Of a DNA stretch of 47,804 bases, positions 1 to 47,804 are shown piece after piece. The DNA is from Ignavibacteria bacterium. GTDB lineage: Bacteria > Bacteroidota > Ignavibacteria > UBA10030 > SZUA-254. Under the pieces are notes generated by a model. That model worked only from the letters and a program-made list of their open reading frames with translations, was not told where the DNA came from and made no database searches. The stretch's first letter is position 1, and every line of letters starts with the position of its first letter. Made by a program: the position numbers and the translations under genes. Location: assembly GCA_016178595.1 (NCBI GenBank), contig JACOSY010000046.1:1-47804 (forward strand), in the 5' to 3' direction.

Positions 1-78
1 CAACCCCTGAGCCCGATAGACGGCAATATGATCTCTTTCATCAAGAGACAGTTGATGATACTGTGGTATAGGTGCCAT
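1..78 (-). CDS. IS30-like transposase, N-terminal fragment (runs off window)
   Basis: From the ATG at 78 the minus strand reads 26 codons to the window edge: MAPIPQYHQLSLDERDHIAV then YRAQGL. A run of the type 'hxxLslxERxxIxxyraqGlS' opens the N-terminal helix-turn-helix of IS30-family transposases, which bind the terminal repeats and cut the element. The catalytic DDE domain is outside the window, so activity cannot be judged. The same peptide starts at 47723 on the other strand. Confidence 0.7.
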   Translation of the reverse strand, partial: MAPIPQYHQLSLDERDHIAVYRAQGL

Positions 79-136
79 ACTCCAAGAATAACAAATTCTC
101 TCCTGGAGTGTTGCACTTCCTTGTAGAACTCATGAT
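1..136 (-). mobile_element. 5' end of an IS30-like insertion sequence (truncated by window edge)
   Basis: These 136 bases are the exact reverse complement of 47665-47800. The segment holds a terminal region (reading inward from about 134: CATGAGTTCTACAAGGAAGT, then GCAACACTCC), a short leader and the start of a transposase that runs off the left edge. The element boundary lies near 131-136, because identity with the other copy stops there. The family call rests on the transposase N-terminus. The exact inverted repeat and any target duplication cannot be set without the other end. Confidence 0.8.
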
Positions 137-150
137 TTTGAATTGACCCT

Positions 151-753
151 ATGGCCCATCTACCGCTCACACTTCTCCACAGGCAAAAATACATTCAGGA
201 TCAGCTCAACGAAAGCGCCGACACAAAGAAGAAGATGTTCGATGCCTGTGCCGGCGACATTCTGAAAGCCGTCGATGCCATCATGCGCACCTATAATAGT
301 AAGGGGAAAGTTTTCCTATGCGGAAACGGCGGCAGTGCGGCGGACTCGCAGCACATGGCAACGGAACTTGTCATTCGCATGTCGAAGCCAAATCGTCCTG
401 CGCTTGCCGCAATTGCACTCACGACCGACAGCTCTATGCTCACCGCCGGGGGGAATGATCTCGGCTTTGAAAATATCTTTGCCCGACAAATCGAAGGTCT
501 GGGCAATGCCGGTGACACGCTCATCGCCATCAGCACGAGCGGAAAATCCGAAAATGTCAATCGTGCAATCATCGAAGCCAAGAAGCGCGGGATGACGGTC
601 GTGGGATTTCTTGGGAGGGAAGGCGGGACGGCAAAAGCGCTCGTCGATATTTCGATCATTATCCCATCCGATGACACGCAGAGGATTCAGGAAGGACACA
701 TCACGGTCGCACATATCATCTGCGGCATCATCGAGAATGAGATGTTCGGGTGA
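151..753 (+). CDS. gmhA: SIS-domain phosphoheptose isomerase (GmhA-like)
   Basis: The 200-residue product is a single SIS domain of the GmhA/DiaA family. GmhA converts sedoheptulose 7-phosphate to D-glycero-D-manno-heptose 7-phosphate, the first step towards the ADP-heptose of LPS or surface glycans. Seen: phosphosugar loop GNGGSAADSQH (58-68), E72, STSGKSENV (129-137) and a C-terminal QEGH with H183, matching the usual catalytic Glu/His pair. Length is close to the usual 190-200. The next two genes overlap it end to start, suggesting an envelope-polysaccharide operon. The ATG at 151 lies only about 15 bases from the IS boundary and has no clear ribosome site, so the native promoter and perhaps the true N-terminus (residues 1-12 look atypical) were replaced. 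DiaA is a less likely alternative. Confidence 0.8.
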   Translation: MAHLPLTLLHRQKYIQDQLNESADTKKKMFDACAGDILKAVDAIMRTYNSKGKVFLCGNGGSAADSQHMATELVIRMSKPNRPALAAIALTTDSSMLTAGGNDLGFENIFARQIEGLGNAGDTLIAISTSGKSENVNRAIIEAKKRGMTVVGFLGREGGTAKALVDISIIIPSDDTQRIQEGHITVAHIICGIIENEMFG

Positions 754-800
754 TGGATTGTACGTCTACGAGGGAGAATAATCCAGGCGAGGTGCGCATT

Positions 801-1031
801 ATGGACGAAGATGTTATTCCGAAAATTGACAGCGCAATCGAACGCTTGCACGCACAGCGCGAAGAGATCACCTCTCAATACTCGGATCTTTTACATGCAT
901 CAAAGCCTCTGGTTGAGGATGCGATGATTGGTGTTCTCCAAGAAATGAAGGAAGCTCTTCGTGAACTAAGGAGCCTTCGGGCGTTTGTCTTGAGCCACGG
1001 ATTGCCGCCAAACAAGATCTCAGCTCCATAA
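801..1031 (+). CDS. small helical hypothetical protein
   Basis: I do not recognise this protein. It is short (76 residues from the ATG at 801), charged and leucine-rich. Residues with heptad-like spacing (IDSAIERLHAQREEITSQY, then LQEMKEALRELRSLRAFVL) suggest a coiled coil. I prefer the start at 801 because GAGGTG lies about 8 bases upstream; an alternative ATG at 753 overlaps the gmhA stop and would give 92 residues. Its stop (TAA, 1029-1031) overlaps the ATG of the glycosylphosphotransferase by one base, so the two genes are probably translationally coupled. No signal peptide or catalytic motif is visible. Confidence 0.6.
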   Translation: MDEDVIPKIDSAIERLHAQREEITSQYSDLLHASKPLVEDAMIGVLQEMKEALRELRSLRAFVLSHGLPPNKISAP

Positions 1032-2452
1032 TGGCACGCCCTCGCCGAAACGACTTCCTCGTACCGACTCTTGCAATCCTGTTCGATGCCATCGCAATCG
1101 AGGGGGCATTTCTTTTTTCGTACTGGCTGCGATTCAACACGCGGGTTTTGCAATTCCTACCACTGAAGGAAGATATACCGCCGCTCGACGCATACCGGTA
1201 CAGCTCGATTGTTGTGATTTTCGTTTGGCTTCTTGTCTTCAAGTCGGCGGGAATGTATGGTGCGCGCCGCAACATTGCATTAAGCGACGAATCCATCATC
1301 ATCCTTCGGCGCGTGACGTTCGGAATGCTGATCGTGATGAGCGCGGCATTTTTCTACCGTACCTTTTCCTATTCGCGCGTAGTCTTCGTTCTTCTCTGGG
1401 GAACCTCGGTCGTTTTCCTTTCTATCGGGCGTACATTCCTCTACAATCTTGAGAAGAGCTTGTATGCGCATGGGCGCGAGCTGCGGAATGCCGTCATCAT
1501 CGGCAGCAATGAAGCGGCCAACAGGATTTATCAGACGCTCCGCAATCATCCGCTGCTGGGCTACAAGCTCGCCGGGTATTGCGCCGACGCGCCGTGCACG
1601 AATAGTGCGTCGCTTTCGGGTTCGACATTCCTCGGTGGACTGAACGACGCGCCGGACGTTCTCGTGAAAGAAGAAATCGAATTAGCGCTCATTGCCATCG
1701 ATTACGAACAGCATCCTCAGCTCTATAAGCTGATGCAGGAGTGTGAAGGAGTGAACGTTGAATTCCTGATGGTCCCCGATATCATCGAGCGTATTTCGAC
1801 CGGCGTCTCCGTGAAAGAGATCGAAGGCATTCCGTTCATCAAGATCAAAGGGATGCCGATGTCGACGTGGGGAAGGATAGTGAAGCGGTCGTTCGATGTC
1901 GTTACCTCTCTCGTATTGCTGATTGTCAGTTCTCCTGTCTTGTTGCTTGTCGCAATGTTCATTCGGCTCGATTCGAAAGGTCCGATCTTTTTCAAACAAG
2001 AGCGAGTGGGGATCGATGGTGAGCGATTCGACATGATCAAATTTAGATCGATGAAAGTCGGGGCGGAGCTGCACGATCGTCAGTCAGGTCTCGGTATCGA
2101 AAACGACCCGCGGCAGACCGCCATCGGCAAAATCCTTCGTCATACAAGTCTTGATGAGCTTCCACAGCTCATCAATGTGCTGAAAGGAGAAATGAGTTTG
2201 GTAGGACCACGGCCCGAACGGCCGTACTTCGTTGAACAATTCAAGAATCACGTGCCGAAGTATCTCGATCGCCACCGCGTCAAGACCGGCATGACCGGCT
2301 GGGCGCAAGTGAACGGACTGCGGGGAAATACATCGCTCGAGGAAAGGATCAAGTACGATATCTATTATATTGAAAACTGGTCGCTGGGCTTCGACATTGA
2401 GATTCTTTTCAAGACCGTTGGCGCACTTTTCTCAACGTGGAGCTCTCGATGA
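1031..2452 (+). CDS. polyprenyl glycosylphosphotransferase (WbaP/WcaJ-type sugar transferase)
   Basis: The enzyme moves a sugar-1-phosphate from a nucleotide sugar to undecaprenyl phosphate, starting assembly of an exopolysaccharide, capsule or O-antigen unit at the inner membrane. The 473 residues show the usual plan: about four N-terminal membrane segments (near 11-33, 58-72, 98-110, 117-134), a nucleotide-binding-like middle domain (NAVIIGSNEAANRI, 153-166) and a C-terminal bacterial sugar transferase domain. That domain shows the KRSFDVV membrane re-entry helix, FKQERVG, MIKFRSM, TSLDELPQL, SLVGPRPERP and TGMTGWAQVNG. Length matches the WcaJ/EpsL class. The preceding gmhA and the overlapping small gene point to a surface-glycan role. 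The sugar substrate cannot be read from sequence. Confidence 0.9.
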   Translation: MARPRRNDFLVPTLAILFDAIAIEGAFLFSYWLRFNTRVLQFLPLKEDIPPLDAYRYSSIVVIFVWLLVFKSAGMYGARRNIALSDESIIILRRVTFGMLIVMSAAFFYRTFSYSRVVFVLLWGTSVVFLSIGRTFLYNLEKSLYAHGRELRNAVIIGSNEAANRIYQTLRNHPLLGYKLAGYCADAPCTNSASLSGSTFLGGLNDAPDVLVKEEIELALIAIDYEQHPQLYKLMQECEGVNVEFLMVPDIIERISTGVSVKEIEGIPFIKIKGMPMSTWGRIVKRSFDVVTSLVLLIVSSPVLLLVAMFIRLDSKGPIFFKQERVGIDGERFDMIKFRSMKVGAELHDRQSGLGIENDPRQTAIGKILRHTSLDELPQLINVLKGEMSLVGPRPERPYFVEQFKNHVPKYLDRHRVKTGMTGWAQVNGLRGNTSLEERIKYDIYYIENWSLGFDIEILFKTVGALFSTWSSR

Positions 2453-2529
2453 GCAAAGAGCAGCGAGCATTGAGCCAAGAGTCATTATTTTTTTAATTTT
2501 TAATTTTGACTTTTGACTTTTGAGTTGAC

Positions 2530-2826
2530 ATGGTCACACTTTTCATTTTTTATCTCCACACAATAGCAGCAGTTGCACTTTTTACGAAGCGCTGGCAGGA
2601 AGGTGATTTGAAAGAAGCTTCGCTTGCGGTGCTGTTCATGCTGCTCATTTTCTCTGTCGGCTGGTCGATGTCGGCATTCATCATGAATTTCCTCATCGAG
2701 GAAAAAGGCTTCGGTCTGTGGCTCGATCGCAACGCGCTTGCGCTGGTGCTGCTGACGTTCCTCGAAGCGATTTTCTACTATCTTCAGACGCAGCGAAAGA
2801 AGCGAAAGGTCCTTCGACCCGCGTGA
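2530..2826 (+). CDS. small membrane protein, unknown function
   Basis: A 98-residue hydrophobic protein with about three membrane segments (near 2-18, 30-54 and 66-86) and a basic tail (QRKKRKVLRPA). I do not recognise a family. It follows the glycosylphosphotransferase by 77 bases on the same strand. The gap holds an AT-rich track with repeated TTTTGACTT units (about 2490-2527), so it may be transcribed separately. Its stop codon lies inside one arm of a perfect 6-bp inverted repeat shared with the convergent gene downstream. Confidence 0.6.
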   Translation: MVTLFIFYLHTIAAVALFTKRWQEGDLKEASLAVLFMLLIFSVGWSMSAFIMNFLIEEKGFGLWLDRNALALVLLTFLEAIFYYLQTQRKKRKVLRPA

Positions 2827-2839
2827 GAGTGCGTCTCAC
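2823..2839. terminator. small inverted repeat containing both convergent stop codons
   Basis: GTGAGA (2823-2828) and TCTCAC (2834-2839) pair perfectly around a 5-base loop. The stop of the + strand gene (2824-2826) and the stop of the - strand gene (2836-2838) lie in opposite arms. No U-run follows on either side, so a role as bidirectional terminator is only possible. Confidence 0.3.
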
Positions 2840-5457
2840 TTCAAGATCAATTTCCCCGACGCCTTCATTCTCACCCAATATCCCCAACCGGGAGAAAGCA
2901 CGGTAATGGCGCCGTAACCAGGGTGTACCTTGAAATCGAAGAACGGGGATATTCTGATGTCCGGAGGGATTGTAATGACGTCGGACACTTGGACAGGTCT
3001 TGTCAGCGTTCCGACAAGATTCCATCCTTCGTTGACATCGATTGTATCGGACACGCGCGCGGTGCCGGAGAATGCAACAGTAAACGTGGAGTCGAACTTT
3101 ACCCAGAAACCTCGATGCCATGGGATCGAATCGGTCGGTTCGTAGGTACCCGTGTAAATGAACGCCTTCGACGCGGTCGATGGGAAAAGGGTTGCCAGTT
3201 TCCTGTCCGGTACATCCAGCGGGAAGGACAGAAGGTTCCAGCCAGTTGCAATATTGATTGTAATCGAATCCTTGTCCGAGATAATGAAGATAGTGGAATC
3301 AATCAAGCTGCTATGAAGATCATCATGACCGTGCAGCCAGCCAACGAGCTTGTGTGAACCCTCTGACAACAATCCTGGATCAAAGAACTCGCTTGGGAAC
3401 GAGGAATTCCATGTGTGAATTGTGTGCGGTCCAACGTGAATATAATTGAAGAGTTGAGTACAAGCAACATACCTGTGCCAGCATTTGGATGAGTCGATGC
3501 AATAGTCGTAGGGGCATCCAGTCGGAAAAGTGAGTACCACTGTGGTATCTTGACGGTTCCAATATGTGAACGTAACGTTTATTGTGTCCAGGGTATGATA
3601 TGTTATCCGATCCGTTGAAACGCTTAGCTCGTTGATGGTGCTAACTCCAGCATCGCTCGTGTGGAAGAAAGCGGCCCTGCCCGCAGCCCAACCATCGTGC
3701 TGATCCAAGAAGAAGACGCTGTTGATTGGACGGTCTACAGGAGTATTTTCTTTTTGCCATGTGTCTCCTCCATCGGAACTCCGGTATAATCCATCGTTGC
3801 CGACAATCCATCCAGATCGTGAATCGAGGAACCACACATCGTTGAGCGACCATCCTCCAACATCGTGGCCGGGACCGGGCAATGCGCTCGCCGTCCACTT
3901 ATTCCCTCCATCCGAAGTCTTGAAGATCATCCAATTCTGGCCGACTGCGTAGACGGTTTTATCCGTTACCACCGATAAACCTTCAATCTGAAAATACTGA
4001 ACGCCATCAACAAATTGGCGCACCCACGTGTTTCCCCCATCAGTTGTCTTATAGATGCTTGATCCGGCAATCCAACCGATGTCTTTGGTGATAAACTTGA
4101 CGGATGAAAACTCGGCCTGATCGGAGAATGTCGTATCATTCCAGGTTGCACCGGCGTTCGACGTTCGCATAAGATGACCTGCGCTTCCGGTAGCGAAACC
4201 GTGAGTGTCATCGATGAACCAGAGGGCAAGTGTTGAATATGGCATTTCACCGGTTTGATCGGTCCATGTTTTGCCACCGTCGGTTGTATGAAAGATCGAA
4301 CTCCATCCTCCGCCCAGATTTTTTCCGATCCAACCGTGGTTTTCATCGGTGAAGAACATACTGCTCACATCGGACTGTGGAAGGGGACTGAAAGAGTCAC
4401 CGCCATCTGCTGTCTTGAGAAGTTGATTATACGTCGCCGCAAATCCAACGAGCGAATCGACGAAGAACAATTTCTGAAAATATGTAGATGATGCAGGATT
4501 GATTGAGTGCCATGCAATGCCACCATTCTCGGTGCGGAAGATTTGGCCACTTTCACCGGCAGTTATAGCTCGGGCAGAATCGAGCTGGGAGATGCGAGAG
4601 AATGTTCCGATCTGCTGAAGCTGCCATGACGCGCCGCCGTCGGATGTTCCATAAATTCTCGAGCGCGTTAAAAACCAGCCATGATTGTGATCCATGAATG
4701 CCACATCGCCCGTGCCGAACGCGTATGGGACGTCGAAGTTCAAGGCCCACGTCGCACCGCCATCTGTCGTCTTGTAGAGATAGCCGTCGTAATCATTGAA
4801 TGCACCGAAGTAGCCGGAGATCCAACCAGTCACGCTATCAGTGAATGTGAGGCCATTATATCGGAACAGTGAAACGTCACTGGAGCGATCGTTCCATTCC
4901 GCTCCGCCGTTTGTTGTCTGCAGGAGAGTTCGTGGACCGTAAGCCCAGCCGTGTTGTGTATCTCGGAAATAGAGGTGGTGCGGTGTCGCGCCCGGAGGCA
5001 GGGGTGATGATGACCAATTCTGGCCACCATTAGTCGAGTGGTAGAAGTACTCATTGGTGAGCTTCCAGGCTTCATTGGCGTCGATAAATTTCATATCGTA
5101 GATGACTGTGGTTGATGTAGAATCTATGATAGGTGAGAACGACCAGGTCAGTCCACCGTCAGTCGTCTTCGCGTATGATTCATTCGCACCGAAGGCATAA
5201 CCCTCGAGCGCGTCTTTGAACGCGATGCCAAAAAGGTCGGCGGACCTGTCCGACTCGATGATCGTCCAGTTAACGCCGTGATCGGTTGAGCGAAGGAAGA
5301 TTCCTTTCTCACCGACAGCAATGACGACGCCAGTTGGAAGGTATTCGACATCGTTGAGATTATTGCCGGTCGGGGAGTAATACTGCCACTCCCACTGAGC
5401 GTGAAGAACAGGTTGGAGGCTGATTGCCACAACAAGACAGAGCAGCGTGCGTTTCAT
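2836..5457 (-). CDS. secreted Asp-box / YCF48-like repeat protein
   Basis: A Sec signal peptide (MKRTLLCLVVAISLQPVLHA, cut near A20/Q21) is followed by about 14 repeats of the form TTDGGxxW, such as KTTDGGLTW, HTTDGGKTW, KTTDGGNTW and RSSDGGDTW. These are Asp-box (BNR) turns of a beta-propeller, as in YCF48/HCF136-like proteins and sialidases. The last ~250 residues are propeller-free, with two GWN...GFWV/GYWV units typical of surface proteins in the FCB group. There is no clear NPFNP-type sorting tail. The product is 873 residues and probably exported; a photosystem-assembly role is not implied. An excellent GGAGG lies just before the ATG at 5457, and a TTGACA-17-TACTAC promoter lies upstream. 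Ligand and function are unknown. Confidence 0.75.
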   Translation of the reverse strand: MKRTLLCLVVAISLQPVLHAQWEWQYYSPTGNNLNDVEYLPTGVVIAVGEKGIFLRSTDHGVNWTIIESDRSADLFGIAFKDALEGYAFGANESYAKTTDGGLTWSFSPIIDSTSTTVIYDMKFIDANEAWKLTNEYFYHSTNGGQNWSSSPLPPGATPHHLYFRDTQHGWAYGPRTLLQTTNGGAEWNDRSSDVSLFRYNGLTFTDSVTGWISGYFGAFNDYDGYLYKTTDGGATWALNFDVPYAFGTGDVAFMDHNHGWFLTRSRIYGTSDGGASWQLQQIGTFSRISQLDSARAITAGESGQIFRTENGGIAWHSINPASSTYFQKLFFVDSLVGFAATYNQLLKTADGGDSFSPLPQSDVSSMFFTDENHGWIGKNLGGGWSSIFHTTDGGKTWTDQTGEMPYSTLALWFIDDTHGFATGSAGHLMRTSNAGATWNDTTFSDQAEFSSVKFITKDIGWIAGSSIYKTTDGGNTWVRQFVDGVQYFQIEGLSVVTDKTVYAVGQNWMIFKTSDGGNKWTASALPGPGHDVGGWSLNDVWFLDSRSGWIVGNDGLYRSSDGGDTWQKENTPVDRPINSVFFLDQHDGWAAGRAAFFHTSDAGVSTINELSVSTDRITYHTLDTINVTFTYWNRQDTTVVLTFPTGCPYDYCIDSSKCWHRYVACTQLFNYIHVGPHTIHTWNSSFPSEFFDPGLLSEGSHKLVGWLHGHDDLHSSLIDSTIFIISDKDSITINIATGWNLLSFPLDVPDRKLATLFPSTASKAFIYTGTYEPTDSIPWHRGFWVKFDSTFTVAFSGTARVSDTIDVNEGWNLVGTLTRPVQVSDVITIPPDIRISPFFDFKVHPGYGAITVLSPGWGYWVRMKASGKLILK

Positions 5458-5493
5458 AATTCCTCCACAGATTTATTCCGCGGATACCTATCG

Positions 5494-5522
5494 GTAGTAC
5501 AAATTGTCCGTCAGATTGTCAA
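5494..5522 (-). promoter_or_regulatory. sigma70-like promoter for the Asp-box gene
   Basis: On the minus strand TTGACA (5522-5517), a 17-base spacer and TACTAC (5499-5494) precede the ATG at 5457 by about 35 bases. The -35 is perfect and the -10 is weak. A GGAGG ribosome site lies between promoter and start. Confidence 0.4.
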
Positions 5523-5640
5523 GCCGGAGCACACATTGAGTTTCAACCGAACGAACGAAAGAATGAGGTGTTAGTGATAACGCTTGAGCATTTTTCAATA
5601 AATCAGTGAAACAATGATTCAAAGGCAATTACCCGTTACC

Positions 5641-5730
5641 CTACTTCCTTTCTCCGTGCTCTCTCTGCTTATACTCCATCTCAGGCTTGATTTGTTCCAT
5701 GTTGGGGGCGTTCCAATCTTTCAAGAGCGT
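5641..5730 (-). pseudogene. degenerate C-terminal remnant of a PLD-family paralog
   Basis: In the same frame as the upstream membrane-protein gene, and directly after its TGA (5733-5731), the minus strand encodes 29 residues (TLLKDWNAPNMEQIKPEMEY, then KQREHGERK) before a TAG at 5641. This matches the C-terminus of the nearby PLD protein (LKGWDGPYTESIKQEIEYKP, then RMHGEK) at 15 of 26 positions. The matching 60-base DNA blocks share 43 bases. No start codon or upstream PLD sequence is visible. I read it as the 3' stump of a second PLD gene, though a shared C-terminal extension is possible. Confidence 0.55.
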
Positions 5731-6162
5731 TCACGCCGAATTTCCGGGTGATGCCGGCATTGGCTGTTCGGGTTTCTTCATCCATCGTCCGGCAAGGTAC
5801 GCGAAGAGACCTGCGATCAATCCCGTGACTGCACCGATGATCGGCCCGACGATCAAGACCATCATGCGCGGACTGATCGATTGCGGAAGTTTTGCGTAGC
5901 CGGCCATTGCCTCGGGGTTGTTTGCGGCGTAGGTGGAGAAGAATGTCGCATGGATCAAGCAAATCCAGATCCCGTTCACAACGCTGACCGCGAAGCCGTG
6001 CAGAAAACGTTTCTCAGAGGTCTTTCGTGCAATGACGATTGCGTACACGATGAAGATGACGAGCCACAACAGCGGCTCGATGTGTTGGATCAGTCCGAAG
6101 ACCGCCGCAAACGCCATCGCGACTCCAAAGAGCGACAGCGCAAAGATGAGTTTCCAGTTCAT
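5731..6162 (-). CDS. small integral membrane protein, unknown function
   Basis: From the ATG at 6162 the product is 143 residues starting MNWKLIFALSLFGVAMAFAA. It has four likely membrane segments: the N-terminal helix, LLWLVIFIVYAIVIA, the VVNGIWICLIHATF region, and IVGPIIGAVTGLIAGLFAYL. A longer reading from 6216 adds 18 polar residues that do not look like a signal, so I prefer 6162. Proteins of this type are common hypotheticals in the FCB group, but I cannot name a family. The PLD gene lies 93 bases upstream on the same strand, and a PLD-like tail follows the stop in frame. Confidence 0.65.
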   Translation of the reverse strand: MNWKLIFALSLFGVAMAFAAVFGLIQHIEPLLWLVIFIVYAIVIARKTSEKRFLHGFAVSVVNGIWICLIHATFFSTYAANNPEAMAGYAKLPQSISPRMMVLIVGPIIGAVTGLIAGLFAYLAGRWMKKPEQPMPASPGNSA

Positions 6163-6255
6163 AGTGTTTGTATGATTGTAACGGAGATGGTAAATTTGAT
6201 GATTGCTCAATGACACTGAAACCTTCCTGTTATCAAACTTCCGAAGTCGATTCCA

Positions 6256-7482
6256 TCACTTCTCTCCATGCATTCGCGGCTTGTACTCGATTTCCTGCTT
6301 GATCGATTCCGTATACGGGCCATCCCATCCTTTCAAGAAAATCCTGCGAAGGAGATTGGTGATCTTTTGATTCTCGACAACAACGCCAAGGTTGCGCGTT
6401 GTGTAGAAGTAACTCTTCTCCCAGTTGCTCGTCCCGATCCAGCACGACGAGCTATCGATGACGAGGTACTTGCAATGCTCGACACGTGCGAACGAGATGT
6501 ATCCGCCAGACCATTCAGGTATTGCGCTGAATTTTATCTCGATGTTTGACGTCTTCGCAAGACTCTTCAACGAGTCGATTGTGGGATGATCGATTGACCA
6601 ATCCGAGACGATCATTTTCACCTTCACGCCGCGAGATGCTGCACGCTTAAGCGCTTCGTTGAGGATGGGATAATAACTTTTGTCGCGCGCGATGGGAGAG
6701 TACGTCAAAAACTGGCAGAACACATCCCTTGTTGCCTGATCGATGAGATGAACGATCGCTTTTTCATCCCAGAGCATCGTATCGGGAATTATTCCAATTG
6801 GACTCATGGTCGGTGTGTACACCAGCGTGTCGTTTGTTCCTTCAACAATACGAATAGGGAGTTGATACGATTGATGTTTCAGAAGCGATGCGATCTGACT
6901 CTTATCGCTGCTTGATGAAAGCTGCCAATCCAGCTCAAACACGTCTTCGTAAATCTTGATTGCTTGAGAGTTTTTGATTCGAACACCAAGCTCATGGATA
7001 TGCTTGAGTGCGCGCCAGTCGAAGTTCTGGCTTCCGAGAAAGATTTGTTCTCCATCGACGATGAAATACTTGGAGTGTTGTACTCCGCCGGCAAGTTTCC
7101 CAAAGTCGATGACACGCACTTCGATGTTTTTCTGCTTGCCGAGCATGTCGGTAGGCTCGGGATACGTCTTGTGCATGCGCGCATCGACGATCAATCGAAC
7201 GTTGACTCCGCGCTCCGCTGCTTTAACGATCGCCGCCAGGATGTCTTCCAACGGCTCGCCCTTTTGATCGGAGATGTAAAACTCTTCGATGTCGAGCGAC
7301 TTCTTTGCGCCGTTGATCATCTCCAGCCAGACCTCGTGCGCATTCCGGATGTCGGGATTATCGAGTGATGTTTCGATGGGAACGCTCTCGACCAGCTCGA
7401 AATCGGGGTAACCGGCGATTTGCGAAAAGGATGTTTGAGTGAAAAGAAAAACAATAATGAAAAGGAAGATGTATTTTGTCAT
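6256..7482 (-). CDS. phospholipase D-like (HKD) exported protein
   Basis: The 408-residue protein starts with a signal peptide (MTKYIFLFIIVFLFTQTSFS) when read from the ATG at 7482; the longer frame from 7551 adds 23 residues with no role. Two full HKD motifs are present: HSKYFIVD (H136, K138, D143), followed by LGSQNFDW, and HCKYLVID (H336, K338, D343), followed by IGTSNWEK. Both halves of the active site are therefore intact. Members hydrolyse or transfer phosphodiesters: phospholipids (PLD, cardiolipin synthase) or DNA (Nuc-type). The signal peptide suggests periplasmic or outer-surface action. The substrate cannot be told from sequence. The C-terminal tail is echoed at 5641-5730. Confidence 0.85.
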   Translation of the reverse strand: MTKYIFLFIIVFLFTQTSFSQIAGYPDFELVESVPIETSLDNPDIRNAHEVWLEMINGAKKSLDIEEFYISDQKGEPLEDILAAIVKAAERGVNVRLIVDARMHKTYPEPTDMLGKQKNIEVRVIDFGKLAGGVQHSKYFIVDGEQIFLGSQNFDWRALKHIHELGVRIKNSQAIKIYEDVFELDWQLSSSSDKSQIASLLKHQSYQLPIRIVEGTNDTLVYTPTMSPIGIIPDTMLWDEKAIVHLIDQATRDVFCQFLTYSPIARDKSYYPILNEALKRAASRGVKVKMIVSDWSIDHPTIDSLKSLAKTSNIEIKFSAIPEWSGGYISFARVEHCKYLVIDSSSCWIGTSNWEKSYFYTTRNLGVVVENQKITNLLRRIFLKGWDGPYTESIKQEIEYKPRMHGEK

Positions 7483-7545
7483 AAGCGATTCACTTCGGAT
7501 TGTTGGAGTTGATTCACTTGAGATTATTGGAATGCAACGGATGAC

Positions 7546-7660
7546 ATTCACAGCAGATTAAACGGATGAAGGGATGATATTTACAGTAGAGTATAGAGAT
7601 CGCACAGATTCCCTTCAAGGCACATCTTCAATCCTTTAATCCCCTTCATCTGCTGTGAAT
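7546..7660. repeat. imperfect intergenic inverted repeat with 13-bp perfect outer arms
   Basis: ATTCACAGCAGAT (7546-7558) and ATCTGCTGTGAAT (7648-7660) are perfect complements. Between them, related strings (GATTAAACGGATGAAGGG and CCTTTAATCCCCTTCATC) continue the symmetry imperfectly. It fills the gap between the crotonase and PLD genes. It looks like a miniature dispersed repeat rather than a terminator, because no U-run follows. Confidence 0.45.
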
Positions 7661-7661
7661 C

Positions 7662-8435
7662 CTACTTCCCTTTCCACTCCGCCTTCCGTTTCTCGACGAA
7701 CGCCTTCATCCCTTCCTTCTGATCTTCGGAGGCGAAGAGGAGGTAGAAATTCTTCCGCTCGAATTCCAACCCTCCTTCGATCGTCGTGTCGAATGCTTTC
7801 AGCACCGCTTCCTTCGCGAGACGGACGGCAACCGGCGGCTTTGATGCGATTTCCTTCGCGAGGGTCTTCGCTTCTTCAAGATAATACTCGACAGGCACAA
7901 CCTTGTTCACCAGTCCCCAGCGCATTGCCTCTTCACCGGAAATCATTCTTCCGGTGAGCACCATTTCCATGGCCTTCGCTTTTCCGACTGCGCGGGTGAG
8001 CCGCTGCGTTCCGCCTGCACCGGGCATCACGCCGATACTGATCTCCGGCTGGCCAAAGCGCGCCGACTCCGATGCGATGATGATATCGCATGTCATCGCA
8101 AGCTCACAGCCGCCGCCAAGTGCGAATCCACTTACCGCCGCGATGATGGGCTTTTTGATTTTTCGGATCCGATCCCACCGCGCAAACTGATCTCGCAGCA
8201 GCATCTCCATCGCCGATGCATTCGCCATTTCTTTGATGTCGGCGCCAGCGGCGAAGGCTTTCTCATTGCCGGTAACGATAATCGCACGGACTTCGTCATC
8301 CGTATCGAAATGCTCCAGAGCATCGACGAGCTCTTTCATCAGCGTAATGTTGATCGCGTTCAAGACGTCGGGTCGATTGAACTGGACGATGGCGTACAAA
8401 TCTTGCTTCGAGGTGAGAATGGAAGTGTAGGTCAT
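7662..8435 (-). CDS. enoyl-CoA hydratase (crotonase family)
   Basis: A 257-residue crotonase. It hydrates trans-2-enoyl-CoA to 3-hydroxyacyl-CoA in fatty-acid or amino-acid beta-oxidation in the cytoplasm. Visible: the CoA/oxyanion segment AFAAGADIKEM (60-70), FALGGGCEL with E111, FGQPEISIGVMPGAGGTQRL with E131 and PVAVRLAKEAV. Both catalytic Glu of true hydratases (E144/E164 in the rat enzyme) are present. Length is typical (255-260). It stands alone, with 107 bases to the cytochrome gene upstream. The chain-length preference is not readable; a short-chain (Crt/EchA/PaaF-like) enzyme is most likely. Confidence 0.9.
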   Translation of the reverse strand: MTYTSILTSKQDLYAIVQFNRPDVLNAINITLMKELVDALEHFDTDDEVRAIIVTGNEKAFAAGADIKEMANASAMEMLLRDQFARWDRIRKIKKPIIAAVSGFALGGGCELAMTCDIIIASESARFGQPEISIGVMPGAGGTQRLTRAVGKAKAMEMVLTGRMISGEEAMRWGLVNKVVPVEYYLEEAKTLAKEIASKPPVAVRLAKEAVLKAFDTTIEGGLEFERKNFYLLFASEDQKEGMKAFVEKRKAEWKGK

Positions 8436-8542
8436 AGGGCGTAGTTGGATGATGAATCAATTCAAAATTCAAAAGTCAAAAGGAAAAAACAAGTGACGAG
8501 TATCGGATATCTCGCATCAAATATCATTCACATCTCTCATCA

Positions 8543-10459
8543 CTATTTTATCAATACCATTTTTCGCACCAGGCTGCGACCATTTACGCTTAGGCGATAA
8601 AGATATACTCCGTTTGGAAAATTTGATCCATCAAACGTGAAGGAATAACTTCCGGAGTGTAACGTGGTTTGCACGATTGTGGCAACATCGTTGCCCACGA
8701 TATCAAAGACCTTCAGAGCAACCGGTGATGAATGACTGATCACAAACGACACCGTTGTCGTCGGGTTGAACGGGTTTGGATAATTCTGCATCAGCATAAA
8801 AGCAGTGGGGAGGGAAGGATCATTCTCCACAACAGCATCGATGGAATCCTTCACCGGAACGGTCGACGTTTTCATTACAACGGGTTGTGACTTGCCGTGA
8901 ACGTTCCATGAATCATAGAGCTTTCCTCCCCAATTGTTCCAATCGTATGAGTTACTAACATTCTGATCCCGCAAGAATTCGACGTATTCCTTGCTGATCG
9001 TCTGGTAGTAGATTGTCACAATGACGTTGGCCGCGGTTGATGGGAGCGTATACCGCGTCTCATCCCAATACTGACTGTCGATGTAGAAGGTTCCAACGGG
9101 CTCGGCAAGCCGCTCGGCGAATCCACTATTCGTGAAACCTTCCGGTGGAATCCTGTTGTCTTTGAAGATCGTGTCGTTCAAGAAGAAATGGAAGGATGGA
9201 CCCGCGGGTAAGCCGTAACGCGCGGCCGAATCGGCAGTCAGGCCGTGGACAGCTTCGTAGACTTTCAGGTATGAATCTTCTTGAAGGATTGCCGACGGAA
9301 AATCATAAACGCCTGATTGAAAAACTGTGTCGTGATGGAGATCGAGAGCAATGAGATTGATCCACATTCTCCGGCCGTCGGGATATCCTGTCGGAAGTTT
9401 ATGTCCCGTGAGATTGGTGATGCGGACACGGGCAAGGACGCTATCGCCGGAATGATAGGAGACCACGTCGAGGTTTGCGGCGCGCCGAAGAGTTGCAGTG
9501 GCTCGTACTTTTCCCAGCGCAAGAGCCTCGGTATCGAGACCGGTGTAAAAGTCGGGCAGGATGTCCGGCACAAACGTGTTGCCACCCGTGAGATCGTGTC
9601 GTGCGAGATTCGTCCGAAGCTGTGCTTCTGCATATATGCACGCGTATCCGGTTGTGTCTTTCATGTGGCACGACTGGCACGTGCCTTCGCTGCCCCTCTG
9701 CGCGTATGAACTCATCAGCCACTCGCTGTACGTACGCTCGAGAGGTCCGTATGCGTGAGGAGGAAGATAACTCCGCTGCTCTGGGGTGATACGATTGGGA
9801 TTGCTAACGTCGTGGCACACGCCGCAGAAATTGCCTGTCGTTTGAAATGGATCATAGAGTGTCTTGTGGATTTCGAGCGCATCGCTAAAGGGACCGCGCT
9901 TATAGACAAAGAGGTTCTCGATGACGTGCATCGCATTTCCATAGCCGGGAACGGGCGGATTTGGCGGCGTAATCACGGTACTGTCCGGATTCATCGGGTC
10001 GACTAACCTATGACAGTAGTCGCATTGGACTCCATCGAGATCGGTGCCCGTGAGTGCCTGGCCGGTGAAGAGTTCGGAGTGTCCGACCAGCCAGCCGGTG
10101 GGAGAGTGACACCGGATGCAATACTCTCCATCGCCTTGATGATACTTATTCAGAACCGCAAGAGCTGCGTAGAAGATCGGATCACGTGCAGAATGAGCCA
10201 TCATACTGCCTGCCCATTCTTTGGAGATCATGACAGTCCGCGAGCTGTCATTCTGATAATGGCATCCCTTGCACGTTTGTGCCGCATCGAAGGGGCCGAT
10301 ACTTTGACCCGGCTGCGTACCGGGGAGGGCGAGGAAAGGAACTCTCACCAATCCTTTTCGCGTAATTCCAAGAAGACCAATGGCAAGAAGTACGACAACA
10401 ACCTTTGTTGAATGCTGTGAGAGAAATCGACGAAGGCGATATTGGAAACGCGAGAACAC
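8543..10459 (-). CDS. five-heme c-type cytochrome with T9SS sorting domain
   Basis: From GTG at 10459 the product is 638 residues. It opens with a basic stretch and one hydrophobic helix (about 18-33), a signal anchor. Five CxxCH heme sites follow: CKGCH (63-67), CIRCH (114-118), CDYCH (146-150), CGVCH (212-216) and CQSCH (261-265). A TGHKLPTGYPDGRR motif typical of multiheme cytochromes comes next, then a beta-rich region. The last ~85 residues are a type A T9SS sorting domain (QNYPNPFNPTTTVSF ... NGVYLYRLSVNGRSLVRKM), so the protein is probably exported to the outer surface. The frame is open to 10600, but that would overlap the upstream crotonase by 128 bases; 10459 starts 14 bases past its stop. 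The start has no strong ribosome site and could be revised. Confidence 0.85.
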   Translation of the reverse strand: MFSRFQYRLRRFLSQHSTKVVVVLLAIGLLGITRKGLVRVPFLALPGTQPGQSIGPFDAAQTCKGCHYQNDSSRTVMISKEWAGSMMAHSARDPIFYAALAVLNKYHQGDGEYCIRCHSPTGWLVGHSELFTGQALTGTDLDGVQCDYCHRLVDPMNPDSTVITPPNPPVPGYGNAMHVIENLFVYKRGPFSDALEIHKTLYDPFQTTGNFCGVCHDVSNPNRITPEQRSYLPPHAYGPLERTYSEWLMSSYAQRGSEGTCQSCHMKDTTGYACIYAEAQLRTNLARHDLTGGNTFVPDILPDFYTGLDTEALALGKVRATATLRRAANLDVVSYHSGDSVLARVRITNLTGHKLPTGYPDGRRMWINLIALDLHHDTVFQSGVYDFPSAILQEDSYLKVYEAVHGLTADSAARYGLPAGPSFHFFLNDTIFKDNRIPPEGFTNSGFAERLAEPVGTFYIDSQYWDETRYTLPSTAANVIVTIYYQTISKEYVEFLRDQNVSNSYDWNNWGGKLYDSWNVHGKSQPVVMKTSTVPVKDSIDAVVENDPSLPTAFMLMQNYPNPFNPTTTVSFVISHSSPVALKVFDIVGNDVATIVQTTLHSGSYSFTFDGSNFPNGVYLYRLSVNGRSLVRKMVLIK

Positions 10460-10472
10460 GGGAATAGAGGAA

Positions 10473-11324
10473 TTATCTCTTCTGCGTTCTTTGTGTGCGG
10501 CGAAGTTTTTTATAATCGATTGGCCGTTTCTCAACAAATGCTTGAACGCCTTCACGAACTTCGGCCGATCCGGTATGAATCGTAAGCCAATCCCGCACAT
10601 GTCCGATTGTCATTCCCCACGAGAAGTCACGCCAGAAATTAAGTTGCTGCTTGGTGTAGCGCAAGCACTCTGGCAACTTGTTGATGAGTTTTTCTGCCAT
10701 CTCATCAACTGCTTTGTCGAGATGTTTTCTCGGAACGACTTTATTCACCAAACCCCATTCGAGAGCTTTTGCAGCAGGAATTTCCTCACAAAGAAAAAGC
10801 ATCTCTCGTGCTCGTCGATCACCCACAATGATTGGAAGCCATTGCGTTGCGCCGGCTCCGGGAACACTGCCACGCGCAACACCAACATGTCGGATGACAC
10901 TGTCATCAGTAGCAATGGCGAGATCGCACGACATCTGTAGTTCATTCCCGCCGCCCACAGCCATTCCATTGATACGCGCAATCGTTGGTTTTCCGATGGT
11001 GCGGAGACGTTCGAAAGTTTCAATGAAGACTCCCATCCATTTGTAAAAGTCGGCAGGAGTGTCAAGAAAGTCGGCGCTCCACTCCTTCATGTCCGCGCCA
11101 GTGCAGAAGGCCTTTGTTCCGGCCCCCGTGAGTATGACAACAGCGACATCATCGTCCCAACCAGCATCTTCACATGCAGCGCCGAGTTCACGCAAGGCAG
11201 CATAGTTCAAAGCGTTGTGAACTTCCGGACGATTAATGGTGATCGTCGCGCGAAGGTTTTTCTTTTCATAAATAAGATGTTTGAACTTTAGGGAAGATGC
11301 AGATTTGCCGGAGTACTTGCTCAT
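10473..11324 (-). CDS. crotonase-family protein lacking the second catalytic Glu
   Basis: A 283-residue enoyl-CoA hydratase/isomerase-fold protein. It keeps the first catalytic Glu (GGGNELQ, E128) and the oxyanion loop (AFCTGADMKEW). The stretch aligned with QPEISIG in true hydratases is HVGVARGSVPGAGATQ, so Gly replaces the second Glu. Loss of this residue is known in crotonases with other chemistry, such as DHNA-CoA synthase (MenB) and ring-opening hydrolases; simple hydration is less likely. The ATG at 11324 overlaps the EthD gene's stop by four bases (ATGA), and the cytochrome follows 13 bases after its stop. The three probably form one transcript. Substrate unknown. Confidence 0.8.
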   Translation of the reverse strand: MSKYSGKSASSLKFKHLIYEKKNLRATITINRPEVHNALNYAALRELGAACEDAGWDDDVAVVILTGAGTKAFCTGADMKEWSADFLDTPADFYKWMGVFIETFERLRTIGKPTIARINGMAVGGGNELQMSCDLAIATDDSVIRHVGVARGSVPGAGATQWLPIIVGDRRAREMLFLCEEIPAAKALEWGLVNKVVPRKHLDKAVDEMAEKLINKLPECLRYTKQQLNFWRDFSWGMTIGHVRDWLTIHTGSAEVREGVQAFVEKRPIDYKKLRRTQRTQKR

Positions 11325-11623
11325 TCGGTAACTTCTCCGAAAAAAAGTGTGACGGCATCGCCGGCAAACGTCATGAGATCCTTGGCAGCTGCTCGTCCTT
11401 CGGGAGAAGCATTGCCAGCATTCATCGCGTCGACAGAGTCGTAATACATTTCCGCCATCACATGGAACTTGGTCTCGCCGATCGGGGCGCCGGTAATTTT
11501 TGTAATCTCGATCTTGCGAAGACCCGGAGTCTTCTTGATCAGAGGAATGTGAACGTCAAAGTAATGCCTATCGAATACATCCATGTCGGCTGGCTTGCGG
11601 TAGAGTGCAACGAGTTTCACCAT
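11321..11623 (-). CDS. EthD-family ferredoxin-like protein
   Basis: A 100-residue protein with the EthD (dimeric alpha-beta barrel) signature: MVKLVALYRKPADMDVFDRH, then YFDVHIPLIKKTPGLRKIEI, AEMYYDSVDAM and a C-terminal GDAVTLFFGE. Length is typical for the family (95-105). EthD proteins act in degradation gene clusters, named from ethyl tert-butyl ether breakdown, and their exact reaction is usually unknown. It is first in the unit with the atypical crotonase and the cytochrome, which suggests a shared catabolic function. It is divergent from the DUF2723 gene across 56 bases. Confidence 0.8.
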   Translation of the reverse strand: MVKLVALYRKPADMDVFDRHYFDVHIPLIKKTPGLRKIEITKITGAPIGETKFHVMAEMYYDSVDAMNAGNASPEGRAAAKDLMTFAGDAVTLFFGEVTE

Positions 11624-11679
11624 AGCAGATCATGAATCTGTTGAGTGGAGTAGTATGAATTGCCTTAATATACCCAGAG

Positions 11680-13659
11680 GTGTTTAAAGAATCAAGAAAA
11701 AGATTGGAATTCCGAGCGAAAATTGCTAATTTCATTGCTCGTTTTCTCACTGCTTTCTTCATGTTGTCATCAAGCATGGTTCGATTGCTCAATACACGAT
11801 TCATTGAAAATGGTATCGCAGCTTTGATTGCTGCTGCTGCGTTTATTGTCTATCTCACGACGCTCTGTCCCACGACGAACTTTATCGATAGCGGCGAGCT
11901 TTCGACTGTGGCATATACACTCGGTATCGCACATCCGACAGGGTACCCTCTTTTTACTTTGATCGGATGGATATTCGCTCACCTTCCCCTGAGTCTGCGC
12001 GTGATTTACAAGTTGAACATGATGGCGGCGTTCTTTTGCGCGATGGCATTATTTGTCTTCTTTCGCTTCCTCGCTTTTTTCCTCCGGATACTTTCAAACC
12101 GTGGAACGAAGTCAAAGCAACCGCACATGTTGTCCATAGTTCTTCCGTCGTTGGTAGGAACGCTGCTGTTGGGATTTTCCGAGACATTCTGGTCGCAGGC
12201 AACATCCATCGAAGTCTATTCGGTGCATTGTTTTTTTCTTGCTCTTCTCTTGCTGCTCTTCATGAGGGCGATGCAAAAGGAGGGAGAAGAGGACAATCGT
12301 AGCATTCACACTCGAAGCCGGTGGTACGCATTCGCATTCGTTCTTGGACTGGCATTCACAAATCATATGACGACGATTCTGCTGGCACCGGCATTTCTTT
12401 ATTTGTATTTCTCTACATATCGGTTTTCAGAATCGTCATGGAAACGCCTTGGCCGACTCGCGATACCGTTCCTTCTTGGTTTTTCGCTCTATCTTTATTT
12501 GCCGCTACGAGCGAGTGAACATCCAATCATGAACTGGGGAAATCCCATTGATCTGGAACGCTTCTCCTGGCACTTCACAGGTAAGCAATATCGAGTATGG
12601 ATATTCTCATCGACGGAGAGTGCCATGAAGCAATTGCAATATTTTATCGATACTCTTCCACCGGAATTTGCCTACGTTCCACTCCTTCTTGCCGTGATAG
12701 GCTTGTGGAGCCTGCTGAAGGGTAATCGAACACTGATGATCTGGACGATCTTGCTCTTCCTCGGATGTATACTGTACGCCATCAATTACGATATCCATGA
12801 CATAGATTCGTACTTCCTCCTGGCATACTTCACAATCGCTATTTGGTGTGCAGTCGGTGTTCACTATCTTATTATCACGATACGTAAAGTACACATGCAA
12901 TCCATAATCGCAGTTGTATCTCTCGTGCTTGCCTGTGTCGTAGCTTTTGTAAATTACCCCAAGGTTGATGATAGTCGGACATTGTTGGTGGAAGACTACA
13001 CGAGAGATATGTTGAAGTCTGTTGCTCACGGCGGCATTGTGATCAGCTATCAATGGGACTATTTTGTCTCAGCAGTCTACTACTTTCAGCTTGTTGAGAA
13101 TGAGAGGCAGGATGTTGTCGTTATCGATAAAGAATTGTTGCGACGGTCGTGGTATTTCAAGCAACTTGAAAATCGTTATCCATGGCTCATTCAACAATCG
13201 AAAAAAGAGGTCGATAAATTTCTCGTTGAGCTGCAAAAGTTTGAACGCGGCTTCACTTACGATCCGAACCTTATTGAATTACGGTACAATGAAGTGATCC
13301 ATAGTTTCATTGAAGAGAACTATCGTAATCGTCCTGTCTATGCTACACCCGAGATAGAGCCAGAGTACACATCCGGCTATAACCGGGTGCCTTCAGGACT
13401 GGCATTCATCCTTTACAGCGATACTCTCTCTCACGAAGCCCACATGCCCCAGTTTTTATTCCATAAACCGACTCGGTCAGATCGTTATGTCGATGGTCTG
13501 CTATCTCAATATGCCAAATCTTACGTGAACCATGCAATTTATTCAAACTTGAAGGGAAATAAAGATATAGCACTCCAATACATTGACAAAGCACTCCAGA
13601 TTCAGCCTGAAATGCCCGAAGCGATAGACGTCAAGGACCGCATAACCCGCAGGAAGTAG
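11680..13659 (+). CDS. DUF2723 multi-pass membrane protein (GT-C-like)
   Basis: The hallmark of DUF2723/TMEM260-like proteins is clear: CPTTNFIDSGELSTVAYTLG followed by IAHPTGYPLFTLIG (63-96), with D70 and E73 at the site where GT-C glycosyltransferases place acidic residues. About 10 membrane segments fill residues 43-430. The C-terminal third is soluble and ends in a TPR-like helix pair (GNKDIALQYIDKALQIQPEM). The family is common in Bacteroidota and related phyla, and a protein O-mannosyltransferase-type role is inferred for it. A GTG at 11680 gives 659 residues; ATG codons at 11761 and 11776 are credible alternatives. It is divergent from the EthD gene and precedes the tRNA-operon promoter by about 30 bases. 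Confidence 0.8.
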   Translation: MFKESRKRLEFRAKIANFIARFLTAFFMLSSSMVRLLNTRFIENGIAALIAAAAFIVYLTTLCPTTNFIDSGELSTVAYTLGIAHPTGYPLFTLIGWIFAHLPLSLRVIYKLNMMAAFFCAMALFVFFRFLAFFLRILSNRGTKSKQPHMLSIVLPSLVGTLLLGFSETFWSQATSIEVYSVHCFFLALLLLLFMRAMQKEGEEDNRSIHTRSRWYAFAFVLGLAFTNHMTTILLAPAFLYLYFSTYRFSESSWKRLGRLAIPFLLGFSLYLYLPLRASEHPIMNWGNPIDLERFSWHFTGKQYRVWIFSSTESAMKQLQYFIDTLPPEFAYVPLLLAVIGLWSLLKGNRTLMIWTILLFLGCILYAINYDIHDIDSYFLLAYFTIAIWCAVGVHYLIITIRKVHMQSIIAVVSLVLACVVAFVNYPKVDDSRTLLVEDYTRDMLKSVAHGGIVISYQWDYFVSAVYYFQLVENERQDVVVIDKELLRRSWYFKQLENRYPWLIQQSKKEVDKFLVELQKFERGFTYDPNLIELRYNEVIHSFIEENYRNRPVYATPEIEPEYTSGYNRVPSGLAFILYSDTLSHEAHMPQFLFHKPTRSDRYVDGLLSQYAKSYVNHAIYSNLKGNKDIALQYIDKALQIQPEMPEAIDVKDRITRRK

Positions 13660-13690
13660 TCATAATCTTTACCAATGGCACAAATATTGT

Positions 13691-13718
13691 TTGACTTTCT
13701 GAGAAAAAATGTTATATT
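13691..13718 (+). promoter_or_regulatory. promoter of the tRNA-secE-nusG-ribosomal cluster
   Basis: TTGACT (13691-13696), a 16-base spacer and TATATT (13713-13718) give a near-consensus sigma70 promoter in an AT-rich stretch. Expected transcription start is near 13725, so the RNA would carry the structured leader at 13744-13826 before tRNA-Thr. Confidence 0.6.
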
Positions 13719-13743
13719 ACCAAGCTTGAAAAGTAATAGCCTG

Positions 13744-13826
13744 CCTTGCTCAACATGAACCCATGTTGTCATCAACCCTTGGGGATTGAAGAAAAGGGAG
13801 ATTTTTTTCCCTTTTTAAGAGCAAGG
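13744..13826 (+). ncRNA. cloverleaf-like structured leader upstream of the tRNA operon
   Basis: Four nested, non-conflicting helices can be drawn by hand. CCTTGCTC (13744-13751) pairs with GAGCAAGG (13819-13826) and encloses three hairpins: CAACATG/CATGTTG (arms near 13751-13768), TCAACCC with GGG-bulged A-TTGA (13772-13789), and AAAAGGGA/TCCCTTTT (13792-13815). The last is followed by five T, so it could also end transcription. The 83-nt four-way junction resembles a tRNA in outline, but it lacks the conserved T-loop and D-loop bases and is not a tRNA gene. A leader with attenuator function or a small RNA are both possible. Confidence 0.4.
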
Positions 13827-13884
13827 TTTGCGTATATGAATGTTGAGTGGAAGGATCGGTCCCGATAATTTGAGTTGAATGTCT

Positions 13885-13960
13885 GCTGGCGTAGCTCAGC
13901 TGGTAGAGCAGCTGACTTGTAATCAGCAGGTCGTCGGTTCGAGTCCGACCGCCAGCTCCA
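13885..13960 (+). tRNA. tRNA-Thr (anticodon TGT)
   Basis: The acceptor GCTGGCG (13885-13891) pairs with CGCCAGC (13950-13956). The anticodon loop is CTTGTAA between CTGA/TCAG arms, giving TGT. T-arm GTCGGTTCGAGTCCGAC is canonical. CCA is encoded (13958-13960). First of four tRNAs in the order Thr-Tyr-Gly-Thr, matching E. coli thrU-tyrU-glyT-thrT. Confidence 0.95.
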
Positions 13961-14083
13961 CGGAGAAACTGTTTACGGAACGAGAAGTGCAATCAGGTGG
14001 TTCCGGATACTCTTCGAGTGACAAGCAAAATTTTGATGCGGGCAGGTACGGATTTATGAAAAGGATGCCCGATTAAGTTGAGC

Positions 14084-14166
14084 GGGCAGGTAGCGAAGCG
14101 GTCAAACGCAACAGACTGTAAATCTGTCGGCTTCGGCCTTCGGAGGTTCGAATCCTTCCCTGCCCA
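14084..14166 (+). tRNA. tRNA-Tyr (anticodon GTA)
   Basis: Acceptor GGGCAGG (14084-14090) pairs with CCTGCCC (14159-14165). The anticodon stem/loop CAGACTGTAAATCTG gives GTA. A long variable arm (CGGCTTCGGCCTTCG) marks a class II tRNA. The T-arm is GGAGGTTCGAATCCTTCC. CCA is not encoded. Confidence 0.95.
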
Positions 14167-14241
14167 CATAAAGTATGATAGAAAATTATGTAGTACGAAT
14201 CGAATGTGGGCGAATAAGAGTTGGAGATTTGAATCTTGCTT

Positions 14242-14314
14242 GCGGGAGTAACTCAGTTGGTAGAGTCACAGCCTTCCAAGCTGTTGGTCGCGGGTTCGAG
14301 TCCCGTCTCCCGCT
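14242..14314 (+). tRNA. tRNA-Gly (anticodon TCC)
   Basis: Acceptor GCGGGAG (14242-14248) pairs with CTCCCGC (14307-14313). The anticodon arm CAGCCTTCCAAGCTG gives TCC. The T-arm GCGGGTTCGAGTCCCGT is canonical. CCA is not encoded. Confidence 0.95.
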
Positions 14315-14324
14315 CTGCGTTTTT

Positions 14325-14397
14325 GCTTGCGTAGCTCAGTTGGTAGAGCACATCCTTGGTAAGGATGAGGTCATCGGTTCAATCCCGATCGCAAGCT
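14325..14397 (+). tRNA. tRNA-Thr (anticodon GGT)
   Basis: Acceptor GCTTGCG (14325-14331) pairs with CGCAAGC (14390-14396). The anticodon arm CATCCTTGGTAAGGATG gives GGT. The T-arm has TTCAATC in place of the usual TTCGAATC-type loop. Only 10 bases separate it from tRNA-Gly; CCA is not encoded. Confidence 0.95.
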
Positions 14398-14436
14398 CGG
14401 CGATCAGTACAATAACCGAGAATGGAGTTGTCAGCA

Positions 14437-14586
14437 ATGCGAGACATTATCACACTCGAATGTTCCGAGTGCAAGCGACGGAACTATACGACGACAAAAA
14501 ATAAGAAGAAACAATCAGGCCGCGTCGAGTACAAGAAGTACTGCGGATGGTGCAACAAACGAACTTCGCATAAAGAGACGAAGTAA
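14437..14586 (+). CDS. rpmG: 50S ribosomal protein L33
   Basis: A 49-residue protein beginning [20 protein letters not shown]. It has two CxxC pairs (C9/C12 and C36/C39) that form a zinc ribbon, so this is the zinc-binding (C+) form of L33. GGAG lies 9 bases before the ATG at 14437; an in-frame ATG at 14422 would add five residues without support. It sits between tRNA-Thr(GGT) and tRNA-Trp, where many bacteria carry a tuf copy. L33 contacts the E-site region of the 50S subunit. Confidence 0.95.
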
Positions 14587-14594
14587 CGCGTTCA

Positions 14595-14670
14595 CACGTC
14601 AGTAGCTCAATTGGCTAGAGCAGCGGTCTCCAAAACCGCAGGTTGGGGGTTCAAGTCCCTCCTGACGTGC
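14595..14670 (+). tRNA. tRNA-Trp (anticodon CCA)
   Basis: Acceptor CACGTCA (14595-14601) pairs with TGACGTG (14663-14669). The anticodon arm CGGTCTCCAAAACCG gives CCA. The T-arm is GGGGGTTCAAGTCCCTC. The tRNA-Trp-secE-nusG order is a common bacterial arrangement. The 3' CCA is not encoded. Confidence 0.93.
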
Positions 14671-14707
14671 ACGAGTGGAGTCGAACTCAACCCATAAGGA
14701 TCAGTGA

Positions 14708-14890
14708 ATGAAAGAGAAAATTATTGGCTTCTTCACCGATGTTGTGAAGGAGATGAAAAAAGTCACATGGCCTCGCCCGGATGAACTCCGAGAATCCACT
14801 ATCATCGTTCTCGCCGTTTGCGGCGTCATTGCCGCATTCATTTTTGGTGTCGACTGGATTGTCAGCAATGTTCTGAAAGCGATTTTATAA
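14708..14890 (+). CDS. secE: preprotein translocase subunit SecE
   Basis: A 60-residue single-span SecE. The amphipathic N-terminal part contains the conserved VKEMKKVTWPRPDEL stretch (13-27), followed by one membrane helix (about 32-56). It clamps SecY in the SecYEG channel of the inner membrane. The short, one-helix form is usual outside the gamma-proteobacteria. GGATCAGTGA precedes the ATG. nusG starts 3 bases after the stop. Confidence 0.95.
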   Translation: MKEKIIGFFTDVVKEMKKVTWPRPDELRESTIIVLAVCGVIAAFIFGVDWIVSNVLKAIL

Positions 14891-14893
14891 GAG

Positions 14894-15454
14894 ATGGAAG
14901 CGGTTGTGAATTCAACAACGTCACAGAAGCGATGGTATGCCGTCCGGACCTACTCCGGTCATGAGAACAAGGTCAAAGCGCATCTGGAGAATGAGGTGAA
15001 GCACTCGGGCATGATTGACCGGATTTCTAACGTCATGGTACCGGCCGACAAGATTTTCGAGGTGAAAGAAGGGAAGAAAAAAAGTAAGACCAAGAATTTC
15101 TTCCCCGGTTATATCCTTATCGAAGCGATACTCGACAAAGAAACCAAACACCTCATCCTTAATACGCCGTCTGTGATCAGCTTTGTTGGGCCTCGGAACG
15201 AGCCGGCACCGCTCCAGGTCGATGAAGTGAAGCGTCTCATCGGTCGGATGGAAGAGCGGAAGGACGTCGAGGTGCTCGAGGTTCCGTTCCATACGGGCGA
15301 TGCTGTGAAAGTAATCGATGGACCTTTCAATAACTTCACCGGCTTCGTCCAGGATGTCAACGAAGAAAAAATGAAAGTACGCGTCATGGTGAGTATTTTC
15401 GGACGCAAGACGCCCGTGGAATTAGATTTCAACCAAGTCGAACTCGAAAAGTAA
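14894..15454 (+). CDS. nusG: transcription termination/antitermination factor NusG
   Basis: A 186-residue NusG. The N-terminal NGN domain (RWYAVRTYSGHENKVKAHLE, 13-32) binds the RNA polymerase clamp. The conserved FFPGYILIEA lies at 69-78. A C-terminal KOW domain (GDAVKVIDGPFNNFTG, 135-150) can bind NusE/S10 or Rho. It suppresses pausing and couples transcription to translation. Length is typical for the non-insert form. The gene is nearly contiguous with secE, and rplK follows after 23 bases. Confidence 0.97.
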   Translation: MEAVVNSTTSQKRWYAVRTYSGHENKVKAHLENEVKHSGMIDRISNVMVPADKIFEVKEGKKKSKTKNFFPGYILIEAILDKETKHLILNTPSVISFVGPRNEPAPLQVDEVKRLIGRMEERKDVEVLEVPFHTGDAVKVIDGPFNNFTGFVQDVNEEKMKVRVMVSIFGRKTPVELDFNQVELEK

Positions 15455-15477
15455 TTCTCAATATCGGATAGTTTCTT

Positions 15478-15903
15478 ATGAAGAAAATCACCGGATTCAT
15501 CAAGCTCCAAATTCCCGCCGGACAAGCAAACCCGGCCCCTCCCATCGGTCCGGCCCTTGGTCAAAAGGGTGTGAACATCATGGAGTTCTGCAAACAATTC
15601 AATGCTCGTACTCAGGACAAGAAGGGACTGATCATCCCCGTTGTTATCACGGTGTTCTCCGACAAGTCGTTCACGTTCATCACGAAGACGCCACCCGCCG
15701 CAGTTCTTCTGGCAAAAGCCGCCAAAGTTGAGAAAGGATCTGGTGAGCCGAATCGAAACAAAGTTGGCAGAGTCACCCAGGCTCAGGTTCGTGAAATAGC
15801 CGAAATGAAAATGCCCGACCTCAATGCCACCGATATCGAAGCGGCCATGAAGATGATCGCGGGAACTGCTCGCAGCATGGGCATTACGGTTGGGGAAGAA
15901 TAA
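15478..15903 (+). CDS. rplK: 50S ribosomal protein L11
   Basis: 141 residues with the classic N-terminal [20 protein letters not shown] (21-40). L11 binds the GTPase-associated region of 23S rRNA and forms the stalk base used by EF-G and release factors; it is also needed for RelA-type stringent signalling. A C-terminal RNA-binding domain ends [16 protein letters not shown]. It is followed by a 72-base gap with a possible hairpin before rplA. Confidence 0.97.
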
Positions 15904-15913
15904 TTTCTTGCAC

Positions 15914-15953
15914 GTGGAAGTTCCGCCTCGTGAGTGCGGGACGCTCGGACCAC
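15914..15953 (+). promoter_or_regulatory. hairpin between rplK and rplA
   Basis: GTTCCGC (15920-15926) pairs with GCGGGAC (15936-15942) with one G-U pair, and GTGG (15914-15917) can close it with CCAC (15950-15953). L1 represses the L11-L1 operon in other bacteria by binding an rRNA-like mRNA structure. Whether this element is that site is inference only. Confidence 0.3.
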
Positions 15954-15975
15954 AAACTACTAAAGGAACACGCAG

Positions 15976-16671
15976 ATGAAGCGAAGCAAACGATACAAGG
16001 CAGCCGTTACGAAGGTTGACCCCAAGAAGCAATATACTATTGAAGACGCAGTTGCCCGAGTAAAAGAAATGGCTTCTGCGAAATTCGTCGAAGCGGTCGA
16101 CATTGCCGTTCGTCTTGGCGTCGATCCAAAAAAGGCCGACCAGGCAGTCAGAGGCACGGTTGCTCTCCCTCATGGTATCGGTAAAGAGGTCAAAGTGCTC
16201 GTTCTTGCTAAGCCTCCGAAGGACGAAGAAGCAAGGGCCGCAGGGGCCGACCACGTCGGTTTCCAGGATTATATTCAGAAAATTCAACAGGGCTGGGCGG
16301 ATGTCGATGTTATCATCGCGACGCCCGATACGATGGGCGAAGTTGGCAAGCTCGGTAAAGTTCTTGGCCCTCGAGGTTTGATGCCGAACCCAAAGAGCGG
16401 TACGGTCACAGCAGATGTGGCAAAAGCGGTGAAGGAAGTGAAAGCCGGCAAGATGGAGTTCCGTGTAGACAAAGCGGGAATACTCCATGTCACAGTCGGT
16501 AAAGCCAACTTCGAAAACCAAAAATTGATCGAGAATATTTATGCGTTCCTTGGTACGGTCCTTCGTGCAAAGCCGGCAACAGCAAAGGGTCAGTACATCA
16601 AGAGCATCGCAGTCTCGAGCACGATGGGACCTGGCGTTTACATCGATAAGAACGCAGTCGTTGCACACTAA
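15976..16671 (+). CDS. rplA: 50S ribosomal protein L1
   Basis: 231 residues with the L1 signature [12 protein letters not shown] and the N-terminal [21 protein letters not shown]1 forms the mobile L1 stalk that guides deacylated tRNA out of the E site, and it commonly acts as translational repressor of its own operon. Length is normal (about 230). AAAGGAA lies before the ATG. rplJ follows after 101 bases that hold an L10-leader-like structure. Confidence 0.97.
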
Positions 16672-16710
16672 GAGCTTAAAGAAATTACGCACTCATTAAT
16701 CTATATGTCT

Positions 16711-16750
16711 GTCTGCTGCCCTGCCGGAAGGCGGGGGCTTCTCAGCGGAC
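16711..16750 (+). promoter_or_regulatory. L10-leader-like RNA element upstream of rplJ
   Basis: GTCTGCTG (16711-16718) pairs with CAGCGGAC (16743-16750) with one G-U. Inside it, CCTGCC (16720-16725) and GGCGGG (16730-16735) form a hairpin capped by a GGAA tetraloop. A stem with internal bulge and GNRA loop, 22 bases before rplJ, fits the site where L10-(L12) binds to repress rplJL in many bacteria. Position and shape are seen; binding is inference. Confidence 0.5.
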
Positions 16751-16772
16751 ACATTCAGGTCACGAGGAAAAA

Positions 16773-17294
16773 ATGAAACGTTCCGAAAAGGATCAGATCA
16801 TTGCAGAGGTGAGCAAAAAGGTCGCACGTGCCAAGGGCATGTTCTTCGCTGACTTTACCGGAATTACCGTCGAGGAAATTAATGGGCTTCGGCGAGAATT
16901 TCGTAAGTCGAACATTGACTACCAAGTCGTGAAGAACACTCTTGTACGCAAGGCCCTCGAAACCGTTGGTGGATACGAGGCGGTTCTTAGCCGTCTCGAA
17001 AAGCCGACCGCTATTGCCTTCTCCTACGATGATCCGGTGTCACCGGCAAAAATCATGAAAAAGTTTCGTGAGAAGAACGAGAAGCTCGTCGTCAAGGTCT
17101 GCGTTGTTGAGAAGCAGGTCTTCGAAGGCAAACAGCTCAACGATATTGCGAAACTTCCGACACGCAAGGAAATTATTGCGGGCGTGCTTGGCAGCATTCA
17201 GGCGCCAATTGCCGGTGTCGTCGGCGCGATTAGCGCAGTCATGCGGGATATCGTCAGCATCGTCGATCAGATCGAAAAAAAGAAGGCGGCCTAA
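16773..17294 (+). CDS. rplJ: 50S ribosomal protein L10
   Basis: 173 residues. The N-terminal rRNA-binding domain shows the usual GMFFADFTGITVEEINGLRREF (residues about 24-45) and NTLVRKAL. The C-terminal helix that carries L7/L12 dimers is present (VVGAISAVMRDIVSIVDQIE). L10 anchors the factor-recruiting stalk. AGGAAAAA precedes the start. rplL follows after 60 bases. Confidence 0.96.
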   Translation: MKRSEKDQIIAEVSKKVARAKGMFFADFTGITVEEINGLRREFRKSNIDYQVVKNTLVRKALETVGGYEAVLSRLEKPTAIAFSYDDPVSPAKIMKKFREKNEKLVVKVCVVEKQVFEGKQLNDIAKLPTRKEIIAGVLGSIQAPIAGVVGAISAVMRDIVSIVDQIEKKKAA

Positions 17295-17354
17295 GGCTGC
17301 TTCTGCAACCAAACACTTGTCATATACATTTTACAGTCAAAGGAGAACAACACC

Positions 17355-17738
17355 ATGTCAGCAGTTCAAGAGATAGTCGAAAAAATTGAAAAGCTCACGC
17401 TTCTTGAAGCGTCTGAGTTGAAAAAGGCTCTCGAAGATCGTTTCGGTGTAACAGCCGCAGCCCCAATGATGATGGCGGGCGCAATGCCCGCCGCCGGTGG
17501 CACAGTGCCTGCAGCGGCAGAGGTACAAACAGAGTTCACCGTCGTATTAAAGAGTACTGGTGCCCAGAAGATCAATGTCATCAAGGTTGTGCGTGCAGCC
17601 ACCGGTCTCGGTTTGAAGGAAGCCAAGGATCTCGTCGATGGTGCGCCAAAGCCTGTGAAGGAAAGCATCAGTAAGGACGACGCTGAGAAGCTGAAGAAGG
17701 AACTCGAAGAAGCCGGCGCAGAAGTCGAACTGAAATAA
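17355..17738 (+). CDS. rplL: 50S ribosomal protein L7/L12
   Basis: 127 residues with the three normal parts: N-terminal dimerisation helices (1-30), an Ala/Met/Pro hinge (33-56, with the run [12 protein letters not shown]), and the factor-binding C-terminal domain (59-127, with [20 protein letters not shown]). Multiple copies on L10 recruit EF-Tu, EF-G and IF2. AAAGGAG lies before the ATG. A terminator-like hairpin lies 92 bases past the stop. Confidence 0.97.
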
Positions 17739-17829
17739 GGCTCTCTGTTCGGTCAGTTTGTGTCTTACACGTTTAAAACATTTTAACTGCGAGATTGTTT
17801 AACGGTGGCGTGACAAAGCGTCTTCATAC

Positions 17830-17882
17830 AATAGCGAGTACCGATAATTTGGAATACTGGGTTATCGGTTTGCTATTTTTTT
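17830..17882 (+). terminator. terminator/attenuator between rplL and rpoB
   Basis: AATAGC (17830-17835) plus ACCGATAA (17840-17847) pair with TTATCGGT (17862-17869) plus GCTATT (17872-17877), interrupted by one small internal loop. A run of seven T ends at 17882. Partial termination between rplL and rpoB is known in E. coli, where it lowers rpoBC expression relative to ribosomal proteins; this element sits in the equivalent place. No clear new promoter is seen before rpoB. Confidence 0.7.
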
Positions 17883-17993
17883 ATCATGCACGCTATCTCT
17901 ATTGTTTCTTGCCAGTTTGTTCGGAAATAGTGTTGTAGCTTCCATTGTCGCTGAAGCCACTGTCTATCTTTTTGTAAGAAGGAGAGAATAAAA

Positions 17994-20900
17994 TTGAAGA
18001 ATCCGAGCACACATTCGAATGGACGAATTAACTTCGCCAAGATTCCACAAATCCTTGAGTACCCGGATTTGTTGAATGTGCAGTTGGAGTCGTGGGAAAG
18101 TTTCCTGCAGGCTAGCGTCGCACCAGATAAGCGGCAGAGCAGAGGTCTCCAGCAGATATTCCTCACGAACTTCCCGATTACGGACGCGAGAGAGAATTAT
18201 ATCCTGGAATACGTCGAGTATTATGTAGAGAAGCCGAAGTACTCCGTTATCGAATGCCAGGAGAGAGGGTTAACGTATGCGGTTCCTCTCAAGTGTAAAC
18301 TCCGCCTCTCAACCAAGAGTGACGATGGCAAGAGTTATGTCGACACGGTAGAGCAAGAAGTGTACCTCGGCAACCTGCCCGTGATGACACATCGCGGTAC
18401 GTTCATCATCAATGGTGCCGAGCGTGTCGTCGTCAGCCAGTTGCATCGTTCGCCCGGTGTCTTCTTCGACGAGTCCGTTCATCCCAACGGGATGTCCATT
18501 TACTCAGCCCGCGTGATTCCATTCCGCGGTTCATGGGTAGAGTTTACGACTGACATCAGCAATGTCATGTACGTCTACATCGACAGGAAAAAGAAGTTTC
18601 CCGTCACGACACTCCTTCGTGCGCTGGGGTATTCATCGGATGATGAAATCCTCCAACTCTTCAACCTTGTTGAAGAAGTCGATCCACACAAAGTGACTCT
18701 GAAGGATTATCTTGGCCGTATCGTTTGCAGTGATGTTGTCGATAAGAGGACCGGCGAAATCTTCATCAACAAGGATGCGCAGTTCACGGAAGATTTGATG
18801 AAGAAAGTCAAGAAATCCGATATCAAGAAGATCAAATTCCTGAAGTATGAAGGTGTCGGCGAAAGTTCCGTCATAGCTAACACGATCCAGAAAGACACCG
18901 CCCGTTCGGATGAAGAGGCGCTGAACGCAATCTACCAGCAGCTTCGCTCCGGTGAAGCGCCTGATCTTGATACTGCAAAGAACCTGCTCGAGCGTCTCTT
19001 CTTTAACGCGAAACGTTACGACCTTGGCGATGTCGGTCGGTACAGAATGAATGCGAAGCTCGGCACTGAAATTCCCGTTACCGTGACGACGTTGACGAAG
19101 GCTGACATTATCGCCATCATCAACTATCTCATCGATTTGCAGCAGGGCCGGAAGACGGTCGACGACATCGATCACCTCGGCAATCGTCGTGTCCGAACAG
19201 TTGGCGAACAAATCGGCCAGCAGTTTACGATCGGCCTTGCACGAATGGCACGGACGATTCGTGAACGCCTCAGTCTTCGCGATCAAGAGAAGGTGACGCC
19301 GCAGGACCTTGTGAACGCGCGTACGATTACCAGCGTCATCAACGCGTTCTTCGGGACGAACCAACTCTCGCAGTTTATGGATCAGACCAATCCACTCGCG
19401 GAGATCACGCACAAGCGTCGTATGTCGGCGCTTGGTCCCGGCGGTTTGACGCGTGAACGTGCGGGTTTCGAAGTCCGCGACGTGCACTACACACATTATG
19501 GACGCCTGTGTCCGATCGAGACGCCGGAAGGTCCGAACATCGGCCTGATCTCCTCGCTCACCATTCATGCTCACGTGAACGAGTTCGGTTTTATTGAGAC
19601 ACCCTACCGCAAGGTGAAGAATGGCCGTGTTACCGATGAGATCGAGTACATGACGGCCGAGAAGGAAGACATTCATACGATTGCTCAGGCGAATGCCGAA
19701 ATGGATGAAAAGGGCAAAATAACGACGGAGCGTGTGAAGGCGCGACTTCAGAGTGATTACCCACTCGCAAAGCCCGACGAAGTCCAATATATGGATGTTG
19801 CGCCGAACCAGATTGCCAGTGTTGCCGCGGCATTGATCCCCTTCCTCGAACATGACGATGCAAACCGCGCTCTCATGGGTTCGAACATGCAGCGCCAGGC
19901 CGTTCCGCTTCTCCGACCCGTCGCTCCAATTGTTGGCACTGGTCTGGAAGAGAAAACTGCCCGCGATGCTCGTACGATGATCGTTGCAGAGCGCAATGGT
20001 GTTGTCGAGCATGTCGATTCCAATTCCATTGTCATTAATTACGATTACGACGAGACGAGCACCGATGCGCTCATTAACTTCGAAGAAAAGAAGCGAGTTG
20101 AATATCGCCTGATCAAATTCTTCCGTACGAATCAGGACACAGCCATTAACCAGCGTGCAGTGGTGAAACCGGGCCAACGGGTAAAGAAAGGTGATATCCT
20201 TGCCGATGGCTGTGCCACCGACCACGGAGAGCTTGCACTCGGTCGCAACGTCTTGGTTGCGTTTATGCCCTGGCGCGGATATAACTTTGAAGATGCCATT
20301 ATCATCAACGAGCGTTTCGTCGCGGAAGACATCTTCACATCGCTGCATATCGAGGAGTTTGAGCTTCAGGTCCGGGATACCAAGCGTGGCGAGGAAGAAC
20401 TCACGCGCGAAATTCCGAACGTCAGTGAAGATGCCGTGAAAGACTTGGATGAGAACGGTGTCATCCGTGTCGGCGCTGAAGTGACAGAAGGCGACATTCT
20501 GATCGGCAAGATTACGCCGAAGGGCGAAACCGAATCCACACCCGAAGAAAAACTCCTCAAGGCAATTTTCGGTGAGAAGGCGGGTGATGTGAAAGATGCA
20601 TCGCTCAAGGCACCGCCGGGAATGAAAGGTATTGTGATCGCAACGAAGCTTTTCAGCCGCAAGAAAAAAGATGCTGAGTCGAAGAAGGAAGACAAGCGTC
20701 TGAACGAGCAGCTCGATAAAGCACACAAGAAGGCCCTGAAAGAACTGGAGGAGAAGCTTCCCCAGAAACTCGGCATGTTGCTGGAGGGTGAGAAATCGAT
20801 CGGCATCCGGAACCGCTCCGGTGAAGTCGTCTTTCGTGGCGGCACGCAGTTAAAGACCGATACCTTCATCAATCTCGACGGTATCGAAAAACTCGATCAC

Positions 20901-21770
20901 CACAGCGAGTGGGTAGACGACAAAAAGAAGAATACGCTCATTGCAAAAATCTATGAAAACTATTTCCAGAAGCAAAACGATCTGGAAGAATACTATAAGC
21001 ACGAAAAGACAAAAATCATGTTGGGCGATGAGCTGCCCTCCGGTATCGTCCAACTTGCGAAGGTCTATGTTGCCAAGAAGCGCAAGCTTTCTGTTGGTGA
21101 TAAGATGGCTGGTCGACATGGAAACAAGGGTGTCGTTGCGAAGATCGTTCCGCCGGAAGACATGCCTTTCATGGGCAATGGGACGCCGGTCGATATTGTG
21201 CTCAATCCGCTCGGTGTACCATCTCGTATGAATCTCGGGCAGCTGTTCGAGACAGCGCTCGGATGGGCAGGTCACAAGCTGGGCACATCGTATGCAACGC
21301 CGATCTTCGACGGCGCAACATGGGAAGATGTTCAGGTAGAATTGAAGAAGGCAAACCTGGACCCGAACTCGAAAGCAATTCTGTACGATGGACGGACGGG
21401 CGAGCGCTTTGATCAGGAAGTGACGGTCGGGTTCATCTACATGCTCAAGCTCTCACATCTCGTCGATGATAAGATTCATGCCCGTTCCATCGGGCCGTAC
21501 TCGCTCATCACGCAGCAGCCTCTGGGCGGCAAGGCGCAGTTTGGAGGACAGCGATTCGGAGAGATGGAAGTGTGGGCGCTTGAAGCGTACGGTGCTGCGA
21601 ACATCCTTCAAGAAATCCTTACGGTGAAAAGCGACGACGTGTACGGTCGGGCAAAACTGTACGAATCGATAGTAAAGGGCGATAACTTACCCGAACCAAA
21701 CGTGCCGGAATCATTTAACGTGCTCGTCCGCGAATTGATGGGCCTCGGCTTGGATATCAAGATCGAATAA
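17994..21770 (+). CDS. rpoB: DNA-directed RNA polymerase subunit beta
   Basis: 1258 residues. The fork and rifampicin region ([20 protein letters not shown], then THKRR), [28 protein letters not shown] and the C-terminal [19 protein letters not shown] are all intact. The start is TTG at 17994, supported by AAGGAGAG nine bases upstream and by the N-terminus [20 protein letters not shown]. It is shorter than E. coli (1342), as expected for a protein without that lineage's inserts. The wild-type-looking DQTNPL segment gives no sign of rifampicin resistance. rpoC follows after 23 bases. Confidence 0.98.
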
Positions 21771-21793
21771 TAACGAACCCGGAGAGAGACACT

Positions 21794-24700
21794 ATGGCAT
21801 TTACACACGAGAGTATTATTAAAAAGAATTTCTCGAAGATCACCATCACGTTGGCATCGTCGGATTTAATCCTTTCTCGTTCACACGGTGAGGTGACGAA
21901 ACCGGAGACGATCAACTATCGGTCGTTCCGGCCGGAAAAAGATGGATTGTTCTGCGAGAAAATTTTCGGTCCCGTCCGCGATTGGGAATGCCACTGCGGA
22001 AAATACAAACGTATCCGCTACAAGGGCATCATTTGTGATCGGTGCGGTGTCGAGGTGACGCAGAAAAGTGTCCGTCGCGAACGTATGGGCCATATCTCTC
22101 TCGCAGTTCCTATCGTTCACATCTGGTATTTTAAATCCGCACCTTCCAAGATCGGAAATCTTCTCGGTTTGAGCGGGAAGGACTTGGAGCGAGTCATCTA
22201 TTATGAGTCCTACGTCGTGATTCAACCCGGGCCAACGGGGCTTTCGCAGATGGATCTCCTTTCCGAAGAGCAGTATTACGAAATCCTTGCATCACTCCCG
22301 GAAAAGAATCAGGATCTCGACGATACGGACGAGCGCAAATTCATTGCGAAGATCGGCGGCGATGCAGTCAAATCGCTCTTGAAGCGTTCCGCTGTCGAAT
22401 CGCTTGCCGCGGAACTCCGTGCTGAATCACGAACGGAAACGTCGGTTCAGAAGAAGCTGGAGCTTCTGAAACGGTTGCGTGTCGTCGAAGCATTCCGCGA
22501 GCGCGAAGGCTCGCCGCAGAACAAGCCGGAGTGGATGGTCCTTGACGTTATTCCGGTTATTCCACCCGAGTTGCGTCCACTTGTTCCACTCGAGGGTGGA
22601 CGATTTGCCACGTCGGACTTGAACGATCTTTACCGGCGTGTCATCATCCGCAACAACCGCCTGAAAAGGCTCATCGAGATCAAGGCGCCTGAAGTTATCC
22701 TTCGAAATGAAAAGCGCATGCTGCAGGAAGCTGTCGATTCTCTCTTTGATAATTCGCGCCGTGTCAACGCGGTTCGTTCCGACAATAATCGCGCGTTGAA
22801 ATCGCTCTCCGACATGCTCAAGGGCAAACAGGGGCGCTTCCGTCAGAACCTGCTCGGGAAGCGCGTCGATTATTCAGGCCGTTCGGTTATCGTTGTCGGA
22901 CCGGAACTGAAACTCCACGAGTGTGGTCTGCCGAAGGACATGGCAGTCGAGCTTTTCAAACCGTTCATCATCCGCAAGCTCATCGAGCGTGGCTTGGTGA
23001 AGACGGTGAAGAGTGCGAAGAAGATGGTGGATAAAAAAGGTCCGGAGGTGTGGGAAATCTTGGAGAATATCATTGACGGTCATCCGGTCTTGCTGAACCG
23101 CGCACCGACGCTTCACCGCCTGGGTATCCAGGCGTTCCAGCCTGTGCTTGTAGAAGGAAAGGCGATTCGTATTCACCCAATGGTTTGTACGGCATTCAAT
23201 GCCGACTTCGATGGCGACCAGATGGCGGTCCATGTCCCGCTCTCATTTGATGCGCAGCTTGAAGCTCGTATCCTCATGCTCTCGAGCCACAACATTCTTT
23301 CGCCGTCGAACGGTGCGCCGATCGTTCACCCGACACAAGATCAAGTTCTCGGATGCTACTATCTGACGAAGTCGAAAGCAGACGATCTTGGTGAAGGCAG
23401 AAGGTTTTCCTCTTCCGAGGAAGTCATCATTGCATACAACTTGCAGATGGCTGGGTTGCACGCACGCATCAAGGTTCGTATTGATGGTAAAATCACCGAG
23501 ACGACCACTGGTCGTGTCATTTTCAACCAGATTGTTCCCAAAGAGATGGGCTACATCAATGAGCTTCTGAACAAAAAGCGTCTTACGCAGATTGTACAAT
23601 CTGTCTTCAGAACCTGCGGCAACCTTCGTACTGCCGAGTTCCTTGATGACCTGAAGAACCTTGGCTTCACATACGCGACAAAGGGTGGCCTCTCCGTCAG
23701 TATCGGAGACGTCGTCATTCCGAAAGAGAAGGAAGAAGTGATCAGCAAAGCTCTCCGCGATGTCGGTAACGTCGAGAACCAGTACTATCGCGGCTTCATC
23801 ACCAATGGTGAGCGGTACAATAAGGTTATCGACATCTGGACTCGCACAACCAGCAAAGTTGCCGAGAAATTGTTTGATGCGTTACAGCATGCGCGCGATG
23901 GTTTTAACTCTCTTTACATGATGGTTGATTCCGGTGCTCGTGGTTCGAAGGAACAGGTTCGTCAACTCGCCGGAATGCGTGGCCTGATGGCAAAACCACA
24001 GAAAAGCATGTCTGGTGCAACGGGTGAATTAATCGAGAACCCGATTATAGCCAACTTCCGCGAAGGGTTATCGATCCTCGAGTACTTCATCTCCACACAC
24101 GGCGCGCGAAAAGGTTTAGCCGATACCGCCTTGAAAACGGCAGATGCAGGATACCTCACACGTCGCCTTGTGGATGTCGCCCAAGATGCAATTATCTCGG
24201 CCTTCGACTGCGGAACCATCCGTGGCGTTGTCACTGGCGCGCTAAAAGAGGGCGAAGACGTGAAGGAGCCGCTTGCTGAGCGTATTCTCGGTCGTGTAGC
24301 GGTTCATGATGTCATTGATCCATTGACGCGCGAAGTCATCGTGAAGGCTGGCGAAGAGATTGACGAGAAGAAGGCCGCTGCCATCGCAGAAACATCAATC
24401 GAGACGGTTGAGATTCGTTCAGTGCTTGCGTGCGAATCGAAGCGAGGAGTATGTGCTTGGTGCTATGGCCGTAATCTCACAACTTCAAAGCTCGTCAAGG
24501 TGGGTGAACCGGTTGGTATCCTCGCCGCCCAATCGATCGGTGAGCCAGGGACGCAGTTAACACTGCGAACCTTCCACACCGGTGGTACGGCAAGTTTGAT
24601 AGCTGCACAGTCGCAGATCATCTCAAAATTTGATGGAGCGGTCAAGTATGATGGCATCAAGTTCCTGAAGCAAGCTGATGCAGATGGAAAGCTCATTGTT

Positions 24701-26068
24701 ATTGGCCGGAGCGGTGTTGTAAACATCGTCGATAAGGACAACCGTATGTTAACTAAGTATGACGTACCTTACGGTGCAATGCTCTTGCTCGCCGATGGCG
24801 CCCCGATCAAGCGCGGCGAGATTATCTACGAATGGGATCCATACAACGCAGTCATTATCTCTGAACATCCTGGTGTTGTGAAGTATCAGGATCTCAAGGA
24901 AAATATTACGTATCGTGAAGAGCCGGATGAGCAAACCGGCCACATACAAAAAGTCGTGATTGATTCTCGGGATCGGACTCTGAGCCCTTCGATCAACATC
25001 GTTAACGATCATGGACAGAAGGTCGGAAGCTACATCATTCCGACACGGGCGCACATGGTAGTGAATGATGCTGAAAAGGTTCAGGCAGGCACGGTTCTCG
25101 TGAAGATCCCACGCGATTCAGGGAAAACTCGTGACATTACCGGCGGTCTGCCGCGAGTCACCGAGCTCTTCGAGGCTCGTAGTCCCGCAGATCCGGCGAT
25201 CGTGGCAGAGATCGATGGTGTGGTGAAGTTTGGTCCACAAAAGAGAGGTTCGCGGGAAATCATTGTCAGAAGCCATGATGGATCGGATGAACGGCGGTAT
25301 CTTATCCCGATGGGTAAGCACATCCTCGCACAGGATAATGATGTCATCCGTTCGGGCGAGCGTCTCTCCGATGGTGCAATTGATCCACACGATATCTTAC
25401 GGATTAAGGGTGTCGGTGCAGTGGAAGAATACCTGGTGAATGAAATACAGGAAGTGTACCGCATGCAGGGGGTGAAGATCAACGATAAGCACATTGAGGT
25501 CATTGTTCGGCAGATGATGCAAAAGGTGCGTGTTGTCGATCCGGGCGATACACGTTTTCTTGAAGACGACTACGTCGACATTCAAATGATTTCGGAAGAG
25601 AATGATCAGTTGAAGGAAGTAGTGCTCGTGACGAACAAAGGCGATTCGAAGCTGAAAAACAACCAGCTCATTGCGAAGAAGAAAGTTCGTGAAGTCAATG
25701 CAGATCTACGCAAGAAGGGGAAAAAGGTTGTTGAATTCCGTGATGCAGAACCCGCGACAAACGAGCCTATCTTACTCGGTATTACACAAGCCGCATTGTC
25801 GACGGATAGCTTCATCTCGGCGGCATCGTTCCAAGAGACCACAAAGGTTCTCACAGATGCTGCGATTGAGGGCAAGGTTGATCATCTCCTTGGATTGAAG
25901 GAAAATGTTATCATGGGTCACCTCATCCCAGCAGGCACGGGCTTGAAAAAATTCAAAAATATCATTGTGACTCCGATGGAAGAAGCAACTTCGATCGAGC
26001 TTACCATACCGGTCGAAGAGCCTGCTGACAAAAAGAGGGTCACACGGAAAGAAAAGGCAACCTCCTAA
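21794..26068 (+). CDS. rpoC: DNA-directed RNA polymerase subunit beta'
   Basis: 1424 residues. The N-terminal zinc site is C66/C68/C81/C84 (ECHCGKYKR ... IICDRCG). The catalytic magnesium triad NADFDGD has D471, D473 and D475. A second zinc cluster is visible in CGTIRG and [11 protein letters not shown]. The trigger loop region (MRGLMAKPQ ... [20 protein letters not shown]) is intact. The C-terminus ends in a basic tail ([12 protein letters not shown]). GGAGAGAG precedes the ATG. The gene is the last before the str promoter. Confidence 0.98.
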
Positions 26069-26116
26069 TGTTCTCTTCCACCCGTGAACTTTCTTCAAGA
26101 AATCTTGTCAAGAACA

Positions 26117-26145
26117 TTGACAAAAAGATAAAAATTTCATATATT
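26117..26145 (+). promoter_or_regulatory. consensus sigma70 promoter of the str-S10-spc-alpha transcript
   Basis: TTGACA (26117-26122), exactly 17 bases, then TATATT (26140-26145). The spacer is A-rich. Expected start is near 26152, which gives a leader of only about 25 bases before the rpsL ribosome site. This is the cleanest promoter in the supercluster and probably drives the following 30 or so genes. Confidence 0.75.
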
Positions 26146-26176
26146 TACAGGCTATATTAAAAAGAGGAGTTTGCAT

Positions 26177-26548
26177 CTGCCTACTATTAATCAACTTGTA
26201 AAAATAAGTCGCGCGAAGGTTACTTGGAAGAGCAAAGCTCCGGCCCTTCATCAATCGCCTCAAAAACGAGGGGTTTGTACAAGGGTGTATACAACTACTC
26301 CCAAGAAACCCAATTCAGCACTTCGCAAAGTTGCCCGCGTCCGCTTAACAAATGGAATCGAAGTCACTGCTTACATTCCTGGAGAAGGACACAATTTGCA
26401 GGAGCACTCGATCGTGTTGATTCGTGGTGGAAGAGTAAAAGATTTGCCGGGTGTCCGGTACCACATCATCCGTGGAACTCTCGATACGGCGGGAGTTGCA
26501 GATCGGAAACAGGGCAGATCAAAGTATGGGGCAAAGAAACCAAAGTAA
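26177..26548 (+). CDS. rpsL: 30S ribosomal protein S12 (probable CTG start)
   Basis: S12 helps decode at the A site. The conserved [12 protein letters not shown] and [12 protein letters not shown] stretches are intact, and the lysines altered in streptomycin-resistant strains are wild type. The family N-terminus is MPTINQL. Here the codon before CCT-ACT-ATT is CTG at 26177, with AGAGGAG ending 7 bases upstream, ideal spacing. The only other in-frame candidate, TTG at 26171, sits one base after that site. I therefore call CTG, giving 123 residues. No ATG or GTG is available nearby. Confidence 0.93.
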
Positions 26549-26554
26549 GTTTGT

Positions 26555-27022
26555 ATGAGAAAGAAAACGGCAAGCAAAAGAATAATCATTCCCGATCCGA
26601 AGTACAACGACGTACTGGTTGCAAAATTCATTAACAGTGTCCTGAAGCAGGGGAAGAAACATCTCGCACGTCGGATCATCTATGATGCTTTCGATATCAT
26701 CGAGCAGCGAACGAAGTCGCCAGGCATCGACGTATTTAAGAAGGCGGTTCACAATGTGAAGCCAGTTCTTGAGATCCGTGCACGTCGAGTTGGTGGCGCG
26801 ACGTATCAGATCCCGACCGAGGTTCGTCAGGATCGTAGTATTGCGCTCGCAATTCGTTGGATCATTACGTATGCAAGCGACCGAAAAGACAAGTCAATGT
26901 CATTGAAGCTCGCGTCAGAATTCCTTGCTGCAGCGAATAACGAGGGAAATGCTGTAAAGAAGAAAGAAGACACCCACAAGATGGCAGAAGCGAACAAGGC
27001 GTTCGCCCACTTCAAGTGGTAG
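26555..27022 (+). CDS. rpsG: 30S ribosomal protein S7
   Basis: 155 residues with the S7 core (DPKYNDVLVAKFINSVLKQG, then KKHLARRIIYDAFDII; GGATYQIPTEVRQDRSIALA; KKKEDTHKMAEANKAFAHF). S7 nucleates the 30S head and contacts E-site tRNA; in E. coli it represses the str operon. The ATG follows the rpsL stop by 6 bases. Length equals the family norm (about 156). Confidence 0.97.
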   Translation: MRKKTASKRIIIPDPKYNDVLVAKFINSVLKQGKKHLARRIIYDAFDIIEQRTKSPGIDVFKKAVHNVKPVLEIRARRVGGATYQIPTEVRQDRSIALAIRWIITYASDRKDKSMSLKLASEFLAAANNEGNAVKKKEDTHKMAEANKAFAHFKW

Positions 27023-27075
27023 TTTCTCCCGCGCTTACACGTTAGAGAGTACTGCAGACTTTAATTACGACACCT

Positions 27076-29178
27076 ATGGCAAGAATATATCCATTAGAAC
27101 GGACACGAAACATCGGTATCATGGCACACATCGATGCGGGGAAGACCACAACGACTGAGCGAATTCTTTTCTACACGGGAGTTCTGCATCGGATGGGTGA
27201 GGTGCATGATGGCGCAGCGACGATGGATTGGATGGAACAAGAGAAAGAGCGGGGGATTACAATTACCAGCGCCGCAACGACGTGTTTCTGGAACAATCAC
27301 CGCATCAATATCATCGATACGCCGGGCCACGTCGATTTCACAGTCGAAGTCGAACGCTCGCTTCGCGTCCTTGATGGTGCTGTTGCACTGTTCTGTGCCG
27401 TTGGTGGTGTCGAACCACAGTCTGAGACTGTGTGGCGCCAGGCCGATAAGTATGGTGTGCCGCGATTAGCCTTCGTGAACAAGATGGATCGCGTGGGCGC
27501 TGATTTCTTTAATGTCATTGCGATGATGAAGAGCCGGCTCGGTGCGAATGCCGTACCGATCCAGATTCCCGTCGGTGAAGGCGATATATTCACCGGCTTC
27601 ATCGATCTTATCACGATGAAGGCGCGAATTTTCCACGAAGGCAACAAAGGTATAACGTGGGATGATATGGATATTCCTCACGATCTGCGGCGGCTTGCAC
27701 AAGAGTGTAGGACGAAGATGCTCGAAGCCGTCTCGGATGAGGACGATACGCTTCTCGAAAAATACCTTGAAGGAAAAGAGATTTCTCCGGCAGAAGTTCG
27801 GGCAGTTCTTCGCCGTGCATGTCTAAAGGTGAGTATCATTCCTGTTCTCTGTGGTTCTTCCTTTAAAAACAAGGGCGTGCAGGCTCTTCTTGATGCCGTC
27901 ATCGATTTTCTTCCATCGCCAAGCGATGTTTCTGCTGGCGAGATCACCGGTCATCACGTCAATATGAAGGATCACATCGTCCGAAAAGTGGATGACAAGG
28001 AAAAGGTGACGACGCTCGCGTTCAAGATTATGACGGACCCGTATGTCGGTCGATTGACATTCGTCCGGGTGTACACGGGTACGTTGGCAACGGGTTCGTA
28101 CATCTACAATACTACGTCCGAGCGGAAGGAACGTGTCGGTCGTCTTCTCCGCATGCACGCGAACCATCGCGAAGATATCGATGAGGCATACTCTGGTGAT
28201 ATCGTTGCCGTTGTCGGACTGAAGCATACCAAGACCGGCGATACACTCTGTGATGATAAAGATCCTATCGTTCTCGAGAAAATGGTGTTCCCCGAGCCTG
28301 TTATTTCCGTGGCAATAGAGCCCAAGACGAAGGCTGATCAGGAAAAGATGGGTGAAGCGCTCTCCAAGCTTGCTGACGAGGATCCGACGTTTCGGATTTC
28401 AACCAACGAAGAAACCGGTCAAACAATTATTAGCGGAATGGGCGAGCTTCACCTGGAAATCATCATCGATCGCATGAAGCGTGAATTCAGAGTCGAGGCC
28501 AATGTCGGTAAGCCGCAGGTTGCGTACAAAGAAACTATCCGCAAGAAAGTTACGCAGGAAGGAAAGTTTATCCGTCAGTCCGGTGGGCGTGGTCAGTTCG
28601 GTCATGTCTGGATTGAGCTTGAACCTAACGAAAAGGGTAAGGGTTACGAATTCGACAATGCAATCGTTGGCGGTGCCATTCCGAAAGAGTATATCAATCC
28701 GGTCTCTGAAGGCATCCAGGAAGCGATGCGCAATGGTGTTCTCGCCGGGTATCCGGTTGAAGATGTAAAGGTCAAGCTCATCGATGGTTCCTACCACGAC
28801 GTCGATTCATCCGAAATGGCGTTCAAGATCGCCGGCTCAATAGCTTTCAAAGAAGCCGCACGCAAGGCCCATCCCGTCCTTCTTGAGCCGATAATGGATG
28901 TCGAGGTGGTTACACCCGAAGAGTACATGGGTGATGTTATGGGTGACCTTAGCTCTCGCCGCGGCAAAATCGAAGGTCTTATGGCCCGCAAGGATGCTCA
29001 GGTTATTAAAGCGAAGGTTCCACTCTCAGAAATGTTTGGTTACTCGACAACACTGCGATCGATGACCCAGGGCCGCGCGATCTACACAATGCAATTCGGC
29101 TTTTATGAAGAAGTTCCGCAGAGTGTCTCCGATCAGATTATCGAAAAAGTCAAAGGTAAGGAAGCAATTCCGGCATAA
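27076..29178 (+). CDS. fusA: translation elongation factor G
   Basis: 700 residues. GTPase motifs: AHIDAGKTT (17-25), [16 protein letters not shown] (81-85) and NKMDR. Domains II-V follow in normal order, with the domain IV stretch [16 protein letters not shown] and the C-terminal [20 protein letters not shown]-type segment (here [20 protein letters not shown]). EF-G drives translocation of tRNA and mRNA and, with RRF, ribosome recycling. The C-terminus and length match canonical EF-G, not a tetracycline-protection paralog. Confidence 0.98.
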
Positions 29179-29228
29179 CAATGGAATTGAAAACGTTTAT
29201 ACTCTCAGCTACGAAGGAGATCTAAACA

Positions 29229-30440
29229 ATGGCGAAAGAAAAATTTAACAGATCAAAACCTCACGTGAATGTGGGCACGATTGGTCACATCGACCATGGC
29301 AAGACGACGCTCACCGCTGCGATCACCATGACGTTGTCGAAAAAAGGTCTCGCGCAGGTTCGTACCTTTGACAGCATCGACAACGCGCCGGAAGAGCGCG
29401 AACGTGGTATCACAATCGCGGTCGCTCACGTTGAATACGAGACTGACAAGCGACACTATGCACACGTCGATTGCCCCGGTCACGCAGACTATATCAAAAA
29501 CATGATCACCGGTGCAGCCCAGATGGATGGCGCGATCCTCGTTGTTGCCGCGAATGACGGCCCTATGCCGCAGACACGTGAGCATATCCTGCTCGCCCGT
29601 CAGGTCGGCGTTCCCCGTATCGTCGTCTTCTTGAACAAGGTCGACATGGTTGATGATCCGGAACTCATTGAGCTTGTTGAAATGGAATTACGCGATCTTC
29701 TCAAGAAGTATGAATTCCCTGGCGATGAAATTCCCATCGTTCGTGGCAGTGCCCTGAAAGCGATGGAAGCTGCAGTTCGTGCAGACTCGAAGCCCGACGA
29801 TCCGGCTTTCAAACCGATCTTTGAGTTGATGAACGCTGTCGATAGTTACATCCCGATTCCGAAGCGTGATATTGACAAGCCCTTCCTGATGCCAATCGAG
29901 GATGTATTCTCGATTACCGGTCGTGGTACCGTTGGTACTGGCCGTGTCGAACGGGGTCGGGCAAAAGTCGGTGATGAAGTCGAGGTCATTGGTCTCGGTG
30001 CACATAAAAAGACTGTCATTACCGGCGCCGAGATGTTCCGCAAAGAACTTGATGAGGTGCAGGCAGGTGACAACGCCGGAATGCTTCTCCGCGGTGTTGA
30101 AAAGAACGAGCTGGAACGCGGTATGGTGATCGCCAAGCCCGGCTCGATCACACCACACAAAAAGTTCACTGCTCAGGTATACGTCTTGAAGAAAGAGGAA
30201 GGTGGACGTCATACCCCATTCTTCAACGGCTACCGCCCGCAGTTTTACTTCCGTACAACTGACGTGACTGGCGTTGCAACAATGCCGGCTGGAACCGAGA
30301 TGGTTATGCCGGGCGACAACGTTGACAATCTCAGCGTTGAGCTCATCGCACCGATCGCTATGGAAGAAGGACTCCGCTTCGCAATTCGCGAAGGGGGACA
30401 TACAGTTGGTGCAGGAGTCGTTACGAAGATTCTTGAATAA
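29229..30440 (+). CDS. tuf: translation elongation factor Tu
   Basis: 403 residues. GHIDHGKTT (19-27), [17 protein letters not shown] (80-84), NKVDM and GSALKA make a complete GTPase domain, and domains II and III end [14 protein letters not shown]-Tu brings aminoacyl-tRNA to the A site. It is about nine residues longer than E. coli EF-Tu, with the extra length near [26 protein letters not shown] precedes the ATG. This is the only tuf in the window; none lies in the upstream tRNA cluster. Confidence 0.98.
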
Positions 30441-30470
30441 GATGACGTTAAGAGAGAAGGAACACACTTC

Positions 30471-30779
30471 GTGGCTGGACAAAAGATACGCATAAAACTG
30501 AAATCGTACGATCACGCGCTGATTGACAAGTCGGCGGAAAAGATCATCAAGACCGTGAAGTCAACCGGAGCGATCGTCTCCGGCCCGATTCCACTGCCAA
30601 CGAAGCGTACGTTGTACACCGTGCTCCGATCGCCTAATGTCGATAAAAAATCGCGTGAACAATTTGAAATGCGGTCCCATAAGCGCCTCATCGACATACT
30701 CAACTCGTCGAACCGGACGGTTGACTCGTTGATGAAACTTGAGCTTCCCGCTGGCGTCGATGTGGAGATAAAAGTTTAA
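30471..30779 (+). CDS. rpsJ: 30S ribosomal protein S10
   Basis: 102 residues starting at GTG 30471 ([20 protein letters not shown]), with GAGAAGGAA upstream. The family signature (RSHKRLIDI) and flexible loop ([15 protein letters not shown]) are present. S10 belongs to the 30S head and, as NusE, also binds NusB and NusG. It starts the S10 block 30 bases after tuf. A 99-base gap to rplC holds a weak GTGCT/AGCAC hairpin (about 30804-30820). Confidence 0.97.
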
Positions 30780-30878
30780 GTCGTTAAGTTTTTCCAATCC
30801 GTACGTGCTTACTCTCAGCACTTCCGATCACTCTTCGTGGTCGAGATGACAGAGAATTCTTTACTCGTTGAAAGAACT

Positions 30879-31508
30879 ATGACTGGTATTCTCGGTAAAA
30901 AAATCGGCATGACAAGCATCTTCGACGAAAAGGGCGAATCAATTCCCTGTACTGTCATTGAGGCCGGTCCCTGCTTTGTTATTCAGATCAAAACAAAAGA
31001 GCGGGATGGATACGAAGCAATCCAGGTCGGCTTTGAGGAGAAGAAGGAGCGACTTCTGAATAAGCCTTTGAATGGCCACTTCAAAAAAGCAAACGTTACG
31101 CCTAAACGATTTCTCCGCGAATTCAAAGGCGTCGATGTCAGCAAGTACCAGGTTGGAGCAGAAATCAAAGTCGAATCACTCTTCGCCAAGGGCGATGTTG
31201 TCTCCGTGCAAGGGACATCGAAGGGGCGCGGCTTTCAGGGCGTCGTGAAACGACATCATTTCGGCGGCGGTTTCCGCACGCACGGCCAGAGTGATCGCGA
31301 GCGTGCACCCGGTTCTATCGGCTCAAGTTCCTATCCTTCCCGTGTTTTCAAAGGCATGAGGATGGCTGGACGGATGGGCGGAGAGAGGGTTACGGTAAAG
31401 AACCTTCGCATCTTGCAGGTGATTCCGGAATCGAACATCCTGTTGGTTCTCGGTTCTATCCCCGGGCATAATAATAGTTACGTCGAAATTCTCAAAGAAG
31501 AAACCTAA
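30879..31508 (+). CDS. rplC: 50S ribosomal protein L3
   Basis: 209 residues from the ATG at 30879 ([20 protein letters not shown]), which matches the family start; the frame extends to a GTG at 30837, but the extra 14 residues are not part of L3. The peptidyl-transferase-near loop [17 protein letters not shown] and [18 protein letters not shown] are conserved. L3 is an early 50S assembly protein. Confidence 0.96.
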
Positions 31509-31528
31509 ATTAGCTGGACTGCGAAATT

Positions 31529-32155
31529 ATGGAACTTGATGTCTATACAAAAGACGGTAAGGTGAGCGGACAAAAGGTCATGCTCTCACCGGAGATCTTT
31601 GAGATCGAGCCCAACGATCATGCCATTTACCAGGCAGTGACGACGTACCAGAGGAACCAGCGTCAGGGTACGCACAAGACAAAGACGTATGGCGAAGTGA
31701 GCGGCAGCGGCAAGAAGCTCTGGAAGCAAAAGCACACCGGTCGTGCGCGTATCGGTGCAGTCCGTTCGCCATTGTGGAAAGGCGGCGGAACGATCTTCGG
31801 ACCTGTGCCGCGCGATTACTCGCGCCAGTTGCCAAAGCAAATTCGTCAGCTTGCCCGCAAGTCGGCACTGAGCTACAAGGCGAAGGATGCAGCGATCAAG
31901 GTTGTTGAGGACTTCACATTTGATCAGCCGAAGACAAAAGAGATGGTAAGTATTCTCAACGTTCTCGAGTTGAGTGGTCGGAAAACTCTGCTTCTGGTCT
32001 CGAAGGCTGATCAGGCAGTGTGGAAATCCGGACGTAATATCGAGAATCTCAATATTGTCGAAGCGTCGAAGGCTTCAACGTACGAATTGCTGGACAACCA
32101 GATAGTGCTCATTCAAAAAAGCGCTGTGGAAGTTCTGGAAAGAACATTTGCGTAA
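31529..32155 (+). CDS. rplD: 50S ribosomal protein L4
   Basis: 208 residues. The extended loop that lines the peptide exit tunnel is recognisable (GTHKTKTYGEVSGSGKKLWK, then QKHTGRARIGAVRSPLWKGG) as is GGTIFGPVPRDY. L4 can repress the S10 operon in E. coli; no equivalent leader was identified here. It lies 20 bases after rplC and 9 before rplW. Confidence 0.96.
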   Translation: MELDVYTKDGKVSGQKVMLSPEIFEIEPNDHAIYQAVTTYQRNQRQGTHKTKTYGEVSGSGKKLWKQKHTGRARIGAVRSPLWKGGGTIFGPVPRDYSRQLPKQIRQLARKSALSYKAKDAAIKVVEDFTFDQPKTKEMVSILNVLELSGRKTLLLVSKADQAVWKSGRNIENLNIVEASKASTYELLDNQIVLIQKSAVEVLERTFA

Positions 32156-32164
32156 AAAGGTATT

Positions 32165-32455
32165 ATGACAGGAATCGTATTTCGTCCGATCGTCACGGAA
32201 AAATTGACGAACCTGCAGGACAAAGGAACCTATGCGTTCGAGGTCGATCCTCGCGCAAACAAAATTGAGATCGCACGCGCGATTTCCAAGAAGTTCAATG
32301 TCACTGTCATCGATGTTCGCACGATGAACTATAAAGGAAAAGCGAAGACGCAGATGACGAGGCGCGGACGATTCGAAGGGAAAACGACGCACTTCAAGAA
32401 AGCGATCGTCATACTGAAAGAGGGCGAATCAATCAACCTCTTTGAGAACATTTAA
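32165..32455 (+). CDS. rplW: 50S ribosomal protein L23
   Basis: 96 residues ([40 protein letters not shown]). L23 sits at the tunnel exit and is the docking site of trigger factor and SRP. Length is in the normal range. It is tightly packed between rplD and rplB. Confidence 0.95.
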
Positions 32456-32472
32456 GACGAAAGAACCGAGCA

Positions 32473-33300
32473 ATGGGCATTCGCATCCTCAGACCGAACA
32501 CACCGGGTACACGGTGGATGACTATTCCGAGCTTCGAAGAAATTACGAAGACGGAACCGGAGAAGTCTCTCATCGAGCCGCTCAAGAAAAGCGGTGGACG
32601 GAACACCAATGGTCATATTACGTCGCGCCATCGCGGCGGCGGGCATAAACGCTTCTATCGTATCATCGATTTCAAGCGCGACAAGCATGGCATGAACGCG
32701 AAAGTCACGGCTATCGAGTACGATCCGAACCGGTCTGCGCGCATTGCACTGCTTCAGTATGCAGACGGTGAAAAGCGCTATATCGTTGCACCGGAAGGAT
32801 TGAAAGCTGGAGAGACGATTTCGTCAGGTCCGCAAGCAGAAATTAAGGTTGGCAACGCGATGCCGCTCCAGAATGTTCCTGTTGGCACGTTCGTATACAA
32901 TCTTGAGCTCCGTCCTGGCAAGGGCGGTCAACTCGCGCGCAGTGCAGGCTCCTCCGTCCAGATGATGGCGAAGGAGGGTAAATTTGCGCAGCTGCGTTTA
33001 CCGTCCGGTGAGATTCGTAACGTTCCACTCGAGTGCTACGTGACAATTGGTGTTGCGAGTAACGGCGAACACGAGAACCTCAGTCTCGGCAAGGCCGGCC
33101 GCTCACGGTGGCTGGGAATTCGTCCGCAGTCGCGCGGTGTAGTCCAGAACCCCTGCGATCATCCGCATGGTGGTGGTGAAGGAAAATCCCCGCAGGGGAA
33201 TCCTCATCCGGTGTCGCCATGGGGCTGGCATACGAAAGGAAAGAAAACTCGGCATCACAAGTTGCAGTCGAACAAGTATATCGTTAAACGTCGAAAGTAA
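32473..33300 (+). CDS. rplB: 50S ribosomal protein L2
   Basis: 275 residues. [17 protein letters not shown] carries the conserved histidine needed near the peptidyl-transferase centre. Earlier motifs [19 protein letters not shown] and [14 protein letters not shown] are intact. L2 bridges the subunits and is among the most conserved 50S proteins. rpsS follows after 37 bases. Confidence 0.97.
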
Positions 33301-33337
33301 TATTACTAGAACAAAATTGTCGTAAGAAAAATTCATT

Positions 33338-33628
33338 ATGAGCCGTTCGCTGAAAAAAGGTCCCTACATCGATCCGAAGCTCAACGAGAAGATCGAAGCA
33401 ATATCCAAGTCAGGCCAGAAGAAAGTCGTGAAGACATGGGCGCGATCATGCACCATTAGCCCCGACTTTGTCGGCCATACGTTTGCCGTTCACAACGGGA
33501 ATAAGTTCATACCGGTGTACGTCCACGAAAGCATGGTTGGACACAAGCTTGGAGAGTTCGCTCCGACCCGTATCTTCCGGACGCACCCGGGATTGAAGAG
33601 TGAGACGACAACAGGAACTGAAGGATAA
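33338..33628 (+). CDS. rpsS: 30S ribosomal protein S19
   Basis: 96 residues beginning [15 protein letters not shown] and containing [20 protein letters not shown] and LGEFAPTR. S19 pairs with S13 in the 30S head. Length is normal. It is followed 5 bases later by rplV. Confidence 0.97.
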
Positions 33629-33633
33629 GACCC

Positions 33634-34053
33634 ATGCTGGAAGCACGAGCAATCAATCGATATATCAATTCCTCACCCCGCAAGATGCGGCTGGTGATCG
33701 ATTTGATTCGCGGTAAGTCCGTTCCCGATGCACTCGCGATCCTCCATTTCTCGCCCAAGCATGCGGCGAAGGCTGCGGAAAAGACCGTGCGCTCGGCGGT
33801 TTCCAATCTCCAGAACAAAGACGAAGCTGGCCGGATTGAGACCGAATCGCTCTATATCAGCGAAGCGTTTGTCAATGAAGGTCCGAGTCTCAAGCGCATG
33901 CTTCCTGCGCCGATGGGTCGTGCGTATCGCATGGTCAAACGCTCCAACCACCTGACGGTTGTGATCACCCAGCGTCAACAGAAAGTGAAACAGGCTCCCA
34001 AGCCGAAGGCAGCTAAACCAACTTCTAAAAAAACCGAACAAGAACAGGAGTAA
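33634..34053 (+). CDS. rplV: 50S ribosomal protein L22
   Basis: 139 residues. Core motifs: [33 protein letters not shown] and the tunnel loop [20 protein letters not shown]. It is about 25 residues longer than E. coli L22 because of a Lys/Pro/Gln tail ([20 protein letters not shown]). That tail contains the AGGAG that serves rpsC. Confidence 0.96.
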
Positions 34054-34055
34054 TC

Positions 34056-34694
34056 TTGGGACAGAAAGTTCATCCGATTGGTTTTCGTTTAGGCGTCCTC
34101 CGTTCGTGGGATTCGAACTGGTATGACGACAAAGACTTTGCCGGAAAACTTCAGGAAGACCTGAAGGTTCGTACCTACATTCAAAATAGACTGAAGAAGG
34201 CGGGCATTTCGAAAATTTTGATCGACCGAACTCCGAAGCGTGCAGTGATTACCATTCACACATCGCGCCCGGGTATCGTTATCGGCCGGAGTGGAAAAGA
34301 GATCTCTCAATTGGAAGAAGAACTCCGGCAAATCACCAATAAAGAAGTCAAGATTCTGATCCATGAGATCAAGCGGCCGGAGTTGGATGCCTTCTTGCTG
34401 GCGGAGAACATCGCAGGCCAGCTTGAAGGTCGCATGTCGTTCCGACGCGCCATGAAAATGACAATTACATCGGCGATGCGTATGGGTGCTGAAGGCGTTC
34501 GTGTTATGTGCGCTGGTCGACTGGGTGGAGCTGAAATTGCTCGCTCAGAACAGTACAAGGAAGGACGCATTCCACTTCACACCTTGCGGGCAGATATCGA
34601 TTACGCGCACGGCACGGCCAACACCATTTACGGTACAATCGGTGTCAAGGTGTGGATCTGCCGCGGGGAAGTCCTTGAGCGCGTCAATCGATAA
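34056..34694 (+). CDS. rpsC: 30S ribosomal protein S3
   Basis: 212 residues starting at TTG 34056 ([20 protein letters not shown]). AGGAG lies five bases before it, inside the end of rplV. KH domain [18 protein letters not shown] is clear, and the C-terminal [20 protein letters not shown] is conserved. S3 shapes the mRNA entry channel. The start is fixed by the family N-terminus. Confidence 0.96.
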
Positions 34695-34723
34695 CAAGAC
34701 TATTGTAAGGCTACGAGAAAACT

Positions 34724-35152
34724 ATGCTGTTACCAAAGAGAGTAAAGTATCGAAAGACCCAGCGCGGCAGGATGCGCGGGAAAGCGTCCCGAGGTGCAAC
34801 GGTCGCATTCGGTGATTTTGGATTGAAGGCACTCGAGCCTGGCTGGATTACCCAGCGCCAAATCGAGGCAGCCCGCGTTGCGCTGACCCGTCTCATGAAG
34901 CGCGAAGGGAAAGTATGGATTCGCATATTTCCCGACAAGCCCGTCACGAAAAAACCTGCTGAAACCCGAATGGGCAGCGGCAAGGGAGCGCCCGAATTCT
35001 GGGTTGCAGTCGTCAGGCCGGGTACGATCATGTTCGAGTTGGGTGGAATTGGAAAACTAGTCGCGGCCGAGGCAATGAACCTTGCAGCGCACAAACTCCC
35101 AATTAAAACGAGGATGGTCACGCGCCGGGAATACGAAGAAATAGCAGCATAA
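34724..35152 (+). CDS. rplP: 50S ribosomal protein L16
   Basis: 142 residues starting [40 protein letters not shown] and the [12 protein letters not shown]-like segment ([19 protein letters not shown]) are typical. L16 helps position A-site tRNA. rpmC follows after 15 bases. Confidence 0.97.
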
Positions 35153-35167
35153 TTGGACGGAAGGGCT

Positions 35168-35407
35168 ATGAAGATTTTTGAGATTCGAGAATTACCGGAA
35201 GAAGAATTGGCAAAACGGATCCGAGATGAGGAAGAAAACCTCGTCAATCTGAAATTCCAAAAGGCAACGAGCCAATTGGAGAGTCCGATCCGTATTCGCT
35301 TAGTGCGTAGGGACATCGCGAAAATGAAGACTGTGTTCCACGAGCGGCAGATGAAAAAGGAACGCGAGGCTGCTGCTGTGCAGAAGACTGCATCGCTGCA
35401 GAAATAA
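35168..35407 (+). CDS. rpmC: 50S ribosomal protein L29
   Basis: 79 residues from ATG 35168 (MKIFEIRELPEEELAKRIRD), with GGAAGG upstream. A longer reading from TTG 35153 adds five residues and is less likely. The family core LVNLKFQKATSQLESPIRIR is present, with a longer basic C-terminal helix (MKKEREAAAVQKTASLQK) than E. coli L29 (63 residues). L29 lies by L23 at the tunnel exit. Confidence 0.94.
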   Translation: MKIFEIRELPEEELAKRIRDEEENLVNLKFQKATSQLESPIRIRLVRRDIAKMKTVFHERQMKKEREAAAVQKTASLQK

Positions 35408-35427
35408 TATTGGAAGTGTGAATCATT

Positions 35428-35685
35428 ATGGAAGAACGAGCGCAACGCAAAACGAGGGTCGGTAAAGTCGTCAGCAACAAAATGCAGAAGAGCATCGTCG
35501 TGGCGATCGAACGACGCGTCCCCCACCCTCTGTATCGAAAATATTTCACACGCACGACGAAGCTGATGGCGCACGATGAGAAACAGGAAGCGAACATCGG
35601 CGATGTCGTCAAGATCATGGAAACTCGCCCACTGAGCAGCCGCAAGCGGTGGCGTTTGGTCGAGGTTGTTGAAAAAGCAGAGTAA
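35428..35685 (+). CDS. rpsQ: 30S ribosomal protein S17
   Basis: 85 residues. [39 protein letters not shown] and [20 protein letters not shown] identify S17, an OB-fold protein that binds 16S rRNA early. Length equals the norm. Confidence 0.96.
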
Positions 35686-35704
35686 ATCGCACTGAGAAAT
35701 TATT

Positions 35705-36073
35705 ATGATTCAGGAAGAAACGAATCTGGTAGTTGCAGATAACTCGGGAGCGAAGAAGGTCCGTTGCATTCGCGTTCTCGGTGGACACGATCGCCGGTAC
35801 GCCGGTGTCGGCGACCTCATCGTCGTCTCCGTGAAAAGCGCGATCCCCGGGGCGGGTGTGAAAAAGGGAGAAGTCTCCCGTGCAGTCATCGTTCGCACGA
35901 AAAAAGAAACGCGCCGTCGCGATGGCTCGTTCATCCGCTTCGATGAGAATGCTGCTGTTCTTCTTAACGCTCAGGGCGAGCCGCGCGGAACGCGTATCTT
36001 CGGCCCTGTCGCACGTGAGCTGCGCGATAAAAATTATATGAAAATTATCTCCCTGGCACCGGAGGTGCTCTAA
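35705..36073 (+). CDS. rplN: 50S ribosomal protein L14
   Basis: 122 residues: [40 protein letters not shown] and [21 protein letters not shown]14 lies at the subunit interface and binds the silencing factor RsfS. Exactly the usual length. Confidence 0.97.
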
Positions 36074-36090
36074 GGAAAACGGATCGAGAA

Positions 36091-36414
36091 ATGAAAATTC
36101 ACAAGAACGATAATGTTACCGTCATAGCTGGAAATTCCCGCGGGAAAACCGGCAAGGTATTGAAGGTCTATCGTGATGATAGGCGTGTTATTGTCGAAGG
36201 AGTTAACATTATCCGGCGACATTCACGCCCATCGCAGCGGAACCCACAAGGTGGCATCGTCCAGAAGGAAGCACCGATCAGCGCCGCCAACATCATGGTG
36301 ATTTGCCCGAAGTGCAGCGAGCCGTCGCGCTTTGGCCACAAGCAGGTGTCGGATTCGACGACCGGCCGGAAGCACATGATGCGCGTATGCCGCAAATGCG
36401 AAGAAATGTTTTAA
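36091..36414 (+). CDS. rplX: 50S ribosomal protein L24 (zinc-ribbon form)
   Basis: 107 residues. The KOW motif lies near the start ([20 protein letters not shown]). The C-terminal half has C72/C75 and C100/C103 (CPKC ... CRKC), a zinc ribbon absent in E. coli L24 but found in many other bacteria. L24 initiates 50S assembly and lies near the tunnel exit. Confidence 0.96.
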
Positions 36415-36431
36415 GGGAAAGTAGAGTACTC

Positions 36432-37097
36432 ATGGGAAAAGATAAAGGACGGAAGGCGGCCGCGAAAGAGGCCAAGCAATCTGCCGCAACGGAACAGCAC
36501 GTCGAAGAAAAGGGCACTACGCCGCGTCTTGAGGAGATGTTCAGAAAGCACATCATCAAGCAGATGATGGAGCGCTTTAACTACTCCAACGTTATGCAAG
36601 TGCCGAGAATGGAGAAGATTTCCGTTAACGTCGGCGTCGGTCAGGCAACGCAAGATGCAAAACTGCTTGATGTAGTGGCAAAGGACCTCGAGACGATTAT
36701 CGGTCAGAAACCCGTTCGGACGAATGCGAAAAAGGCGATTTCAAATTTTAAACTTCGCGAAGGCTTGCCCATCGGTGTTCGCGTGACACTGCGTCGCAAA
36801 CGGATGTACGAGTTCATGGATCGCTTCATCAACATTGCGGTTCCGCGTATTCGCGACTTCCGCGGCTTTTCAGATAAGTCGTTCGATGGTCGTGGCAATT
36901 ACACGGTCGGCATTAAAGAGCACATTATTTTCCCGGAAATCGATGTCGATAAGGTGACGAAGGTGTTCGGTATGGACATCAGCTTCGTTACGACGGCGCT
37001 CACCGACCAGGAAGCGTATGAACTTCTCAAGTTCTTCGGTCTGCCGTTCGTCAAGCGGCAAGAAACAATTGAACAACCAAAAACCACTCAAAGCTGA
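36432..37097 (+). CDS. rplE: 50S ribosomal protein L5 with N-terminal extension
   Basis: 221 residues from ATG 36432, compared with about 180 for usual L5. The core begins at [20 protein letters not shown] and includes [54 protein letters not shown] and [11 protein letters not shown]. The first ~32 residues ([20 protein letters not shown], then [12 protein letters not shown]) are charged and probably disordered; a short tail ([13 protein letters not shown]) also extends the end. L5 binds 5S rRNA and bridge B1b. The frame runs upstream to 36303, but that part overlaps rplX and is not real. Confidence 0.94.
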
Positions 37098-37111
37098 GAT
37101 AGGAGATTTCT

Positions 37112-37297
37112 TTGGCACGATTAGCGATGGTTGTTAAGGCGAAGAAGACGCCAAAGTTCGCGGTGCGCAAGCACAACCGCTGCAATATTTGCGGCCGGCC
37201 AAGGGCATATTACCGGAAGTTCGGCATCTGCCGTCTTTGCTTTCGGAAGATGGCCCTCGACGGCAAAATTCCTGGAATTCTGAAAGCCAGCTGGTAA
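37112..37297 (+). CDS. rpsN: 30S ribosomal protein S14 (zinc type)
   Basis: 61 residues starting at TTG 37112, with TAGGAGA upstream. Cys pairs C24/C27 and C40/C43 (CNICGRP ... CRLCFRK) form the zinc site of the short S14 form. It ends GILKASW, as usual. S14 is a late 30S head protein. Confidence 0.96.
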
Positions 37298-37315
37298 GGA
37301 GTTGCGAAAGAACCT

Positions 37316-37711
37316 ATGAATACGACCGACCCAATTTCAGATTATCTCACACGGCTGCGGAATGCAATTCGCGCACGGCACAAGAGACTCGATGTTCCTG
37401 CGTCGAATCTCAAGCGCGCGATTACAGGCATTCTCGTTCAGGAGAAATACATCGGCGGATACACGGAAATTACGGACAATAAACAAGGCATTATTCGCAT
37501 CACGCTGAAAACGTCCGATGGGGCTAATGCGATTACAGGTTTGAAGCGCATCAGCAAACCCGGTCTCAGGATGTATGCAAATGCTCGGGAGATTCCTCGT
37601 GTCATGAATGGATTGGGTATCGCCATCATCTCGACGTCGAAGGGAGTCATGACGGGCAATGACGCAAGAGCGCAGGGCGTTGGGGGCGAAGTTCTCGCCG
37701 AGATTTGGTAA
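37316..37711 (+). CDS. rpsH: 30S ribosomal protein S8
   Basis: 131 residues. [40 protein letters not shown] and [18 protein letters not shown] identify S8. It binds helix 21 of 16S rRNA and in E. coli represses the spc operon. Length is normal. Confidence 0.97.
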
Positions 37712-37738
37712 TATTTTTATTGATCGAAGGAGATTAAT

Positions 37739-38296
37739 GTGTCACGGATAGGACGAAAACCAATTCCCTCAGTCAAGGGAGTGAAGATTGAACGAACCGA
37801 CGGTCGACTCAAGGTCACCGGCCCCAAAGGTGAACTCACGGCTGCGATTCCTTCCAGAATTGGACTCGAAGTAAAGGAGGATCGCATTGTCGTCACTCGT
37901 CCGTCAGATTCAAAACCGGATAAGGCGCTGCATGGAACATGGAGAGCTCTGGTGAACAACATGATGAAGGGCGTCACCGAGGGATTCCAGAAGAAGCTCG
38001 AGATTGTTGGAGTCGGGTATAAGGCTGAGTTGAAGGGAAAAAAAATCCAGCTTGCCCTTGGCTATTCTCATCCAATTATTTTCGAGCCGCCGGTCGGCAT
38101 TAAGCTTGAGACTCCTGCACCCACGAATATCGTTATATCGGGGATCGATAAACAGCTCGTCGGTCAGGTTGCAGCAAAGCTTCGCTCATTCCGTCCGCCG
38201 GAGCCTTACAAGGGCAAAGGTGTTAAATACGAAGGCGAGTATATTCGTCGCAAGGCTGGTAAAGCGGCTGCGGCGGCTGGTGCAAAGGCAGGATAA
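37739..38296 (+). CDS. rplF: 50S ribosomal protein L6
   Basis: 185 residues starting at GTG 37739 (MSRIGRKPIPSVKGVKIERT), with GAAGGAGA upstream. An ATG two bases earlier is in a frame that stops at once. The C-terminal motif RSFRPPEPYKGKGVKYEGEY is conserved, followed by an Ala-rich tail (GKAAAAAGAKAG). L6 supports the GTPase region of the 50S. rplR starts 2 bases later. Confidence 0.96.
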   Translation: MSRIGRKPIPSVKGVKIERTDGRLKVTGPKGELTAAIPSRIGLEVKEDRIVVTRPSDSKPDKALHGTWRALVNNMMKGVTEGFQKKLEIVGVGYKAELKGKKIQLALGYSHPIIFEPPVGIKLETPAPTNIVISGIDKQLVGQVAAKLRSFRPPEPYKGKGVKYEGEYIRRKAGKAAAAAGAKAG

Positions 38297-38298
38297 CC

Positions 38299-38667
38299 AT
38301 GATTAAGAAGTCGAGAATCAATCAGCGAAGGCGGGTGAAGACACGTGTACGCAAGACGATTCAGGGCACGACAGAGTGCCCGCGTCTGACGGTCTACCGT
38401 AGTTTGCATCATCTTTACGCACAGATAGTGGATGATGGGCAAGCGAAGACCATCGCATCTGTGTCCACACTGTCGAAGGATTTGCGCGATCAGGTCAAAG
38501 ATGTGAAAGGCCGTAGGGAACGTGCGAAGCGCGTCGGATCGGAAGTTGCAAAGAAAGCACTCGAACAAAACATCAAGCGAGTCGTTTTCGATCGGAACGG
38601 ATACATGTACCACGGAGTCGTCAAGGCAATTGCTGACGGCGCCCGGGAAGCCGGATTGCAATTCTGA
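38299..38667 (+). CDS. rplR: 50S ribosomal protein L18
   Basis: 122 residues. RLTVYRSLHHLYAQIVDD, VAKKALEQNIKRVVFDRNGY and VKAIADGAREAGLQF identify L18, a 5S rRNA-binding protein. Length is normal. The stop is followed not by rpsE but by 36 bases and a tRNA-Gln gene. Confidence 0.97.
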   Translation: MIKKSRINQRRRVKTRVRKTIQGTTECPRLTVYRSLHHLYAQIVDDGQAKTIASVSTLSKDLRDQVKDVKGRRERAKRVGSEVAKKALEQNIKRVVFDRNGYMYHGVVKAIADGAREAGLQF

Positions 38668-38703
38668 TACCCACCGGCGAACATGGCCACGCCACTTCGT
38701 CAT

Positions 38704-38774
38704 TGCCGGGTCGTCTAACGGCAGGACAGCGCCCTTTGGAGGCGTCAGTGGAGGTTCGAATCCTCCCCCGGCAG
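38704..38774 (+). tRNA. tRNA-Gln (anticodon TTG) inside the spc operon
   Basis: Acceptor TGCCGGG (38704-38710) pairs with CCCGGCA (38767-38773). The D-stem is GTC/GAC. The anticodon arm GCGCC-CTTTGGA-GGCGT gives TTG. The T-arm GGAGGTTCGAATCCTCC is perfect. CCA is not encoded. It lies between rplR and rpsE on the same strand, without a convincing promoter or terminator of its own, and is followed by an AT-rich stretch (38777-38812). Confidence 0.92.
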
Positions 38775-38824
38775 CAAAAGAAATTAAAATTTTAAATTTC
38801 GAATTTTTATAACTGGAGCAAAAA

Positions 38825-39364
38825 GTGGCAAGAATCAAAGCAGGCGAATTAGAGCTGAAGGATCGGCTGGTCCACATCAACCGTGTTGCAAAAGTCGTCA
38901 AGGGCGGACGCCGGTTTAGTTTCAGCGCAATCGTTGTCGTTGGTGATGGCAACGGCCATGTTGGCGTCGGGCTTGGAAAGGCCAATGAAGTGCAGGATGC
39001 GATTTCAAAAGGAGTCGACGATGCGAAGAAAAACGTCGTGAAGGTGAACGTCGTGAACGGTACCCTCCCGCACTCGGTACTTGCAAAGTATCGTGCATCG
39101 AGAGTATTGCTCAAGCCGGCCTCGCCTGGCACGGGACTCATCGCCGGCGGCGGCGTCCGCGCAGTGCTCGAGTCGGCAGGAGTGAGGGACGTTCTCACCA
39201 AGTCTATCGGCTCAACGAACCCTCATAATGTGGTGAAGGCGACAATGACCGCGCTGATGAGTTTAACGGATGCACGCTCAGTGGCACGACGTCGCGGCAT
39301 GACACTGACCGAACTCTTTAAGCAACCAGCTCTGGCGTCGGCATCGGAAGTTCCCGCGAATTAA
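38825..39364 (+). CDS. rpsE: 30S ribosomal protein S5
   Basis: 179 residues from GTG 38825 ([20 protein letters not shown]), with TGGAGC upstream. [40 protein letters not shown] and [13 protein letters not shown] are conserved. S5 takes part in decoding accuracy and lies at the mRNA entrance. Spacing to rplR (157 bases) is far larger than elsewhere in the operon because of the tRNA insertion. Confidence 0.97.
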
Positions 39365-39374
39365 GAGGTCTTTC

Positions 39375-39560
39375 ATGGAAAAGAAACTTAAAATTACACA
39401 GGTCGTCAGTCAGATTGATACTCTTGAGAAGCACAAGCGCACCATTAAGGCGCTTGGGCTTGGCAGGCCGAACTACTCCGTCGTGAAGAAAGAGACGCCG
39501 CAGATTCGAGGCATGATCAATGCGGTAAAACATCTTGTGAAAGTGGAAGAGGTCCAATAA
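39375..39560 (+). CDS. rpmD: 50S ribosomal protein L30
   Basis: 61 residues: KLKITQVVSQIDTLEKHKRT followed by LGLGRPNYSVVKKETPQIRG and MINAVKHLVKVEEV. This is the short bacterial form of L30. It lies 10 bases after rpsE and 5 before rplO. Confidence 0.96.
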   Translation: MEKKLKITQVVSQIDTLEKHKRTIKALGLGRPNYSVVKKETPQIRGMINAVKHLVKVEEVQ

Positions 39561-39565
39561 CGTCT

Positions 39566-40039
39566 ATGGCGAACTTACACAATCTCCATTATGCAGAAGG
39601 ATCGCGCAAGCGCGTGAAGCGCATTGGACGCGGTCAGGGATCCGGGCACGGCGGCACGTCGACCCGCGGCCATAAGGGCGAAGGTGCTCGATCCGGAACA
39701 CACTACCGTCCGTGGTTCGAAGGTGGTCAGATGCCGTTGATTCGTCGCGTTCCGAAGTTCGGCTTTCATAGTCCGTTTCGAACTGAATATCAGGTCGTGA
39801 ATGTTGCAGCCATTGAAAAACTCGTGGCAGGCGGCAAGCTGAAAGACGGAAAGATCACGCCGGATGTTCTTTATATGGCTGGTGCAGTGTCAAAGAAATC
39901 AGCCCCGATTAAAATATTAGGCGAAGGCGACATGAAGACGAAGCTTGAAGTCAGCGCGCACGCATTTAGCAAGTCAGCCGTCGAAAAAATCGAGGGTGCC
40001 GGGGGCAAAGCAATCACAATTTCTTTAGCGAAGTCGTAA
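39566..40039 (+). CDS. rplO: 50S ribosomal protein L15
   Basis: 157 residues. The Gly/Arg-rich N-terminal extension (KRIGRGQGSGHGGTSTRGHK) threads into 23S rRNA; FEGGQMPLIRRVPKFGFHS follows. The start lacks the usual 'LKP'-type motif but reads LHNLHYAEGSRKR. Length is slightly above E. coli (144). secY begins 3 bases after the stop. Confidence 0.96.
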   Translation: MANLHNLHYAEGSRKRVKRIGRGQGSGHGGTSTRGHKGEGARSGTHYRPWFEGGQMPLIRRVPKFGFHSPFRTEYQVVNVAAIEKLVAGGKLKDGKITPDVLYMAGAVSKKSAPIKILGEGDMKTKLEVSAHAFSKSAVEKIEGAGGKAITISLAKS

Positions 40040-40042
40040 TCA

Positions 40043-41380
40043 ATGGCAAAGCTCAGCGAAAGTTTTCGAAACATTTTTAAGATCCAGGAGCTGCGACAGC
40101 GGATTGTTTTCACCGCCATGCTGCTGATTGTCGTCCGCTTCGGCGCGCACGTGACGCTTCCGGGAGTGAACGCAAAGGTTCTCTCGGAGGTTATGAAATC
40201 GCAGGCATCGAATACGCTCTTCGGATTGTATGATCTGTTCGTGGGTGGTGCGTTCAGCAACGCCGCGATCTTCGCCCTCGGCATTATGCCTTACATCAGC
40301 GCGTCGATCATTATTCAGCTCCTTGGCGCGGTTATTCCGTATTTCCAAAAACTCACGAAAGAAGGTGAGGAGGGACGCAAGAAAATCACACAGCTCACGC
40401 GCTATGGAACAGTCATCATTTCGCTGTTGCAGGCGTGGGGAGTGAGCGTTCAGCTCCGGAGTATGTCTCCAGCAGGCACCCCGATCATTCCTGAAGGTGT
40501 GAGTGGTTTTGCGTTTCATCTCTCGACGATGATCGTCTTAACTGCCGGTACGATCTTCATGATGTGGATCGGTGAGCAAATCACCGAGCGGGGAATCGGG
40601 AACGGCATTTCACTCATTATTTTCATCGGCATCATTGCACGCTTCCCGCATGCCCTTTTGGATGAGTACCAGCTTGTGAGCTCGGGTGCGCGCGGTTTGA
40701 TCGTTGAGCTGATCATCCTTGTTATGATGGTGTTCATCGTTGCCGGCATCGTTCTGGTCACGCAAGCGACGCGCCGTATCCCTGTGCAGTATGCCAAGCG
40801 AGTCGTGGGACGGAAGATTTACGGCGGTGTGACGCAATACATCCCGATCCGCGTAAACACGGCCGGCGTTATGCCGATCATCTTCGCACAGGCGATCATG
40901 TTTATTCCAAACACGATCCTGACGTTCTTCCCGGACAATGAATTACTCCAATCGGTCGCAGGATATCTGAGCTATACATCCATCACGTATTCGATCGCGT
41001 ACGGGTTGATGATTATTTTCTTCACCTATTTCTACACTGCCGTTGCCTTCAACCCGAAGGACGTCGCGGAGACGATGCAGAAGCAGGGTGGTTTTATTCC
41101 CGGCATTCGTCCCGGAAACCATACGTCGGATTTCATCGATAATATTCTTACGAAGATTACATTGCCGGGCTCTATCTTCCTGGCAATCGTGGCGATTCTG
41201 CCGGCCTTAATGATACGTCTGGGGGTGACATCGAACTTCGCCAGCTTTTTTGGCGGCACGAGCTTGCTGATCGTCGTCGGCGTCGGATTGGATACGTTGC
41301 AGCAGATCGAATCGCACCTGTTGATGCGTCACTACGACGGCTTCATGAAGGCCGGCAAGATGAAAAGCAGGAGAATGTAG
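40043..41380 (+). CDS. secY: preprotein translocase subunit SecY
   Basis: 445 residues with ten membrane spans. Recognisable parts: the N-terminal KIQELRQRIVFTAMLLIVVR, the plug region FDLFVGG-like stretch (here LYDLFVGGAFSNAAIFALGI), MPYISASIIIQLL, GIGNGISLIIF and cytoplasmic loop QGGFIPGIRPGNHT. The protein forms the channel of the Sec translocon with SecE (14708) and SecG (not in the window). Length is normal. Confidence 0.97.
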   Translation: MAKLSESFRNIFKIQELRQRIVFTAMLLIVVRFGAHVTLPGVNAKVLSEVMKSQASNTLFGLYDLFVGGAFSNAAIFALGIMPYISASIIIQLLGAVIPYFQKLTKEGEEGRKKITQLTRYGTVIISLLQAWGVSVQLRSMSPAGTPIIPEGVSGFAFHLSTMIVLTAGTIFMMWIGEQITERGIGNGISLIIFIGIIARFPHALLDEYQLVSSGARGLIVELIILVMMVFIVAGIVLVTQATRRIPVQYAKRVVGRKIYGGVTQYIPIRVNTAGVMPIIFAQAIMFIPNTILTFFPDNELLQSVAGYLSYTSITYSIAYGLMIIFFTYFYTAVAFNPKDVAETMQKQGGFIPGIRPGNHTSDFIDNILTKITLPGSIFLAIVAILPALMIRLGVTSNFASFFGGTSLLIVVGVGLDTLQQIESHLLMRHYDGFMKAGKMKSRRM

Positions 41381-41429
41381 CGCGCGCGATGATGAAGATC
41401 GTGTGCGTGGCAGGAGAGTTGCACCCGGA

Positions 41430-42194
41430 ATGGCCAAGGCAACAATAAAGTCGCCTGAAGAAATTGGATATGTTCGAGAGAGTTGCCGGATTGTCGCCGA
41501 AGTTCTTCAGTTGATGAAGATGCTCGTGCAACCCGGTATTGCCACGAAAGAACTGGATACCATTGCGGAACAGTTTATTCGTGCGCAGAAGGCGGAACCG
41601 GCCTTCAAGGGATACGGTTCAGATCGGAAGAACTTGTTCCCTGCGAGCCTGTGCACGTCGATCGATGATCAAGTTGTTCATGGAATCCCCGGCAGTCGGA
41701 AGCTCATCGAAGGTGAAATCATTTCGATCGATGTCGGTGTCAAGAAAAATGAATTTTATGGAGACGGTGCGTGGACGTTTCCCGTAGGTCAAATCAGCAA
41801 TCAAAAGATGCGACTCTTAAAAACTGCAGAAGACGCGCTCTATGAAGGAATCGCCCGAGCACGGAGCGGTAATCGTGTCCACGATATTTCGGCAGCCGTA
41901 CAGGCTCATGTAGAAAAGGATGGATTCTCTGTTGTCCGCGACCTTGTTGGTCACGGCATCGGACGAAACCTTCATGAAGAGCCGGCGGTTCCCAACTTTG
42001 GCCAGGCGGGCACGGGTTCTCTCCTGCAGAAGGGAATGACGATCGCGATCGAGCCGATGGTGAATGAAGGAGCGTACCGTGTCCGGATGGAAAATGACGG
42101 ATGGACAATCCGCACCGCCGATCGCTCTCCGTCAGCTCATTTTGAGCATACGATTTTGATCACCGATAACGAACCTGAAATACTCACACTCTAA
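41430..42194 (+). CDS. map: methionine aminopeptidase, type I
   Basis: 254 residues from ATG 41430 (MAKATIKSPEEIGYVRESCR); nine more codons are open upstream but do not match the family. All five metal ligands are present: D101, D112, H175, E208 and E239, each offset by exactly +4 from E. coli (97, 108, 171, 204, 235). The enzyme removes the initiator Met from nascent chains at the ribosome. The secY-map-infA order without adk fits FCB-type operons. AGGAG lies 13 bases before the start, a little far. Confidence 0.96.
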   Translation: MAKATIKSPEEIGYVRESCRIVAEVLQLMKMLVQPGIATKELDTIAEQFIRAQKAEPAFKGYGSDRKNLFPASLCTSIDDQVVHGIPGSRKLIEGEIISIDVGVKKNEFYGDGAWTFPVGQISNQKMRLLKTAEDALYEGIARARSGNRVHDISAAVQAHVEKDGFSVVRDLVGHGIGRNLHEEPAVPNFGQAGTGSLLQKGMTIAIEPMVNEGAYRVRMENDGWTIRTADRSPSAHFEHTILITDNEPEILTL

Positions 42195-42203
42195 CGGCTG
42201 TGG

Positions 42204-42422
42204 ATGGCGAAGCAGGGACCGATTACCATGGATGGCATTATCACCGAGACGCTGCCGAACGCAATGTTTCGTGTAAAGCTCGATAACGGTCATGAGATTC
42301 TCGCCGTGATTTCAGGGAAGATGCGAATGCATTACATCAAAATTCTTGTCGGTGATAAGGTAACGGTAGAGATGTCGCCATACGATCTGTCAAAGGGTCG
42401 GATCACGTACAGATACAAGTAA
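42204..42422 (+). CDS. infA: translation initiation factor IF-1
   Basis: 72 residues, an OB-fold: [20 protein letters not shown], then [20 protein letters not shown] and [17 protein letters not shown]-1 blocks the A site of the 30S during initiation. It starts 9 bases after map. Exactly the usual length. Confidence 0.97.
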
Positions 42423-42434
42423 AGGAAGAGAACA

Positions 42435-42548
42435 ATGAAAGTTCGGTCGTCGGTCAAGAGACTGTGTGAGAATTGCAAGATCATTCGGCGCAAAGGTGTC
42501 GTTCGGGTTATTTGTAAAAACCCAAAACACAAGCAGCGCCAGGGTTAA
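42435..42548 (+). CDS. rpmJ: 50S ribosomal protein L36
   Basis: 37 residues: [20 protein letters not shown] then [18 protein letters not shown]11, C14, C27 and H32 form the zinc site of the C+ form. GGAAGAG lies before the ATG. It sits between infA and rpsM as usual. Confidence 0.95.
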
Positions 42549-42570
42549 TAACAGGAAAGGACGTTAGAGC

Positions 42571-42954
42571 GTGGCTCGTATTTCAGGAATTGATTTGCCA
42601 AAGACTAAAAGAGCGGAGATCGGTCTGACCTACATTTTCGGCATCGGTCGTAGCAGCGCGCACAAGATTCTCGATGCGGCAGGCATCAACTATGGAAGGA
42701 AAATCGGAGAGCTGAACGACGATGAAGTCGCTCGGATTCGGTCCATCATTACTTCCGACTTCAAGGTTGAAGGTGCGCTCCGCAGCGAAAACCAGATGAA
42801 TGTCAAGCGTCTGATGGATATCAACTGCTATCGTGGTCTCAGGCATCGTAAAGGATTGCCCGTGCGCGGTCAACGGACACGGACCAATGCTCGTACGCGT
42901 AAGGGAAAGAGAAAGACAGTTGCAGGCAAGAAGAAGGTCGCCGCCAAGAAATAA
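42571..42954 (+). CDS. rpsM: 30S ribosomal protein S13
   Basis: 127 residues from GTG 42571 ([20 protein letters not shown]), with AGGAAAGGA upstream. [16 protein letters not shown] and [20 protein letters not shown] are conserved; a Lys-rich tail ([17 protein letters not shown]) ends it. S13 contacts P-site tRNA and bridges the subunits. Confidence 0.97.
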
Positions 42955-43010
42955 TTCAGCATCCGATTTCGGTCGGGTGGTAACAACGAAAACGTGGAGC
43001 ATCCTTAAGA

Positions 43011-43421
43011 ATGGCAAAACAACCGGCTAGTGCTGCCCAGGCAAGTGCAGCGAAAAAGAAAAAGAAAATCCAGGTTGACGTTACCGGCAAAGTCTTTATC
43101 CGGGCAACGTTCAACAACGTCATCGTCACCATCACCGACGTCTACGGAAACGTCATCAGCTGGTCCTCGGCCGGCCGCAATGGTTTCAAAGGCTCGCGGA
43201 AGAATACTCCGTTTGCAGCACAGGTGACTGCCGAAGCGGCGGCGAAGGAAGCGCACGGTCTTGGCCTGCGGAAAGTCGACGTCTACGTGAAAGGACCTGG
43301 TTCCGGACGTGAGGCAGGTATCCGCTCTCTCCAGGCAATAGGCATCGAGGTCATGAGCATACGGGACATCACACCGATACCGCACAACGGCTGCCGTCCA
43401 CCAAAGCGACGTCGCGTGTAA
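43011..43421 (+). CDS. rpsK: 30S ribosomal protein S11
   Basis: 136 residues. [40 protein letters not shown], and [20 protein letters not shown] are typical. S11 lies on the 30S platform near the mRNA exit. A short Ala/Lys N-terminal extension ([18 protein letters not shown]) precedes the core. Confidence 0.97.
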
Positions 43422-43455
43422 CCGGAAAAGATTCTTGTTCAAATAGAAAGGAACT

Positions 43456-44085
43456 ATGGGAAGATACATAGAAGCAAGTTGTCGTTTGTGCCGCAGGGAG
43501 AAACAAAAGCTTTTTCTGAAAGGCACAAAGTGTTTTACGGAAAAGTGTCCGGTGGAGCGTCGTGCATATCCGCCGGGACAGCATGGGCAGTCGCGCCGCC
43601 AGAAGATTTCTGAATACGGCGTTCAGCTTCGCGAGAAGCAAAAGATCCGCCGTATGTACGGCTTGATGGAAGAGCAATTCCGGAATTATTTCGAGAAAGC
43701 TCTTCGTCAAACCGGCCGTACGGGCGAGACACTCGTCAAGCTGCTCGAGCGCCGCCTTGATAATACCGTGTACCGGCTTGGTTTCGCGCCGTCTCGCAAG
43801 GCTGCGCGACAGCTCGTCGTGCACGGACATCTGATGGTGAACGATGCCTCTGTGAACATACCGTCGTTCCTTCTTAATCCGGGCGATGTTATTCGGGTGC
43901 GCGACAAGAGCAAGAAGCTCGACGTCATCCATTCATCGATGAAGCGCATGAAGGATAATACCATGCTGCCATGGCTCAGTCTCGATAAAGGAACAATGGC
44001 AGGAACGTTTCTCAATGTTCCGGAACGAGCCGATGTGCCGCTCAATGCCAACGAGCAGCTCATCGTCGAATTATACTCCAAGTAA
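43456..44085 (+). CDS. rpsD: 30S ribosomal protein S4 (zinc form)
   Basis: 209 residues. C9/C12/C26/C31 (CRLC ... CFTEKC) is the zinc knuckle of C+ S4. RRAYPPGQHGQSRRQKISEY, the S4 domain RLDNTVYRLGFAPSRKAARQ and the C-terminal IVELYSK are conserved. S4 nucleates 30S assembly and can act as an alpha-operon repressor. Confidence 0.97.
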   Translation: MGRYIEASCRLCRREKQKLFLKGTKCFTEKCPVERRAYPPGQHGQSRRQKISEYGVQLREKQKIRRMYGLMEEQFRNYFEKALRQTGRTGETLVKLLERRLDNTVYRLGFAPSRKAARQLVVHGHLMVNDASVNIPSFLLNPGDVIRVRDKSKKLDVIHSSMKRMKDNTMLPWLSLDKGTMAGTFLNVPERADVPLNANEQLIVELYSK

Positions 44086-44139
44086 TGAACGTAATTGATC
44101 TCCGTCATCGAAGTCTATGAAATGCGGAAGAAGGAAACT

Positions 44140-45129
44140 ATGCTAGGTATCACGTATCAAATGCCGGAAAAGGTTCAAATCGATGAATCGAACTATTCGA
44201 ATACCTTTGGCCGGTTTGTGTTGCAGCCGTTAGAGAAAGGATTCGGTGTCACCATCGGCAATGCGTTCCGACGCGTGCTGTTGTCGTCGCTGCCGGGCAC
44301 TGCATTCACCGCCATCCGTATCGAAGGCGTTCTCCACGAGTTCTCGACAATCCCAGGCGTCGTCGAAGACGTCGCTGAGATCATCCTGAACTTGAAAGCC
44401 GTTCGGATGAAGCTTCTCAACAAGAAGCTCGTGCGGATTGTTGTCGAGGCCAAGGGTCCGAAGGACTTTACGGCGGCAGACATCCAAAAAGCGAATCCAG
44501 AAATTGAAATTCTCAATCCGAATCAGCACATCGCCACATTGAATGCAGGTTCCGGATTCGAGATGGAACTGCGCATCGGACGCGGCAAGGGATATGTCCC
44601 TGCCGAAGAGAACAAACCGGACGACGCAGTTGTCGGTACGATCTCCATGGATGCGATCTACACGCCGATCAAGAACGTTCGCTACTTTGTCGAGACGACG
44701 CGTGTCGGTCAGCAAACGGACTTCGAGAAGCTGATCCTCGAGATCGAAACCGACGGCTCGATTGCGCCGGACGATGCGATCGCACAGGCTGCAAATATCC
44801 TTCGCGATCACATCCTGCTCTTCCTGAGCTTCGATATCGAGGCCGAGTCGGCTGACGATAACATTGAAAAGGATTCCGAGTTTGCGCGCGTCCGGAAAAT
44901 CTTGATGATGTCTGTCGACGAGCTTGAGCTTTCGGTCCGTTCGCACAACTGCCTTCGTGCGGCGAACATCAAGACCCTTGCCGATCTCGTGAGACGCGAC
45001 GAGCCGGAGCTGTTGAAGTTCCGCAACTTCGGCCGCAAGTCGCTTGCAGAGCTTTCCGAAATCATCGAAGGCTTCGGTCTCAACTTCGGCATGAACGTCG
45101 AAAAGTATCTCCAGGAAGGCGCACATTAA
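44140..45129 (+). CDS. rpoA: DNA-directed RNA polymerase subunit alpha
   Basis: 329 residues from ATG 44140 (MLGITYQMPEKVQIDESNYS), with AAGGA six bases upstream; open-frame starts at 44095 and 44122 add residues that do not match the family. The N-terminal dimerisation domain shows GFGVTIGNAFRRVLLSSLPG. The C-terminal domain (LRAANIKTLADLVRRDEPEL, then FRNFGRKSLAELSEIIEGFG) binds UP elements and activators. It lies between rpsD and rplQ as usual. Confidence 0.97.
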   Translation: MLGITYQMPEKVQIDESNYSNTFGRFVLQPLEKGFGVTIGNAFRRVLLSSLPGTAFTAIRIEGVLHEFSTIPGVVEDVAEIILNLKAVRMKLLNKKLVRIVVEAKGPKDFTAADIQKANPEIEILNPNQHIATLNAGSGFEMELRIGRGKGYVPAEENKPDDAVVGTISMDAIYTPIKNVRYFVETTRVGQQTDFEKLILEIETDGSIAPDDAIAQAANILRDHILLFLSFDIEAESADDNIEKDSEFARVRKILMMSVDELELSVRSHNCLRAANIKTLADLVRRDEPELLKFRNFGRKSLAELSEIIEGFGLNFGMNVEKYLQEGAH

Positions 45130-45153
45130 TTCTGAACATGACGGGAATACCCT

Positions 45154-45648
45154 ATGCGACATAGAAAATCAGGACGAAAGCTCAAACGCACCGCAAGTCA
45201 CCGGAAGGCGACATTGATCGCGCTTGCGACGGCGCTCATCAGGAATAAAAAGATCAAGACCACCGTTGCGAAGGCGAAGGAGACGCGGATGTTCGTGGAA
45301 AAAATCCTCACGCGCGCCAAGAACGCCGTTGCCACCGAAGGCGAAAAGAAAAATATCCATGCACGCAGGCTCGTTGCGCGGTACATCAAAGACCGCAGCG
45401 TGATTAAAGAGCTGTTCGGTGAGATCGCCCAGAAGATTGCCAGCCGGCCCGGCGGCTACACACGCGTGGTGAAGTTAGGCCAGCGTCAGGGCGACGGCGC
45501 TGAAGTTGCGATCCTCGAGCTTATCGACTACAATACCGGCGAAGCGCCCGCCAAGGCGAAGCAGGACAAGGAAAAGAAGAAGAAAGAGAAAGAAAAAGCG
45601 AAAAAGGAAAAGAAATTCGCACCCGGCGCAGTAACCGACATGCCGTAA
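45154..45648 (+). CDS. rplQ: 50S ribosomal protein L17 with charged tail
   Basis: 164 residues. The core (MRHRKSGRKLKRTASHRKAT; LIRNKKIKTTVAKAKETRMF; IKELFGEIAQKIASRPGGYT) is standard for about 125 residues. A Lys/Glu-rich extension (KQDKEKKKKEKEKAKKEKKF) follows, probably disordered. L17 lies at the tunnel exit. It is the last gene of the supercluster and is followed by a strong terminator. Confidence 0.96.
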   Translation: MRHRKSGRKLKRTASHRKATLIALATALIRNKKIKTTVAKAKETRMFVEKILTRAKNAVATEGEKKNIHARRLVARYIKDRSVIKELFGEIAQKIASRPGGYTRVVKLGQRQGDGAEVAILELIDYNTGEAPAKAKQDKEKKKKEKEKAKKEKKFAPGAVTDMP

Positions 45649-45674
45649 GCAATACCAAAGGATTGATGTTGATG

Positions 45675-45707
45675 AAGGGCTTCCGGCAATGGAAGCCCTT
45701 TTGTTTT
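45675..45707 (+). terminator. intrinsic terminator of the ribosomal supercluster
   Basis: AAGGGCTTCC (45675-45684) and GGAAGCCCTT (45691-45700) form a perfect 10-bp stem with a 6-base loop, followed by TTGTTTT. It lies 26 bases after the rplQ stop. Confidence 0.9.
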
Positions 45708-45834
45708 CCTTCTGCTGACCCTCACCTCTCTACCTGGAATTACGGCGCGGCTAATTTCCCGGTTTACTCAATTGGCACATGGTCGGATTGAGACACTATT
45801 ATGTTTTTTTAATCCGCCGATTGTCAACACTCTC

Positions 45835-45863
45835 TTGCAAGTCAACACTAGGTTGAGTATCAT
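45835..45863 (+). promoter_or_regulatory. candidate promoter upstream of the lipoprotein gene
   Basis: TTGCAA (45835-45840), 17 bases, TATCAT (45858-45863). It overlaps the second copy of GTCAACACT. The distance to the lipoprotein ATG is about 180 bases, so the leader would be long. Confidence 0.3.
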
Positions 45864-45971
45864 TCATCTACCGATCTCATCGCTCCGCAACGTGTATCAA
45901 AGTCTTCCAGTCATGAGCCGGATGAAGAAGACAACGCTTCCCGCTAACCGATGAATGACAAAAGGTCAATC

Positions 45972-46003
45972 GAAGGTTACTGTTGCCGAAGATTACTGTT
46001 GCT
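45972..46003 (+). repeat. two tandem 16-bp units
   Basis: GAAGGTTACTGTTGCC (45972-45987) is followed directly by GAAGATTACTGTTGCT (45988-46003), 14 of 16 bases identical. The pair ends 40 bases before the lipoprotein ATG and might be an operator or a small tandem duplication. Confidence 0.55.
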
Positions 46004-46043
46004 GTAACTCACTGACATACTCACATCATGAACGGGGGTCAAT

Positions 46044-46580
46044 ATGCAATATACACGAATTGTTCCGAGACTTCTCCAGGGGACACTGCTCGCTTGCACA
46101 TGTTTGTTGCTGTCGTGCGGGAAAACTTCGATGAGCCCGACTTCGGGCTATGGAAACGAAGTTACTCCTCAAGCGCTTCAATCGCTTTCACCTGTCGGGT
46201 CGACATCCGGAAGCGAGAACGGCTCCGGAGGCAACATGCCGGCATATTACGACGGAAAACTCTTCACGATCAATTTCAAAGAGTTACCGGCGTCGGGTGA
46301 GAAAGCAGTTCTTGCCAATAATAAGTCGATCAACGTGATTTACATGTCGGACCCGGGCTTACCCGGAAACCAGCCGTTCGTCAGCGTTCTGGATGCAATA
46401 CAGGGCGACGGTTTTAATCCGCTCTGGGTAGAAGTGCAGATTACGTTCAATGCCGGCTTCACCCCGCACCAGCTCTTCTCCGACACCGAAGTAGAAGCGG
46501 CAGCATCGGGTACAAATCCCGAGATCACGCTAAGGGTGACCGATGAAGTCTACCGCTGTTCGGTAGTCGGACCTAAATGA
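46044..46580 (+). CDS. hypothetical lipoprotein
   Basis: 178 residues. A lipoprotein signal peptide ends in LLLSC with the acceptor cysteine at C25; a Ser/Gly-rich linker (SPVGSTSGSENGSGGNMPAY) follows, then a beta-rich domain (LFTINFKELPASGEKAVLAN ... WVEVQITFNAGFTPHQLFS). GGGGGT lies before the ATG. I do not recognise a family. It has no close neighbour on the same strand and stands between two repeat-bearing gaps. Confidence 0.65.
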   Translation: MQYTRIVPRLLQGTLLACTCLLLSCGKTSMSPTSGYGNEVTPQALQSLSPVGSTSGSENGSGGNMPAYYDGKLFTINFKELPASGEKAVLANNKSINVIYMSDPGLPGNQPFVSVLDAIQGDGFNPLWVEVQITFNAGFTPHQLFSDTEVEAAASGTNPEITLRVTDEVYRCSVVGPK

Positions 46581-46714
46581 GGTTGCCTGAGGAATGAGGA
46601 AGCCAGCGTACTTGATCCGCGATCCGGGCACCCTGATCTCACCTGGGTAAAAGCTCCAATTTCCAATGCTGTGCTATTCCCTGAGACTGTCTGAAAAGCA
46701 CAGAATTTGATTCA

Positions 46715-46783
46715 CGCCAAGACGCAAAGATCGCAAAGGACTACGTTACAAGAATGATCTTAAAACAACTTTGCGCCTTAGCG
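46715..46783. repeat. inverted repeat of the CGCAAAG type
   Basis: CGCCAAGACGCAAAG (46715-46729) and CTTTGCGCCTTAGCG (46769-46783) are complementary at 13 of 15 positions. Similar CGCAAAG/CTTTGCG strings occur as dispersed intergenic repeats in many environmental genomes. The central 39 bases are unrelated. It could fold as a long hairpin in either strand. Confidence 0.5.
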
Positions 46784-46899
46784 CCTTTGCGAGAGACTTT
46801 TTGGACAACCTCTAGAGGTGAGGTCTGGCGTATAGTTCTATTTTTTCCATTCACTGAACAATTGTCTGAAAATAAAACACTACTGCGTTACCGTACGTG

Positions 46900-46928
46900 T
46901 TGACACCGCCGACAAATGTTCGTATATT
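46900..46928 (+). promoter_or_regulatory. consensus sigma70 promoter
   Basis: TTGACA (46900-46905), exactly 17 bases, TATATT (46923-46928): the same quality as the str promoter. Expected transcription start is near 46935. The nearest ATG of a credible gene is over 200 bases away. Confidence 0.6.
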
Positions 46929-46934
46929 CCTGAA

Positions 46935-47041
46935 AGTGACAGTTTGAGGCGCTGAAGAGATAGAGGAGTAGAGGGATTCCGAGAACCGGTCATGAAAGCC
47001 GCGCAGCTTGTTACACGGACGGTTTTGATGACGGGTTTTTT
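46935..47041 (+). ncRNA. candidate small RNA or attenuated leader
   Basis: Downstream of the consensus promoter, AACCGGTCAT (46984-46993) pairs with ATGACGGGTT (47028-47037) at 9 of 10 positions, directly followed by a run of six T to 47041. This is terminator-like and would give an RNA of about 107 nt. AACCG (46984-46988) can instead pair with CGGTT (47020-47024), so two exclusive folds exist, as in attenuators. The 5' half is purine-rich (GAAGAGATAGAGGAGTAGAG). I cannot assign it to a known RNA family; a weak resemblance to T-box stem I is not enough to call one. Confidence 0.35.
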
Positions 47042-47150
47042 GTGCTCTCTACGGGATGGAAAAACGAAATCGTAATTAGAGGAGTCATATGCTATGCCCA
47101 GTTTTTGCTTTTTCGTAATATGATTATTCAATATTTATAAGGAGATAAAT

Positions 47151-47663
47151 ATGTTGACTATAAACTTCAATCCATCTAGCAACTATCCTATTGTAATGTC
47201 TTTCAAAACAATGAGGCGGATGGTTGGTATCATGGGAATGGCTCTACCAGTTGTAGCATGTATATGGTCTGTTTTATTTAGCGATTGCCATATTCTACTA
47301 GATTCCATAAGCGCTTATTATCATACAAATATGCGAGATATTTTTGTTGGTATTTTATGCGCAGTCTCTTTTTTTCTTTTCGCCTATCATGGATATGATA
47401 ATCTAGACTTCATTACATTTAAAATTGCAAGTATTTCTGCTTTGGGAATCGCCTTTTTCCCAGCACTGATTAATAATAAGAGTTCATGCATAAACTTGGC
47501 CATAAATGCAAGCATAATAACTAATATATTGCATTACAGTTCAGCTGCAATCTTTTTCATAGTATTAGCCTTCATTTCTATTTTCCTTTTTACCAAATCA
47601 AAACCGAATACACGAAAAGAAGATAGAACAACGCAAAAAAGTATAGGAATCGTGTTTATATAA
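47151..47663 (+). CDS. AT-rich membrane protein, probably truncated by the IS
   Basis: 170 residues with about four to five membrane segments and the motif SISAYYHTNMRDIFVGILCA, then VSFFLFAYHGYDNLDF. I recognise this as a widespread hypothetical membrane-protein type but cannot give a name. AAGGAGATAA lies before the ATG at 47151. The stop falls 1-3 bases before the IS boundary, and the last residues (QKSIGIVFI) end within what looks like another membrane helix, so the native C-terminus was probably cut off. Codon use is far more AT-rich than in any other gene here, a sign of acquisition from elsewhere. Confidence 0.6.
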   Translation: MLTINFNPSSNYPIVMSFKTMRRMVGIMGMALPVVACIWSVLFSDCHILLDSISAYYHTNMRDIFVGILCAVSFFLFAYHGYDNLDFITFKIASISALGIAFFPALINNKSSCINLAINASIITNILHYSSAAIFFIVLAFISIFLFTKSKPNTRKEDRTTQKSIGIVFI

Positions 47664-47664
47664 T

Positions 47665-47804
47665 ATCATGAGTTCTACAAGGAAGTGCAACACTCCAGGA
47701 GAGAATTTGTTATTCTTGGAGTATGGCACCTATACCACAGTATCATCAACTGTCTCTTGATGAAAGAGATCATATTGCCGTCTATCGGGCTCAGGGGTTG
47801 TCGA
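47665..47804 (+). mobile_element. 5' end of an IS30-like insertion sequence (truncated by window edge)
   Basis: Exact inverted copy of 1-136 plus four further bases. It contains the terminal region (CATGAGTTCTACAAGGAAGT), the leader and the transposase start, reading off the right edge. The flanks differ just outside (TAAT here, CAAA at the left copy read in the same direction), so a shared target duplication is not visible at these ends. Confidence 0.8.
47723..47804 (+). CDS. IS30-like transposase, N-terminal fragment (runs off window)
   Basis: The ATG at 47723 begins MAPIPQYHQLSLDERDHIAV then YRAQGLS before the window ends. It is identical to the fragment at 1-78 on the other strand with one more residue (Ser). 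The catalytic domain is outside the window. Confidence 0.7.
   Translation, partial: MAPIPQYHQLSLDERDHIAVYRAQGLS

Follow-up and report, generated by a model that had tools for sequence, protein, structure and literature searches.

The junction between the L18 and S5 genes of the spc operon is among the most conserved gene neighbourhoods in bacteria. Why, then, does a tRNA gene lie within it in an Ignavibacteria bacterium (assembly GCA_016178595.1), and what might it do there? The window analysed here is the whole of a 47,804-nucleotide stretch (contig JACOSY010000046.1), which carries a standard str-S10-spc-alpha cluster from fusA at 27076 to rplQ at 45648. A first-pass annotation, made from the sequence alone, had described a complete tRNA-Gln(TTG) between rplR and rpsE. 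Two methods agree with that call: ARAGORN finds the complete gene on the same strand as its two neighbours, with its end at 38774 or 38775, and the match to Rfam RF00005 reaches a good covariance score of 59.2 bits against a gathering score of 29 (E 2.1e-10). The neighbours on either side are securely identified as L18 and S5 (Table 1).

Table 1. Features of the rplR-rpsE junction, in coordinates of the window.
Feature	Position	Strand	Remarks
rplR (L18), upstream neighbour of the tRNA	38299..38667	+	TIGR00060, 132 bits
Leader, 36 nt, from L18 stop codon to tRNA 5' end	38668..38703	+	Folds well in the window (z about -2.6); hairpin not conserved
tRNA-Gln(TTG)	38704..38774	+	Anticodon 38736-38738; U1-A72 pair; G73 discriminator 38774
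AT-rich trailer, the 5' leader of rpsE	38775..38824	+	GGAG ribosome-binding site 38815-38818
rpsE (S5), downstream neighbour of the tRNA	38825..39364	+	GTG start; TIGR01021, 219 bits

Judged by sequence only, the tRNA has the glutamine identity elements U1-A72, G73 and the anticodon UUG, and is predicted to be charged accordingly; the 3' CCA is not encoded. The gap that holds it, 157 nt long, exceeds every other truly non-coding gap of the S10-spc-alpha cluster, in which the remaining gaps are mostly 2-57 nt and the infA-rpsM gap (148 nt) contains rpmJ. The 49 nt on the 3' side of the tRNA have a GC content of 16%, the lowest of any 49-mer in the cluster (cluster mean 52%). The description of this stretch as unlike the rest of the operon is thus accurate for the window, but does not extend to relatives, where the composition is not conserved and is often richer in GC; the stretch is the leader of rpsE with its GGAG site. 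Elsewhere in the window, a tRNA cluster at 13885-14670, Thr(TGT)-Tyr-Gly(TCC)-Thr(GGT)-Trp, lacks the tuf gene often found there, and tuf is located at 29229-30440, after fusA.

The arrangement was then sought in relatives. Forty were taken, with S5 found in 37 and evaluable in 36. In 31 of these 36, the tRNA immediately precedes S5 and shares its strand; all five exceptions belong to a single family (f6) with an L18-S5 gap of 16-31 nt, and the gap in tRNA-bearing genomes is 99-222 nt. A class-wide search for a pattern linking a tRNA T arm with S5 coding sequence gave matches in 89 of the 245 class genomes, and the covariance model R1 added 12 more with a tRNA between L18 and S5 (G262 and 11 members of family f10). 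The class total is at least 101 of 245 genomes in 10 families, and family f3, from the first set of relatives, makes an eleventh. In a sample of the phylum, the T arm-S5 pattern gave 28 matches, every one of them within this class; the 149 sampled genomes from other classes gave none. Named loci that carry the tRNA include those of Ignavibacterium sp. and one Melioribacteraceae genome, and it is not seen in those of Chlorobiaceae, Chloroherpeton, Calditrichia, KSB1, Neomarinimicrobiota or Bacteroidota proper. The survey suggested by the first-pass annotation therefore recovers the same insertion widely, and its framing of the locus as the oddity of one genome was wrong: the arrangement is old and lineage-wide, the lineage being a large uncultured group within the Ignavibacteria.

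Does this tRNA have a counterpart elsewhere in the genome? The assembly (G000; 3.1 Mb, 61 contigs, 96.9% complete) gave 43 Rfam tRNA matches, and the anticodon was read from each. Gln(TTG) occurs once, as the spc copy, and Gln(CTG) once, on a different contig, so the suspicion that this is the sole tRNA-Gln(TTG) is borne out across the whole assembly. Relatives likewise have a single Gln(TTG) copy. One tRNA-Lys is absent from the tRNA list of the assembly, probably falling at a contig end, and it is unlikely that a second Gln(TTG) copy is hidden in an assembly gap. A UUG anticodon is required to decode CAA, and the genes of the cluster use 54 CAA and 131 CAG codons; the spc tRNA is the only decoder found in the cell for the glutamine codon CAA.

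The canonical bacterial tRNA-Gln(UUG) of sister lineages has the same anticodon, U1-A72 pair, G73 and decoding task as the spc tRNA, which differs from it in its D arm (GTCTAAYGG..AGGAC), its 4-nt variable loop and its place inside the spc operon. The window tRNA itself falls outside the canonical family, with a D arm beginning GTCTAA and a 4-nt variable loop against the canonical D arm and 5-nt loop, and the canonical pattern is absent from G000 with up to three mismatches allowed. In the tRNA-less relatives tested (family f6, L078, and the outgroups L070, L071, L083 and L111), a canonical Gln(TTG) of the TGGGG..GCCAAG type sits elsewhere in the genome. We see the canonical type in 112 of the same 245 class genomes and the spc type in 89, with an overlap of 0 against about 41 expected under independence; these genomes are related, so numbers of genomes do not stand for numbers of events, but the split follows whole families. 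That no genome has both types indicates that the spc tRNA replaced the usual gene.

The tRNA is well preserved across the lineage. In each of 26 distinct spc tRNA sequences the 21 stem pairs are all standard, and nine of the 21 show changes on both sides, a number as high being reached in none of 500 shuffles. In the alignment of these 26 sequences U1-A72 is invariant, and the anticodon loop is kept except for the anticodon of one genome, G018. There, the spc tRNA (L059:1380-1451; G018:C46:24847-24918) reads GTG instead of TTG, a difference of one base; a normal tRNA-His is present, no other Gln(TTG) was found in that genome, and the change reflects either faulty sequencing or a genuine loss of the decoder for CAA.

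Several further variants were observed. The spc tRNA of G225 has A1-U72 as its first pair. In G190 and G223 (L208:1332-1572 and L210:1501-1779), the rplR-rpsE gap holds Gln(TTG) and, behind it, Gln(CTG), evidently through tandem duplication and an anticodon change, which places both glutamine anticodons in the spc operon. The gap tRNA of G247 (L218:601-672) has the anticodon TTG but a body of another type, with a GTGTAATGGTAGCAC D arm and A1-U72, which suggests exchange or remodelling of the gene at an unchanged position. A similar tRNA body is found in G229, of the same family, at a locus without L18 or S5 nearby.

To place these events in order, trees were built from eight proteins of the one locus, giving a quick tree in which many deep forks are weakly to moderately supported. 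The presence and absence of the spc tRNA needs three changes on this tree, which would most simply be one gain and two losses. A single gain without loss was also considered and rejected, as an AU test on the same quick tree rejects the tRNA-bearing rows as one clade (p-AU 0.004). Two tRNA-less lineages, family f6 and the family of L078, are nested in the tree and have the canonical gene, which makes a loss of the spc copy probable in both. Given the weak deep support and the one-locus tree, this sequence of gain and loss is offered as a reading, not as a firm order.

The explanation that we favour, with a probability of roughly 0.8, is that an early-settled gene for the sole CAA decoder is co-transcribed in the S10/spc mRNA and excised from it, with S5 translated from its own GGAG site. 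Early in the history of a large Ignavibacteria lineage, a tRNA-Gln(UUG) gene would have come to lie between rplR and rpsE and taken over from a canonical gene located elsewhere. The tRNA would be transcribed as part of the S10/spc mRNA and then fold, RNase P would cut at 38704, and processing of the 3' end around 38774 would be followed by addition of CCA. S5 and the later genes would be translated from the GGAG site in the 50-nt trailer and not by coupling to L18. Indirect support for co-transcription comes from relatives with little space around the gene. In eight loci (L072, L079, L080, L082, L097, L125, L056 and L060) the tRNA starts 4-8 nt past the L18 stop codon, and in L082 only 20 nt, with a GGAG site among them, separate the tRNA from S5. 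In such short-leader relatives the genes share a strand and there is no room for separate promoters, except inside rplR, so RNase P and 3' processing most likely release the tRNA from the spc message. The 36-nt leader and trailer of about 50 nt in the window are themselves in principle long enough to hold promoters. We infer co-transcription, excision of the tRNA and splitting of the mRNA. Unless the tRNA has a further promoter, its supply would also be coupled to the transcription of the ribosomal-protein genes. As a rough estimate, a yield of one stable tRNA from each ribosomal-protein transcript would amount, in order of magnitude, to a thousand molecules per generation, close to what E. 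coli has of one tRNA-Gln species.

With respect to the processing enzymes, no protein of the assembly scores above the curated RNase Z cut-off. The best candidate (G000:C34:22914-23666; L255:1429-2325) is an MBL-fold protein with 79 bits against a cut-off of 293, and the genome may be without a standard RNase Z. We also considered the leader hairpin as a protective 3' end, and set this aside because the hairpin, strong in the window, is not conserved in relatives.

The position might in addition serve as a regulatory device, a reading that would extend the favoured explanation and does not oppose it. Translational coupling is known in the spc operon of E. coli; here, excision would cut the mRNA such that the S10-L18 and S5-L17 parts differ in stability and escape coupling of that type. 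The 99-222 nt between L18 and S5, with a folded tRNA among them, make coupled re-initiation unlikely, and the position has been retained in 11 families. However, the hairpin of the leader lacks conservation, lineages that have no tRNA here manage without such a device, and the S5 start with its GGAG site is already present in tRNA-less KSB1, Calditrichia and Neomarinimicrobiota, and so did not evolve with the tRNA. The rpsE start codon is mostly TTG or GTG in tRNA-bearing genomes and ATG in their tRNA-less sisters, but the idea that it changed because of the tRNA fails, as outgroups without the tRNA also have TTG or GTG with GGAG; the capacity of S5 for independent initiation is, for the same reason, older than the tRNA. 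We consider a regulatory device possible, though not probable. That the tRNA is a fixed processing mark, dividing the S10-spc mRNA into two messages under separate control, tying CAA decoding to the rate of ribosomal-protein transcription and held by selection since early in the lineage, seems to us on the unlikely side.

Alternatively, the operon could be split by transcription and not by RNA processing, with a promoter for the tRNA in the end of rplR or the leader and one for rpsE in the AT-rich trailer. The trailer of the window is indeed very AT-rich, long enough at about 50 nt, and contains a TATAAC-like box. A start set by that box would remove the GGAG site, however, and a promoter and terminator scan of the window found no excess, promoter-like sites being no commoner than in shuffled sequence (2 against 1.0 +/- 1.0). 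The short leaders (4-8 nt) and trailers (as little as 20 nt) of relatives also argue against separate units, which we judge improbable.

A further reading takes the unusual tRNA body as the mark of a switch in charging, where a tRNA-Glu-like D arm (U11-A24, U13-G22) and the 4-nt variable loop would suit a non-discriminating GluRS with GatCAB instead of GlnRS. Both features do resemble tRNA-Glu and differ from canonical tRNA-Gln. Over its whole length, though, the spc tRNA is nearest to canonical Gln tRNAs, with 0.76-0.78 as against about 0.68-0.74 for Glu, and G000 encodes a GlnRS (TIGR00440, 785 bits). Within the order, most genomes contain GlnRS, whether their family has one tRNA type or the other, and its absences are scattered over both. 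As GlnRS occurs alongside both tRNA types, a switch to GluRS/GatCAB charging is unsupported, and we regard it as very improbable. Descent of the spc tRNA from a tRNA-Glu is likewise not favoured, its D arm being Glu-like yet its whole length nearer to the canonical Gln tRNAs. No GlnRS match at E 1e-60 was found in G028, G039, G238, G251 and G258 (f5), G035 (f4), or G019, G037 and G207 (f6); these genomes are mostly complete and have GlnRS-positive close relatives, a pattern of scattered GlnRS loss within the order.

Finally, tRNA genes are frequent attachment sites and the contig of G009 happens to end inside the spc tRNA, but we can practically dismiss the idea that the site is an assembly join, which the first-pass annotation had named as a danger, or that the tRNA serves as the attachment site of a mobile element, because the same arrangement recurs in over 100 genomes assembled independently, including the single-contig assemblies G150, G155, G181, G183, G192, G206 and G209, and intact rplR and rpsE directly flank the tRNA. 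A plasmid search returned nothing useful.

We thus return to the favoured explanation, in which the spc tRNA is an early-settled, co-transcribed and excised decoder of CAA. In at least 11 families, a sole and presumably essential tRNA is built into the L18-S5 junction, and this tRNA and the usual gene strictly exclude one another. Close sister families that have or lack the tRNA provide a clear natural experiment on how ribosomal proteins are controlled across the operon when their message has to be cut mid-way, and the spc tRNA is a simple genomic marker of the lineage. No report of a tRNA inside the spc operon was found in the open-access literature, which is weak evidence of novelty, subscription papers being mostly outside that search. 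Co-transcripts of tRNA and mRNA are already known; on this weak evidence, an ancient, sole tRNA inside the spc operon appears to be new.

Among known systems, the animal mitochondrion offers one likeness, in that tRNAs between coding genes mark the places where the mRNA is cut; unlike that case, we deal here with one tRNA in one bacterial operon, and with cutting that is predicted. Closer are the tRNA-mRNA operons of E. coli, namely thrU-tyrU-glyT-thrT-tufB, metY-nusA-infB and secG-leuU. The secG-leuU paper (Mohanty and Kushner 2008) is cited in PMC3985628. As in those operons, tRNA and protein genes would share one transcript, and the 5' cut by RNase P would also cut the mRNA. In E. coli the tRNA stands at the edge of the unit or beside genes for translation factors or secretion, whereas here it stands in the middle of the spc ribosomal-protein operon. 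A further difference from the E. coli cases is that no other decoder was found for the codon of the spc tRNA, which appears to have replaced the canonical gene across a large lineage.
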